A stretch of 64,000 bases of DNA from Perkinsus olseni. Lineage: Eukaryota; Perkinsozoa; Perkinsida; Perkinsidae. This document shows positions 1-64,000 of the stretch, piece by piece (the first letter of the stretch is position 1; every line of letters starts with the position of its first letter). Made by a program: the position numbers and the translations under genes. Under the pieces are notes generated by a model. The model made no database searches. It was not told the DNA's origin and saw only the letters and a list, made by a program, of their open reading frames with translations. The DNA is taken from NCBI GenBank assembly GCA_013115135.1, contig JABANP010000080.1, forward strand, positions 62,001 to 126,000, read 5' to 3'.

Positions 1-1
1 G

Positions 2-70
2 CGTCTTGCTGCCCATAAGGCTGCCAAGCAGGAGGAGGAGACCGAGACCGAGAAGGGCGAGGAGCTTTAA
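2..70 (+). CDS. C-terminal end of an unidentified protein (partial)
   Basis: An open frame enters from the left edge and stops at TAA 68-70. The 22 visible residues are rich in Ala, Lys and Glu (starts RLAAHKAAKQ, ends in GEEL). Such a charged tail is common at the ends of ribosomal and other abundant proteins, but the stretch is too short to assign to a family. Only the last exon is in the window. Confidence 0.6.
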   Translation, partial: RLAAHKAAKQEEETETEKGEEL

Positions 71-945
71 GAATATTTATCGATCTATGCTCTCGTTCTT
101 CGAGGTCACAGTCCGGTATACAGCCAAAAGGCTGCTGAGGGGGATTGTGGGTTCGAGAGGAGCGAGGCGACTTTTAAAGCGATAAATGTTCATCAAAGTC
201 ACTCTGCATCCTGCAGTACATTCAGGAGGAAGTTGTTGCTGGTGAATCTCCTGCTCCAAAATCGAGTGTTTAGTGTGCTGTATGAGTGTAGCTGCTGTTT
301 GCGGGGTGACAGTTGCAAAAGACCCATCTCGTTTCGAGTTCACTATGTTGTGTTATCATCAGTTCATATTGATTAGAGGGTGAGCAGTGGTCCTAGGGTG
401 TACTTAGGGACAGCCCTCTCTAGTGCGAGGGAAGATGGGCGATTTGCATTGGACACCGCCGTAGCATGGCGGTCATACCCCTCTTCCCAGTGTTTCGCCA
501 GTATGGGTTGGTGGATTCTACTCGATCGGGATGGTGGTAATTCCTGAGTGATATGCCCCTCAGGTGGGAGAGCGGATGCGTTCCTTTTTCTTAAGGCAGT
601 GACAGGGATCTCCTCTGAACGACCCCTTTGAATGACTTGTCCGTCATAACTAACTTCATCAGAAAAATCACAAGGCCATCATTCAAAACGGCAACGATAC
701 ATAGCAGAGAGCGTGTTCTTCATGCGCTACGGGGTGGATTCCCCTCCGACTGTTTCAGGAAGAGTTGTGGTATCCTGCCTTGGCAATTTCCAGATGCACT
801 GGTCGTCCAATTGGCAGCCCAATCGGCCCCCGTTGGGGTAGGCCCGGAGGTCGTGTGAGGAGGTCGGATTCCCGCACCCTCTGTACTCCGTGGGGATGAT
901 GAAGGTCCGCTATCTGGCAAGGGGAGCCGAGTAGGCAGCCGCCAT
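71..945. other. Intergenic stretch, no gene supported
   Basis: No reading frame here shows family resemblance. It should hold the 3' flank of the left-edge gene and that of the minus-strand coiled-coil gene. The only local structure noted is a short hairpin at 455-473 (ACCGCC, 7-nt loop, GGCGGT). Confidence 0.4.
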
Positions 946-2922
946 TCACCGTCCGAGTGGCGCGGAGGAACTAGAGGATCTCCATAGACGCCATGAGTTC
1001 TCACCATCCCGTCGCCCCTCACCAGCACTAGTTGCAAGCCTTGCCGTGACAGGGCAGCTCAGTTGTCCGTCTGGGCAGAGGGGAGTGATCGAAGGCACCG
1101 ATTGGGGCGTCTGATGAGACGAGGCATCCAGCGTCGAGCATGTCGAGGACGAGCTGCCTACATCCACGAAGTACCGGTCCTGGACGGCGGCAGACCTTTG
1201 CAAAGAGACAATAGTTTCTTCGATCGTCTTCAAGCGTTCGGCCAGAACCGCTTTACTCTCGACATCACAACTATCTCGGACAGCATTGAGGTCCTGCTGA
1301 AGCTGACAGACCTTCGCCCGAATGGCCGCCATCTCCTAGACAGAGCGTAGCCAGGCTAGGCCAGCGTACTCGGGGGGGAGTTGACAAACCTCATGCACTT
1401 TCCGCATACTAGTTTGAACTCTATTCTCAACTTCCCGTGCGATGCTCGTCGGCTTGCTGGAAGCCTCAATAACCTCACGCCTAGGGATGAGGACTGCGAG
1501 GGGCAGCATTAATGGCGGCTACATCTTCAACATCATCAAAGCTTGTTCGTCATGCATGCTGGCCTGTAGCGCGTCCGCCGCCCTGCAGCTCTGGTCCACT
1601 TTCCTGCTCACTATGGCCACTTTATGGTCGATAACCTTCCAAACCGAGCGTTCCGCCTCGGAGACCAAGGAGGGAGCCGCAGTCACCTTCACGGCCCGCT
1701 TGATTTCGGTTGCCGACATCTCGTCCTCCAATCTGCACCGCTCCATAGTGGACTTCACATGCTTGGCCGCGGCGTTGTCGATGAGTCTCGTGAGGCCCGG
1801 TGAGCCTAGCAGACTCCTCCTGAAACCATCGTCAGTAATGTAATACGCGCTCGCCCTACGCCGTCCTGTGCATGTCCTCAGAGGAGCATACACTACTCGA
1901 AAGGGAGCGAGTCAGCTGGCCTGCCTCTCCAGTCGAGGGTAGGGCCTGCCGGGACAAATCACAGGGGGTGGTAACAACGTGAAGTATTCGGACGCGGTAT
2001 GAGAAGCTGCGATGCTTCTTTCGAGCATTACCGTCTCCTCGACGAGCCTCTTCAGTCTAGTGAGCTCCCGCTGCACGCCAGCAGTCGCCTTGTTGCACTG
2101 CTTCACCGATGCCCTCATTGTCTCCGAGAATCTGCTCTCTCCGCTCCCGCCAATACTCTGATGGTAGTGAGGCCTCCGCGTACAAGTCAGAGGCTTCCAT
2201 CGATTTCCTGATAGACTCTTCCGCCGCCTTTTGTCTGTCCCTGATCTGCCCCAGTTGTTGCGGGAGGGCGAGATCATCGAGACGTCTGCTCAGCGACGGC
2301 GTCGGCAGCACAGCGGCAGCTTCTTCCTACTACCGACTCATCTTCTCTTCAGCCAGTGTGAGTAGCCACTCTTCACGAAGCTCATTTTCGTCTCCCCTGG
2401 ATGAGCCAACTCCGCCACTGCAGACTCGAGGCGAGCCAACCGGGCATCTATCTAAACAGAGCTGCTAGCTCGAGTTCGCGGCGACTCCGACCCTCCCTAC
2501 TGCAGCGGTCTTGGAATCGGCAGCTCCGAGGCCTCGAACAACCTCGCCATGGTCGTCTTCCAGGCGAGTAATTTTCTCATGACAGTCGTCATTCGAACTG
2601 CGCAACTACAACGTTCGGGAGAGCTCCCAAGGACCCTCGTCTTTAGTGTCACCTCGAGGACGTGGTCCTGTAGCATACTGAGCTTAGCATGGATTTCTTT
2701 CAATTGCCTCGAAGTATCTTCCTTCAGTATGGACAGCCATGACACCTACAGAGGTCGGCGTGCTATCCCTCCGAAGGCTCGTCAATCGTACAAGATCCGC
2801 AACTATCGCCTTTCCTCCTTCAAGATCATCGCCGACTCGCCCATTCCCACTATTTTCAGACGTGACCTGTGAGGTTTCTGAGCCGCTCCCAGGACTCTGA
2901 GAAGGGCATCAAGCTCAGCCAT
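946..2922 (-). CDS. Coiled-coil protein, multi-exon, function unknown
   Basis: The likely start is the ATG at 2920-2922 (MAELDALLRVLGAAQKPHR), followed by a GT splice donor. Later exon pieces are charged and heptad-like, for example LKEIHAKLSMLQDHVLEV (about 2600-2700), EIKRAVKVTAAP (about 1700) and VCQLQQDLNAVRDS (about 1270-1310). The last exon turns Ser-rich and stops at 946-948. An apparent in-frame TAG at 1336-1338 is removed by a 54-nt GT-AG intron at 1336-1389 that joins two exons in phase 0. No enzyme motif is visible. A structural or cytoskeletal role is possible but unproven. Intermediate exon boundaries are approximate. Confidence 0.55.
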
Positions 2923-3825
2923 TCACTGCTGTTGTCGCGGCCGGCGTGGCAGTGCCAACTAGACATCAGGCACGTCCAGGACGTGCCCTCCAACGTCACG
3001 TAAATTCCAATCGGGATCTGCAGCCCCCACCCAGAAAGTCCGAGCGGGATGTCTACCATGATCGGCGAAGATTCGCTTAGCTGGCTGGAGTCCCTCTGCG
3101 TTCCATTCTCCTTGACGACGTCGTCCGAGCTCGACGTCACAGCGGTCATGCTACTAAGGAAGCTCCTCGCAATGGACTGCCGTTGACTCACTATCACCGA
3201 TCCCGTCCGAACCCGATAGCAGATGTATTGGCTCTGCCACCATCACCCGTGATTGACTCGAAGCCTCGAAACACGGGGTGCTCAGGAGAAACATCTTGAC
3301 TTCATACTCTTGTAAGGATGTAGCCGACTATTGCCGTCCGCAACTCTCCTCAACCACAACGGCGGACACCAGCCAAAATGGTGGCTATCATCATCATCAT
3401 CAACACTCTCTGCCTCTTCTTCGAGTGGTCAGTCAACGGAGGCGGCGGCAGCGGCAGGACAGAATGTAACACTTGCGTTGGCAGGGGTGTGGTACGTACC
3501 TGCGGAGAAGGCCAGAGGCGATGGTGACACGAGCCAACAGCGTCACCATTACGAATAAGTCAAATAGTATCGCAGACAATCAGGGCATAGGGCAGCAGGG
3601 ACGAAGCGATTGCTAGACACGCCTGAGGGGAAGAAGGATGACGATGCTGGCCTGCCTGACCGGGCAGCTGTGTTACAATATTGATGTACTTCCTCATCGT
3701 CACTGTGAGGAGGGCTCTGGAGGGGGAGGGGCGGAAACTGTTATACTTTATACATTCAAAACATCGGTGGACGGAGGCTTCGAGGTTGATCCAGGAAGGA
3801 GGAGGGCCTGCCGCTGCCGACAACT
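2923..3825. other. Intergenic stretch
   Basis: This lies between two minus-strand genes. A minus-strand open frame at 2856-3197 is Ser-rich at its N-terminus and could be 5' sequence of the coiled-coil gene, but it has no recognisable domain. Low-complexity CAT/CGG repeats around 3390-3450 give His- and Ala-rich translations that I do not treat as genes. Confidence 0.35.
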
Positions 3826-5815
3826 CTAATTACGATTTCCAGCGTCATCTCCGCCAAGACCTGACCGAGCGCACCTTCGGGAGACCAGAGTGCGAGGAGG
3901 GCGGACCTTCTCTGCTGGGCTGATGCTCTTCGAGAGCTCCTCGAGACGCTGGGAAATGGGCACGAGATTGGCGGATACAAAAGACGGCAGCATTCGAGGC
4001 GACATCCTGAAACAAGTTGGCCATCTTCAATCCACAGCGGGGGGCACCAGGCACCTGTCCAAGCCCTGGACCACAGCCACGGTGTGGAGACCAGACCATC
4101 GCCTCTCGTCCTTGTCCTCTACCAACTCACACAGCCGCTCAGCCAAGACCTCGTCGCCTCGCGTGGAATCACTTCTTGACAGTGCCTGGGCGAAGACGGT
4201 TGAACTGTGCACATGAATTACGCCCGACGCAAAGAGGATGGGAGGGCTTTCAAAGGTCTATCAAAACGAAGTTAGTCGAATACAGCGTCGCCCCAAGTTC
4301 CAGAGCCACCGTAGGCGGCAACCGCAGGCGCGAGCGCCTCCCGGACGGCCTACACAAACTAGCCTGGACAAGGAGGCATCATCATCATCGATGCCATTCC
4401 TAATGCTGCTGCTATTGTGATCCAGTGGAGGGCATAGCAACTCCAGTAGTCCTGGCGGAAGGAGTCTGTATGTATTGAGGGCAGAGTAAGTAGCGAGGAA
4501 TGCTAAGCGAGCCAGGCTCCGCCGTGTAACTGACAGCAGAGACCATCATGGGCCTATCGGGGCGTTCAATAGACTCACTGCTCGCCCCTGCCTCAAGTGC
4601 CATAATGGAGGCCTCAATTGACTGCCACTTGAGTTTCATATCCAGAGGAGTCGGCAACATACAGGAGTTCCACGCAGTCCTCGACCTCTCCGCCGTGACT
4701 TTTCAATAAGGCACTTGCTTTGGTATCTGATGGGGTGTTGCCTTGGGGGACGAGGGAGAAGAGCAGGCCCTACTGAAGCCTGCTATGATGCGGCGAGAAT
4801 CCAGCCGCGTGAGAGCGGTCAGCTCCACCAGTTCGAGTGCTCCATGTGGACTCCAGCCGGTACCTAGGCAAGCGTTTTCAGCTATATTATTGCGACGAAC
4901 CGAGTCACCTTCACGCGCCAGGAAATCGTCAGCGAGGAGCTGAGCTAGTCGCGCGCACTTGTCGAAGCATTCTCGACCGTCTGCGGCCGATTCATTGACG
5001 ATATTGAAGTGACTCAGGAGCATAACCAATGACTCTGGGAGATGGTCTGAAGAGGCCAGATGCAGCTAGCTCGAAGACCACAAAAATTCTGGGTACTTTT
5101 CTCTCCTTCTGGGCAGCACTCGATGCCCGCATCACAAACAACGTCCAGAAGCTTCTCGAAGAGCTGGCGGGACATCGGACACCACGAGCCCGACTCGGTG
5201 CTCGCAACAGTCGAAATAGAGCTGCAGGAGTTCGGCTCGCTAGGCCGACCAGCAGCTGCGCTTGAAGATTTGTTGCTGCCTTCAGTGGAGGCCAATTGCG
5301 CCGCCCAGGCACCTGAACAGAGCGGACGCGCTGGAAGCAGCAGATCTCTGCGCGGACGACAGCCCTACTTGATCGGAACAGGCCGGGGACGGCGGAGGCA
5401 TCGAAGGGTTTCTGGCTTGTACGTAAGATGAGTTCAATACTATGATAGGCCTGAACCATCCCGAGGTGCAGGGGTGTCCGGAATCTCGCGAACTTGCCTT
5501 ATCTAGAAATTCCTCATGCACCACCCCAGACCCGACTATGGCCCATAGCAACTCGGACAGATCCTTCGCCTTGAGTTTGAATAAGAGACGGCCACGACTG
5601 CAGAGGTACTCGCTGGAGCGTCTCATGAGAATCGATAGAGTCCCGGGTGTCCTTCTCGAGCCTGAGAAAAGATACCGCCAGTTTCCTAGATTTGCAGAAG
5701 AGAATGCCGAGTCGTGTTCGTCAGACTGGACTAACGGGAAGCTAGGCGCTGACGGAAAACTCTCTTCTAGAGAGACTTGAACTGTTGAAAGAAAGAACAC
5801 TGCAACCCGGATCAA
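3826..5815 (-). CDS. Helical-repeat protein, HPR/RAP-like, putative organellar RNA-binding
   Basis: The exon near 5530-5600 reads LKAKDLSELLWAIVGSG. This is the signature of heptatricopeptide/octotricopeptide-type helical repeats (a Leu-Ser...Trp-Ala core) found in RAP-associated organellar RNA-binding proteins of alveolates and algae. Further alpha-helical pieces follow: ECFDKCARLAQLLADDF (about 4970), ALELVELTALTRLDSRRI (about 4830) and ISQRLEELSKSISPAEK (about 3900). The last frame stops at TAG 3826-3828. Proteins of this class usually bind mitochondrial or plastid transcripts or rRNA fragments. That role is inferred here. No RAP domain was identified. The start and most splice sites are uncertain, and a similar gene lies upstream on the same strand. 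Confidence 0.5.
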
Positions 5816-6378
5816 AAGCGGTTCTTCACTCGAAAAAATTTAGTGGTCCAGTGAGAGTATCAGAATTGGATTGTCTTGGCGGCGCTCTGATAGAAAAAGG
5901 CGAGAGTTGCCTTCAACCAACCGTCGGGCTTTCCGGACTAAGTGCTCGCAGAAAACTCAGGAGAAAGATCTTGGATAATACTATGCATGGGCGAAACGAT
6001 TCCCACGTGCGTCATTCATTGCTCCGATCATGTGGACGTTTGGGCCGTTGCTGTAGGGTAAGCGCTGATGGCTCACGCTCCCCAATCACAGCGCGCCCAA
6101 TGCTCCTGCTGAAGAAGAAGTTGAAGTTTGACTCGTCTCACTAGAAAGGCCCAACCTTCTCCTTCTCCTCGCTGTATGACCAGGCATCTGTTCGAGCTGG
6201 GCCACCATTTTCCCCAGATCTCACCAGCAGTAACAATCAGAGAGCCGTCATGCTTCATCGTCAGCATGGCGTACCAGAGCGGCTTACCTTCGACGGTCTA
6301 TTCGGATTGACTATCTGCTGTGTGACCGGTCCCCGCAAGTGCCTCGCTGATAGTACGCTCGCCACGCTGGAACCCCAT

Positions 6379-6999
6379 CATTGGAGTTTCACCTGTTTAA
6401 CACGTAAAACAGTTTTACGCGAGGTGTTTTACGCGAAAAACGCGATGTGTTGTGTAGTCATATCACTTCGCGTGATAACGCTAGTGTAAAACGCAATAAC
6501 GCGTTTAACACTCAAGTCAAAACGCGTTATGGCGTTAGAAAAACGCGTTTTTCACTACACGTGTAAAAACGTGGCTATTTCAACGCGTTATAACCTTATC
6601 CCTGTCGGTCTCATATTCGTAGACAAGGCGGTCGGCCGCCAAGGGCGGTCTGTGCCTGTCGTATTCTCGTAAACTTTGACTTCCTTTATGGTCAGCAAAC
6701 CGGTATAGGCTTGGGTCTGTAATAATCGTCGTATGCGTGGATAAAGTATTTGAACACCCATGTTGTTGAATTGACGGTCAGGGGAGTGTCTGTCGTCGCA
6801 ATGGTGAGTTTTTGCTGGGAAAAAATTGAAAGTCTTGGGCATAACACCAGGGGCGTTATGATCACGCGTTTTACACCGAGCGTGTATAACACATTTCGCG
6901 TTTCACGCGTTATATGTGGTATTTCAGGCCATAACGCGTTGTGCTATGCGTTATGCGTTAAACACTAGCGCTTTACATAACGGGGGTGAAACTCCATTG
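6379..6999. mobile_element. Non-autonomous DNA element with terminal inverted repeats (MITE-like)
   Basis: The left end at 6379-6393 reads CATTGGAGTTTCACC. The right end at 6985-6999 is its reverse complement with one mismatch, giving 15-bp terminal inverted repeats 621 bp apart. Just inside each end are related subterminal segments rich in AACGCG and TTTACGCG (CGCTAGTGT followed by AACGCA occurs in opposite orientation at about 6480 and 6960). The middle (about 6600-6830) differs in composition and holds no transposase frame. No clear target-site duplication was seen beside the repeats. It fits a MITE or deleted DNA transposon lodged between two genes. Confidence 0.75.
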
Positions 7000-7113
7000 C
7001 TCGGGCTGAGGCAAGCTCTTTATCCGGAGTGACCTTAACTAGTTCAGCTGTTTTCCGCCTTCATTTTCTTCAATCTATGCAGGCCCTCCTTCCAAGTTTT
7101 TGTCGTGGTTGCC

Positions 7114-8922
7114 TCAGCCCGGCCGAGTCGGCCGCTGTCGCGTTTTAGCATGTCGACCACAATGGCCCCTCTCGTGACGGAAAAGCTTCTCCCGGAAAAG
7201 GGAGGCAGATGCAAGACAGGGTAAACCTAACTTTCTCCCCTCGCTCGGGAGCTTCCTGGAACCATGACCCATCAGCCTCCGCGGGCTCGCAAAGCGCCTC
7301 CTCCTGGCGTATCGTCGTAGGTAGTGGCATAGACACATAGACACGGGAATGTCGGTGCAACTTGCTCAACAGAGTTCCTCGACAGCCAACCACAGCCTCA
7401 GGAGTGATGGCAACCGCACATTGAGCAGCATTGAGGACGAACACGACTATTCTCAGGGACCAAAGCTTGGGAGCCCCAATTCGGGGCGCCACAACCAGCC
7501 TGCCCGCCAGTTAAAGCCTGGTAATGCTCATAGCGACGCAGTTAAACGATATGCGTTCGCTGGTCGGCTTTCACGATGAAAGGTTCATCCTTCCATCCTG
7601 GAAGTCGAACGATTTCGAAAATTTCGCCGCTCCCATTTTAATTTCGTTTCGCTGGCATAACAGAGGAACTCACTCTTGTTTTTTAAGGCCTCCTTCCTGC
7701 CTTGAGACAGAGCCCAGGCGAGCGACGCCAATGATGCCGGCGGGAAACGTCTCAACCGGCAAGTGCGCTACACAGAAGCCGGCCGTTATGTCACAGACCT
7801 CCGAGAAGCCCTCCATAACCGATCTAATCAAAAGAACATATCAGAGAGCGAGGACACGGTTGAAACCTACGCTGACATATCCCTTATAGTGGCGATGGCC
7901 CACATCACCGAGGATAGCTCAACTGGCTTAAATCCTTTCAGGAACGATTCGCCGCTCAGCCTAATTCTCCCAACCACATAAGAGAACCTGCCAAGCGAGA
8001 GTTCCCCGACAGTATTTAGCGACAGAATACGAGAGTGAATGCACGTACATGTCATTGACGATCTCTTCTAGTTCATGAGACTGCCATGGCTGGTCCAGAA
8101 ATGACCGGGACTTTGCCAGTGACCAGCAAAGGTTCGTCACATCAGGTGGATTCATCAGCTGGGACATGGCGAGTGACTTCTCCACCACCTAAACACAGAC
8201 TGGCGTGAAACCTAAAACTAGCGAATTCTCCAGATGGCCGAGGGCCTCCTAGACATACAGTGCGGAGTAAAGGCATATCCACAATGCGGAGCTTAGCCAT
8301 CGCCCAGGAGAGGTTGGCGAGGTGCTGACAGCTGCAGTCTTCCTCGAGACGGCCTGCAGGCAACAGCAGTATCTCACTACTGCACGATCAAGGCACGAAG
8401 ACGCCGGTGAGCTTACACTGATGTAGGAGGGTTTGTATTTCCGCTCGATGGTTGGTAGCTGCTTCTTTAGCGTGGAATCTGGCTAGGCGATGGAACAGGG
8501 TAGCCCAGTTGACGGTGTTGAACATCAGACCTGAGCAAGCGCCCTGAACGAGCATCCGCAGCCGACGGGCTTTCCTACGGTTCGTCTTGGCCACTTTGAT
8601 CAGATCCGAAACCGTGGCCTTGGGATTAGTCAAAGTCCTGTTAATGTTCACTTGCTCTTTCGCCAGTACGAAGGAGTCCTGCCTGCCCTGGTCAGATGGA
8701 CTGGTCTAAAGATGATAAAGCCTTGAGAGACCTGGCGGCGGCATGCGTCTCCGACCTTCGAGCTGTGACGCCGCGACCCCGTGTAACCCGGCTTCTCGTC
8801 TGCTGCTGCCGGTAGACTCGCAGCTGTGGTCGATACTTCCGACTGTGCTGAAAGACAAGCGACAGTAGTTGAGATGGCGAGAGGCATATCAAGCGGACGT
8901 ACTGAGGTAGTTCTTCCTCCAC
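7114..8922 (-). CDS. Helical-repeat protein, HPR-type, putative organellar RNA-binding
   Basis: Repeated helical units are readable in several exons: LANLSWAMAKLRIVDMPLL (about 8270-8330), VTNLCWSLAKSRSFLDQPW (about 8080-8140) and VELSSVMWAIATIRD (about 7870-7920). The Asn-Leu-Ser/Cys-Trp-x-Xaa-Ala-Lys core is that of heptatricopeptide repeats. The exon at 8388-8675 (ending TLLHQCKLTGVF) is helical and basic and opens after an AG acceptor near 8676. The 5' exon (about 8700-8922) is Ala/Ser-rich and could be a targeting peptide. The likely role is RNA binding in mitochondrion or relict plastid, from family knowledge only. The 3' exons below 7850 are not confidently joined. Confidence 0.55.
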
Positions 8923-9306
8923 CTTCGACCGTCGCCTAGCAGACTGCCGTAACCAACATCCTGTGGATCGTCGCTGCCCTCCTTATCCTGACCACGGAAA
9001 CCATTCGGCCCCTAACCAAAGGCTTCCATACTATACCTTCCCGGAGCCGCTGGCGGACACAGACGATGGCGAGGCCTTAACGACCGGAGTTCGACGGCTC
9101 ATTATTAATAAATATGAAACAAATTGCCTCACCGAACAGCATAAAGTCGATGAAGCAGCAGAAACGATCCCAACCACCGACTTGCAGACATGGCAGTTTC
9201 AACCGCACAGGAAAGGGAAGACAATCTCCTGAGGCCGACTTAGAAACTATTAAGACAGTGGTGGTAACGTGGGAATCAAATGTTCTGCAATAATCGAGGT
9301 TCAACC

Positions 9307-12300
9307 TCAAGGCAAGGCGCCACTCGGCTGGTAGTAGCCGCCGCCAGCTCCGCCACCTGATAGATCTGCCAACGACGTGTACCGATCCAAGTACCGCTTC
9401 TCGTCCTCGGCCGTGACCTGAAAACGTCCAGGAGATGTTGGAAAGGGTCGAGACCGATAGGCATAGACTCACGGTGAATTTCGGAGTCGCAAATGCTGAG
9501 ATTCTGTTCTTCCTCTCTGGCCGACTCGCCGCCACTTCCACCAGCTGTGAGGGCCATCTCGAGAACGTGCTGCTCCGCTTCGACGCCTCCGTAGGCGAAC
9601 TTCAGGCCAGACTTCCGTACTGACTCATCGAAGTCGGCTATGACCTGCGGATCGGCATGACCACCCCGAGGCAGACCGACACGTCTTCGCCCGCAGCAAA
9701 GCCCCATCAACAGCAAGGGGCGGTTACCTTGAAACTGTATCCCTGATCGACCAAGTACTTCTGCCGCTTCAATGCATATTCCTTCTCTGGCGTGTCCTTC
9801 GAGACAAGAGAATAAAAGTACCTAACAAAACCACTTCTCCGCTTCCTCTGCTCCCAGTGCTCTCCTGATGAACAAAGACAACACTCGCGTACGCATTGAA
9901 GCCAGCATCGTCTCGGTAAGCCTTCGGTCGAAGGATTCTTCCAAGCCTCTGAGCCTCCTGCCGTCGACTGCCGTAATGTGAGCTAATTTGTATCACCACA
10001 TTAGCATTGGGGATATCGATAGCGTTATCGCCGACCTGTGCACAACAACCGCGGTAACTCAGGCACTCTGACGTGACGCCGGTCACCAACCTGGGAGAGG
10101 TAGATACAGTTGATCTTGTCGCTGTGCTGGAAGCAGCGAATACAAGCCATTCTCTCAGCCATGCTGACACTGCCGCAAATGAAAGCCTTCTTGGTCCGCT
10201 GCGCCATCTCCTTCAGCAAGACGACATTATCGCAGAAGACGATGATCTTGTCCCCTCGAGACTCATGCAAGGCGACTAGGTACTCGCAGGCGGTCAACTT
10301 GTTAGTATTCGACGTGTACCTAAGATTCGCTCCAACCCGCGGCTCCAACCAAAACGCCTACAAGGCTCTCTTAACGTGGTAGCTGCTTGTCTCCAGGTAG
10401 GCCTTCCAGAAGAGAGGCGGCATCTCGCTCCACACCTCGATACACTGGACCTGATGAAAGGTAGGGATAGAAAGAAGACCCACAGCCACGGGTGGGCATA
10501 CTCTGGCCAAGTATCCAGCATTAACAAGTTCCTGCCAGTTCGCCTCGTACAGTTTGGGCCCGATGAGGTATTGCAGATCCTCGACGAGCTCATCCTCTCG
10601 CACCAGAGTCGCAGTGAGACCTGACGGATGCAGTCGAGATCTATTTTGCGATAATTCTATCACAAGTTGAGACTGCCCTACCCAGTTTGCAGTGAGCGCG
10701 GACCGTAGTTGCCACTGAACGGAACGTCTTAGCTGGCATAACTTGAACCTGCATCGCGACCATCACGGAGGAAGGCCGAGCGAGTGTCGCTACCTCATCC
10801 GCCACTAGTAGACCCCACTCCAGCTTAGTAACAGACTCAAACACAGCCTTGGACGCCCGGGACATCCTCTCGTACGACACCGAGAACATACTGTACCTGC
10901 ATCAGGATTGTCGCGATAGTGGTCAGCCTCGAGAGGAGCGACGAAAGCTTCAACTCGCATGCCGATAGGCATGTTTGATTCAACCGAATCTTAGGAGAAT
11001 CAGAGAACAAAGCAGACGAGGACTGTGCCACGCAAGGCAATGCCGAATTTTGGTTCCCGCCACCACAACGTACGTGCTGATGAGGATGCATGGACGATCC
11101 TCAGGAATGGGCTGCTTGTTCTCAGCCGTGAGTGTGATAACATCTTCCGGTGATATCGAACAGAAGAGCTCAAACTGCCGCTTCCACTGGTCTACCGCCA
11201 CTGCCGTTGTCGTCAGGACCTGACCAGAACAATAACCGTGCTTCGGTCTCTTCACACGCCCAGCCCACCATAGTCCTTTTCTTCATGGTAGCCGCCGCAG
11301 TGATCCCCACCAACGTCTTGCCAGCACCACAGGGCAACACAATCATACCTATGAAAAAAGCATCGTCACCATACAGACTTCCTCCAGCTCCTCCTCTCCT
11401 ACCGCTCCGAGCGCGACTGCCGCTAAACATCTTGTGGAGGGACCTCTCCTGATACGGTCGGACGACGGTAGTGGGCCTACAGCGACCACACATCTACGAC
11501 AACTCCATCTACCCGCCGCATGGTCGAGGCATGTACAGACCCTCCGCTTTAAGAGCGAGTAGGGGCGACGGTTGTCCATTTGTCGCCAGCGCGGCCGCTG
11601 GTCGATCGAAACGCGATCCTGGCTACCCCACCTGAACTGCATGTTGATGTAGTTGGAGTCATCGTCATCACGGAAGTCGTATTCCTCCAGTAAGGGTATC
11701 CGGATCTCACGATATCTGCCGAAAATACAACAATATGAATCGCTTCGCTCCGCTCAACCTACGCAGTAGCCTTCACTGTTTCAACGTCAGCCGAGTTGAT
11801 CTCGAACATGTGGACGACCTGCGGATCCGCCTTCTCCCCAGTAGAGTTGGCGGCCCCAGGGTTGACCTCTGCCGTTGTAGCTAAACACAAGATTGCCACG
11901 CCCAGGGACACGTAGCCACGGTTGCTGCTTTACCGCACCACCATCCACCAACCCTAACGCCCGCCACGTGAAGTGAAGTCCACAAAGACGGTCCGCGTTC
12001 ATTCAATGATATGAAATGAATGAAAATAATATATATAATGTAATACCATATTTTAGGGTATTACTATGAAAATGGTATAAATTAAGTCCGGTACATGGTA
12101 TAATATACCATAATTAATACCGTAACATTCTCAATGAACATAAATATATAGGACATCCTATAATGACACAATAACATAATATTACAAGAGCATTTGATTA
12201 ACGACACCGGGTTGCTAAATGGGATTGCGACATCATCACTAACAACCAGACTGTCCCTATTATCAACCATAACCGTTGGCCGCCACAGGCAGCTACTCGT

Positions 12301-13921
12301 CGCCAGGGTACAAGCTGGCTACAGACTGCACTGAAGCACTCCCCTATCTATTCCTTCCACCAACACTAACAGTGCTACGCCTTTCCTGTAATATTCAGTG
12401 AAGCTTCGTCCCTGCTGCACCTACTTGAAATGATCTGCCCCAGTTTACACTTTCTGATCTTGCTGTTATCCTCAATCATCCGCAGCAAGGACAGATCGCT
12501 GGACTCCACAAAATACCTGACAGGCCGTCAGCAGCACCCTCACTGTTAGTGTCCTCACCTGTTCCTCCGGAGGACCAACCGGACTTTCCCTATTCGAGAG
12601 CCGCTTTGCTGGATGTAGTCCCGAAGCACTGGATCGATGTGATTCTTAGAAAACCGGTCAAGGTCGGAGATGACCTCCTCCACAGACATGCCCAAAGATA
12701 TGGCGGCGTATCTATTGCGCACAGCGAAGATTCTCCAGCCGCAGCATCCGTCCCAACTCACAGTGAGAAGACAGTGATTTGGAAGTGGTGCACCTGATGG
12801 GAGAAGCGGTCCCGCGAACGACGGCAGCATGGTCCGACTCACCCAAGAAGGCCTCGAGATCGGCTCGGCGATGGCAACGAGGAAGTCTGTGACCGGGCCG
12901 AAGAGATCTGGATGAAGCCCGGCCTCGAAGATGATACGACCGTCGGGGCATACCTAAGCAACAACCGTACGCCGACGAAGCACCGTGAATGTGATACGGA
13001 GTAACCAAGACAGGGCAGAGAGTAGACTCACCCAGAGTGGACGGTCCTTATGGTCGGGCTTTAGCTTCATCCTCCCCGATAGGTCCATCAGCTGGGTTGT
13101 GGCGGTATCCTGAGAAACAGCATCATACTACCACCAAGTACACCTCCAGCCGGCAAGAGAGTACGACCAGAGGAAAACTACACCTCTGGCACAATGGACC
13201 CCCGACCTCTATACCGAACGTAGGGACCCTCACTGGCCCATCCCTACTTGAGTCTCCCCAATGACAGGGATCGGTCGGCTCATCACCTCTCCACTCCCGC
13301 CGGCCTTCCCCGAGTATATCCGCAATGCTGATCGCCCACCTACGCCATCACAATCGAAGAACTAGCAGGCAAACAGGATTACTCGAGGGCATCTGTCCAG
13401 CCGCCTGTTGCTGCAGAGCCGACGCTGTCAGCTTTACCCCCGGCGGGATGGCCTGAGGAATAATACATACTCCCCTTCGCTACTCAGCCCCGGTAGTACG
13501 TTAGAGGAGAGACTCGACGTCGGGGAGCCTGCAAAGTCGGCCTTCGCCTCCTCCATCACCACATCGCCACTCCCCGTCCCCTTCAACCGTATCCTGATTG
13601 CTCCGCATAGAGTACACCGACTGAGCGGTGGTATCACCCATCGCACCTAGCAGGCACACCCTCCCCTTGTCCCGGACCGACGACGACGCGAGTCACCTGC
13701 GGCTGCTAACTGCTGTGCTTTCTTTTCCTTTTTTCCTTCTTTCTCTTCTTTTTCTCTTTCTTCTCCTTTTTGTCTTTATGATGGTGATGGTGGTGATGCC
13801 GATGTCCGCCATCAAGACTGCTGCTGCCGGCAGAATCCTTCCGCTTGGCTATCGAGCCCTCGGAGACGCGAGGGCTGGACGGACCGCCCAACTCTATCAC
13901 CTCTTCTGTCTTCTTCCCCAT
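9307..13921 (-). CDS. ERCC3: TFIIH helicase subunit XPB / ERCC3 (Ssl2)
   Basis: XPB is the 3'-5' DNA translocase of TFIIH that opens promoters for RNA polymerase II and acts in nucleotide excision repair. Exons in order: a basic His/Lys-rich N-terminus from ATG 13919-13921; [21 protein letters not shown] and [74 protein letters not shown]; Walker [12 protein letters not shown]; an ADE box followed by [18 protein letters not shown] (the RED motif); [51 protein letters not shown] (motif VI). It ends YYQPSGALP and stops at 9307-9309. Introns read with confidence: 9418-9472, 9645-9727, 11349-11402 and 11716-11762. The helicase box reads DEVQ, where XPB proteins normally have DEVH. The assignment of the basic N-terminal exon is less sure than the rest. 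Confidence 0.93.
11998..12290. repeat. AT-rich segment inside an XPB intron
   Basis: A roughly 290-nt block far richer in A and T than its surroundings lies between the XPB exon carrying YFVESSDLS (about 12440-12515) and the next exon. It contains short palindromes such as TGGTATAATATACCA (about 12094-12109) and repeated GGTATTA/TAATACC. It could be an old transposon remnant. No paired ends were found. Confidence 0.45.
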
Positions 13922-14479
13922 CCTCGGCAAAAACCAATCCCTACGGAAACCATCACAATACCGCGCTGCGGGGACCCCCGCCGCCATCACCCTCCAATAA
14001 CGACAACATCATTGGGTCTGTTACAGTATGAGAAAAGATCTTTATACTAGGGGCGGGCTGAGGTCTGCCTTCGACTCCTACTGCTATTGCCACTGCAGCT
14101 GCTGCCGAGAGCTCTGGTTCGCTCGAGCTCCAACCTGAACCATCGAGAGACCCATACAAGCAGATGAAGGATATCCAAGGTCGACCACTGCCACAAATGG
14201 GAAGAGGCTCTACGATTCAGCGCATGATACAATCGGGCTATGTCACCAGGCCACAGCTATGAATACACGTCACCGACTGGATGAGCTCCCTTCTCAGAGC
14301 TCAGGATTATGACGACGAGTATGCTTAGGACTCTAATGCCAAGATTCCGGTCTTTCTTGTTAGGTCCCTACGATTTTCCGCGGGGATATCTTATCTTTTT
14401 ACAAAGCGTCGTGCCCGGTGACATCCACATGTTTCTTCCCCCTCGCTCCGCTGAGGAAAAACCAGCCCCTTCTCACCTG

Positions 14480-15233
14480 CTGATCATACTCTGAATTATC
14501 TGGTTCTCAATCTTCAACGCCCTGAGTTCGATGTCGATCTCCTGAACGCTATACACCTTAGGCGGTTGCCTTTGACCTAGAAGCATAGAATCAGCTTCTT
14601 CAGGCAGGCAGAGCACGGAGTTGGGGAGGCAGTACTCAGCCGTGGCATTGCTACGTAGGAGCTATCCTCGAAGAAGCACATGATTCGTCGGGTTCGTCAC
14701 CTTGAGCAGACACCGTTCAGAGTCGCTCAATAATGCTCTTGGTGAGGTATTTTCCGAAGTCGTGATTGCAAGATTCACCACCATTCGAACGAAAATGTTA
14801 ACGGAAATTCAACCACCTTCTCTACCGTAACGACCTTCAGAGCGCGCCGTAAGGCCTATCAAAGATCACCAACTACATTCAAGAAACAAATACGCTCAAA
14901 TTCCAAGATATTTGATTCCGCAAAAACTTTCCAGTTGGTCGAGCATCATACTCTTCATGAGACTGTGAACGACAAATGAAGAAAAGATTGCCCACCAGGG
15001 CCTGGAGGAGTCAGCACCCCCATACTACACTGCACACGGCTTTCCGCTGTTCCATTGGATTGGGGAGGAGGAGCAGGAAGGACAGCTAGCTGACGATCCA
15101 TAGCAACTACTAATAATACATCCTGAGAGGGCATGGAAGTGACTGCATCGCGAAGGGCAGTCCGACTAGCGGAGCGGAGCAGTTCTGTGATGAGCCCGTT
15201 GGCCGTCACCTGCTGCATCTGCATAGCGTCCAA
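14480..15233 (-). CDS. Possible MSP-domain (VAP-like) protein
   Basis: An exon near 14660-14760 reads SDSERCLLKVTNPTNHVLL. A following piece near 14590-14650 reads EYCLPNSVLCLPEE. This resembles the MSP fold of VAP proteins, in which LxxTNPT is followed by a YC-PNS segment. These proteins anchor FFAT-motif partners on the ER. Downstream coding (VYSVQEIDIELRALKIENQ, about 14500-14560) looks like a coiled coil, as VAPs have. The exon at about 14990-15233 (from MDAMQMQQVTANGL) may be the 5' part of the same gene or a separate one. No C-terminal membrane anchor was identified, and coding below 14480 is unclear. The family call rests on short matches. Confidence 0.4.
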
Positions 15234-15432
15234 TGACCGTGATAAGTAGGAGCAAGGCCCACGGAAGGCTCAGGGAAGCTCACGATGGTTACCACTACTG
15301 CCACCTGGCGATACAGGGCAGGAATTTCCAAACTCAAAGACCCATCACTCAACGTACGGACCACCACCCAGCCGCCTTATAACGCAAGAAGATGAGAAAA
15401 TGGAATTCTACATGAAACCCAGATGAAGAACA

Positions 15433-17083
15433 TCAGAAGCCATGCATCCGACGGGCCATGTGGTCCACATTCCTCCGCAGCCCCCTCAACACTCCGACAA
15501 CGGGTGAACAGCCCGGCACTTCGCTCCAGTAGTTCAACCAACACTCAATAGACTCCATGTACGCGCGCATCTTCATACCATCTTTTACCGAAATCGTCTT
15601 CAAATAATCATAGAGGCCCTCTAAAGACTCCTCCTCTCCCCATCGAATGACAAACCGAGAGTAGTCAATCTCACTCGGGAAGGGCAGCTGGAAATCATCA
15701 CTAATCAGCACTGGTATGCAGCCTGCGAAAATTGCCACGTAAAAATGTATCGTCCAGGGCGTGACCCCACGAGGCGCTACACAGTAGATCGAGCTTCCAA
15801 CCACTTCGTGATACTCCTCGACGAAACCGCCAATACTCACATCCGCCTTGCCCGGAAAGCTCTTCTATCAACTTCGTTCGGATACTCACGTTCGCATAGG
15901 TTTCATCCATTCCACCGTGACGGCCATGGAATGACACAAAATGCTTCGCTCCGCTAAAGGGCGATTATATTTTCGCAATTCCTCAATGCGCCACAGGTCG
16001 ACGTAGCCCGGGATTATGATATCCTTCCACGGTGAGAAACCGGTTGGAAAATTTCGCTTCGCTCCGCCTCCGCAGACTCCCTCAACTTGTAAATTTTGGA
16101 TGCTTCCGGCGTATCTTTGCCACTGTGAGCTCTCCTCCTGAACAGCGCATGGATACTTCCCCCAACTCCACAGCATCACGTGATCCACACCTCCTCGTCG
16201 GTCCAGAAAACCTTCGCTGTGCGCAAGATTCATCACCTCCTCCAACAGCATTCCGGCGACCGATTCACTGCTGTTCGGCGGCCTAAAATCATCCAACCAG
16301 TCCAACATATCCAAACACTTGAAGTAGCTCGGCAATAGAAAGATATCCGCGCGTCCAGGGTCGTCGGTGAGACAACCCGGGTGCATCCTCAAGAGCCGCG
16401 GGAAGTACACTTCGCTGGCATACATCCCGAAGGCACAGGTCAACGGCGGCCCATCTCTGAACAGCGGAAGATACTCCCGATCAGCCTTATCGAAAGGCGC
16501 ACGTCGGCCTGTGTCGAACTTAGGTAGGTTAGAATGATACTCATATACAAAAGATACGCAGGTTAGTGCCAAAGCAGTTCCCTGCTGCTTCGCTCCGCCT
16601 CGCTTCCCTCTCATATTCATCCTCCAGAGGTAAGTCCAATAGCCTTCCCATCACCTCTAGCTGCCTATCAATGCCGCCCCAATCCCACTCTACAGCGGAA
16701 CCCTCCGACCGTCCCTCCTCTATCAACCTCCGTCCCTTCTCAAACAACTTTCGAGCGCTCTCTTTTCCAGAGTCATAATCAGCAGCTATCACGCTGAGCA
16801 AGGCCAGTACCCCACTACCCGTTCTGCAATCAGCCTCCTCCCTTCCCGAAACTGCAGATAGCCAGCTTCTGAATTCCCGCATATTGTTGAGGGCCACGGC
16901 AGTATCCACATGGAAGGTCGACCATCGACCGACATACTCCCAAAAGCCGCCCTCGCCGAATTCTTCAAGGAGCCTCGCGGGCGTCTGGCTGCACCTCCGA
17001 TGGGAAGCCGCAGGCAAGAGCTGGTGGATGAGAAGGACAGCGCAAGAATAGCCAATCATCCCTGCGCCACTAAAGGTCCCCAC
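15433..17083 (-). CDS. Exostosin-like glycosyltransferase (GT47)
   Basis: This is a predicted secretory-pathway glycosyltransferase. It opens with a hydrophobic N-terminus (MIGYSCAVLLIHQLLPAA) acting as signal or anchor, then an alpha-helical region to about 16620. The GT47-type catalytic region follows: VSFVYEYHSNLPKF, RADIFLLPSYFKC, VDHVMLWSWGKYP, KDIIIPGYVDL, HFVSFHGRHGG, and the C-terminal signature CVAPRGVTPWTIHFYVAIFAG with GCIPVLISDD. It stops at 15433-15435. A 43-nt GT-AG intron at 15847-15889 joins DETYAN to ADVSIGG. Another probable intron ends AG next to 15955. Three copies of the motif CGGAGCGAAGC (15943, 16056 and 16587 regions) lie in this gene, two of them at reading-frame changes. 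The acceptor and donor sugars cannot be told from sequence. Confidence 0.85.
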
Positions 17084-17501
17084 AGTACAGGGGGTAGTTA
17101 ACCACTAGAGTTACTCGACAGATGGTATGAGCAGAAACAACAGACACGCCACATGCAAACTACAGCTGATTGTCCCATTGAGCCTTAGCCCGACGGAAGA
17201 GATGATCCGGCACTGGGGAGTACTGGTCGGGCATGGTCAACCTAACAAACAGGCGTATCTTTCCCCCACCCCCTCCCACCACAACTACCGTTCCGGCATG
17301 CAATATACATCACCATCGTCAATTTCCGGGTCGGGATTCCCCCAGCTATCAGCGCTCCTCTCGACATACTCCTCCGAGCCCAGTGGCAGTCCCTTCGTTG
17401 GCCTCTATGGCCTCCCTCCGCAATAGGTCGACGTTAAGCTCCCCACTGAAGGAACGACGGCTACCTCCGCGCCGTCCCGAGTACGAGCGGCCCAAGGCCC
17501 G

Positions 17502-19095
17502 TCACCTTTTGTGTATTATGACCGGCCGTTTAGGTTTCCCTCCTATTGTGCCGACCTTCTCTATGGCATCGAGAACCTGTCGAGCGAAGCCCGTACTCCG
17601 CTCCGCTGCTGGAGCGGCTGAAGCCCCTTGCAAATTAAGATTCGTCCAACCATCTACTGTGAGACAAGACCGGCCCCTACTACCTCCATCCCATGCTCGA
17701 TGGCCCCGAAGGCAACATGCTTACTATCCAAGTGCTTCTGAGGGCCGAACGTTATGAAGAAGTTACTGTTGTTACTGTGCCTACAGCAAACGAGGAAAAT
17801 GAACAAAAATGCGGCCACTATGCCACATGCAGGAATAAGGCCACTATGCCCCGTGGCGCGACGCTTGAAATATTGCAGCAGTGAGTCAGTATCTCCTGCT
17901 GAGTGCTGCGACGAGTACTGAAGGTGGCTTAGCCGCCTCACTTTCACATGTTGTATTTATCCCTTACAGACTGTACTCTCCCTTCCCGTGAATTGAAGAG
18001 AGGCATCGTGAACGGCAAAGAGGTGAGTAAACGCTCACCGAAACAGACGACTCACTACTGATAACAAATTCCTTCGCACCCGGGCGGTATGATGGACAAG
18101 AATTGACTTACTCCCAGCCGGCATCAGCCATACTCAGCACTCCTCGCTTAGAATGGCTGAAGGCGAACCTGCGCCGGGAGTGCAAAGGACGAGGCAGGCC
18201 GATGGTGCCCACCGTTCATTGCGCATGAATTGGCCGTAGATAGATTCACCCATGCCTCCGTTGCCAAAGTTGAAGTCCCCTCCTTGGCACATGAAGCCTG
18301 GTATGATACGATACATCCGGGTGTTCTGATACCTGAGTCGGACCACCTGATCAGCCGCCCCCGTAGCAGTAGCAGAGATGGTACGATCGCCACTACTGCT
18401 GTCACTACCACCACTACTGCTATTATCAGTCGGTCGATGAGCGCTCATGCCCATGAGGGGACATGCACGCCTCGAACTACAGTAAATTTAAAGCACTACA
18501 GTCTATTCATAACATCCTTCTGAGGGCGACCCCCATACACCAGCACGATCGCCAGAATCTTTCTTGCCCAACTTCAACCATCTAGAGATGTCCTATCACT
18601 GCTCCTGCTGCTACTACGACTACTATTGTTATTACCATCGGGGCCGCAACCAGTACCCCAGGCCCGTCTCTCCAGTGCACAATGCTCGAAAATTCTCACA
18701 AGTAATGGGTAACTGACCATGAACAAAGATGAACCACCAGTTGCCACAAACCGATGAGATCAATAATCAGCGGCAGCAGGGCTACGACAGACCACTCGGC
18801 TGGGTGGATTGCAGCTCGAGTCGAAGGTGAGACAATGAGTATCTTACCACATCGTCAAAGAGCCTGAAAATCATCCGACCTACACCCACATCTCCAACAG
18901 CGACATCAAAATATCTGACAGTATAAACCTGAGCCTCCCTTCCAGTGGCAGAGGGGACCTCACACTCGAGGATTGCTCGGTCGAATTAGATGAGACATTG
19001 GCGAGGGCAAAACACCGTCACAGTGGTACTAGCTGCAGCAGAAATGCCATACCGACCATCAAGTACTCCTGTCTCAGACTGAGACTCTCAGCCAT
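17502..19095 (-). CDS. Cyclophilin-type peptidyl-prolyl cis-trans isomerase
   Basis: The enzyme catalyses proline isomerisation during protein folding. Exons from 5' to 3' match the cyclophilin fold: VRYFDVAVGDVGVGRMIF and RLFDDV (about 18840-18928); ENFRALCTGETGLG (about 18640-18690); RIIPGFMCQGGDFNFGNGG and GESIYGQF (about 18230-18340); GVLSMADAG (about 18130); NNSNFFITFGPQKHLDSKHV (about 17710-17780); and VLDAIEKVGTIGGKPKRPV, ending at TGA 17502-17504. The catalytic Arg (the R of RIIPGF) and the QGGDF motif are kept. The QFFITF glutamine reads N (SNFFITF). The start is uncertain. An ATG at 19093-19095 is one candidate, and a hydrophobic piece near 19050 could be a targeting segment. The short introns are clear from frame changes. 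Confidence 0.85.
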
Positions 19096-19479
19096 TCTTC
19101 AACCACTCACGCAACTTCAAGGAGCATCAAAAATCGAAACCGGGAAGGGGCTATTGCTGGATGGAACTCGAAACAGTCTGATGATGGGCATCAATGGCGA
19201 TGACGAGGGCTGGTGCTGTCATGCCTATGACCATGCCTCGGCGACCCCGAGCTGTCCGCCCGCGACCTCTTCGGCGACGGAGGCCCATCCGACTCAGTCT
19301 CCCGGGCTTCCCTGAAAACCGTAAGGCCCTATCGTGCTTGACGACATCACCAAAATCCCAAAGAAAAGAATAGAGCAACGATTTATTATGCTTCGGCCAC
19401 CTTGTGGACGCTAGCATCACTGACTAGTCTTGCAAGGCGGCATGAAGCATCGTGATATCTCACGAGTACATCCCCTTTA

Positions 19480-21157
19480 CTACTTAGCCGCTGCTACTGT
19501 CGGCTGTGGTGGGGCCTTTGGGGCCTGAGGGGCTGCTGGAGCGTGGTCAAATACTGGGTTCAGCTGTTGAGTAACCTGATACGGCACTTCCAACCTGATG
19601 CCACACCACTGCTACTACCCTGACGAAGGTAGTCCTCTTCGAGAGTTCCTTCAAAGCCCTCGCCCCAACATAGGTGCAGCACGATCTAAGTCCTCCCAGT
19701 ACATCCTGTACAGTGTGGCCTACAGGGCCCCTATACGGCACCTAGATGAGGAGAGGGGCTCATCAGCTACTAAGGTCGATTGCTATGAGAATTACCTTCA
19801 CTGACTTCCCTTCGGAAGCCCGGTAGTTGGCAACACCACCAGCATACTTATTCATGGCTGTATCAGATGACATACCGTAGAACTCTTTATACCACCTCTC
19901 GCTGAAATCATGTCACAATTATAGACGAAAGAGCGTCAGTGGGTCACCTCTTTGAGGTCATGGACCAGTTGGCCACCACTTTCGTCATGACCGGCCAACA
20001 TACCTGCAAGGGTGATAACGACCGACGCCCGTTTTGCGACGGAGCACTCACCTCCAAGCATAACGAAGTCCGCACCGCCTCCGAAGGCTTTACATACATC
20101 GCCCGAACATGTACAACCACCATCGGAAATAATCCTGACCGAGTTGAGAATGGTGTGGTAGCATCGATGATACTGAGTGAGCACTACATGCCTCCTATCC
20201 CATGCGCGGCATCAGCACACTCAATAACAGCAGATAGTTGAGGGTATCCAACTCCTGAAGCGAGATACTGCAATCGGGATGATATGTCACTTCCCATACG
20301 CCCAACCCTGGTTCGAACCACATACCTGTCATTTTTCTAGTAGTGCAAACACTACCCCGGGCCGATGCCGACCTTCACAATGTCAGCGCCAGACAGCAGC
20401 AGCTCCTCACACATCTCCCCAGTCACCACATTGCCAGCCATTATCACCTACTCAGCTCTCACCCACTGATGGCTCCAAGCTCAATCTTACTTTGTCCGGG
20501 TAGTCCTTCCGCAAGGTCTTGACTACCTCCACGAAGGCCTCAGCGTATCCATTGGCCACATCAAGGCAGATGAAGTTGGCCTTCGAGATCTCCATCACCT
20601 TCAAAGGAAGGTTTCCAATATTGGAGAACAGCGGTGTTGCCTACTGATTTCAGTTTGATGAGATCATCCTTCAGTATCCCAGTAGACACCGCTACGTTAT
20701 CCAGGACCTGATCGGAATCTTACAAGGGTCAACCTCGGATACCATTGACTACATCTCTGCCAACCCTAGAGCACCAGGTACGCCATTGCTCCAGGGAGTA
20801 ATGCTTGTGGACTGCCACTAGGCATTTGAACTTGCTCAATACTTCCGCCATCGCGAAGGTGCCTGCGGGATGGGAGTGACCTTTGCTGTTGAGGCGTTGC
20901 CTAGGCTTACCCACAGTATCCATATTGGCCGCTAAGATAGGGACGCCAGTCCACGCCAAGGGGCTATGCATGAAATGGAGCTCACGTTCCAGTGTTACCT
21001 ATGATGGAGGGAGCGTATCTTTGTGTGGATCAAGCGCAAGCTTCAACCTAAGATACTCCCGAACCCCTACCTGGCTTCGCGATGAGAGAGAGCTCCTCTT
21101 CGGCCTGAACAGGACGTCCTTGAAGTCTAATTTGATGTCCTGGTCAATCCGAACCAT
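19480..21157 (-). CDS. GMPR: GMP reductase
   Basis: GMP reductase converts GMP to IMP with NADPH in purine salvage. The start at ATG 21155-21157 gives [20 protein letters not shown], the usual GMPR beginning. Later exons read [50 protein letters not shown] with [54 protein letters not shown], and a C-terminus beginning [13 protein letters not shown] that becomes Pro/Ala-rich and stops at 19480-19482. GMPR rather than IMP dehydrogenase is supported by HKHYSLEQW and by the absence of CBS domains. The catalytic loop (IGPG then SVCTTR) contains one extra base in a G run at 20354-20358, breaking the frame. It is followed by an intron at 20254-20325 that contains GGTTCGAACC. Confidence 0.9.
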
Positions 21158-21849
21158 CGTGGCTGATCACGATACGAAAAATGAACGGCCAGCCAAGCGT
21201 TGAGGAAAGCCAAGAGAGCAAGATGGATCATCTGGAACATCTTGTGGCGCGAGTTGAGTTGCCGGCCGGCTGCTATTGAGGGAGGACTTGCGTGACAAAC
21301 GGTGTCGGAGAGTCGGGCACTCGCTCGAGCGTTGGTGAAGGTAGTGGTCAGGGAAGGGGGCGCAGCAACAGACTGGAGAGATGATGGTACGGGGGAGGAG
21401 CGATACAGACCGAGGGTGGTGGTGGCGATGATGAGCATTGCCGGAAGAACTGGCATGCATTATGATTCTCACGCTAGTTCACGGTCAATAGACGTGTAGT
21501 AGATTCGGGCCATGCTTTTGAAACCAGAGCCGGTAGGGACATAAACCAACCTAAGATACCCTCAGTATCTTTCTCGTCCCTATGAGACCATCCACAACCC
21601 TTCTACGGCAGGTTGTAGCAGGCCGCCAGACTCTGCTCGAGTGACGTGAACTCCATGAAGGTGCGGGAGCTAACAGAGCCGTTAGTGCTGCTGTTGGTAG
21701 TACTCCGGGTACTCGATACACTGCTGCCTCTCCTGACCGCCCCTGCCAGGAGCGCTTCCCACGCGCCAAATTCAGCCTTGGAGCGCTTCTAAGCTTCAGG
21801 AGAGGCAGTCTCTTGAACAGTCTCCCTCTTTATTCCTTTCGAGAGGCAG

Positions 21850-22240
21850 TCCATTCCTCACAGGTGGCTCTGGCGTCGCTTCGCTGGATCGTCGTTCCCG
21901 GCATCTCCTACCTCCAGCGGACATGTGTCACCGTCTGGCCTCCTGTATAAGGGATAGACTTAAGGAGGGGGAATTCAACGGCAAGTAGCGCTCATTAAAA
22001 ATCGGAAAAACTCACCGTCGTAGAGCCTTTGGTCAGGGAGAATCTCCTCATCCTCTGCTTGGCCTCCTTCGCCAAGAGCTCCTACAGGCACACTGCCATC
22101 TTCAGGGAGATCATGGAAGTCCTGGTCAACACTGGTACTACCGCCCCGGGCCTTCAATTTACAGCGTGTGTCTGAGTTAATAGTCCAACGCTGGAACGGC
22201 TTGGTCAGGCTTTCCCCGGTGCACTCATTTCTTGGGAGCT
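21850..22240 (-). CDS. Unidentified protein, partial exon structure
   Basis: A minus-strand frame from about 22240 reads LTKPFQRWTINSDTRC, then a Gly/Glu/Asp-rich acidic stretch (LPEDGSVPVGALGEGG, EDEEILPDQRLYDG), and ends at a GTGAGT donor near 22013. The next exon probably begins after CAG near 21950 and is basic (DDPAKRRQ). No domain is recognised. The protein looks largely disordered, and both ends are open. Confidence 0.4.
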
Positions 22241-22285
22241 CTTCTGCACAGATCGATTTGAAATAATTCTAAGATCGTTTGTCAA

Positions 22286-24270
22286 ATGGCTAAATACGGG
22301 GGAAGGTCTGTCAAGACTAAGAAGCTTCCGTTCCTTCCGCCAGGATCCGCTCGCGCGTCAGTTGATACAACTTCCCTACTGACTCTTCCCGAGCCTTTCA
22401 GCACAGAAGCTCCCCCTCCTCTTCTCAGGCTTACTAGTCTCTCCCAACATCCCCACCTCCCAATCAATCGCTATCGCCCTGCATGTGACTACGATATCCT
22501 CGACTGATGCAGGGGCACTCGTGAAGCAGGTAGTTCACCGTGCCCCGGGGTATGGGAGAGAGCCCGCTCGGTCAGGTCCTCACGTCGATCTTGGCCAACC
22601 CCCTCCCCCTTACTGGCCCGGAGTTGGCTTCTATCTTTGCCATTGTCCACAAGGCGGGTCTGAGCGAGAAGGATGTTCCATTGGGGCATTTGGAAGCTTT
22701 GGCCGAACGCTCCATACGAAATGGATGCTTGCTGGGGATCGAACCTGCGTCCTTAACCAGCCTGGCCTTATCGCATGCCAAGGTGGTATTGAATCGGCGC
22801 CATGTGGTCTCTCGAGGGTGGCTGCGGGACTGCCGTACCTCCTCAGGTCCGAAGCGGCAACGCTATACCATCTGCTGTTCCCGCTGCGATAGCGACGGAG
22901 ATATCTCGGAGGGCAGTCGACCTATCGGCTTCCCAGGTCGCAGCATGCGCTTTGGCAGTACGGGAATCGGGAGAGGGAGACACCTTCAAAGCATGTAGGC
23001 CCATCGACCGCAGTCACTTTGCCATCAATAGCAAATTGTTACGTACTCTGACGTATTTACGAGAGTAATGAGATTGCGGCTTAGTGCGCATTATTATCGG
23101 GAGCCCGCTTTACCATGCTAGCGAATCGTGGTATGTTCCCTGGGCCTGCGGTTATCACATCAGTCTCTAGTAATAACGTTCCTTGCCAAGATCTCTGCTG
23201 AAGATCTCAGTATCGTGTAACGCAGGTCTGGAAACGCTGGGTCGTGAGCTGGAGTACAAGCTGGCCGAGATGGACTTCGATGGATGGTGTCAAATACTGC
23301 AGGTGAGGGACATCAGTGAAGATACCCTCTACTCGAAGATCAGGCATTCGCCCCGGGTCCAGCGGCACCGGTCAACTATGCCCAGGTGGCGAACCTGGCC
23401 TGCATTCACTTGCGTCGGGCGTACGAGGGTGATGAGGGTGGCGGGGTATCTTTTAAGCAGGCAGTGGGAGCTTGCTACTCTCTTGCAAAGCACTGGGACT
23501 TCCCGAGAGACCAGGCGATGGAACTGATGGAAAAATTGTCAAAAAGCATCCGGCAGTTCCCTGTCACGTCATTGGGCGACGCTGGCAGTGTAGCCCACTT
23601 ATGGTCAGTGATGAAGGTCAGCGATATCCCGCTCTTCCACCACTTGCTCTCTTGCATTTCCTCAACGCGGAATGGTGATATCCTTCCAGTTCAACTACGG
23701 AAGCTGGTCTTGGCCATCAGACTACAGCCGGGCCTTGACGACGATATAGTCGGTCGCTTCGTCATCTGGTGCACCGACCAGTTGGCACGGCAGTTGCCGA
23801 TGCGCTCAGTCCCAGACACGGCCAACATGCTCACCACTGCTTCAAGGCTGGCCGCGATTAGTCGGACGAAGGAATCCTATACGGCGCTAAAGTCGCTTTA
23901 CCTGCGGGCGATGGAGGCCTCGATCCCTGGGAGGGTGTACACTACTCATACAGCGTCGGCGAAGCTGTTGAACGCCGTCACGCTGTTGGGGGATGCTGAT
24001 GTTCTTGCGGACTTGCTGGCGCGGTTGGACGTTCCGCGAAGTCAAAGTCACCGAGCCTTCGGTAACCGATCGGTGCTGTTGGCGTTTGTAAGGAGCTGCT
24101 CCTCACTTGACGAGGCATATGAGGTTACCGCAAGAGACAGCGGTACATCTGGAGAGCCTGAGGAAGGATACTATGATGTTGATGATGGAAAGGAGAGGGC
24201 CAAGGACCCCTCCTGTAAGTGTGTCAGCTGTCGTGCTAAGCTGGAGGCGGCCGGCGGCGGCGAGGATTGA
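22286..24270 (+). CDS. Helical-repeat protein, HPR-type, putative organellar RNA-binding
   Basis: The gene has an N-terminal Ser/Pro/basic segment (MAKYGGRSVKTKKLPFLPPG), which could target an organelle, then long helical-repeat exons: LTGPELASIFAIVHKAGLSE, IEPASLTSLALSHAK, SASQVAACALAVRE, SFKQAVGACYSLAKHWDF and PDTANMLTTASRLAAI. The pattern is that of heptatricopeptide-like repeats. A 64-nt intron between HAK and VRSGN (about 22785-22848) and one after DGWCQILQ (about 23303) are clear from frame. The last 290 codons form one exon ending at TGA 24268-24270 with an acidic tail and CKCVSCRAK. The first exon junction is uncertain. RNA binding is inferred from the family. Confidence 0.6.
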
Positions 24271-24359
24271 CCATGATGGCATCAATTCATGATAATCGTT
24301 TCTGTCCATCGTTTCTCTGAAGACAGGCTTGCGTTGTTCCAAGTCATGGCAATGGGTCT

Positions 24360-24960
24360 ATGGGGAAGTCCGGTTACATTAGAAACGAGCGGGTTTACTC
24401 TGTCCTTTCGTTGAGTACCTTGGCCTCTAGCTACAGCCACTGGAGGATACGGCGTTCGAAAGTCGTTCACATGGTAAGTAACGATGCCTGGACTCGGAAC
24501 TATGGTCTGCTCTGTGATTTCCACCTTGGTCGCCACGAGATGGAACAGGATGATGCCATCAGTTCATCGCCACTGGTGATGGCGTCATGTTGCTCCTCCC
24601 CATTACCACGGTCCCCGTGCCTCCGGTACCTAGCCTTCGCTCGCTGCCTCTTCGCCACATCGAGCGCTAATGAGCGTCGCAGGAGTCTCTCGCGGTGGAA
24701 GCATCGGGAAGCTCGTCGGCAACAGCGGCAGAAGCCGGCCAATTGGTGGCTGTCCCCTTCCGAAGCCTCGAGGCTGGTGAGGCCTTCTAGTACCGCTCCT
24801 TCGTCTCATCGCAAGCTCAGGTGCCGAGTGCAGATCAGAAGCTCGAGCAAGAGAGCCGATACGTGCACCCGGAGAAGGGGAGATGGGAGATCGAAGGTGA
24901 GGGGCTCCTCGACAGCAGTGCGGGCTGCACCATTATGAGCATGCATTCATACCGACTTTG
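24360..24960 (+). CDS. Unidentified protein, tentative exons
   Basis: Plus-strand frames here have exon-like stretches: SLAVEASGSSSATAAEAGQL followed by VAVPFRSLEAG and a GTGAGG donor near 24778, then SADQKLEQESRYVHPEKG with a GTGAGG donor near 24898. They could form a small separate gene or 5' exons of the GTPase gene that follows. No family is recognised, and start and end are open. Confidence 0.3.
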
Positions 24961-25267
24961 TACCTACCTCTTTTCAAAATCGTTGATCAATGACAAGGCG
25001 TAGCCTACTCAATGCCCGATTGCGCCGAAGCAACTGCTGAACATTAGACGGAGCATGGACTCAATCCCGCTTGAAATTTTCGCTTTATCATCCCGGCCAG
25101 CAGTCCTCAACGATTCACACCAGTTACTGAAAGAGCTTTTGCCTCTCGGTCTTATTGGCGGTGTCCATTTCAATTTCCCATGAACAGAGCTGGATATCCT
25201 TGCAGCCTTTGTAAAGCTCTCCTCAGGCATGCCCGACAGGGTTCACCACTGATGTAGTCACGCATGA

Positions 25268-28200
25268 CGAGTTGGCACCGCAAGGAAAAGGAGATGCTGT
25301 GGCTGCGGATCTTCAGTCAGGACAGCGCGCACGGCGAAGGATACGCACCTTCCTCGAACCAGGTCCAGTCCGTGGACTACACCAAGCAAGGCTATGTGCC
25401 CAAATCCGTAGCGGACACGTTCCGAGCCGGTCGCAAAAAGTTTATAACACCCCTAGAGGGGTCATGGTAGCACTCCCTTCACGCCCAGTAAACTGCAGTC
25501 ACCTCTTTGCAGATCGACGAGGCCGACCGTGGCAGCGCACCTGGTGAAGTCATTAAAGTGGAGAGCGGCAAGTATAAGATGAAGACCCGTCTTATCTACT
25601 GTCAACGGTGAGAAAAACCGCCGCGGCTTTTGTTGTTTTTTCCACGGTAAAGTGTGGTCAATCTGGGTAATATTTCTGGATGAATTGAGGGCGTGCGAAT
25701 CTACGATGAGTTTTTATCTGAAGCCACTTTATATTTTTGGCGTGCCAGTTAGAACGGGAGTTAAAATGTTTTGGTGTCACTCTAGCTGAAAGCGAGCGCG
25801 CTTCGTTTTCTGAGGGTAGTGAAAATCCTTCAGTCTGGGTGTTACCTCGCCATCTCTTGGATGGACTCCGCCGGCGTGCTGCAGGTGCTTTGTATTGCAG
25901 CAGTATCATCGACTGCCGGACCCGAAGCAGGAGGAGGACCGGCTGAGGCGAAGAGAGATCGACGAGGGACCTCCCGTCGCCGAGGAGGGAGACGAGGAGG
26001 GAGAGCTGGAGGAAGAAGACTCAATCCAAGTGGAACCGCTGCAAGAGTTGACTGCTGATGAGCTTGCCGAGGTGGGCCTTGCAGATGTGTCGCACATAGC
26101 ATCATCATCGTGGTGGTGGTGGCGTATGGTCAGGTATCCAGGCAGACCTCTATGGGGTTACTATCGTATGAAGGGAGGGTATCAATGGCAGCAAGAGGAG
26201 GAGATCGTGGCCAAGGTTGTGAAGAGCATCAGGAAGGGTAGTTCGCGTGAATCACCTCCTGCTCCCCATCTGGGGTTTCCTTCCCTTTCCTCTGCCAAAT
26301 CACGGCCAGCTTTCTGTGCGCTTTTTCAAAAGCTCCCGAAGTGTATCCCTCCGGTCAACCAAGGCCCCGCCTTAGCGGAGGTGCTTAGTGCAGATTCCTT
26401 GGTGCTCATGCTGGTCGGACATCCTCGACTTCGAAAGCTCCATCGTCCCCGAGCTCTTCGAGTCCTGCCGTCAGAAGAACCTACAGGCAAGTCTCGCTGG
26501 ATTTTCCCCTCCCCACTCCAACTGGCAGGTCATGTTTGTTATTAACAAGATTGATGGCATACCCTTCTACGAGAAAAGAAGAAGCATCAGATACGCCAGT
26601 GGGCCACTCGAATGAGTCGGCAAATCAAGAACTCCCATTGGTCGGACGTGGTCAGTCCTTTCTTGCCATCACTTCGCTAAGGATTCCTTCTCTCGCCCAG
26701 GTGCTCGTGTCCTCACTGAACGGAACTGGCTTCGCGGAGTTGGAAGAACGCATGCGACAATACTTGTCATCAGACAAGCCGAGGTGAGTCGCGGCTGGCT
26801 CGCCTACGGTGGTCCGAATCCCTTGTGCGTTTCGTGAGATTGAAGGACGCGGACGTTGTTACCCGAGTAACTTACATCAAGAAAGGAGTTCGGGTTCGGG
26901 TTTGAGAGGAGTTCGGGTTCGGGTTTGAGAGGAATTCGGGTTCGGGTTTGAGAGGAGTCCGCTGTTCTTTCCATCACTCATTTCCAGGTGGCAACTCTCT
27001 TCAGGTGGATATACATAGTCGGGAGGGTGAACACTGGAAGAGCACCTTCGTTAACCGCTGGCTGCGGCATATAGGGTACACCCATCTCGGCACCGTCAAC
27101 TACAAACGTGGCACGTGAGTGGGCGACGATCTCTCTCCGCCCCTCGACCTTCTCCTCGTCAGGGGCGGCATCACCCGCTCCCCTGTGCCCGGCACCACCA
27201 TGCAGTTCGTCACTTTCGGTCTGCCGCGGAAGTTCCGTCTGGTCGACAGCCCAGGCATACCATCAAAAGCCCAACTCACGAGCTTCCTTGACGACCCCAA
27301 GGACCTGTAATCTTCCCTCCTCTTCCAACGTCCGATTCGACCACTTACAGTCCCCAGGTATGATCTGTCTTTGTGTCGGCAGCATCCAGTACGGCCGGTC
27401 ACGCACACCATCAAACCTGGGAGGTCGCTGATCATCGGAGGCGGCCTGGCGAGAATCGACCACAAGGGAGCCTCGACGCAGGGCATGTACCTCTCCATCT
27501 GGTTGGGAGAGGACCTCTGCAAGCTGTGCTGGTCGCAGGCACGCCCAGCCGATCTTCCTCTCCTGTTTCCTTAGCAACAAGATCACTCTGCATGTGATCG
27601 ACACTAAGAAGGCCGATGATTTCCTCGCTCGGAAGAAAGGTCCCCGGCCGGCTCACAGGAGTAGACGATGGACCTTCGTCTACAGGTGCCTTCATGTATC
27701 CTCCCCACTCTCCGGATGCTCAGCTGCCTCCCCTCACCAAGCACAACGTCGAGTGAGCCATGGGGACTAGCCTGTTGTAGCAGTAGAGCGCACCATGAGT
27801 AGATCGGGCTCATCGTGAGTAGTTGAGAGAATTGGAGTTCATGACGGAACGCTAGTATGATGAACCTAGCGACCAAGAGTGAATCTTTTTGACCGATCGG
27901 CCATCAGAGGCCCCCTGTAGAGGTCAATCAGCCACTGCTGATCCGTTCCCGATACTCTTTCGTATCGTGCACCTTTGGTAATGGGGACTCGGCCCTCAAC
28001 TGTCAACGCCCAGTTCGAATTTTGCTATGCAGTCAGGGCATGTGTTCGATGGCCATCCCTCCTCATTCAGAGTATATGCTCCTAATCCGCACACAGCGAT
28101 GGACGACATCTCCATAGCAGGACTGGGGTGGATCACCGTTTACGGTTACGGTCACGAGGAACTCACTGTATGGGTGCCTGAGGTGAGCACCTGCACACCA

Positions 28201-28364
28201 CTCCATCCGTAACTCTTTACCAGTAGGGCGTCAAGGTGTTCCGGCGGCCGGCAATGCTGCCTTATACAATCCGTCAGAAGGGGGTATCGGAGTTCCACCC
28301 TCGAGCTCGAGGGAGAGGACAGAAAATCGCGAAGGAGAAATTCAAGGAAGTTCGCGACAAGTAG
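25268..28364 (+). CDS. NOA1: NOA1/YqeH-like circularly permuted GTPase
   Basis: This family assists assembly of the small ribosomal subunit in bacteria and organelles. The N-terminal zinc finger is CCGCGSS, joined by removal of a 47-nt intron (25316-25362) to VQSVDYTKQGYVPKS, with the second pair CQRC in LIYCQRCFVLQQYHRLPD, spliced across about 25618-25887. The G motifs come in permuted order: DILDFESSIVPELF; G4 FVINKID (about 26530-26550); G5 SSLNGTG (about 26712); G1 VGRVNTGK then STFVNR (27017-27055); G2 PVPGTTMQF; G3 LVDSPGIP (about 27240). The C-terminal region reads VTHTIKPGRSLIIGGGLARI, DISIAGLGWITVYG and FRRPAMLPY, ending in a basic tail at TAG 28362-28364. G1 contains a one-base deletion near 27035-27042. 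A mitochondrial location is likely, but the targeting exon is not found. Confidence 0.9.
26885..26953 (+). repeat. 23-bp minisatellite, three units, in a GTPase intron
   Basis: Three head-to-tail units (26885-26907, 26908-26930, 26931-26953) of a 23-bp sequence beginning GGAGTTCGGG and ending TTTGAGA. The third unit differs by one base (GGAATTC). The array lies in the intron between the G5 exon (ending near 26785) and the G1 exon (from about 27006) of the NOA1-like gene. Confidence 0.9.
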
Positions 28365-28676
28365 GCGGCGTTGTCTCCCAGCACTTCGCCGGATGTCTCT
28401 GTGTCCTCCCCTCAGGAACCAGCGCGACAGATGGCGCTCGGAGGCAGCCGCTCGAGAGGCTTCATTCATCAGCTCATCGGAGTCTGCGCCATATAGGGAC
28501 GTGCCCTTCGTTGAGGAGGCCACGGTGAACGCAGACGCTGTCTGAGCTGCCGTCATGGACCTTCATGCATGATGAGCTAGTTAATTCTTTTCAACGTTTC
28601 TGACAGCCGTTTCCATTCGACCGTCCTCCTTCGAGTTGCTATCCTGACGCGGTGGAGGAGTGGTAGGCCGTAGTGC

Positions 28677-30398
28677 ATGCGTAGCCGTCAACGAACGCAG
28701 TCGCCTACATCAGCTCGGCTGAAGGAGTTACAGAAGCGGGTCGACTCCCTGCAAACCGAGATAGACTCATCGACAACTCGCGAGCCTTCCAGACGAGGGT
28801 CCACAGCTGAGGATACGAGTACACGAACTCTTCGACGTAGACCATCCTGGCGGCTCAGGTTCGGCCTCCCGATCCTCGTATAGTCGCGGTTTGTTACGGA
28901 CGGTTAAACGGTCAACACACGGACGAGATGAGCCGGGCCGAGGAGAGGTCTCGTATGCAGACTCGCCGCCAGAGTCGTGGCCGCGGCTCCAGACAAATGC
29001 TGATCCAGAACTTCATAACGAGCGAAGTCCGCATATCCGTCCGCAACCAGCAGCGACCTTGGATATCCCATTCTTGGGCTGCAGTACATTCGGCAGACTA
29101 CGCTGGCAGCCCTTGGAGGCCGTCGTCCCCGCCGCAGAGCACCGAGAAGGACGTCACCGGGGAAGTCCGTCGGGGAGCCCCAGCAGGCCTTGCTGGACTG
29201 GTCGACTTACAGGTCTTCCGGTTGCGTCGGGAGAACGATCACTACAGGCAGCTCTCACGGGAGAACATGGACCGAGTAGAGCATCTTGAGAGGGAGCTCA
29301 GACGAGCCCAACGCAGAAGCCTGGGAAGGACGTCACAGGTGACTCTGTCCTCACTCAGAGTGCGCTGGCGGTTGCTGCGTGATCGGTCGGAGAAGGATGG
29401 GTCTCCTCAGGGCCATAGCTCCTCGATGCCTCTCGAAGCCCGAGTGTTGGAGTTGGAGGACATCATCAAGAAGCAGGACCAGGTTCGGGCTGGGTCTCCG
29501 GTTCCCAGCCGGGAAAGATGTGCTTCAGGAGCTTCAACGGATGTCGGAGCTGCTGGCTGCCAACATGCGAACCTCCAGAGGGAAGCCTTCGTCCTCTGAT
29601 GACTTGCAGGAGCGTGTCGATGCTCTAAAGGGCGAACTATCGAATGCCCAGAGTCGGGCAGAAGAAGCGGAGGAGAGGGTACGGCCCGTGTGGGCTTCCT
29701 CCAAGGGTTACTTCCCTGAGGCAGGCTACTCAATGGGAGCTCCTCGAGAAGTCCGTCAGTCGGGTCCTTGCAAGGCTCACGGCTTGCGTCGGAGGCGGTC
29801 TGGTTGCCATCGCACCGCGGAAACACCGAAGTTTCCAGGAGGGAGCTGAGTAGGGAGCCTCCTCTCTGGCTAACCCTCACCTCGCATCACGGCGCCCAGC
29901 TCACCATGGATGGGTGGAACTCCGTCACTGCCGTAGATTCGTATATGTGTGCGTATCGCTGGCCGACGTTAACGTCTTTACCGAGCCCGACGATGCTGAG
30001 CCTCTCCTCTCCTTCTCGAAGGCCTCAATGAAGGTGGCGGCCCCCTTCACTTCACCCTTAGCAGCCTACCGCTTCAGGTGGTCATCGTCGTGTCTGAGGG
30101 GGTATCTACGAGCGCCCTTCACAGCCAACTTCAACTCTTCCGGTGTTCCCATGCTTGCGGTGAGCCCGAGCTCGTCCTGCGGTGCAGGAACCCTCGGGAG
30201 ACCGAGAAGTGGATACGCCTGTTCAAATCGGTAACCTTCCCTTCCGCGGCTGAGGCAACATCAGCTCAGGTAGGGATCGGCGTGGAGCTGGCGGGAACGC
30301 CACTTCCCTCCTCCGGCCCGTCCTCTCGACCATCGACACCGGTATCAACTCGGGCGTTCCGCACGCGCCAGCGGTTGCTGCATCGGAACGAATCATAG
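28677..30398 (+). CDS. Coiled-coil protein with C-terminal PH domain
   Basis: The N-terminal half is coiled coil: SARLKELQKRVDSLQTEI (about 28710), HYRQLSRENMDRVEHLEREL (about 29240-29300), ARVLELEDIIKKQDQV (about 29430) and VLQELQRMSELLAANM with ERVDALKGELSNAQSRAEEA (about 29520-29670). The C-terminal half is PH-like: a first strand set RRFVYVCVSLADVNVFTEPD (about 29930-29990) and the closing strand and helix ELVLRCRNPRETEKWIRLFK (about 30170-30230), with the conserved Trp. PH domains bind phosphoinositides or proteins at membranes. It ends at TAG 30396-30398 after a Ser/Pro/Thr-rich tail. Several short introns are implied by frame changes and the start is tentative. Confidence 0.6.
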
Positions 30399-31142
30399 TG
30401 ACGTTTCAACAGATACTGCCGTTTGGTGTTGGGCCAATCTTCTGATGAGTGCTGGAAAATGTGGTAGGCTCCCTCACATCAGCCCGGGAGTTCTCGCGAT
30501 TGTTTGTACGGAACTCGGGCCGGTGCGATGATCGGTCGCGGAGAAAGTTTGTAGATTTCCTCAATTTTCTTCAATCGTCGCGAGTGATCATGTGGGCGTA
30601 TCAGTTCACTGCTTCCGAGCGTCTCTTGGGATCCCGACGAGAGTTGATGAGCTTCGCTCCGCTGTGCCCGAGACGCGACAATTCATCCACACCTTGCCTT
30701 TCCCCGTGCGCGTTTAGTCCTCCCATAGGAGCTCGTTGAGAGTGAACGAGTCGAACACCCGCGAAGACTCTCACAAGATTAGCGTGCTCGCAGGCGCGTC
30801 GCTTCGTTGGGTGCACGCGTGCGCAGCTTCCTAGCGCCCCTGCATCGCATACTCCCGTATGGTTCGCCCTAGCGGCTGACTCGAACGTAGCATGGCGCCG
30901 CTGTTGAAGTGGCGTCGGGAGAGTGGAAAGACAAGATGCTGCTCAGCAGCCCCTTCCTGGCCGCAGGAATCTCGATGGCGTCGCCTTTGAGGACTCCTTG
31001 TCAAGGCTCTACTCCCATAACCTGCCTCGATTAGCCTGTCAAAGATGCTCGAGCTTGCTGTGTCCTTGGGTTCGACGAGGGCGACTTGAAAGAGTCGGGT
31101 GGCGTCAGGGACTGAGTGAGCCTTTTAGGAGTTCATTGTTCT
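30399..31142. other. Intergenic region upstream of the ABC transporter
   Basis: No supported gene. A plus-strand frame near 30540-30720 has some protein character (VDELRSAVPETRQFIHTLPF) but no family match. An exact copy of GCTTCGCTCCGCT, the dispersed motif in reverse orientation, is at 30651-30663. The promoter of the ABC gene should be here. Confidence 0.4.
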
Positions 31143-33065
31143 ATGGACCCACCAAGAAGTAAAGTAGAAGACTTGGAGGCAGGCGGAGCGATGCCCTCTG
31201 CCTATGATCTTCACTTCCCGCTTCCCAAACGGTGAGCCTCACAGCCTTCTGGTGCTCTCATCATCTCTTCGCCACCTCCTCAGCGTACCGTCACTGGGGT
31301 GGAAGAAGATCAGCTTTTCCATTGGCAAACGTGAAATTCTGAAGGATTGTTCTGGCAGCATCAACCCAGGGGAGTTCACAGCCATTCTGGGCCCGTCGGG
31401 CTCGGGCAAGACAACTCTGATGAACATCCTCAGTGGGAGACAGGACCTTTCGAGTCGCAACAAGAAGTTCGAGGGCGTCGTTATGCTGGATGGACAGCCA
31501 ACGGCACCTTCCACGTTCCGTGAGAGCATCGCGTACGTGATGCAGGAGGATGCGCTGGTCTCGACCAGCACCCCTCGAGAGATTCTCGAATTCTCGGCAA
31601 CTTTGAAACTGAAGAGGGGCAAGAGAGAGGTGAGATTGTCTGGAGCATACCCAACGGGTAGGACACTGTCCTGTTCAGATTAAAACGATCGTTGACGACA
31701 TGCTGGAGTATCTCCGACTAAGTTCTTGTCAGAACACTATGGTCGGCAATCAGCTCACCCGAGGCATATCCGGTGGCGAGCGCAAGAGGACCTCGATCGG
31801 CGTAGAGCTGATCACTCAGCCAAGTATGATATTCCTAGACGAGCCTCTGACCGGTCTGGACTCCTACGCGGCGGTGACGACCTCGAGGGTTCTTAAAGGG
31901 TTGGCTAAGCGCGGTGTTACTGTGCTCATGACGGTACATCAGCCCTCGAGTGAAGTGTTCGAGCTCTTCGACAGAGTCATGATCATCAACGAGGGCCAAA
32001 TCGCTTACCATGGGCCGAGGGCTTCTCTATCGGACTTCTTTTCGAAGCACGCAGGGTTGAATTGCCCACCTCATCACAACTTCGGAGACTTTGCTCTCTA
32101 CACTCTCCAGACTGAGCCACCTGAGGTCATCAACCGCCTAGTGGACGGCTACAAGGCTGAGATCGCTGATGGTGATGCTAACATCTCCCCCGCTAAGGGA
32201 GGCAGTACGGTCGAAGCATCCACGAAGGTCTCCACGACGTCGCCGTATCATGCAGGCTTCCACAAGCAACTGCCTCATGCTCTCAAAGCGCGAGTTGAGA
32301 AGTGTCGTGCGAGATCCAGGCATACTCCTCATACGCTACGCCGTCATTCTCGTTACGGGCATCCTGCTGGCGTGTATCTTCCATAACTCTGGGCGAGCGG
32401 CTTCGGAGACGTTCTGGCTGACCAACCTCCGTCTTTTCCAGCCCTACTTCTCTGCCGTTGTCATCATGTGCTTGATGCAGCTCTTTGGGCCGGCCCAAAC
32501 CGCGATCATCCGTTATCCAGAGCAGCGTATGGTGTTCTTGAGAGAGTACACGGGCGGCATGTACTCGGTGATTCCCTATGTCATATCCAAGACTATGGTT
32601 GAACTACCCCTAGCTCTGCTAGAGTGTTTCATCCACCTTGTAGTGTCTTACTGGATCATCAATTTCCAAGGGAACTTCTTCTTCTGGCTCCTGCTCACCT
32701 GGCTCCTCAACCTGGTCTCTTGCTCGCTCGCTCAGCTCTTGGGTGCTACAACCTCAACTATAAGTCGAGCCATGCAAATGATGCCTCTGCTCTTCATTCC
32801 GCAGATCGCCTTCTCGGGGCTCTTCATCAGCCTCGAGCGTGTCCCTGTATGGCTCCGCTGGGGGCAGTATGTGTCGTACCTCAAGTATGGTGTTAACCTC
32901 GGGTACTTCGTCGAGTTCGGTTTCGACAAACCGGAGTTAGCGGAGATAAACTCGATCCACTCCAGTCTGGTGGGCCTCGATATCGGTGTCCTTCTCGGCA
33001 TGCTTATCCTTTTTCGTACTTTGACCATAGTCGTGCTCAAGCGTAAGGCTCGCTTCGTGCAGTGA
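31143..33065 (+). CDS. ABCG (White)-family half-transporter
   Basis: An ATP-driven membrane exporter, nucleotide-binding domain first. From ATG 31143-31145 (MDPPRSKVEDLEAGGAM), a first intron of about 53 nt (from 31232) leads to KKISFSIGKREILKD. Then come Walker A GPSGSGKTTLMNIL, the Q-loop region YVMQEDALVSTSTPREIL, signature ISGGERKRTSIGVEL, Walker B MIFLDEPLTGLDS and the switch His in TVHQPSSEVFELFD. After a frame change near 32220-32248 comes the ABC2 membrane domain with about six hydrophobic spans, for example VILVTGILLACIFHNSG, TMVELPLALLECFIHLVV and FFFWLLLTWLLNLVSCSL, ending at TGA 33063-33065. The order and length match half-transporters that dimerise. Sterol or lipid export is common in the family but not shown here. 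Confidence 0.93.
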
Positions 33066-33891
33066 TACGCTTGGCATGGGCTGGTGGTGTGGCCCTTACG
33101 AACATCTTACCATTGCGGCATACTGCAGCCGCTGGGTAAGTACCAAATTTGCAACATTTCGTCATGAGTCCTGACAGTCCACTGGATGGCTACCTCGTAC
33201 GGAGCTCCATGATGGCGTCCGATGTTTGTTGTCTAAGACGGAGCAGTTAGATGCTGGATGAGCTTCTGTTCTCCGTCTGTCCTTGTAGCACTGCAGGTTA
33301 ATCCTATCAACTCCAGTGGTGGAGGGGAGTCAGACGTTGTTCTGTTGTCCTGTGCTCGGGCTCGCATGGTGCATCGGGGCCCGAGCTGGTAGGCTCGTGC
33401 AGTGACTAGTTCGGTATGTTAGTTCGTATTGGCCGTCCGTTCATGTCTCGTTCTGGCGTCCATCTTAAAGATGGGCCATTCATATTTATTCATTATGAAC
33501 GACTCGTTGAACGAAGTCTTGTTGATGGGGCATGGAAGGGACTTCGTTGGCGCTTGACATTGAGTTTACACTAATCTTCTCCTTCAATATAACCATTGTT
33601 GTGTTCATGAGCTTCCACTGGAAAGTCCAGTCATGATGTCTTATGACCACGTTGGAGTTCATCACGTTCGGTGTTCGGTGTGATACCGTTCGATTGTTTC
33701 GTAGAGGTCATAGTGAAATCATCTCGAGCAGCTTTACTCCCGACAAGACTAGCTTGTCAGAATGGTCGTGGTAACCACGAACCGGCTCATGACTTTACAT
33801 CCTCCGGAGAGTACCATACGCATTCGCGCGTACTGCAGATAACTCGATCCAGTCGATGCAGTGGAACAACTGATACATGTCCGCCAGAAGG
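33066..33891. other. Convergent intergenic region
   Basis: This lies between the 3' end of the plus-strand ABC gene and the 3' end of a minus-strand calmodulin-like gene. I see no gene, RNA or repeat in it. Confidence 0.5.
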
Positions 33892-34597
33892 TCAGACCAT
33901 TTTCGCCATGGTCGCAACTGCGCTGGTATCTGCGACCATAGCCACGAATTCCTCGAGGGTCAATCCGCCCTTGTCGGCGCGGTCGTGCTGGAAAACCAAT
34001 TCTTCCGCCTCCTAAGAGTACCACACTATTCCACGAGACCCGTCGGACGACCGACCTCCTCTGTCAGCTCAGTGCCGACCTTAACCATCATTGAACGAAT
34101 ATCTCCCGCAGTAACCATCTGCTTCGCTCCGCTGAGAAGTTGGAAGCCCGTCTTCAACTCTGCTGCCACGGTCTGGTGGGACGAACCGTTGTTGGGGTTC
34201 TGAGATTACCACTAGCCCGCACAGCAGTCACAGCAGTCCGATAATGTACCGTCAAATGCCGTTCCAAGAACTTTTCCAGATCGTCTTTGAATATGCCTGG
34301 TAGCTCCTCTCCGTGCGTTGGGCTGGGAGACTTCTTTAATCAGTTCGCTAATGTCCGCCGCGTCCGGCCTCAGACCTGCATGACGGGATTGCGATGATGG
34401 TTGGGGCCGTCGCAAAGTGTTCACCTATCGAGGACAGAGCAACTGTGAGCTCTTCAGGTCCGATAAAGCCATCCTCGTCTTGGTCAAGCAGAGCGAAGCA
34501 ATCGCTGTACCTTCGATCAACCGTACAACGCAGCGCCCAAGCAGTACGACACCAGCACGTACTTCGACGTCTGTTCTGTCTGCTGCAATCGAGCCAT
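33892..34597 (-). CDS. Calmodulin-like EF-hand protein with degenerate loops
   Basis: From ATG 34595-34597 the protein reads MARLQQTEQTSK, then YSDCFALLDQDEDGFIGPEE, an intact first EF-hand loop (D-Q-D-E-D-G-F-I-G-P-E-E). A 49-nt intron separates it from ADISELIKEVSQPNARRG, where loop 2 has lost most acidic ligands. The third hand reads GFQLL, then SGAKQM in place of the acidic loop, then VTAGDIRSMM. The fourth reads EEAEELVFQHDRADKGGLTL then EEFVAM, and the stop is 33892-33894. Overall length and spacing follow calmodulin. Probably only hand 1, and perhaps hand 4, binds Ca2+. The frame near 34290 and the first splice junction are not fully resolved. The AGCGGAGCGAAGC motif at 34121-34133 supplies the odd third loop. 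Confidence 0.75.
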
Positions 34598-34763
34598 GAC
34601 TCTCGCACGTCGCATTGCCCCTCCCTGCGGTTGGGCCTCCGTCACATGGAGACGAGCCGCCCCAGATGGGCCGGACATGCACGCTGCTTCAGAAACGGAT
34701 CGAGCTCAACAGACCGGCGTGAAACTCGAGAGAAATCCGCGCACAAAGTAGAAAGTTGTCGTA

Positions 34764-35300
34764 TCACACCAGCCGCAACATTGCAATGAACTCTTCCATA
34801 GTAATCCCCCCAGGGACTGTTGAGCCGTACCTGCCCAGCGTACGATTCCATTGACGCTTCGAAATCACAACTCGTACGAGTGGATGAGGTCCTTGCAGGC
34901 CGCCATTGTTATCGGCAGTCCCATCGAGACCATACAGCGACGCAGGTCGGCAGCCCTCAGTGAGGACTTTCTCGTCTCGTCCTCACCTGTTGTCAGTCTG
35001 CCGGGAAACTTCTGTAATTGACGTCGGCTTCTCAACAGGACTGTTTACGCTTGCCAAGTTTCGACTAATGCTTCTCTTGACGATGATAAATTGTCCGCGA
35101 CGAATCGGACGAGAACGTCTTCCACCTCCTCATGACTCGCGCCTTCGACCAGAGGCACTAGACTGCAATACATGGCGGCGTGAGAGCATAAAGCTATCCA
35201 ACCTCACCAAGCCGTCTCAGGGTATCATCAGTGATGTCCTCGCAACCAACAGAGAGGAGCATTTTCTTCAAAATTTGCATATCCACAGTGGCACTGTTAT
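34764..35300 (-). CDS. EF-hand protein, calmodulin-like C-terminal half
   Basis: The last two exons read SLRAADLRRCMVSMG with MAACKDLIHSYE, then after a 40-nt intron YGSTVPGGITMEEFIAMLRL, stopping at 34764-34766. This matches calmodulin hands 3-4 in helix spacing (AELRHVM, EEFVxMM equivalents), but the calcium loops lack most acidic residues. An upstream exon (about 35080-35190) reads EEVEDVLVRFVADNLSSSRE and is probably part of the same gene. The first hand and the start were not found. It lies 167 bp upstream of the other calmodulin-like gene on the same strand, so the two may be diverged tandem copies. Confidence 0.6.
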
Positions 35301-35627
35301 TCGACAATCGACCGTAACTGGGCAAAACGAAGTCACTATTGCAACAATTTACCCCCACTTAGACCAAAGATAAATTACGCTGCTCTCAAGGAGTCGGCGA
35401 CATCATCAGGTAAGGACAGCGCGTCCTTAGCACTTGACTGCATTGCCCGATACTCGTCGAAACGAAGACTGTGAGAGACAAACGAGCCCCTCTTTCGATA
35501 CCCCAACCTATCATAATGCGGCGCCGGATTGACGTAACACTATCCCACTGATTTTCAGGAGACCGAGTTCACACAACGGCACTTGCATGCAACAGACTAA
35601 AGTAGGGACGGTGTTGCCACGAATTAC

Positions 35628-36014
35628 TCATGATCCAACTGCTGCCGCCAGTTCAACGCATTCACCGACTTCTCCGCTGATGCTACTGTCACGTTCAACT
35701 TGAGCGAATGACTTCAACACACGCACTCTCCCTGAAGGATAATTGTCGACCGCGGCACGCTTCGTGATCAGCCTCACTCGCCCGTTTCTGCTGAATGACC
35801 AGGACAAGACTGCCGACGGCCACCAGGAGGGAGAAAATGCCATTGCAGAACATCGAACCCGCTCCGAGCACACCCAAGGCGTATCTGGGACGAATGACAC
35901 CCAACCATCACCCGGCACAGCTGGAAAGCCGTACGTCAGGAGAAGTAACAGCATGAGCCTCTTCACGGTTAGACCACTATCATCGGTAGTCAGCACTTCA
36001 CAGTCGCTCGACAT
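35628..36014 (-). CDS. Small putative membrane protein
   Basis: The ORF from 36014 contains a hydrophobic stretch RLMLLLLLTYGFPAV. An overlapping frame carries a stronger membrane segment, VLGAGSMFCNGIFSLLVAVG continuing into SLVLVIQQK (about 35790-35870). A splice or frame change should join them, giving two membrane spans and a polar C-terminus. No family recognised. Confidence 0.4.
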   Translation of the reverse strand: MSSDCEVLTTDDSGLTVKRLMLLLLLTYGFPAVPGDGWVSFVPDTPWVCSERVRCSAMAFSPSWWPSAVLSWSFSRNGRVRLITKRAAVDNYPSGRVRVLKSFAQVERDSSISGEVGECVELAAAVGS

Positions 36015-36220
36015 CTGAGCAGAGTAATCTCACTGAGGAATTGCAGAAGTCCAAAGGTGAAGTACTTGGGGGCGTCTGACTTTAAAACACGTCTGCTGAG
36101 CACCTGTCCATTTGGCTACAACACCGTGCATCGCCACAGTCCACCTCACTGCTCAATGCCGCTTTATCTACATTTACGTCCTTTGTACCAGGGAACTCGT
36201 CGTCAAAACCCTCCGTCACT

Positions 36221-37814
36221 TCATGACGACGAGGGAGAACGGGAGAGATCGCCGGACCTAAGCGAGCGCACGCAAGCCCTACCCAACCAACGTGCTCGCC
36301 CCAGGCCATCCACCCTACTCTCCGCTCTTTGCAGGGCACCTTCGAGCTTGTCCGATGAGAGCTGATCATCCCCACTCACAGACTCCCTTACCTTTCGGTG
36401 AGTCGCCACTTCCATTAAGACGTCTTCGCTGAGGCAAGCGGGAAAACCCGTCGTGACCAAGAATACCACATCGGCTACTTTAGCGTCGTCTTGATCCGCG
36501 CATGGCGAGGCTCGTTTCCTCTCAACCATGTTCTCCTCCTTTTGCACATCTTTGGCTGACTCCGTCACCGCCTAAAGCAGCAAGAGCCTCAACACAGGAT
36601 CAACGCGGTCGATCCACTTCCGGGGAGGATGGCTCGCACTGGTCGGGCTTTTCATCTTCGCCGGCCTCGGCCTCATCGACTGCCTTCGATGGCTCAGGCA
36701 ATTCTACCGTCGGGCCTTGCGAGTGCCAGGCTATCACGGTACTAGCCGGTGTCGTCTGAGGGGCCAACGGGTGCTTGGCCATTCAACACAGAGACATACC
36801 TCAGACGATGGGACGGCATGTCGATCTTGGCTCCCCGCAGCTTCCACTTCCGGAGTGTCCACACCAACAGTACTCTCAGACTTGCCCCTCTTCTCAGTAT
36901 CGTTGTGTTCGGGGATGACTGCACGAGGGCCAAGAATCGAGCCACCGAGAGATAGGACGCGCTCACCTTCGATAATCGGCATCTTCCCCGAGGCAACCTC
37001 ACCACGGCCGGGCGGGACCACCGAGCTCACATTAGACCGCCAACTCCGGGCACTGTCAGGAGCGCTCGACTGAGAAACACTGGACTCGGCACGGATCGTA
37101 GCGGCACCGATGGCTCACGAAGAGACTCGGAGCGAAGGCCGAGGGCACTGGGGACAGTAGATCTCCGAAAGCCGCTGCCATATCCCCACCGTCCTCCACA
37201 CGAGCTGAAATTGGCCGTTGAACAAAGACCCGACACAAGAGAGATTTTACCTTCCTGGAGGGCTAGGAGGCATCTGTAGAGGGAGACCAGGGAATCATCA
37301 GGCCTAAGGACAATATAATTATCATACTGCGATTGTTGTTGGACCAGAGGCAACACTTACACTGCGAAGACAGTAATCTTGCGGGGCTTGGCTCCTATCA
37401 GCAGCTCGGCATCAAAGCACCGACTGGCCTCTACACCCGCACCACCGTACATTTTGCGGCTCACCACACTCCCCTTCTGAATAATAGGTCAATTCCCTAC
37501 TCTCTACACGAGCGCTCACCTACCACACACTTGGCTTCATAGGCCGTAGCGGCTCTGGGCTGATGCAGTCTGAATTTGGGAAGAGGCAACTTGACCTCCG
37601 CTGCGGCCGAGAAGAGCCGGTGGGAACGGTAAACAAGATAACTGCTACCTGCTATGAAGAGGAATGAAAGGACGGTGACTTCTCACAGGTGCTTACCTTG
37701 GACGGTCTCGATCCTGAATGCCCGGACCTTCGGGCGGGAGGTGGTGGCTCCTAGCTTGAGGACGATGCCGCTACACTGAGCTGTCTCATCGTCATCAACC
37801 TTCGGCGCGGTCAT
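36221..37814 (-). CDS. Unidentified multi-exon protein with acidic linker
   Basis: From ATG 37812-37814 (MTAPKVDDDETAQCSGIVLK) at least seven exons can be chained by frame: GATTSRPKVRAFRIETVQ; GSSYLVYRSHRLFSAAAEVK; GSVVSRKMYGGAGVEASRCF; a piece beginning YDNYIVLRPDDSLVSLYRCL; ARVEDGGDMAAAFGDLLSP; VVPPGRGEVASGKMPIIEG; TTPASTVIAWHSQGPTVELP with an acidic Glu/Asp/Pro linker; and DDAKVADVVFLVTTGFPACL. The introns are 44-47 nt with GT-AG ends. The first half looks like a folded beta-rich domain and the second half disordered. No family is recognised. The stop at 36221-36223 is the simplest ending but is not certain. Confidence 0.55.
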
Positions 37815-38068
37815 GGAAGCTGCTATCCTCGATAGAAGAGCTGGCATTGGGAGAGTCAACTGGGGGAGGGAAGCCAGAAATGATTGATGAGGAAAAGACG
37901 GTAATGCCTAGGCTGCAATCGGAGTGAAACCGCCAATCTTTTGGTTGCCTTCGCGCGCCACGAAATCCTTCCCCGTGAGCTCGCCCGCCTCTTGCCAAAT
38001 TGTCAACCCAAGCCCGTGGGGAGAAGAAAACACCGGCCAGATGCGGGGCCTCCGAGCTTCGTGATGAA

Positions 38069-41000
38069 TCATGAACAATCGTCGGGGACATCCGAATCAG
38101 TGCGCTTGTCGAAGAGGCAGCTGATGCCGTCATCTCCGTACACGCTGCTGCTTGGGACGCTCTCCACTCGGCATTCCCTCTCGAGCTCACGGTCGATTTC
38201 CCTCCCAACCTTCTCCTCGGACCTGCCACAAAATATCACCGAATATACTCCAACAGGGCCGACACCTCTCTGTTGAGAGAGCTGCAAGCTCGTCATCCTC
38301 AACTGGGGCGGCCTGGGGCCGCGGACTCGCGGTCTCCTCTCCCGCTTCTGCTCGGTGGAAGCGCAGCACGTCGCCGATTCGCCTCGAACTCGAAGGCTCG
38401 CTAGAGAGCGCAGCCTGGAGGAGCCGGATGTGAGGACACAGGGGGACCTCCTCACCCACCTCCATCTGCCGAGGCATGATCACAGGTCGCAGCTGCTTCT
38501 CGAGAGTAAAGGGAGGAGGGGCCTGCAGAGGAAGATGCCTCGGACATCTCATCCATAGCACTCGGCCGCTGTCCACCCCTGCACGATCCACGTCAGAGTC
38601 CTCCGCCTCCTTATCACTGTGGTGTCGAGATACCGGACCCTCGATGCCGGGCGCATCTTTCTCTGGACGATCAATAACGTCACCTGGCCAGAGGAGGGCA
38701 TAAGAGAATACGGACCTCGAGCAGGCGTGACTTCTGTGAACGGGAGTGTCGGCCAACTGTCTTCGCAATGTCACAACTTCGCCCTCTAGTTGGGCAATCC
38801 GAGCATCTCGGCCCTCCAGCAACTGAGGCAGACCCGGTCGCTGCGAGAGGGGCCTCGGTGGTGACGTCGAGTCACTTCCTCCACGATCCCCTTTGACACT
38901 CGGCCCTCCTCGGCCGACTCGCCCTCAGGAGCAGCCGCCGCCTGCATCAATCGCCGGTTCACAGCCTCTTCGTCCCGCAATCTGCCCAGGAGCGTGTCGA
39001 TCTCTTCGGCTGAACAAGAGATGACCACCGCACGACGGACTGAGCGCGGACTTTGGCGTCTGATGGTTTGCTCGGCCGTCCTCAGCTTCTCCTCACTCTT
39101 CAACACCTCTTCCCTCGAGGCATTGCAACTTCGTGTCTCTCGCGGCAGCCTGACCAGACCAGCGTCGAGACGTGCAGCATCACCGCCTGGACGCCCCTTC
39201 TAGGAGCAATACCAGCACCCTCAAGATGCTTTGATGGCCTTACTTCGGCAGCAGCGGACTTCTGGTCGTCAAGATACCTCCGCACAACCTCGGAGATCTT
39301 GTCCTGCTTGACGAGACTGATGATGTCGTCCATGGCGGCCCTCATCTTGGAGTTCTCCTCGAGGACCGCGGCACAGCGCTCTCCTGCCGGGCATCCTCGT
39401 TGGCAAGGTCGAGGCAGTAGTGGCCAGCCTACCACAGTGCCCAAGGGCCTCATTCAGCTCAGCCACGCGCATCGCTCCGCCGCCAGTCCGTGCCTCGATT
39501 AGTGCATCTCGGAGGGCTTCCTTGTCCTGTCGGCAACAGCAGAAGGATCTTTACACTCCCATGTCTCAGCGGCCGACCTCATCCGCTGCGGCCTGGGTCG
39601 ACCTAAGATTCTCCCTCATCGCCTCGTATTTGGCGGTCAATTGGATCTGAAGTTTCCCATTTTCAAGCCGGACGAAGGGGTAGCTGCCTACCAGCCTTTT
39701 CTGCATTGTGCGGTGCTGTCGATCAGCCGCTTCCATCGCTTCAAGAATTACCGCTACGGCACGGCCGTCACCTGTACGACTAGGGCCCGGCCAGAGTGTT
39801 GTACCGCGGCAGCTACCATTCTTCTCAATGACTGAGGTCAGATCATCCCTCAAACGCTCGAGGGCTTCCGTGATGGGCGTGCTCAGCTTATCGTCCACAG
39901 CTCTACGCAGCACCTTGAGGTCGAGCGTGCAAGATACAAAAAAGGTCGCGTAGCTGACACTTTTATGTTTTGCTGCTGCGCTCGAAGTTCCGTGAGCAGA
40001 GCGGTCCACCTTCTTTTGCAATTGGCCTCGGCTCGATCGGCCTCCCTCAGAGCCCACACCCCCTTCATCAGGTCAGCCGCCACCGTCCCTGGCAGGCCTG
40101 CCCCACCAAGGACCTCTCTCCAAGCCCCTCGCCACTCCCATTACCTCCATCGTCATCATCATCACCACCAACAGCGCCACGAAGACTCGAGCCACCGTCA
40201 ATGGAGCCGTAGAGCATGCGAGACAGCGTGGTGACATCTGATAGGTCCCCTCGAATTCCGTTATGGAACCGACCATCATACCACTCCTTCTCGAAATCTC
40301 GGATGATGCATCGGACGCCCTAGGTGCTGGTAGAAGTCGATTGAAGCGTTCTCGGTGAGAAGTGAGCTCCTTGATGACGGTAGCGAACGCCTGGGTTTGG
40401 AGGTGCCTTAGATCGGGTTAGGGCACAGCTATCACCTCTTCCTTCTCACGCACGGACTCGGACAACACACCGGGCCTGCTCTTCTCGATGAGCAGATCCA
40501 CTAGGTTACTCTGGATCTACACGAAGCCATTCTCGAGAGCTCCGAGACGGCTGAACCAACCCTGCCAACGTCGTCTCGGACCCTCGCCTCCCGCTCCTGC
40601 ATAGTCATGGGTCCGGACATGTCAAGCCTTAGTAGCGATTCCATCTCCGTCACGAACGCATCGTACCGTACCTACTGCGCGGTAGTCCAACACGCCGTCC
40701 CCCTGGGTGAAGTCTCACCTGGCCGGCCTGATGATCTTCCATCGAGTGACGAGGTGACCTCACGCGGCCTCGGTCAGGGGACTCAGTCTTCATCCCTGGT
40801 TCACCAGGGTAATCGCCGCGCTGCATGGGACTCCCCGGTTGCTGAATTGTCCTCTCCAGCTCCCCCGGCGTGCCGCTCTGCGAGGGTCTTCCTCTGTGGT
40901 CCCCGTCTCCTCCAGAACCCTCCGAGCCGTGATGCGACGGGTCGGCAATGGAGTCCATTGTGGACTGTCGCCACCGAGGACGATGACTTGGTTCGGCACT

Positions 41001-41502
41001 CCTTGATCGTGCAGGCGGCCGCGGCCACTCCGGTGTGCTGATGGATGACGCTCGTCGCCGCCGACCAGCCGCGGTAGGAGGGGAGGCACTGAGCTGTCAC
41101 GCAAAGGGGCTCATACATTCAAGACGATGCGATGCCTACTGGGCGTCGACGAGCTCTCGGCCTCCTAGCCGCCGCGGCCTCCTGCAAAGTCCGAGGCGTG
41201 TCGACGCTTGCTCTGTTCGGGAACGGCAGAACTGCAGGGCAACTCTGCCGGCGGCAATACGGCGTTATGTGAGCTACCATTCTGACTGGACCGAGGAGGA
41301 GAATGGACCATCACTGCTGCTGCAGCAACAGGGGCCTCCAGATCACTCGAGGATACCTGTGGAGTCGTCAGCGCGCCTGCATGGGTCTTGCCGCGGCACC
41401 TGCTGTGGCACGGGTCTCTTCCTCGTCCGCCTCTCATCGCCGTCATGCAGCTCCAGAGAACCCCGCGCGTCCACCACGGTGGGCTTGCCAGCAGCTCCGT
41501 AA
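38069..41502 (-). CDS. Long coiled-coil protein, function unknown
   Basis: The N-terminal part is low-complexity and disordered (Ser/Gly/Pro/Arg-rich, about 40650-41450), then helical exons follow: YDAFVTEMESLLRLDMSGPM (about 40650), LREADRAEANCKRRWTALLT with ELRAQQQNIKV (about 39965-40040), LKVLRRAVDDKLSTPITEAL with ERLRDDLTSVIEKNG (about 39840-39920), VLEENSKMRAAMDDIISLVK (about 39300-39370), EEKLRTAEQTIRRQ (about 39070) and RIAQLEGEVVTLRRQL (about 38760-38800). The final exon (EEKVGREIDRELERECRVES) stops at 38069-38071. It is built like the coiled-coil gene at 0.9-2.9 kb. Cytoskeletal or basal-body proteins often look like this, but nothing specific identifies it. The start is not determined. 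Confidence 0.5.
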
Positions 41503-42009
41503 GTTCGCGACACTAATGAGCGACTTTTTCCCTCCCCTGTCCGATCAGAACCCATTACTACTATTTTGTGCGGCCTCCGCCTCACCGTTAACCCCTGGTC
41601 CCATTGGATGGGGTGCCTGAGGGCGGGATCCACCCTCAGAGGTATCCTAATCACATGGTATGATTGTGGAAGTTGTGGTATCGAACAGATTAATCAATTG
41701 ACGATGCGCAACAACCTGTTATCAAGTCGGGCGGCTTACTAAAAGCGTTTCGATCTTTCACGGATAGCGCTGATCTCCGCTGGAGATGTTCTCTGATCCC
41801 GAAGGAAGTACTCCTTGACGTCGGCGAGTAACCGAAAATTCACCGCTCAGAACGGTCAGCGAAGCCACCCGTATTCACATCCACGCCTTTCCCGTTCAGA
41901 ATTTGAGGGGGCACTGTCCCGCTATGATAACAAGGGTCCAAACGACCAACATATGATTTAACGCCTACCCGCCGAAGTAATGCTCGACCCGATGGAGACC
42001 CGAGCTCAA

Positions 42010-42728
42010 CTAGATCCTTACCCCGCTAGACAGAGTAGACGGTATGAGCCCTGTGGCCTCGTACCGATACGTGTCCTTCTCGAACGCTGAGAACACTATT
42101 ATGTCACCATTGATGAGCCTATGGGGTTGCCGAGGGTGGACTCGGATGCCGTTAACGAAGGTGCCTGAGACCAGCTCCTCTGACCCCCCCCTCCACTGGC
42201 TACTACCATTCACGCTGTTCTGATCGGTTATGGTGGCGAACTTCCTGGTCGCCGAAGAGGTGCAGCTGTGGAACTCCAAGACCTACTGGCACCATCGGAG
42301 CCACTCCATCGGAAATCTTCCTCCCATTGAGACGGCCTGTCCCGTCCTCCCTACGGCTTGATATCGCGATATCCCCTTCGAGTCGAGTATGATGTCATTG
42401 TCAGCATCTCGTCCAATGCTCACGGTGAGCTCTTCTAACTCATACAGGGTGTGACGGCCTCTGAGTCGCCCATAAACGGGCATCGGGGAAGCCCTCGTAG
42501 GGGAAGAGGCGCCACCTGCTGTTGCTGCTTCCCTCAAAAGCACTACATCGCAAACGCAACACCCCTGGGTCGTATCGTTGTTGCGATTGTCGAGTAATAC
42601 GTACAGTAGCAGTCATATGACGGAGTCGGGGACGATGTGTAACGCATCGAGAGGAAGAAAGAGAAGGAAATACCATCATACCGCACCTTCGCGGAATCGT
42701 GGCGAGGAATGCTGCCGAGGCCGCACAT
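42010..42728 (-). CDS. FHA-domain protein
   Basis: FHA domains bind phosphothreonine peptides, usually in DNA-damage or kinase signalling. The visible domain runs YGRLRGRHTLYELEELTVSI, GRDADNDIILD and KGISR (about 42360-42480), then after an intron FATITDQNSVNG, SGTFVNGIRVHPRQPHRLIN and GDIIVFS (about 42080-42240). The GR, S-R and NG residues of the phosphopeptide-binding loops are present. The usual His after SR is Gln (SRYQA) at the exon end. Start at ATG 42726-42728 (MCGLGSIPRH), stop at 42010-42012. It is a short protein built around a single FHA domain. Only about 45 bp separate it from the next gene upstream on the same strand. Confidence 0.8.
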
Positions 42729-42772
42729 GATCGGCGCCCAGCTTGTTATTTACACTGAAGAATCGTGCTCGA

Positions 42773-43627
42773 TCACTCATCAGCTGATCGCTTCGACTTC
42801 TTGCTCTTCTTATGTTTCCTCTTAGGAGCCTCTTCTTCTTCCTCCTCCACGACGATTGCCCTCTTCTTACGACTCTTCGATTCCTTCACCGCCTCGCCCT
42901 CCTCTTTGCGGTGCTTCCTGTACGCAGCAGACGCGGTTGCAGAGAGCCAAAAGCGCCCACTCCCCTGTACTACTTCGACTTGTGCTTCTTTTTGCCACTT
43001 TCCTTTTCCTCCTCCTTCTCAGAGGTCTCCTTCTTCTCGCTCTTCTTGGACGCAGCACGCTCCTGTCGCATTATCCGCCCGACCATGACCAGCATCACAA
43101 AACTTCATAAATTCCACGTAACCCCACCGGAGTTTTCCCTTTCTGCATATCAGCTCGTTTGATGGCTGTCGTCCGTCCTCCTCCTCCCTCGTCCTCGGAG
43201 GAATCATCTGAGGAGTCCTCGCTCCCACTGCTCGTAGTGGCTACGGACTGAAGGAGAACCAAAGTCTCTTCCAGTGACGCGAAAAGCATCATGGCGTACC
43301 ACCGCGAGCTTCTTGGCGATGGCGTTGTAGCTGTCAGCCCACCAGTTCTCCCACTCTGACGACTCCTTCTTTTCAAGCTCACTTCCCAACTAAAAATACC
43401 ATCTTTTGACCAGATCCCAACGCGTCTCACGGATGCCACCTACCCCTTCGTTCTCCTCGCGGCGTTTGATTTGCAGGCAATCGATCATGCCCTGTCCTTC
43501 CGGCGCCGAGACCCTCACCGTTCTTCCAGCCGAATTTGCCCAGAATCTTAGCCCCGAGGTTGGATTCGAACTTCTTGGAAGTTACTCCACTTGATGTGAC
43601 TAAACGTTCGTAGTATTTTCTCGACAT
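42773..43627 (-). CDS. G-patch protein resembling GPATCH4
   Basis: The N-terminus (MSRKYYERLVTSSG) leads into a G-patch: NLGAKILGKFGWKNGEGLGA (about 43510-43570), a short glycine-rich RNA-binding or helicase-activating domain. After an intron comes SEWENWWADSYNAIAKKLA (about 43310-43370), which fits the conserved WW-containing segment after the G-patch of GPATCH4. An acidic Ser-rich stretch and a Lys/Glu-rich tail (SKKSEKKETSEKEEEKESG, then EEEEAPKRKHKKSKKSKR) follow, typical of nucleolar proteins. A 55-60 nt intron splits the tail. The stop is 42773-42775. GPATCH4-type proteins act in nucleoli or Cajal bodies. That role is inferred. Confidence 0.8.
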
Positions 43628-44007
43628 TTTCTATTCAACAAGCAGCCAACTGAAGTCAACCCGGCTTCCGAAAGATTCTCAAGACGTGCCCTCCACCTTA
43701 AGTAATAACGAAGGCGATTGAAGGCAAAAGCCCAGTCCCTGCGGGAACAAGTCATCGGCTCAACGGCGAAGATGAACTGGATATCGATTACAAAGACGCG
43801 CGCTCTCGTCGAACATCCGCAAAGATACGTTGGTTTCTCCGGGAGACGCTTGTGTCGAGATCCCTGGGGAGCAAGCTTAGCTTAAGTTGCACAATGTCTA
43901 GGATTTGTTCATGTAGTAACCTAAGCCATCACCAGCAAGCAGTGTGTCGTCTTGGATGAAGAAAAAGGATCCGATGTTGCTCAGTTACTCGATAAGTTTT
44001 ATTCTCA
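43628..44007. promoter_or_regulatory. Upstream region of the first peroxiredoxin copy
   Basis: This 380-bp gap separates the divergent G-patch and peroxiredoxin genes. Only its last 30 bp or so (from about 43978, including CTCAGTTACTCGATAAG) and a short AAGCTTAGCTT near 43875 are shared with the upstream regions of copies 2-4. The rest is unique to copy 1 and marks the left limit of the duplicated unit. Confidence 0.5.
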
Positions 44008-44598
44008 ATGTTTGTTCAACAGAGCGCCCCCGACTTCGACTTGGTTGCTTGCATGCCCGATGATTCCTTCAAGCATGTGAAGCTCTCCGACTTCAAGGGC
44101 AAGTATGTCGTTCTCTTCTTCTGGCCCGGCGATTTCACTTTCGTCTGCGCCTCTGAGGTGATTGGCTTCCATGATAAGATGGCCGAGTTCGAAAAGCGCG
44201 GTGCCGTCGTTCTTGGATGCTCCACCGATTCAGCCGATGTCCACAAGGCCTGGAAACATACTGAGAAGAAGAATGGTGGTATTGGAACTCAGCTTTGCTA
44301 CCCCATGCTCTCTGACCACACTCAAAAGGTGTCTCGTGAGTATGATGTCCTGCTCGAGAACGATGGTGTTGCTCTTCGTGGCGTCTTCATCATCGGCAAG
44401 GACGGCACCGTCCGCTCTGAGATGAGGAATGATCTTCCTCTCGGTCGTAACGTCGATGAGGTTCTCCGACTTCTTGATAGCGTCATCGAGACCGATGAGC
44501 ACGGTGTTGTCTGCCCCATGAACTGGCATAAGGGCAAGGATACTATGGTCCCTACCACCGAGGGTGTTGCTGATTATCTCCTCAAGCATACCAACTAA
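44008..44598 (+). CDS. 2-Cys peroxiredoxin, tandem copy 1
   Basis: This thiol peroxidase reduces H2O2 and organic peroxides. The 196-residue protein is one intronless frame. Peroxidatic Cys47 sits in DFTFVCASE (most relatives have VCPTE or VCPSE), the catalytic-site Arg is Arg124 (VALRGVF), and the resolving Cys169 is in GVVCPMNW. GGIG (90-93) stands where sensitive eukaryotic enzymes have GGLG. The C-terminus ends LLKHTN without a YF motif, so a peroxidation-resistant form is plausible. No signal or transit peptide is visible, suggesting a cytosolic enzyme. The protein is identical to copy 2. Confidence 0.96.
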   Translation: MFVQQSAPDFDLVACMPDDSFKHVKLSDFKGKYVVLFFWPGDFTFVCASEVIGFHDKMAEFEKRGAVVLGCSTDSADVHKAWKHTEKKNGGIGTQLCYPMLSDHTQKVSREYDVLLENDGVALRGVFIIGKDGTVRSEMRNDLPLGRNVDEVLRLLDSVIETDEHGVVCPMNWHKGKDTMVPTTEGVADYLLKHTN

Positions 44599-45638
44599 GT
44601 TATACACTTTGGTGGATTATTTCTACTGCTTCTTCTGTTGGTGCCTTCGAGCTAAGGCATTCGCATATTGTGCGTTTCTCTTCTATTTAATCAAATCCTT
44701 GTGTGCATCTCATCAATGGAGGGGACGGTGTGGCGTGTGAGCCCGTTTCCGGGTTAACTATGTCACCTTCCTTAGGCATGAGCCGACGACGGGCTTACAC
44801 AAGCTAACCTGCACTTCCGATATTTCTTCTCAGGGCATCAAGCGTTCATCATCAGACTATCGAGTTGTTTTGCCTCATTTTTCGGACTTTGTTGATGTGG
44901 TTGCTCTCTATTGTATGCTCTCCACTGGAAATCGTGAAGCTCTTCAACCGCCGAGGTAGCAGGGTGTGGGAGATGCAGGTTGGGTAGGCCTCTACAAGAT
45001 TTCGCTATTTTCTGAGTGACGACAACTTCTACTCCTGCGGCGGTGGTCATGGGCTTACGGGGAGCAGCTACTCCGTTCTCTCACGTTGAGCGGCCGTGGC
45101 TGTTGTGGTGATTCCAGGTTGACTATGTCTCTTCGATCTGGGCGCGGGGACTACGCAAGAGTTGCAACACCAGAGGCAGTCACAGCAACCCGGGAATGCT
45201 CCTGCCACTCTCCGCTGGAGCGTCGAGCCTTCGTCGATGGTGATGTCAACAGATCTCTCCCTCTTCCTCGACGTCGTTTCGACTCGTCGTATACCGCGAG
45301 AACTCTGGTGTCTCCCCAGAGCCCGTCCCTACAGTGTAATTCCACAACAAGCCGTTGTCTTCCTCAACGACGAGCCCGTCATCTCGTGTCAATCGAGCTC
45401 CTATCGGATTTCTTCACGCGCAGACCTTCTACAATGATCACCGATCCCTCCTCATCTGGCTCGACGTGTTGGGGGAGACTGTTTGTGTGATGATCCGCGC
45501 GGAATAAGCTTAGCTTGAAGATCCACTGGTTTGCAGTTCGCTCGTGCATCAACATTCTCAATCGTTGATAAATGGATCGGACACTCGATTATTGTCGTAC
45601 ATTTCTTCTGCTCAGTTACTCGATAAGTTTTATTCTCA
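44599..45638. other. Spacer between peroxiredoxin copies 1 and 2
   Basis: It contains the shared 3' flank, a middle section partly matching the other spacers (CTGTTGTGGTGATTCCAGG near 45100; the segment from 45320 to 45600 near-identical), and extra sequence at about 44750-44840 absent from them. Open frames here are not conserved in frame between spacers, so I treat it as non-coding. Confidence 0.6.
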
Positions 45639-46229
45639 ATGTTTGTTCAACAGAGCGCCCCCGACTTCGACTTGGTTGCTTGCATGCCCGATGATTCCTT
45701 CAAGCATGTGAAGCTCTCCGACTTCAAGGGCAAGTATGTCGTTCTCTTCTTCTGGCCCGGCGATTTCACTTTCGTTTGCGCCTCTGAGGTGATTGGCTTC
45801 CATGATAAGATGGCCGAGTTCGAAAAGCGCGGTGCCGTCGTTCTTGGATGCTCCACCGATTCAGCCGATGTCCACAAGGCCTGGAAACATACTGAGAAGA
45901 AGAATGGTGGTATTGGAACTCAGCTTTGCTACCCCATGCTCTCTGACCACACTCAAAAGGTGTCTCGTGAGTATGATGTCCTGCTCGAGAACGATGGTGT
46001 TGCTCTTCGTGGCGTCTTCATCATCGGCAAGGACGGCACCGTCCGCTCTGAGATGAGGAATGATCTTCCTCTCGGTCGTAACGTCGATGAGGTTCTCCGA
46101 CTTCTTGATAGCGTCATCGAGACCGATGAGCACGGTGTTGTCTGCCCCATGAACTGGCATAAGGGCAAGGATACTATGGTCCCTACCACCGAGGGTGTTG
46201 CTGATTATCTCCTCAAGCATACCAACTAA
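45639..46229 (+). CDS. 2-Cys peroxiredoxin, tandem copy 2
   Basis: An intronless 196-residue protein identical in sequence to copy 1, with Cys47, Arg124 and Cys169 in the same places. At the DNA level it differs from copy 1 at only a handful of silent sites (for example TTTCGTTTGC for TTTCGTCTGC near 45774). The upstream 100 bp are shared with copies 3 and 4, including TTGATAAATGGATCGG and CTCAGTTACTCGATAAG. Identical proteins in tandem suggest selection for dosage or recent duplication with conversion. Confidence 0.96.
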   Translation: MFVQQSAPDFDLVACMPDDSFKHVKLSDFKGKYVVLFFWPGDFTFVCASEVIGFHDKMAEFEKRGAVVLGCSTDSADVHKAWKHTEKKNGGIGTQLCYPMLSDHTQKVSREYDVLLENDGVALRGVFIIGKDGTVRSEMRNDLPLGRNVDEVLRLLDSVIETDEHGVVCPMNWHKGKDTMVPTTEGVADYLLKHTN

Positions 46230-48548
46230 GTTATACACTTTGGTGGATTATTTCTACTGCTTCTTCTGTTGGTGCCTTCGAGCTCAGGCATTCGCATATT
46301 GTGCGTTTCTCTTCTATTTAATCGAATCCTTGTGTGCATCTCATCAATGGAGGGGACGGTGTGGCGTGTGAGGCTCGTTTCCGGGTTAACTACGTCACTG
46401 TTCTTAGGCATGTGCCAACGACAGTCTCGAGTAGTTTCGACTCATTTTTGGGATCTTGTTGATGTGGTTGCTGTCTATTGTATTTTCTCCGCAGGAACTC
46501 GTGAAGCTCTTCAACCGCCGAGGTACCAGGCTGTGGGAGATCCAGGTTGGATAGGCTTCCACAAGTTTTCGCTATTTTCTGAGTGACGACAACTTCTGCT
46601 GCTGCTGCTGCGCGGCGGTCTCACGAGAAGCACTTTCTCCGTTCTCTCTTGTTGAGCGGCGGTGGCTGTTGTGGTGATTCCAGGTTTACTATGTCTCATC
46701 GATCTGAGCACGGGGACTACGCAAGTCTTCTCGGCTTCTCTGCGGGTACAGCCGAAAGCACTGCTGTCTACTCACAGTCCCGCCCCTACAGTGCGGCGGC
46801 ACACGAGCCGTTGTCTTCCTCAACGACGAGCCCGTCATCTCGTGTCAATCGAGCTCCTATCGGATTTCTTCACGCGCAGACCTACAGTAATCGCCGATCC
46901 CTCCTCATCTGGCTCGACGTGTTGGGGGAGACTGTTTGTGTCATGATCCGCGCGGAATAAGCTTAGCTCGAAGATCCACTGGTTTGCAGTTCGCTCGTGC
47001 ATCAACATTCTCAATCGTTGATAAATGGATCGGACACTCGATTATTGTCGTACATTTCTTCTGCTCAGTTACTCGATAAGTTTTATTCTCAATGTTTGTT
47101 CAACAGAGCGCCCCCGACTTCGACTTGGTTGCTTGCATGCCCGATGATTCCTTCAAGCATGTGAAGCTCTCCGACTTCAAGGGCAAGTATGTCGTTCTCT
47201 TCTTCTGGCCCGGCGATTTCACTTTCGTCTGCGCCTCTGAGGTGATTGGCTTCCATGATAAGATGGCCGAGTTCGAAAAGCGCGGTGCCGTCGTTCTTGG
47301 ATGCTCCACCGATTCAGCCGATGTCCACAAGGCCTGGAAGCATACTGAGAAGAAGAATGGTGGTATTGGAACTCAGCTTTGCTACCCCATGCTCTCTGAC
47401 CACACTCAAAAGGTGTCTCGTGAGTATGATGTCCTGCTCGAGAACGATGGTGTTGCTCTCCGTGGCGTCTTCATCATCGGCAAGGACGGCACCGTCCGCT
47501 CTGAGATGAGGAATGATCTTCCTCTCGGTCGTAACGTCGATGAGGTTCTCCGACTTCTTGATAGCGTCATCGAGACCGATGAGCACGGTGTTGTCTGCCC
47601 CATGAACTGGCATAAGGGCAAGGATACTATGATCCCTACCACCGAGGGTGTTGCTGATTATCTCCTCAAGCATACCAACTAAGCTATACACTTTGGTGGA
47701 TTATTTTTACTGCTTCTTCTGTTGGTGCCTTCGAGCTCAGGCATTCGCATATTGTGCGTTTCTCTTCTATTTAATCGAATCCTTGTGTGCATCTCATCAA
47801 TGGAGGGGACGGTGTGGCGTGTGAGGCTCGTTTCCGGGTTAACTACGTCACTGTTCTTAGGCATGTGCCAACGACAGTCTCGAGTAGTTTCGACTCATTT
47901 TTGGGATCTTGTTGATGTGGTTGCTGTCTATTGTATGTTCTCCGCAGGAACTCGTGAAGCTCTTCAACCGCCGAGGTACCAGGCTGTGGGAGATCCAGGT
48001 TGGATAGGCTTCCACAAGTTTTCGCTATTTTCTGAGTGACGACAACTTCTGCTGCTGCTGCTGCGGCGGCGGTCTCACGAGAAGCATCCTCTCCGTTCTC
48101 TCTTGTTGAGCGGCGGTGGCTGTTGTGGTGATTCCAGGTGTACTATGTCTCATCGATCTGAGCACGGGGACTACGCAAGTCTTCTCGGCTTCTCCGCGGG
48201 TACAGCCGAAAGCACTGCTGTCTACTCACAGTCCCGCCCCTACAGTGCGGCGGCACACGAGCCGTTGTCTTCCTCAACGACGAGCCCGTCATCTCGCGTC
48301 AATCGAGCTCCTATCGGATTTCTTCACGCTTAGACCTTCTACAATGATCACCGATCCCTCCTCATCTGGCTCGACGTGTTGGGGGAGACTGTTTGTGTCA
48401 TGATCCGCGCGGAATAAGCTTAGCTTGAAGATCCACTGGTTTGCAGTTCGCTCGTGCATCAACATTCTCAATCGTTGATAAATGGATCGGACACTCGATT
48501 ATTGTCGTACATTTCTTCTGCTCAGTTACTCGATAAGTTTTATTCTCA
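46230..48548. other. Spacers of copies 2-3 and 3-4 (excluding copy 3)
   Basis: The two spacers (46230-47091 and 47683-48548) are nearly the same length and sequence. They differ by scattered substitutions and small indels, for example CTGCTGCTGCTGCGCGGCGG versus CTGCTGCTGCTGCGGCGGCG near 46600 and 48055. Frames such as that at 46583-46960 are not kept open equally in all copies. Short elements just before each gene (AAGCTTAGCT, TTGATAAATGGATCGG, CTCAGTTACTCGATAAG) are kept and are candidate promoter sequence. Confidence 0.6.
47092..47682 (+). CDS. 2-Cys peroxiredoxin, tandem copy 3
   Basis: An intronless 196-residue protein differing from copies 1 and 2 by a single residue, Ile for Val at position 181 (DTMIPTT). 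The active-site Cys47, Arg124 and Cys169 are unchanged. Silent differences such as CTCCGTGGC (for CTTCGTGGC, about 47458) are shared with copy 4, pointing to a closer relation of copies 3 and 4 over the 3' half of the gene. Confidence 0.96.
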   Translation: MFVQQSAPDFDLVACMPDDSFKHVKLSDFKGKYVVLFFWPGDFTFVCASEVIGFHDKMAEFEKRGAVVLGCSTDSADVHKAWKHTEKKNGGIGTQLCYPMLSDHTQKVSREYDVLLENDGVALRGVFIIGKDGTVRSEMRNDLPLGRNVDEVLRLLDSVIETDEHGVVCPMNWHKGKDTMIPTTEGVADYLLKHTN

Positions 48549-49139
48549 ATGTTTGTTCAACAGAGCGCCCCCGACTTCGACTTGGTTGCTTGCATGCCCG
48601 ATGATTCCTTCAAGCATGTGAAGCTCTCCGACTTCAAGGGCAAGTATGTCGTTCTCTTCTTCTGGCCCGGCGATTTCACTTTCGTCTGCGCCTCTGAGGT
48701 GATTGGCTTCCATGATAAGATGGCCGAGTTCGAAAAGCGCGGTGCCGTCGTTCTTGGATGCTCCACCGATTCAGCCGATGTCCACAAGGCCTGGAAGCAT
48801 ACTGAGAAGAAGAATGGTGGTATTGGAACTCAGCTTTGCTACCCCATGCTCTCTGACCACACTCAAAAGGTGTCTCGTGAGTATGATGTCCTGCTCGAGA
48901 ACGATGGTGTTGCTCTCCGTGGCGTCTTCATCATCGGCAAGGACGGCACCGTCCGCTCTGAGATGAGGAATGATCTTCCTCTCGGTCGTAACGTCGATGA
49001 GGTTCTCCGACTTCTTGATAGCGTCGTCGAGACCGATGAGCACGGTGTTGTCTGCCCCATGAACTGGCATAAGGGCAAGGATACTATGGTCCCTACCACC
49101 GAGGGTGTTGCTGATTATCTCCTCAAGCATACCAACTAA
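48549..49139 (+). CDS. 2-Cys peroxiredoxin, tandem copy 4
   Basis: An intronless 196-residue protein differing from copy 1 by one residue, Val for Ile at position 160 (DSVVETD). It shares silent changes with copy 3, but its 3' flank (AGCTAAGGCATTCG) matches copy 1 rather than copies 2 and 3 (AGCTCAGGC). That mosaic pattern suggests gene conversion or unequal exchange within the array. Active-site residues are intact. Confidence 0.96.
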   Translation: MFVQQSAPDFDLVACMPDDSFKHVKLSDFKGKYVVLFFWPGDFTFVCASEVIGFHDKMAEFEKRGAVVLGCSTDSADVHKAWKHTEKKNGGIGTQLCYPMLSDHTQKVSREYDVLLENDGVALRGVFIIGKDGTVRSEMRNDLPLGRNVDEVLRLLDSVVETDEHGVVCPMNWHKGKDTMVPTTEGVADYLLKHTN

Positions 49140-49311
49140 GTTATACACTTTGGTGGATTATTTCTACTGCTTCTTCTGTTGGTGCCTTCGAGCTAAGGCA
49201 TTCGCATATTGTGCGTTTCTCTTCTATTTAATTAAGTTCTTGTGTGTATCTCATCAATGGAGGGGATGGTGTGGCGTGTGAGGGATTATTTTTTCCGGCT
49301 CCAAACTCCCT

Positions 49312-50035
49312 ATGCTCATCCAGAAGCAAGCTCCGGGCTTCGACATGCTGGCTTGCATGCCCGATGACTCTTTTCAGAATGTTAAGCTCTCAGACTACAA
49401 GGTAGCCCGCTTTCTGGGTTGTGATGAAACATGTTTTCCTTCTTCAGGGCAAATACGTAGTCTTGTACTTTTACCCGGCGGACTTCACGTTCGTTTGTGC
49501 TTCGGAGACCATCGGTTTCCACAATGCTATGACGGAGTTCTCGAGCCGCAACTGCGTTGTAGGTGTAGACGAGCTACCAACCTGTCAGTTTCCTCGCCGT
49601 AGGTTTTGGGGGCGTCGTGTGATACTCAGCACGTCCACAAGGCGTGGAAGAACACCGACAAAAAGCTCGGTGGACTGGGAACTAAGATCAATCACCCTAT
49701 CATAGCTGACCACAACAAAGTGAGTTAACGCCGACTGGTTGAATTAACGGTTCTCAACTTGCCAGGATCTCGCCCGCGCCTACGACGTCTTGCTCGAGGC
49801 TGAGGGCCTGGCGGTGCGTGGCGTGTTCATCATCGGCAAGGACGGCGTGGTCCGCTGTGAGATGAAGAACGATCTTCCGCTGGGCCGCAATGTTGAGGAA
49901 GTTATTCGCGTGCTTGATACCGTCATTGAGACTGACGAGCACGGCGTTGTGTGTCCTGCTAATTGGAGGAAGGGCAAATCTACCATGGTGCCCAGTACCG
50001 AGGGCGTCGCGGATTATCTAGTGAAGCACACTTGA
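49312..50035 (+). CDS. 2-Cys peroxiredoxin, diverged fifth copy with three introns
   Basis: Exons 49312-49401, 49448-49558, 49603-49719 and 49766-50035 are joined across GT-AG introns of 46, 44 and 46 nt. The protein starts MLIQKQAPGFDMLACMPDDS and aligns end to end with copies 1-4. The peroxidatic Cys is in DFTFVCASE, GGLG replaces GGIG, VRGVFIIGKDG carries the catalytic-site Arg, and the resolving Cys is in GVVCPANW. It ends LVKHT, again with no YF. It differs from copies 1-4 at many residues but shares the rare VCASE. It starts only about 170 bp after the copy-4 stop and lacks the CTCAGTTACTCGATAAG upstream element, so regulation may differ. Confidence 0.94.
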
Positions 50036-50910
50036 TGCTAGGTTAGCCTATTTGCTTTTTTGATTCTCGTGGTCAACCTACGGGTAGCTCTCATGGCAGC
50101 AGGATTGTGTTGTGTTTTACCACCGGGGCACTTGTCTCACCCGCAGCACGGAATTGTTGCTCACCACTGTTGCTACGACATGCCCGCGCAGGGTATCATA
50201 GACAATAGTCGACGGTCGGGTAGATTGCTGGTTTGCAACGCTTCTCTCTACCGCGTATCGCTAGTGTGAGAGCTGCAAGCTCAGGCGAATGACAACACCG
50301 CACACGGTTATAACGCGAGGGCAGATACTTCGAGCCAGCTTGGACCGAAGAAAAATGTACGCCGGACACAGTATGCGACGCACGTAATGACTCCGGCTCG
50401 AACTGCATTTTCAAACACACGTGTATTCTGAGACAGGTTGTATTTGGTTGAGACGCGAGGTTGAATGTCTCAGCCGCCTCACACACCCCATAAATTCACA
50501 CCACGCATTTTGGATTTCTGGACGAGCTCGTGGACAAGTCGACTCGGTGAATCGTTCAGGGGATTGCTGGGCGCTGTGTTGAGTTATTCAGTCAGTCCAA
50601 ATCGAGCGGATGCAACACACCGGACCGTCTCATTCCCACTCGACAAAGTTCACTCTTTGCCCTGCTACCGAAACACTGCCTCCGTCATCACGGCGCCACA
50701 CGTGGCTGAGTTTCATCGTGCACTACTGCGAACTCAAAAAACGTGAGCCAGCAAACATCTAGAATGAATGAGGTCATGAAGACGCAGGCACTTGATGAGT
50801 TGTCGTTAAAGAGTTTATAGTGCGATATGATGCACCGGGTGGCCCAAATGGCCAGGTAGTTGATGATCTTCAGTGCATGGCATATCTGAACAGCAGTCCA
50901 AGGCTCACAA
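50036..50910. other. Intergenic region
   Basis: This follows the 3' end of the fifth peroxiredoxin. I see no supported gene, RNA or repeat. Open frames on both strands lack family resemblance. Confidence 0.45.
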
Positions 50911-52480
50911 TCAGCGATGAGGGAGCATAAGAGACGCCCGATCGACATGAAGCACAATCATCTGATTGTTCAGTCTGCCCAACCTGAGCCGAGATCCACA
51001 ACCACTCACTCCAGCGGGCGGCATGCCGAAGAGGTTGGTGGTCGCGAAAGGGTTCGGGGCAACATTTATGTTCATCGGCTGAATGAGTGGTGAGTTATTG
51101 AGGCCCTGTGGAGGGACCTGCTGTTGCCTTGCCAGAGGTGAAAACCGGGGGAAGGCTGATGACACCTAGAAGCACGAACTCATATAGCAGGTCTAGAAGA
51201 GAAACCAAAATCTCACCGGCTGAGGAACTTCACCGCCGTCATGGTTCGGTAGTTTCACAAGTCTGAAAAACCACTACTAGGTGCTCGCTTGGCGGGCCAG
51301 GCTCACCCTGCTCTGATCACTTCCGGGTCTACGTGGATGGCTGAAGTGCTGTAGGAAGCGAGATGGTGTTGACGCTGTGCTACCCCTTGGGCAACTGAGT
51401 GGCTCATTAGCGTGCCGAGGTCGCGCATTTTTCTCACCTTCAGTATTGTGCACCTGCTGCATTACACGTTCGTCATTGGCATCGATCATCGTCCGGAAAG
51501 CCAGGGGGCTGAGAAGTGGCGCTGTGGCAGTCAGGGTACGGGTGAGGCTAAAGTTTACCAGACCACTGCCGTCTTGGTTGCGGGCCCGATTGCCGTGGTG
51601 GTGAGGGTGATGGGGTTGTCCTGAAATAACAGCACAGACTCGATAATCTCTCAATGCTCAACTTCAACCACTCATTGCGAAATACCACAGCACCCTCCCC
51701 AAAACAAAGTGGCCTAAGCACACTTACCATGATGGCCTCTATGCTGGGGCGGCTGTTCAGACGTCGGCGGTGTGTATCTTGGGCCCCTGCCGGCAACTAC
51801 GAAAAGAGAGGCTCATTTCACCGGAGCACCACGTTGATGGGAGGAATTACCTGGGCTCGGGTTCCCGAAGGAAGCATATTGCTGTTCAGCCATTGGAGAT
51901 GATACGTACGGGCTTTGGTACATGTAGTAGTTGCCGCTGCCGATCGACATGCTAGTAGTGGCGTCAACAAGCGTCTTGTGGCTACTCCGAGCCGCGTCGA
52001 TTATGTCGGGGATGTTGGGCGGAAATGGCCCACTTTGTGAGAACTGCCTTATCATGCCCACCGAGCTATCGGCGGTTAGACCAGCAGAAGACAAGTTAAA
52101 GAAGTTGTAGCTGCCGATACTAGCAGCACTCGCACTCTTCACGAGGCCGCTGGCCGTGGCGTGGTTGAAGCTGAGCGCTGGATGAGGACATGGTGCAGCA
52201 CACGGCATAGTTATAGTATTGGACAACCTGAAGGGCAATGCGCCATCAACACCGCCCCGAGCAAGTTCTTCAGGTTTCATGAGATGACTCATGACGAGCT
52301 TACTGTTGTTCTTGCTGGACTGCTCTTCCCTCCAGTTGATGCCATCTTGGTATCTCGAACGATTGAGTCACCTTCTTCATTTTCTTCCAGCCTTTCTTCG
52401 GAGACGAGTAGCGATGAGGAAACTTCTCATTCCACGGCGAGTAACTCTTGAACCAATCATTGGGGTCATCATACCTAGCG
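50911..52480 (-). CDS. Unidentified Ser/Asn/Gln-rich protein with an NPF motif
   Basis: Exon-like pieces in order: DDPNDWFKSYSPWNEKFPHR with SSPKKGWKKMKK (about 52380-52475), SGLVKSASAASIGSYNFFNL (about 52080-52150), SGPFPPNIPDIIDAARSSHK (about 51980-52030), YYMYQSPYVSSPMAEQQYAS (about 51870-51930), MIDANDERVMQQVHNTEG (about 51440-51490) and NINVAPNPFATTNLFGMPP (about 51020-51080). The composition and the NPF tripeptide resemble tails of clathrin-adaptor proteins, whose NPF motifs bind EH domains, but no ENTH or ANTH domain was recognised. Splice sites and both ends are approximate. Confidence 0.4.
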
Positions 52481-52744
52481 TTATTGCACAGAGGTCATAA
52501 TTCTCACTCAAAGACTGATCGATACTACTCATAGAAGCTCACTTGGCAGGCCGTGGCAAAGCGCTCGTCGAACGGAGAGAAGGCTTGGAAATGACGAGGC
52601 TTCTGAAGAGAAGGAGACGATCGCCTTAGAATGTCACGAGTTGTAGTGCTATGAAAATGGATACCGTCCCAGTGAAACTCTTCGAGCAGGATTCCGATTT
52701 GAGTTGTACATCTGGGGTACTGTAGGACGTTCGTGGGCAAAAGT

Positions 52745-52826
52745 CCGGCAACCCGGAATCGAACCAGGGACCATCCGATGACTATTCCACTACAGTCGGA
52801 CGCTCTACCAACTGAGCTATTGCCGG
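52745..52826 (-). tRNA. tRNA-Tyr (anticodon GTA) with a 10-nt intron
   Basis: The minus strand folds as a tRNA: acceptor CCGGCAA pairs with TTGCCGG, D-arm GCTC/GAGC with AGTTGGTA, anticodon stem TCCGA/TCGGA, and T-arm GGTTCGATTCC with a good B box. The loop reads CTGTAG, then ten extra bases (TGGAATAGTC), then A. An intron one base 3' of the anticodon is the standard place and is typical of eukaryotic tRNA-Tyr. Total length is 82 nt. Confidence 0.95.
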
Positions 52827-53515
52827 TCTGCAAAAATACTGCTACTTCTCTTTTCGCCAGATCCAACTACAACTTACCCTCGAATTCGCTCTCACTCCCC
52901 TCAGCCTACCACCCTTGCGGAAGGTTTTGGCCACCCAATCGTCACTCCACGGCGACACAGGATAATAACTGCAGGGAAAGATGAATCTGGTGCGCGCGTC
53001 ACCAAGCGAGTGCCCAACCCCACCTTCCCCACTGCCCTTCATAAGTCTTCAGATATCTCCGCCGTCGCACGCCCGAAAACTTGGACTTGCCTGCAAAAAG
53101 AGCGCAAAACTTATACCTGCTGGTTTCCGTGTGAACCCGGACCAACCTTTCCGTCCTTTGCGGCTCTTCTTGCTACCGACCTGAAACCTCGCTCATAGAT
53201 CAGCGCACTTTGATCTCGCCAGACCCCACCCTTCGGTTGCTGGCCTCCTCTATTTCTCCGACCCAGGGTCTGTAGGCTGCGTGACTCTGAAAGGAGGGGT
53301 CCCACGGACTGTAAGTTGATACCCTTTTCGAATCCTCATGCCCCATGTAACTAGCACAATGCGTCCGTCAGCGATGAACGCGGGAGAGGAGAGCCTTACG
53401 ATGGGAACTGGGCGTCAAATGGATCGAAGGCCTGGAAGGACTCTCTTATCGATTGCCCGATTCTTGACTGATTGTTTATCTGATTTCCACCATGGCCGCC
53501 TTCACCGGCCACTAC
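52827..53515. other. Region without a supported gene
   Basis: Several overlapping frames exist on both strands but none has domain features or convincing splice structure. Confidence 0.35.
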
Positions 53516-54255
53516 CTAGGTGACTTCTACCTGCTTTCGGACCGCCTTGTCCCTTCTCTGTTGCTCCTGTTGTCTTTGCCTTCTCAACTTCCTGTTCGTT
53601 TCCCCGGCTTCCTCAAGGTGTTCCAGGTCGCTCTGTTCACCCATAAAGTGCTTCTTTGGCACCGAACTCAGCTTAAAGGAAGCCTCTTCGAAACTCAATC
53701 CGTGTGCGGACCCGATAGACGCTTGTGAAGCGCTCGCTACCAACCCCGTCTCCGCAGTCTCCCACTCCTCCCTCTTCTTATAATCATTCGAACGGTGATG
53801 GTGGTGGGCCTTTCCATGATGATGGGGATCATGTGGATGGTAGGCATGGCCGTGATTATGATGATGCTTTCGCTGAACTTGTCGTCTATGTTCATGCTTC
53901 TCATGCTGCACATCGGCGGCCGTGATGGTCGACTCCGCAGCATTCGTAGCCTCGGGCAAACCCTTGCTCCTATGACCTAAACCAACCAACTCTTACGGCA
54001 GCGAGAGGTGTCAGAAAGAAAACGTTTACCTTTCTTATGCCTCTTCTTGTGGCCTTTCGGTCCCAAGCTAGGGTCTCTACTATTTGGGATGTCGATAAAC
54101 TTATCATGAGGAGCGTGCATGACTGGCCTGTACTGATGGTCCATGAGATGGTCCTGACCCCCGTTATGAAAGGTCTGCTGCCTTCCCTCCCTTGCCAGGC
54201 ATAATAAAGCAGGAAAATCCTCCACCGCCGCATTTGGAATTGAGCAACACCGCAC
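53516..54255 (-). CDS. His-rich, basic unidentified protein
   Basis: The last exon (53516-53975) reads ITAADVQHEKHEHRRQ, a run dense in His (HGHAYHPHDPHHHGKAHHHH), then EEASFKLSSVPKKHFMGEQS and a Gln/Arg-rich helix (RKLRRQRQQEQQRR). It stops at 53516-53518. The preceding exon (to about 54255) reads FIDIPNSRDPSLGPKGHKKR and ends at a GTAAAC donor. His clusters may bind metal, but no family is recognised. The start is tentative. Confidence 0.45.
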
Positions 54256-54305
54256 TAAGATGAGCGTACTTGAAATTGAGCTTGCATTTCCCCCAACTTT
54301 TCATG

Positions 54306-55056
54306 TCACGCTCGCTGCTGCTGCTGCTGTAGCACTTCGAACTCCTGCACTATCCGGTCCAGTTCTGGTGGGGACTCAGCTACCTTCTCCTGGGGTACTG
54401 GAGCACTACGCTTTGGGACACCAATGAGGCTGCCCATCTCTGCTCCTGAGCTGGGCGTCCACGTCCTTGTTGGCCTCGAGAAGTTGCCTCTCAGCCTCCA
54501 AAGCTTCCCTCAACTCCTCAGTGTGGTCATCAAGGGAGAGACACTCAAGAACTTCCTGAGAGGCAGGCATGCCCTCATACCACACCATCCCCAAACTCAC
54601 CGCTTCTCCCGTTACGATGTTGGGACGGGCGAGCAGTCTGAGGACCTCCTGGTAGGAATCCCAAGTAACTTGAGCTATCCTCTCGGTAAAATCTGACGGA
54701 ACTCTTGAGCCCACCATCATCCTTACTTTTACTACTACCCGTACACTCCCTCATGTGCTTCTGCGAGTGGCCAAATTGGGCTCTCAAGGCCTCCAGCTTG
54801 TGGTCAAATACCCTCCGTCTGGTGGCATCCAAATCAAGCTGGTCAATGCTCTTCCGCAGCTCCACGAGAGGAGGGATCTCATCAACCTCACAAGCACCAT
54901 CCAGGGAGGCGAATGAAGGCGTGAGCCAAAACTTACATTCGGGGATCGCTTCGCTCCGCTGCCAGTGCTTGAATTGACACTACTTCCCCTCGAGTCCTCA
55001 TCCACCATCGCCCTCAGCATAGCCGTCAATCCTCCCTCCCCAGCGACGTCCGCCAT
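54306..55056 (-). CDS. Coiled-coil protein (possibly the 3' part of the next gene upstream)
   Basis: The exon from ATG 55054-55056 reads MADVAGEGGLTAMLRAMVDE and ends STGSGAKRSPN at a GTAAGT donor. Later exons read LVELRKSIDQLDLDATRRRV, FDHKLEALRAQFGHSQKHMR, SDFTERIAQVTWDSYQEVLR, LDDHTEELREALEAERQLLE and RIVQEFEVLQQQQQRA, stopping at 54306-54308. The GAK triplet comes from a copy of AGCGGAGCGAAGC (54948-54960). Coding upstream ends only one base before this ATG, inside AAAATAG|G, which could be a splice acceptor, so this may be the C-terminal half of the myristoylated coiled-coil protein. Confidence 0.55.
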
Positions 55057-55057
55057 C

Positions 55058-56091
55058 CTATTTTCGTGAGGCCCCGGCGGAGGAGTCAGCGGCCCAGCTG
55101 TTGCTGAAGATAGCGCTGTCCCGAAACGGAGCAGGAGGCAGGGGCCGAAAGGCAGCTTCCGTAGTCGACATCATCGCTTGCATGGTGATTGCCAAAGCTA
55201 CACTCTCCCTTGCTACATTAACAACCCAACAGTGATAACAATAGTCAGTCCCCACCACGGACATCCCCAGTCGATCACGACTAACCATGGCATCCCTTCT
55301 CGCGGTGTCCAAGACAATCGTTCAAGTTCCAGGCAGGCGGCCGGGAGTGGCCTGCAGCAGCAAGTCCCCTCGGCGCCTCCTGCTGGCCTGCCTACCTTCA
55401 CCAGCAGCTCAATGGCCCTCCTCTGACTCTCGTCAAGATTCGCCACTCTCTCCCTCAAGGCCCTCTTATGGTCTTCCAGCTTCTCCTCCAGCTCAGCCGT
55501 CCGCCGTTCGAACTGCCAGCACAACCATCGGTTCGTCCCGTCGTTCCCCCGTACTACATCCTCCTGCATGCTCCTCATCCTGGCGGTTCTCTCCTCAACA
55601 CACCACTCATTAAGTTCCTCTCGCATCCTCTCCTGCTCCGCTCTCATCTCCTCTCCAAGTGCTTCCAGCCGTGTCCTGAACAACTGCACTGGAAAGCCCC
55701 TCCCCGATCCCTACCCCCGCCCCAGAATTACTCCCGCATGGTGATGATACTATCCTCAACTTCCGCCTGCCGCTGCCGCCTTTCCTTGTCCACTGCCTCC
55801 AGCCTAGCAGCCCTCACCTTCTCAACTTCTTCCACAGCGAGACAGACCGACGCTACCTAAACTACCACGCCGTCCAACCCAGAGCTAGCCCGAACCTAGT
55901 ACATCGTGGAGACTCCTAATGGCCCTCCATTCTTCAACAGCCATCCTCGTCCACTCTCTCATAAGATCCTCGTCACTATCCTCTCCAATAAGGCAGCACT
56001 GGGCACCTGCATCGCTCCGCTCGCCAATCGCTCCATTCGGGCCAGCACCACTCTGTTGATGTGCTTCAGGAGCCGATTGAGAACAACCCAT
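55058..56091 (-). CDS. Putatively N-myristoylated coiled-coil protein
   Basis: It starts MGCSQSAPE at 56089-56091. Gly2 followed by Cys3 and Ser6 is a strong N-myristoylation plus palmitoylation signal, suggesting attachment to a membrane. After DLMREWTRMAVEEWRAIRSL an intron leads to EEVEKVRAARLEAVDKERRQ (about 55760-55840), then a long helix RLEALGEEMRAEQERMREEL, RTAELEEKLEDHKRALRERV and RRAIELLVK (about 55400-55680). The last frame ends PAPFRDSAIFSNSW and stops at 55058-55060, unless that TAG is a splice acceptor into the following exon. Function unknown. Confidence 0.55.
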
Positions 56092-56198
56092 GAAAAATAG
56101 AGACTGCCTCCAGGATTCGGCGTTGTTACTTTAGCGCTCGCCCCGGTGATCGATACCGACTCCAACGCAAGACGACTGACGCTCACACTATATAGAAA

Positions 56199-56876
56199 TC
56201 AGTCACGATCACCCAGGTTGATAGTATCGCCAAACTTAGCGTAAAGAACCTTCTTCAACTCACGCATCTCCTCCCTGAAAACATCATCGCCTCTACCTCG
56301 GGCGTGAAGGAGCACCCATGTACTACTGTATGGCATCGCTCTTCTGCGTCAGTCGGTCCATCTCCGCACTCAGTTCATCCTGATGACAACCACCCTAGCG
56401 GCTCCTCCCTCCGCGGCCCTCCACTCACCTTCTTGTTCTCAACATTCTCCAAGGCTTGGTCCTCGTCAACAGGGACAAAACATTCCCCAACGCTCAACCT
56501 ACACCAAGACCTCTACACCCGATGTGACAGGTGGTGTTGCCTACATTAGACCATCATCATCCATGCACAGCTCTACCTCCTCTACCGCACTATCGCAAAG
56601 CTTCAGCTTCTCCTGAGGTACACTATCCCTTTCATTCACGGGAAGAAAATGATCTACAGTTTCCCTTCTGCGGCAAAAGGAAACCCGTCCATGATTTTCT
56701 ACCCGCAATATGATTTCTAGTGTAACCAATACTACCTTCAACTGCAGCATTTCCTCCTCCATCTCCTCATACGTCTGGTTGAGTCTGCTGAACCTATTAA
56801 TGCGGAGCTGATCGTCCATGGTGACATCTATGTCACCAGTGGCAGCAGCAGCAGAAGCAGCAGTAGCCGTTGACAT
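56199..56876 (-). CDS. PFDN4: Prefoldin subunit 4
   Basis: Prefoldin is the hexameric jellyfish-shaped chaperone that hands nascent actin and tubulin to the CCT chaperonin. The start is ATG 56874-56876 (MSTATAASAAAATGDIDVTM). Exons read DDQLRINRFSRLNQTYEEME with EEMLQLK, KLKLCDSAVEEVELCMDDDG, VGECFVPVDEDQALENVENK and EEMRELKKVLYAKFGDTINL, ending GDRD at 56199-56201. The INxFxR, VGxxF and LYAKFGxxINL blocks are those of the beta-class subunit 4, with coiled coils at both ends. At least three introns are implied by frame. The first exon pair is joined through a donor near 56735. Confidence 0.9.
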
Positions 56877-56957
56877 TATCAAGAGAGCAGCTGAAGGGGT
56901 TCCCATAACTCCTCTCGCACGCAACAGCAGGCAACTAAGATTCATGCAAAATCGTCA

Positions 56958-57603
56958 TAAGACATGTAACGCTTCAAACCGCGGTATACCAACATCAACA
57001 CCAACCTCAGCCAAACCTTCAATTATCGAATTAACTCGATCTAAGCTGCTACTCTTGAGCGCTGAAGGCGGCTGTGCCACCTGAACCGAGACGCTCCTAG
57101 GAGGGAGAGGTAACGCTGCAGCTCACTTGCACAGACTTCCTCGATCCTTCATGCTCCTCCCCACTGGTCCTTTCGTTCCATCCACTTTCGTCTCCATCAA
57201 CCTTGGGCATCTCGAGAAGCGGATCCCTAGAGTCCGGTCTGATCTGAACCACACATAAATGCACCTCTGCCGAGACCCGCACTGATCACTTGTGGACCAC
57301 CGGCGGCTGCCAATCGACCCGCGGGCCTCTTCCCACGCGGAACTGCAGTGAAGGGATGGACAGGCCCGGAGAAGCCCTGAGGAAAAGTTCAAGAGAACAG
57401 GTCTCGTTCGACCACAGCGCAGTCTGGGGGCGGGCGGGATAACGCCGCCATCGTTCACAAAGTAGCATGGAAGGCCCATGAGCAGTGAGCTGTCTGTTGG
57501 CGCGATTAACAACCTGTATTACTTCTTCGTTATAAAGACCTAGACGCAATGCTAGCAGCTCCCGCGTCGTCTTCGCAGGGACTGCAAAGCCATCCCTACT
57601 CAT
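56958..57603 (-). CDS. Unidentified small protein
   Basis: From ATG 57601-57603 it reads MSRDGFAVPAKTTRELLALR, LGLYNEEVIQVVNRANRQ, with later pieces VSAEVHLCVVQIRPDSRDPL (about 57220-57280) and a last exon SLDRVNSIIEGLAEVGVDVG with IPRFEALHVL, stopping near 56958-56960. It begins only 35 bp downstream of the EF-hand gene and ends about 80 bp upstream of prefoldin 4, all on the same strand. No family recognised. Confidence 0.5.
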
Positions 57604-57637
57604 GACCTCGGATCCCTGAGGGGTGGCACGTACTCCA

Positions 57638-58916
57638 TCATGAGGCGTGGTGAGCAGCTACTTTCGTCGTCCGTGCGTCAGTCTTCTCACGGAGGAATGC
57701 TAAAACCTCTTCAATAGAGATCTCGCCCGAACTGTCTGCATCAATGTACTGAGAATAATGAGGCCTCTCATCAAACCCGGCTAGACCACTTCCCCCCACA
57801 GCCTGTGTACTACACTGAACGTCTGACGGAGCTCCTCAGCGTTGATGTCCCAATGGTTGAGCTGGAGGTCCCGGCGGATCGCATGGGTGAACTCGAACAT
57901 CGGAGAGCTCACCGCCACCGTCCTTATCATACCTATTCAACTGTAATCCCGTGCTCGAGCAAAGGGAGATTCTGTTGGCCAGAAGATGTCGCTTGCGGGT
58001 ATCGAACCCACGACCTTCTGATCACTACTTCTCGAATAGTTCCCTAAGCAACTGTTCCTCCGTAAGCTCTTCCTCCCTATGACCGGTGTCCAATCCCTGC
58101 TGTCGTATCTTCCGGAGGTGCTGCTGGATACCAAGCTTCACGTTCCTCCGAACCCTAGTCCAGCAAGCGTTGTACGCCTCTCGGCGGGCCCGTCTACTAC
58201 CTCATCAACTTCGACGCCTTTTTGTTCTCATCAATCGCCTTAGATTCGGAGTCGCCTTTACCGATGAACCCCACCAGCTCCTCTACTAGTACCTACCGCT
58301 GCCGTTGAACTACTGCAGAGAGCCCTGCAGTCCTACGGCTTCTGGTGCGCGGGTCGATCGGCCAGTGGAATCTAGTCTCGGCCCTGGTCGCTCGTAATGG
58401 GAGGAATCCAGCAGTGCACGGAAGACAAGTTTCGAGTCGTCGTCATTGACGGTGCGAGATGACACAAAAAGGTCCTCCCGAAGGATCTGAGAACAGTGGG
58501 ATTCGAACCAGGATTGACAGGTTCGGAATGTTGAGCTCTCAGTCGTTCCCTGCTCGACTAATGTTCTCTCTACCTGCTGGATGTCGTTAAACGTGAGTAT
58601 CCTGTAGCTCTTAGCTTCGCCTCCTCCGTCCAATGTTGGGAACTCTTGCACAAGCTTAGACCTGAACCAGCACCAACTCTCAGCTTTCCCTCGCTCCAAT
58701 GACCTCGCACCTGCGTTCCGCGTGCTTCACCAAGACGCTCTCCTCGAGAGGGCTTTTACCTAAGAGAAGGCGAAGCCCATTTCGGAAGGTGAACCGGGCC
58801 TCCGTTCTCTACGGCGCTGCTTATCGTCTCTTCGGGCGACTACCGCCTTTTATCTTCCCGCGGATCCGGAATACTCGACGGAGCTCTTCTTCAGATAATG
58901 GAATCTTCTTCGGCAT
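57638..58916 (-). CDS. EF-hand protein (calcyphosin-like architecture)
   Basis: From ATG 58914-58916 (MPKKIPLSEEELRRVFRIRG) exons chain by frame: SPLEESVLVKHAERR, KLVQEFPTLDGGGEAKSYRI, LREDLFVSSRTVNDDDSKLV, ELVGFIGKGDSESKAIDENK, NVKLGIQQHLRKIRQQGLDT, then EF-hand loop YDKDGGGELS.FEF (about 57890-57930), DLQLNHWDINAEELRQTFSV and a second loop YIDADSSGEISIEEVLAFL, stopping at 57638-57640. Both terminal loops have good Ca2+ ligands. One extra base at 57900-57905 breaks the frame between ELS and MFEF. Two introns (57972-58052 and 58487-58573) consist largely of tRNA-like sequence. Calcium sensing is likely. Partners are unknown. Confidence 0.75.
57988..58052 (-). pseudogene. tRNA-derived sequence inside an EF-hand intron
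   Basis: On the minus strand GTTGCTT pairs with AAGCGAC over 7 bp (one G-T). A sound T-arm, GTGGG-TTCGATA-CCCGC, carries a perfect B box. The D-arm and anticodon stem do not fold, and the total is only 65 nt. The first base is the first base of the intron, so the acceptor stem's GT is also the splice donor. Confidence 0.65.
58489..58568 (-). pseudogene. tRNA-derived sequence filling an EF-hand intron
   Basis: The minus strand has GAGAACA pairing perfectly with TGTTCTC at the ends, an A box TAGTCGAGCAGG and B box GGTTCGAATCC that both match the tRNA promoter consensus, and a D stem AGTCG/CGACT. Anticodon and T stems do not pair well. It occupies 80 of the 87 nt of intron 58487-58573. Confidence 0.7.
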
Positions 58917-58967
58917 AGAGTAACCGCCGCATCGTCGCCATGCAGAAAAATTACAAAAAAATGTACC

Positions 58968-59048
58968 TCGTGGGATTTGTACCTGGGACCTTCCGAGTGA
59001 CAGCGCCATTCAATATGCGCTTTCAGGGATTCCCTGGCAGAGCGACTT
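58968..59048 (-). pseudogene. Possible decayed tRNA-like sequence upstream of the EF-hand gene
   Basis: The minus strand contains GAAGGTCCCAGGTACAAATCC, a weakened T-arm and B box, preceded by a stem AGCGC/GGCGCT and followed by a run of seven T on that strand. No acceptor pairing found. It lies just before the EF-hand start codon. Confidence 0.35.
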
Positions 59049-59194
59049 TGTTCTCTGACGCCCAATACCTTTGCACGTAGTTCTTCTTAGCCTCGCAAGC
59101 GATGAGGAATCTTCAGGTCGGCCATGTGACCTCTCGCAGTGAAAGATCCGCTCAGGTCATCCACTGTTCCCTTCGGTAGTTGTTGTGGTTGTCC

Positions 59195-62100
59195 ATGCCA
59201 GGAGTTGTTGAGGGTGATGATTCTGCTGAGGATGACCATGAAAAGCAACTAGAAGAATTAGTGTCGAGCTTACGAAAGCAGCTCACCGACCTGCAGTTGG
59301 AGAACGCTCAACTACGATCAGCTATCCGCAGCCAGTCGGTCGTGACTCGAGATTCCACCTCGACCAGTACGGCCACGAGTGCCTCTACTCCGGCCAGGCC
59401 TCTGACCATCAGTATTCGTCTGCGGGTGCACTTCGTTTATGCTTCTCCTATGGTCTTGACCGATAGCCTCGGTACGACTGTTGTGAAAACCCTACACCAG
59501 CTGGGGATCGTACCGGAGTACCTTCAACTTGAGGAGGCCTTCAGGCTGTCGTCTGATGTCCCTATGGACAGTAGGGCTGGAGGAGGTAGTAGTGGTATTG
59601 GCGGGGGAGGCGGGTGGGACACTGAGAGTAGGTACGATACCGTGGATAAGGAGGATATACGGCCAGTGTGCATTAACGGCTGGCACGCCTAGCGGTCTTT
59701 TGCAGCTGAGGCAGATTCTGTACGAAGAGAAGGCGAGGTAGTATCTTGGGTTGGACCGTGGAAGATACAACTGAGGTCAACTTTCGGCCATATTCGCATT
59801 CTCGGATCCGCAGGCTACCGACCCCGAATAACCCACGGCATCACATACCGATAGTACACCTGTCCATGCACGCTGTTGAGATGGTGGTAGCTGGGAAGAA
59901 AGCTACTCGATGCATCTTGGAGGTACTGTCGCTATTCAGTCCTCCTTCGTCGTCCAGTCTTCCATCTCAGGATGATATCGGGAAGGCCCATCTGGTAGAA
60001 GCTGATGAGCTCGGCAAGCTACTCGGTCTCGACAGCAACAACATGCTTGTCTTCATCAACGCCTGCAGGTCGGGGAACTGAACCGCGTACAAGTCGACGG
60101 CGGAATTGGAGTGGTTCTCAGGTCGCAGTCTGTTGGTGAAGTTTTCGTGTCACATTTTGGCGTTAAACATGTCGTATGCATTGGCCACGAGGAGGCAATA
60201 TTGGATGCAGCGGCCACCTTGTTTACTCAAGTAGTATGGCGCGAGGTCTGGCCCACGCGAGGTCCGTGGTTCGAAACCATGTTTTACTCGTTCTTCTTCC
60301 GAGATTTTCATTGCTCCAGTAGCAGATCTGTCGATTGCATCCATCTGGTTAATCTTATTCGCTCAGGAGTTCTACGCTGCCCTTCTCTGCCCCACAGTCA
60401 CCATTCGACACGCGTTCGACCGTGCTAGGCATGCTGTCAAGGTGGGTGGTATCCGCTTCTACGCGACGTCACCGGGTCTGACTCAGTCCTCGGCCAACCC
60501 CAAGATCGCCTCCCAGTACACGCTGTTTCACCTCTTGCCTGAAGATGGTGATCATGACGTGCCAGTATGGGCCACCTTTTCTCCGAACGGCAGCGCTCCT
60601 TCGACCACGGATGCAGCTATGCGATACTACCCTGCTAGCATGCTCACCTCGGATGCCGAGCCGAAGAGGGGGAATCAGGGTAAGATTCGCTGGGTTGGGT
60701 CGTCTGTGACTAGGTCCGACCTCAGGATACTCTTTCGACCGTAACCTGCGACCTGTGGCTGTCCGATGCATCCCTGCGGAGGCGGCTGACTCTGATGATG
60801 ACGATGGTGGTGAAGCGTCTCCCAAGCAACCACAGTTCCAACCCACAGAGAGGCCCTCAGTACCGTTGGGGTCCAGCAACCTAGGCATTGAGGGTTCTCC
60901 GCTTGAATCAGCAGCTCCAGTGGAGGACTTCTTGGGTAGTAAGGGGACGGGGTCTTCAACTAAGCACTTGATAGAAACAGTGCGTTAGTATGAGGATGTT
61001 GTGGAAAAATGAAAGGAGGATTCGGGCTGGGTCCGGTTCAGATCCCCTCGCTGGTGTCATCTAGTTGTGGATGGTCATGCTTCCCTCAGGTCGCGATATT
61101 GATATCGTCCGGTTGTGCTCGATACTTCACACGCCGCGAAATAGGAGGGTGGTCGCCGTGACTGGTCCTGTTGGCTCTGGTAAGAGGACTTTGGTCACTC
61201 AAACAGCGATGTATTACTCGCTACCTGGCGGAAGGTAAGATCCCTGCATACCGGCTTCTGACGGCGTCGAAGGAGGTATTTTTCTCCACTCCTGAGAGGT
61301 CTCTCGGCGTCCTGTGACCGCAGCGATCCTCCGTCTCCTGAGAGCAGCTTGGCAGGTTTTTCTCCGGTGGGGCATGTGTAGTCCTGCTGCCGAGACTCTG
61401 GGTGATGGGCCCGCCCCCCAGCCGAGTATCGAAGAGTAACCGAGGGGCCACTACGGTAGTGCTGTGGTGGGAGGGTCGTTAGTGATGTGTCTTTACCTGT
61501 AGTCCCCCAAGCTGTACGTGCAAGGCGATGGCGCTGGGGGTGAGAATGATTCCCTCACCGCTCCTGAGGTTGCCGAACGCTTCATAAGAGTTGTGATGAA
61601 GGAAATTCGAACGACGGTAGTACTGGTCGCGCTCCTTATGTCATAACGACTAGAGTATGAACTTGGAAACCTCATTAAAGGATCCCTTCCTGGAGGCCGC
61701 ATGGGAAGTACCAGTTGAGGGGGAGACGTAGTGGCGAGATCAACTCCGGCGCTCTGCTTGAGTGCCGAGAAGAAACCAGCTCGAGCTTGTCGATTGAGCG
61801 CTATCTCTGGTCGAGCAAGCGCGTGAACCAGCCGATTCTGCCGATCGGTAGCCCCTGGAAACTTCAATTCGTTGCTCCTGAGAGGACGTAGAGAGCTTGG
61901 AGTGACGAATTTGTTGGTTAAGGTCCGGTTACTGAAGGAGTGGTACCCACCGCAGACTCGCAGTACGATGCCTGAAGACTACGAAGAAGATGAGGAGGAG
62001 CTATATGACGAGGAAGTGGCTCCGACCAGTCATGGCGGTCCCCTTACGGGGAGGCGATCGCCCGTTGGTCGAGGGGGGAGTGTCAGTGATAACGGCAGCA

Positions 62101-62657
62101 CGGTATCAACAACCTCCTCTCCGTCACTCTCTCGTCACTCGAGTGGCACACCAATAGCCCCCGGTCCTCTTCCTCCACTGGCGCCCACCAAACGAAGTAA
62201 GCACTTCTATGACCAGCGCGATTGAATTCTCCCAGGGGTTATGTGTGTGTGTATTTCGATTTGCTGAAAAGTTGGTATCAGATATGACTACGTCTCGGAT
62301 CAGTACGGAGCTTGAGGATAAGGAGGCCCCTTCTCGACGACTTCACACGGTGCATTCAGCCAGCTCGTTGGCCCAGCCCGAACGTGCTACGTCTTCTGTC
62401 AACCGATCCATATCGTCGGCTCACTATGCCGAGAAGGAGAGCATAGAAGAGTTGGAGATGGAGCTCTTCGGTGCCACAAGCAGTAATAGTAGGTCTCGGG
62501 CTCGATTCCTGGCGAGGGCGTGGCTTCCTCAGGCGGGATGGCGGCGGGTGGAGGTCTTGGTACTCGGGGTTATAAGGTTTTCCTGGCGGAGCAGTTCGCG
62601 GATGCCTCTGCCCTAGAGCAGTTCCTAAAAGGATATAACGTACTGTCCGCCTCCTGA
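59195..62657 (+). CDS. CHAT-domain protein, apparently joined to a P-loop NTPase segment
   Basis: It starts MPGVVEGDDSAEDD with a short coiled coil (KQLEELVSSLRKQL, LQLENAQLRSAI). CHAT is a caspase-fold protease domain. The His segment reads IPIVHLSMHA (about 59840), the Cys segment LVFINACRSG (about 60045-60075), then FGVKHVVCIG, AILDAAATLFTQ and, after intron 60231-60366, EFYAALLCPTVTIRHAFDRA. After an acidic linker, an exon at about 61090-61230 reads RNRRVVAVTGPVGSGKRTLV, a Walker A motif as in STAND-type ATPases. Further exons read APEVAERFIRVVMKEIRT, SLSIERYLWSSKRVNQPILP, an acidic/Ser-rich region, and VFLAEQFADASALEQFLKG, stopping at 62655-62657. No Walker B was identified. The stop at 60986-60988 could instead end a shorter CHAT gene. 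Whether it is one gene or two needs transcripts. Confidence 0.6.
60231..60287 (+). pseudogene. tRNA-derived sequence at the 5' end of a CHAT-gene intron
   Basis: The intron begins GTAGTAT, which pairs imperfectly (about 6 of 7) with GTTTTAC at 60281-60287. Between them is a T-arm CGTGG-TTCGAAA-CCATG (60265-60281, one G-T pair) with B box GGTTCGAAACC. The D and anticodon arms are not recognisable. As in the EF-hand gene, the acceptor-stem 5' end coincides with the splice donor. Confidence 0.5.
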
Positions 62658-64000
62658 TGCTCTACTCGGTTGCCGCTTTGACGCCAGGCGCTGACATGCG
62701 TGATTTTAGTGGGAGAGACGGGTACATGGATCCGGGTTTTTCGTAGGTTCCACCGATACCAGTTAATAGATTACTGAAGGAGCTGCGAGAAAATGGAACG
62801 CAACTGCAAGACTGGGGTAAAGGGCGCCTGCCGACATTTGGCAGGGACGGTGGGCGTGTGGCAGGTACTGGACGATTGGTACGGGTAGTGCACGTGGTCC
62901 GATGTATGATATCCGATGCCATCTTGGCTCAAGGTTCTCGTCAATCGAATGACTATCGACAACAACTCCGATATTTCGTCCAACATCAATCTCCCTCCGA
63001 CCCAGGAGACCGGCGGCGGCTTCGTGACTGTTATGGAAGCAGTTCTGAATGTCTGTGCTGGCTCGGCCATGGGAGTCAGGAAGGCCAATGAGGTGAAGAC
63101 GCTGCTGGACAGAATGCATGCGATGTATACGGGCGCGCAAGAGGATCTGTGTGAGGGTCAGAGAAAGTTAATCAAGGTTATGGAAGAGCACGGTAGGCTC
63201 AGAGAGGAGATTTCGAGGTTAAACAGGTCCGGCATGGCCACGGGTCTGGGGGTGCAGCGTACGGAAATACTGGGAACTGGTGGAATGCCCAGCGGGCCTG
63301 ACAGGGAGGGAACTCTGATCTGGGTGACCGGTGGAGACATCAGAGAAGACAGGAGCACGGAGCATCGCCTCCGTATAGTCGGAAGAATTGGCTGTAAAGC
63401 AGAAGTAGTGGTGCTAGACAGCTTTTTTGCGAAAGATGGCAGGCTAGGGATCAGAGTAGCTGAAGGTGATGTGGGCGGCGCCGTACGCGCGGCCGTAGAT
63501 CTTGGGTATGAAGGGAAGAGCCCCGGATCCTTTGAGCCTGAGTTATTCATAAGGGAAGTCGGCTCGATCAGTGAGCAGACTTTGAAGGATGCAATAGGCG
63601 AAGAATGCACAGCGGTTCACAAAAGGGGCCTCAACGCCTTTGTGAGGGTGAAGAAGCGTGGAGTTGAGCGGCTGCTAAGGGAGGGCATTAAGGTGGATTG
63701 GAGACTTATCAGACCCGAGCTGAAACACAGGAGGAAGATGTGCTATCGGTGCTGTGAACTCGGTAAAAATGCCCATCTCGCCAGCGACTGCTCAAAAACT
63801 CCTGTCTGCTATAAGTGCGGTGCAGAGGGGCACCAGGGACGGGAGTGCCAAGGGGGGCCACAAAAGTGTGCGAACTGCGGAGGCTCTCATAGAGCGGTCG
63901 ATCACAAACTCTGCCCAGCAGCATGCAGGCTGCTTGAGCGAGAATTAGGGGGTATAGCGAAACGGTATTAGCGGAGGGCGATGAGACCTCCATGCATGGT
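62658..64000 (+). mobile_element. 5' part of a non-LTR retrotransposon, cut by the window edge
   Basis: The ORF1 frame implies a LINE-type element. Its 5' boundary is not visible. The region 62658-62915 between the CHAT gene stop and ORF1 contains no other gene and may be its 5' UTR. ORF1 is uninterrupted, so the copy may be young. Reverse transcriptase would lie to the right. Confidence 0.65.
62916..63971 (+). CDS. Retrotransposon ORF1 (Gag-like) with three CCHC zinc knuckles
   Basis: This 351-residue open frame has no introns, unlike its neighbours. It starts at ATG 62916 (or 62949, MTIDNNSD). After a helical stretch (RKLIKVMEEHGRLREEISRL) comes a globular part, then three CCHC-type knuckles near the C-terminus: CYRCCELGKNAHLASDC, CYKCGAEGHQGREC and CANCGGSHRAVDHKLC. 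This arrangement is that of ORF1 nucleic-acid chaperones of non-LTR retrotransposons (R1, Jockey and I-like groups). It stops at 63969-63971. An ATG a few bases later (63981) may start the endonuclease/reverse transcriptase frame, which is outside the window. Confidence 0.85.
   Translation: MPSWLKVLVNRMTIDNNSDISSNINLPPTQETGGGFVTVMEAVLNVCAGSAMGVRKANEVKTLLDRMHAMYTGAQEDLCEGQRKLIKVMEEHGRLREEISRLNRSGMATGLGVQRTEILGTGGMPSGPDREGTLIWVTGGDIREDRSTEHRLRIVGRIGCKAEVVVLDSFFAKDGRLGIRVAEGDVGGAVRAAVDLGYEGKSPGSFEPELFIREVGSISEQTLKDAIGEECTAVHKRGLNAFVRVKKRGVERLLREGIKVDWRLIRPELKHRRKMCYRCCELGKNAHLASDCSKTPVCYKCGAEGHQGRECQGGPQKCANCGGSHRAVDHKLCPAACRLLERELGGIAKRY

Follow-up and report, generated by a model that had tools for sequence, protein, structure and literature searches.

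The EF-hand gene of the window

The window, that is, the whole 64,000-nt stretch of Perkinsus olseni DNA analysed here (contig JABANP010000080.1, positions 62,001 to 126,000), carries on its minus strand part of an EF-hand gene with eight introns. The gene structure follows from spliced alignments (introns allowed) of P0001 (FOZ62_013969) and P0002, two partial P. olseni gene products from deposited gene models, which are identical to the window gene at 202 of 206 and 112 of 113 residues, respectively. A search of 5.8 billion proteins with the EF-hand protein gave only these two relatives at E<=0.001. No relative outside P. olseni was found, a query with P0001 matched only itself at E<=10, and no paralogue was found in the genome (61.5 Mb, 968 contigs). 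The gene and the elements of its third intron are as follows.

57616..58812, minus strand: part of the EF-hand gene, eight introns (P0001 and P0002 alignments)
58760-58812, 58662-58710, 58487-58573, 58293-58336, minus strand: introns 1-4 as listed (P0001 or P0002)
58155-58200, 57933-58028, 57749-57813, 57616-57661, minus strand: introns 5-8 as listed (P0001 or P0002)
58487..58573, minus strand: 87-nt GT-AG intron, phase 0 (spliced alignment of P0001)
58562..58568, minus strand: acceptor-like 5' arm GAGAACA (sequence)
58550..58560, minus strand: A box TAGTCGAGCAG (sequence)
58542..58558, minus strand: D-arm-like hairpin GTCG-loop-CGAC (sequence; loop numbering by eye)
58499..58509, minus strand: B box / T loop GGTTCGAATCC (sequence)
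58489..58495, minus strand: acceptor-like 3' arm TGTTCTC, the adjoining AG being the 3' splice site (sequence)

The third intron reads GTAGAGAGAACA...TGTTCTCAG on the minus strand, so the GT-AG stretch described in the earlier note is present at 58487-58573. That note had argued that the reading frame requires its removal. This is wrong, because 87 nt is a multiple of three and the 29 codons contain no stop in the frame of the gene, and translation of the unspliced stretch simply reads through as FNDIQQ-VERTLVEQGTTESSTFRTCQSWFESHCSQ-ILREDL. Splicing of exactly this interval is nevertheless backed by P0001, following its deposited gene model. Judged by the deposited proteins only, 58487-58573 qualifies as a spliceosomal intron, i.e., a GT-AG stretch that is removed. 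P0001, P0002 and P0014 each need one frame offset against the window (in the EF-hand and XPB genes), which points to indels of single bases in the assembly or between strains. Elsewhere in the window, at 43996-49136, lie four tandem, near-identical open frames of 200 codons, each devoid of introns, which by eye look like peroxiredoxin.

tRNA likeness of the third intron

The tRNA-like unit described in the earlier note was borne out, with its 7-bp acceptor stem (7 of 7 positions paired), A box and B box, and a D arm (stem GTCG/CGAC, 4 of 4 paired) can be added. The unit falls short of a full cloverleaf, since the T stem is paired at 2 of 5 positions and there is no Rfam match. When numbered by eye, A14, G15, G18, G19 and A21 can be placed in the D loop. 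One additional base precedes the A box, and the anticodon stem, read by eye like the T stem, pairs at about 3 of 5 positions. The discriminator position is an A, which together with the next G makes the 3' splice site. The covariance search proposed in the earlier note gave no tRNA match (RF00005) at 58400-58660 even at E<=10, and ARAGORN called no tRNA at 58487-58573. A canonical tRNA gene can thus be rejected, there being no match above the RF00005 gathering score and the T and anticodon stems being incompletely paired. The fold energy of the intron is unremarkable (z -1.3) and lends no support to a strong RNA structure.

Local alignment of the intron to 31 representative tRNAs of this genome gave a best score of 38 (tRNA-Gln), which was reached in none of 1000 dinucleotide shuffles (highest 37), whereas 19 ordinary introns treated in the same way scored between 16.5 and 28. 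It is the 3' half that carries the signal; the 62 nt at the 5' end, taken by themselves, score 22, a value matched or exceeded in 174 of 1000 shuffles. An A box arises in 69 of 5000 shuffles. When the 5' part was shuffled 20000 times with the 3' half held fixed, the acceptor complement appeared 349 times and a canonical D arm 252 times, and the two together in register never appeared (0 of 20000), under a D-arm rule that was set after the sequence had been inspected. The intron is likely a near-complete, decayed tRNA-like unit, with its 5' half resting on such post hoc tests.

A tRNA 3'-end-like module recurs across the genome

A module of about 36 nt recurs throughout the P. olseni genome, and the window intron is one of many cases. 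The module consists of variable loop, T loop, acceptor 3' strand, C72-A73 and a T-run, and is typified by the variable loop AAGGTC and the T loop GGTTCGANNCC. With up to two mismatches, GGTTCGAATCCCACTG occurs at 620 places in the genome (37 for the reversed control) and the 19-mer GGTCCCGGGTTCGAATCCC at 590 (0 for its reversal), while GGTCNCNGGTTCGANNCC occurs exactly at 843 (1 for the control); all three counts take in true tRNA genes. From a sample of 88 non-redundant B-box sites, ARAGORN called 23 tRNAs, leaving 65 non-tRNA copies. In these the module is sharply bounded, extending from -9 to +26 relative to the B box. The sharp edges recur in sets unselected on those positions, where the B box is preceded by A/G-A-G-G-T-C-C/G-C and followed by A/G, C/G, some six weakly conserved positions, C, A and the T-run. 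Conservation is strongly uneven between positions, and the distances match those of a tRNA gene between position 43 and a point past 73 (our numbering).

A matrix was built from 61 copies lying outside 104 kb (the window plus four 10-kb stretches), which were then scanned. Eight sites, including one tRNA gene, reached at least 14 bits, where first-order shuffles gave 0.15. Scaling up the seven non-tRNA sites gives the rough figure of some 4000 copies in the genome. The copies and related features in the window are as follows.

58957..58992, minus strand: module copy, 36.7 bits (module matrix)
57933..58028, minus strand: 96-nt EF-hand intron with module (spliced alignment of P0002)
57982..58017, minus strand: module within this EF-hand intron, 30.6 bits (module matrix)
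22719..22754, minus strand: module copy, 20.8 bits (module matrix)
62483..62532, plus strand: putative 50-nt intron with module, without protein backing (module matrix)
62490..62525, plus strand: module within this putative intron, 18.7 bits (module matrix)
20301..20336, plus strand: module copy, 14.6 bits (module matrix)
58483..58518, minus strand: stretch of the third EF-hand intron and its border fitting the module weakly, 12.7 bits (module matrix)
52744-52826 (52743-52826 in ARAGORN): only tRNA of the window

The second module-bearing intron of the EF-hand gene (57933-58028) carries AAGGTCGTGGGTTCGATACCCGCAAGCGACAT, a tRNA 3' part. The tRNA at 52743-52826 was called Thr(TGT) by ARAGORN at default settings, and tRNA-Tyr with a 10-nt intron when introns were allowed.

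The usual module copy is a tRNA 3'-end piece without the 5' half. An upstream acceptor complement of at least 6 bp was present in 6 of the 65 copies (3.9 in shuffled pairings), i.e., not enriched, whereas 14 of the 23 tRNA genes reached 6 bp in the same test; a full cloverleaf is thereby ruled out as a rule for the module set. The outer T-stem pairs were likewise no more frequent than shuffling of the pairings would give (66 of 111, p 0.90; 76 of 195, p 0.89). The window copy, the only one of the 65 with a 7-bp complement (0.165 in shuffled pairings), stands apart by its acceptor 5' strand and D arm, and is the most tRNA-like case seen among the module introns. That it has nothing to do with the module set and resembles a tRNA by chance we consider quite unlikely. 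Such a coincidence would fit the missing Rfam match, the low matrix score, the lack of both AAGGTC and a T-run, and the unremarkable fold energy, and a single 7-bp match among 65 copies is not very surprising. It sits poorly with the alignment score and the in-register acceptor complement and D arm, neither of which was reproduced by shuffling, and with the presence of a clear module intron in the same gene.

Module copies as introns

Twenty joined products, all in sense, were picked by eye from the most intron-like copies, and homology crosses the splice in nine of them (Pfam 8, PRPP synthetase 1). Among the first ten, a Pfam domain spans the splice in four: HATPase_c (loci L036 and L054), kinase (L045, whose 30.9 bits lie just below the Pfam cut-off of 31.7) and ammonium transporter (L074). 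Four of the second ten behave likewise, with a zinc ribbon (L129), an ammonium transporter (L134), an RRM (L144) and a chromodomain (L167). The product of L051 aligns over its splice to PRPP synthetases of known structure, ungapped where shown. At L141, L151 and L164 the family matches stop at or before the splice or at most two residues past it, and L034, L044, L051, L070, L072, L076, L137, L138 and L154 gave no Pfam match. Together with the two in the EF-hand gene, the nine homology-backed introns show one sequence shared by many introns within a single genome, which is a mark of introners. Thirteen module introns that were measured are 39-66 nt long, so the module of about 36 nt fills most of each. 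As for the repeats that transposons leave, a crude test for target-site duplications on these 13 showed the intron start and the start of the next exon to agree over 0-3 nt, and acceptor-like inverted ends are not enriched among the 65 copies.

A strict donor-acceptor pair surrounds the module in 23 of 60 copies with enough flank when read in sense, in 9 of 60 in antisense, and at 376 of 2000 random places; requiring an open stretch of 60 nt or more on each side reduces the numbers to 18, 7 and 263. The excess of sense over antisense is significant (p 0.002), and antisense is no different from random. In a second, overlapping set, drawn from the 590 places, the figures were 19 of 53 and 14 of 53 (p 0.10). 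Over half of the copies have no strict splice pair in either set, and the intron role is therefore shown for a part only. Donors of the form GTRNG cluster at -20 to -16, with 11 against 2.2 expected among the 65 copies and 11 against 1.8 expected among the 53 of the second set.

Alternatively, the module could be a selected intronic or DNA signal (a branch point, a splicing-factor site or a TFIIIC B-box site) that only resembles a tRNA 3' end. Its strong and uneven conservation and the unkept T stem agree with such a signal, as does the core, which hardly varies within ten paralogue groups; since the core had served to find these loci, we do not claim that it is under purifying selection. The comparison set of 21 introns backed by P. 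olseni proteins (13 in the XPB gene, 8 in the EF-hand gene) speaks against it. GGTTCRA is absent from 19 of the 21 (all 13 in XPB, 6 of 8 in EF-hand) and is thus no general splice signal, and even GGTTC is absent from all 13 XPB introns. Two further EF-hand introns contain GGTTC alone and could be worn module copies. Moreover, the spacing to C-A and the T-run is that of a tRNA gene, and many copies lie outside evident introns. Overall, a selected signal seems unlikely to us.

The exon after the intron starts with GT (AG^GT) in 14 of 19 ordinary protein-backed introns and in 3 of 13 module introns. The ordinary introns lie at 9418-11762 and 57616-58812 of the window, both on the minus strand, and the AG^GT arrangement might reflect a longer 3' splice site or be a trace of some earlier process of insertion.

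Donor register and candidate source tRNAs

GTAAG occurs 2-14 nt before GGTCNCNGGTTCGA at 63 places in the genome, and its reverse complement CTTAC at 20. Because 16 of these 20 share the tRNA-like arm CTTACACGC, the control is loaded with tRNA genes, which we take to be tRNA-Val. Forty of the 63 GTAAG copies were retrieved, among which ARAGORN called one tRNA, and 37 non-redundant copies were analysed. The donor stands at -17 in 18 of these 37, out of 13 possible offsets, and -17 corresponds to tRNA position 35. Genes for tRNA-Thr read AGTAAGC or CGTAAGC at this place, so a consensus donor can occur within an anticodon loop.

A straight copy of tRNA-Thr was rejected, its T arms (GGTCGTC, GGTCGGC) differing from the GGTCCCN of the module. 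Behind an A-box core, GGTCCC occurs at 51 places; 27 were readable, 14 of them tRNA-Tyr, and the remaining 13 look like chance or module copies. A straight copy of tRNA-Tyr, the tRNA seen with GGTCCCTGG, was likewise rejected as the source, and no single tRNA matching the whole module was found among those compared. Tandem arrays of tRNA genes were seen on contigs C778, C179, C281, C616, C14 and C172 (G000), with repeats of about 165-190 nt, and of about 1.2 kb on C172.

Gain or loss of module introns

The match of the 60-residue L134 product to its own gene is split (residues 1-32 and 29-60), whereas its match to each of three paralogues is a single ungapped piece (56, 54 and 51 codons, 65-69% identical), so the three ammonium-transporter (Amt) paralogues have no intron at this site. 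The module intron of L074 lies about 600 bases before L134 on the same contig and strand, and by their domain both appear to belong to one ammonium-transporter gene. Both PRPP synthetase genes keep their module intron. For the L134 site, the four Amt paralogues, compared without an outgroup, suggest that gain is simpler than loss. The intron gain put forward in the earlier note is thus suggested by one gene family, with which loss is also compatible.

The empty site in three paralogues also bears on the idea that tRNA fragments or pseudogenes fell into pre-existing introns. This would account for sense or antisense hosts without any role in splicing, and tRNA genes are many here and stand in arrays. 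Introns of 39-66 nt leave little room for an older intron around the module, and neither the empty site nor the fixed donor register (18 of 37 at -17) would be expected; we hold this origin to be very unlikely.

Origin of the module introns and relation to known systems

Our assessment is that sequence derived from tRNA 3' ends has probably become spliceosomal introns repeatedly in P. olseni, the window intron being a member of this set. A piece inserted in sense would place a pyrimidine run near an AG, and a subset of pieces would also bring a GTAAG donor at the anticodon-loop place (tRNA position 35), such that the spliceosome could remove the inserted piece and the protein would be kept. 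The T-run after C72-A73 resembles a Pol III terminator. We infer that the pieces were inserted, that they stem from the end of a tRNA gene or from a pre-tRNA, and which bases of the module would act in splicing. The suggestion that tRNA-derived sequence can supply an intron is strengthened by the many relatives of the window intron, with the amendment that the usual relative is a 3'-end module of about 36 nt and no whole tRNA.

A bolder version, which we regard as possible though doubtful, is that in P. olseni the 3' part of an unprocessed tRNA transcript, running from the anticodon loop to the U-run, already constitutes an intron, and that copying such parts into genes produced hundreds or more new introns. 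GUAAG at the anticodon loop would then serve as the donor and the U-run as the pyrimidine tract, and the window intron would be a rare near-full-length case. If true, a cellular RNA instead of a transposon would be the source of introns.

The origin of new introns is an old question, and the best-documented bulk source is the transposon-like introners. Introns that share a tRNA gene end in donor register would provide a concrete second source, in an alveolate with many short introns. As with introners, one repeat makes up the greater part of numerous short introns, at apparently new sites; the module set differs in that its introns share the 3' end of a tRNA, while nearly half of the remainder varies. 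In part of the introner families, according to the portions of the reports available, terminal inverted repeats (TIRs) and/or target-site duplications (TSDs) of DNA transposons are found (Gozashti et al. 2022, PMC9860276), and some of the non-canonical introns of Amoebophrya are marked by inverted and direct repeats (PMC7789003). The words "tRNA", "SINE" and "Perkinsus" are absent from the available main text of the introner survey, and no passage on an RNA route for introners was found in that text (PMC9860276). Judged by titles and abstract openings of the papers listed, searches of the open literature yielded no tRNA-derived introns, and those on Perkinsus introns and genomes nothing on the subject.

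Resemblance to tRNA-derived SINEs and tRNA pseudogenes lies in the tRNA-like sequence, the B box and the many copies. In a SINE, the A and B boxes are joined to a body unrelated to tRNA and to a tail. The module, unlike these, extends to the T-run from a point past the anticodon stem or inside the anticodon loop. A tRNA-derived SINE was rejected on the grounds that conservation sets in at -9, or at GTAAG, and does not go beyond +26, the A box having been examined in the window copy only. The GTAAG subset is also similar to tRNA 3' halves and 3' fragments in running from the anticodon loop to the 3' end. Those are RNAs, whereas the module is genomic, has a T-run in place of CCA and serves as an intron.

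At L075 and L113, exon and intron start are 93.5% identical through the last base of the module's TCC and unrelated beyond it, as if the breakpoint lay inside the module. In antisense, the T arm encodes the peptide GFEPGT(S/F)R in open frames (L046, L058 and others), a trap for gene prediction. For annotators, tRNA-like matches and antisense frames such as GFEPGT often mark module pieces in this genome.
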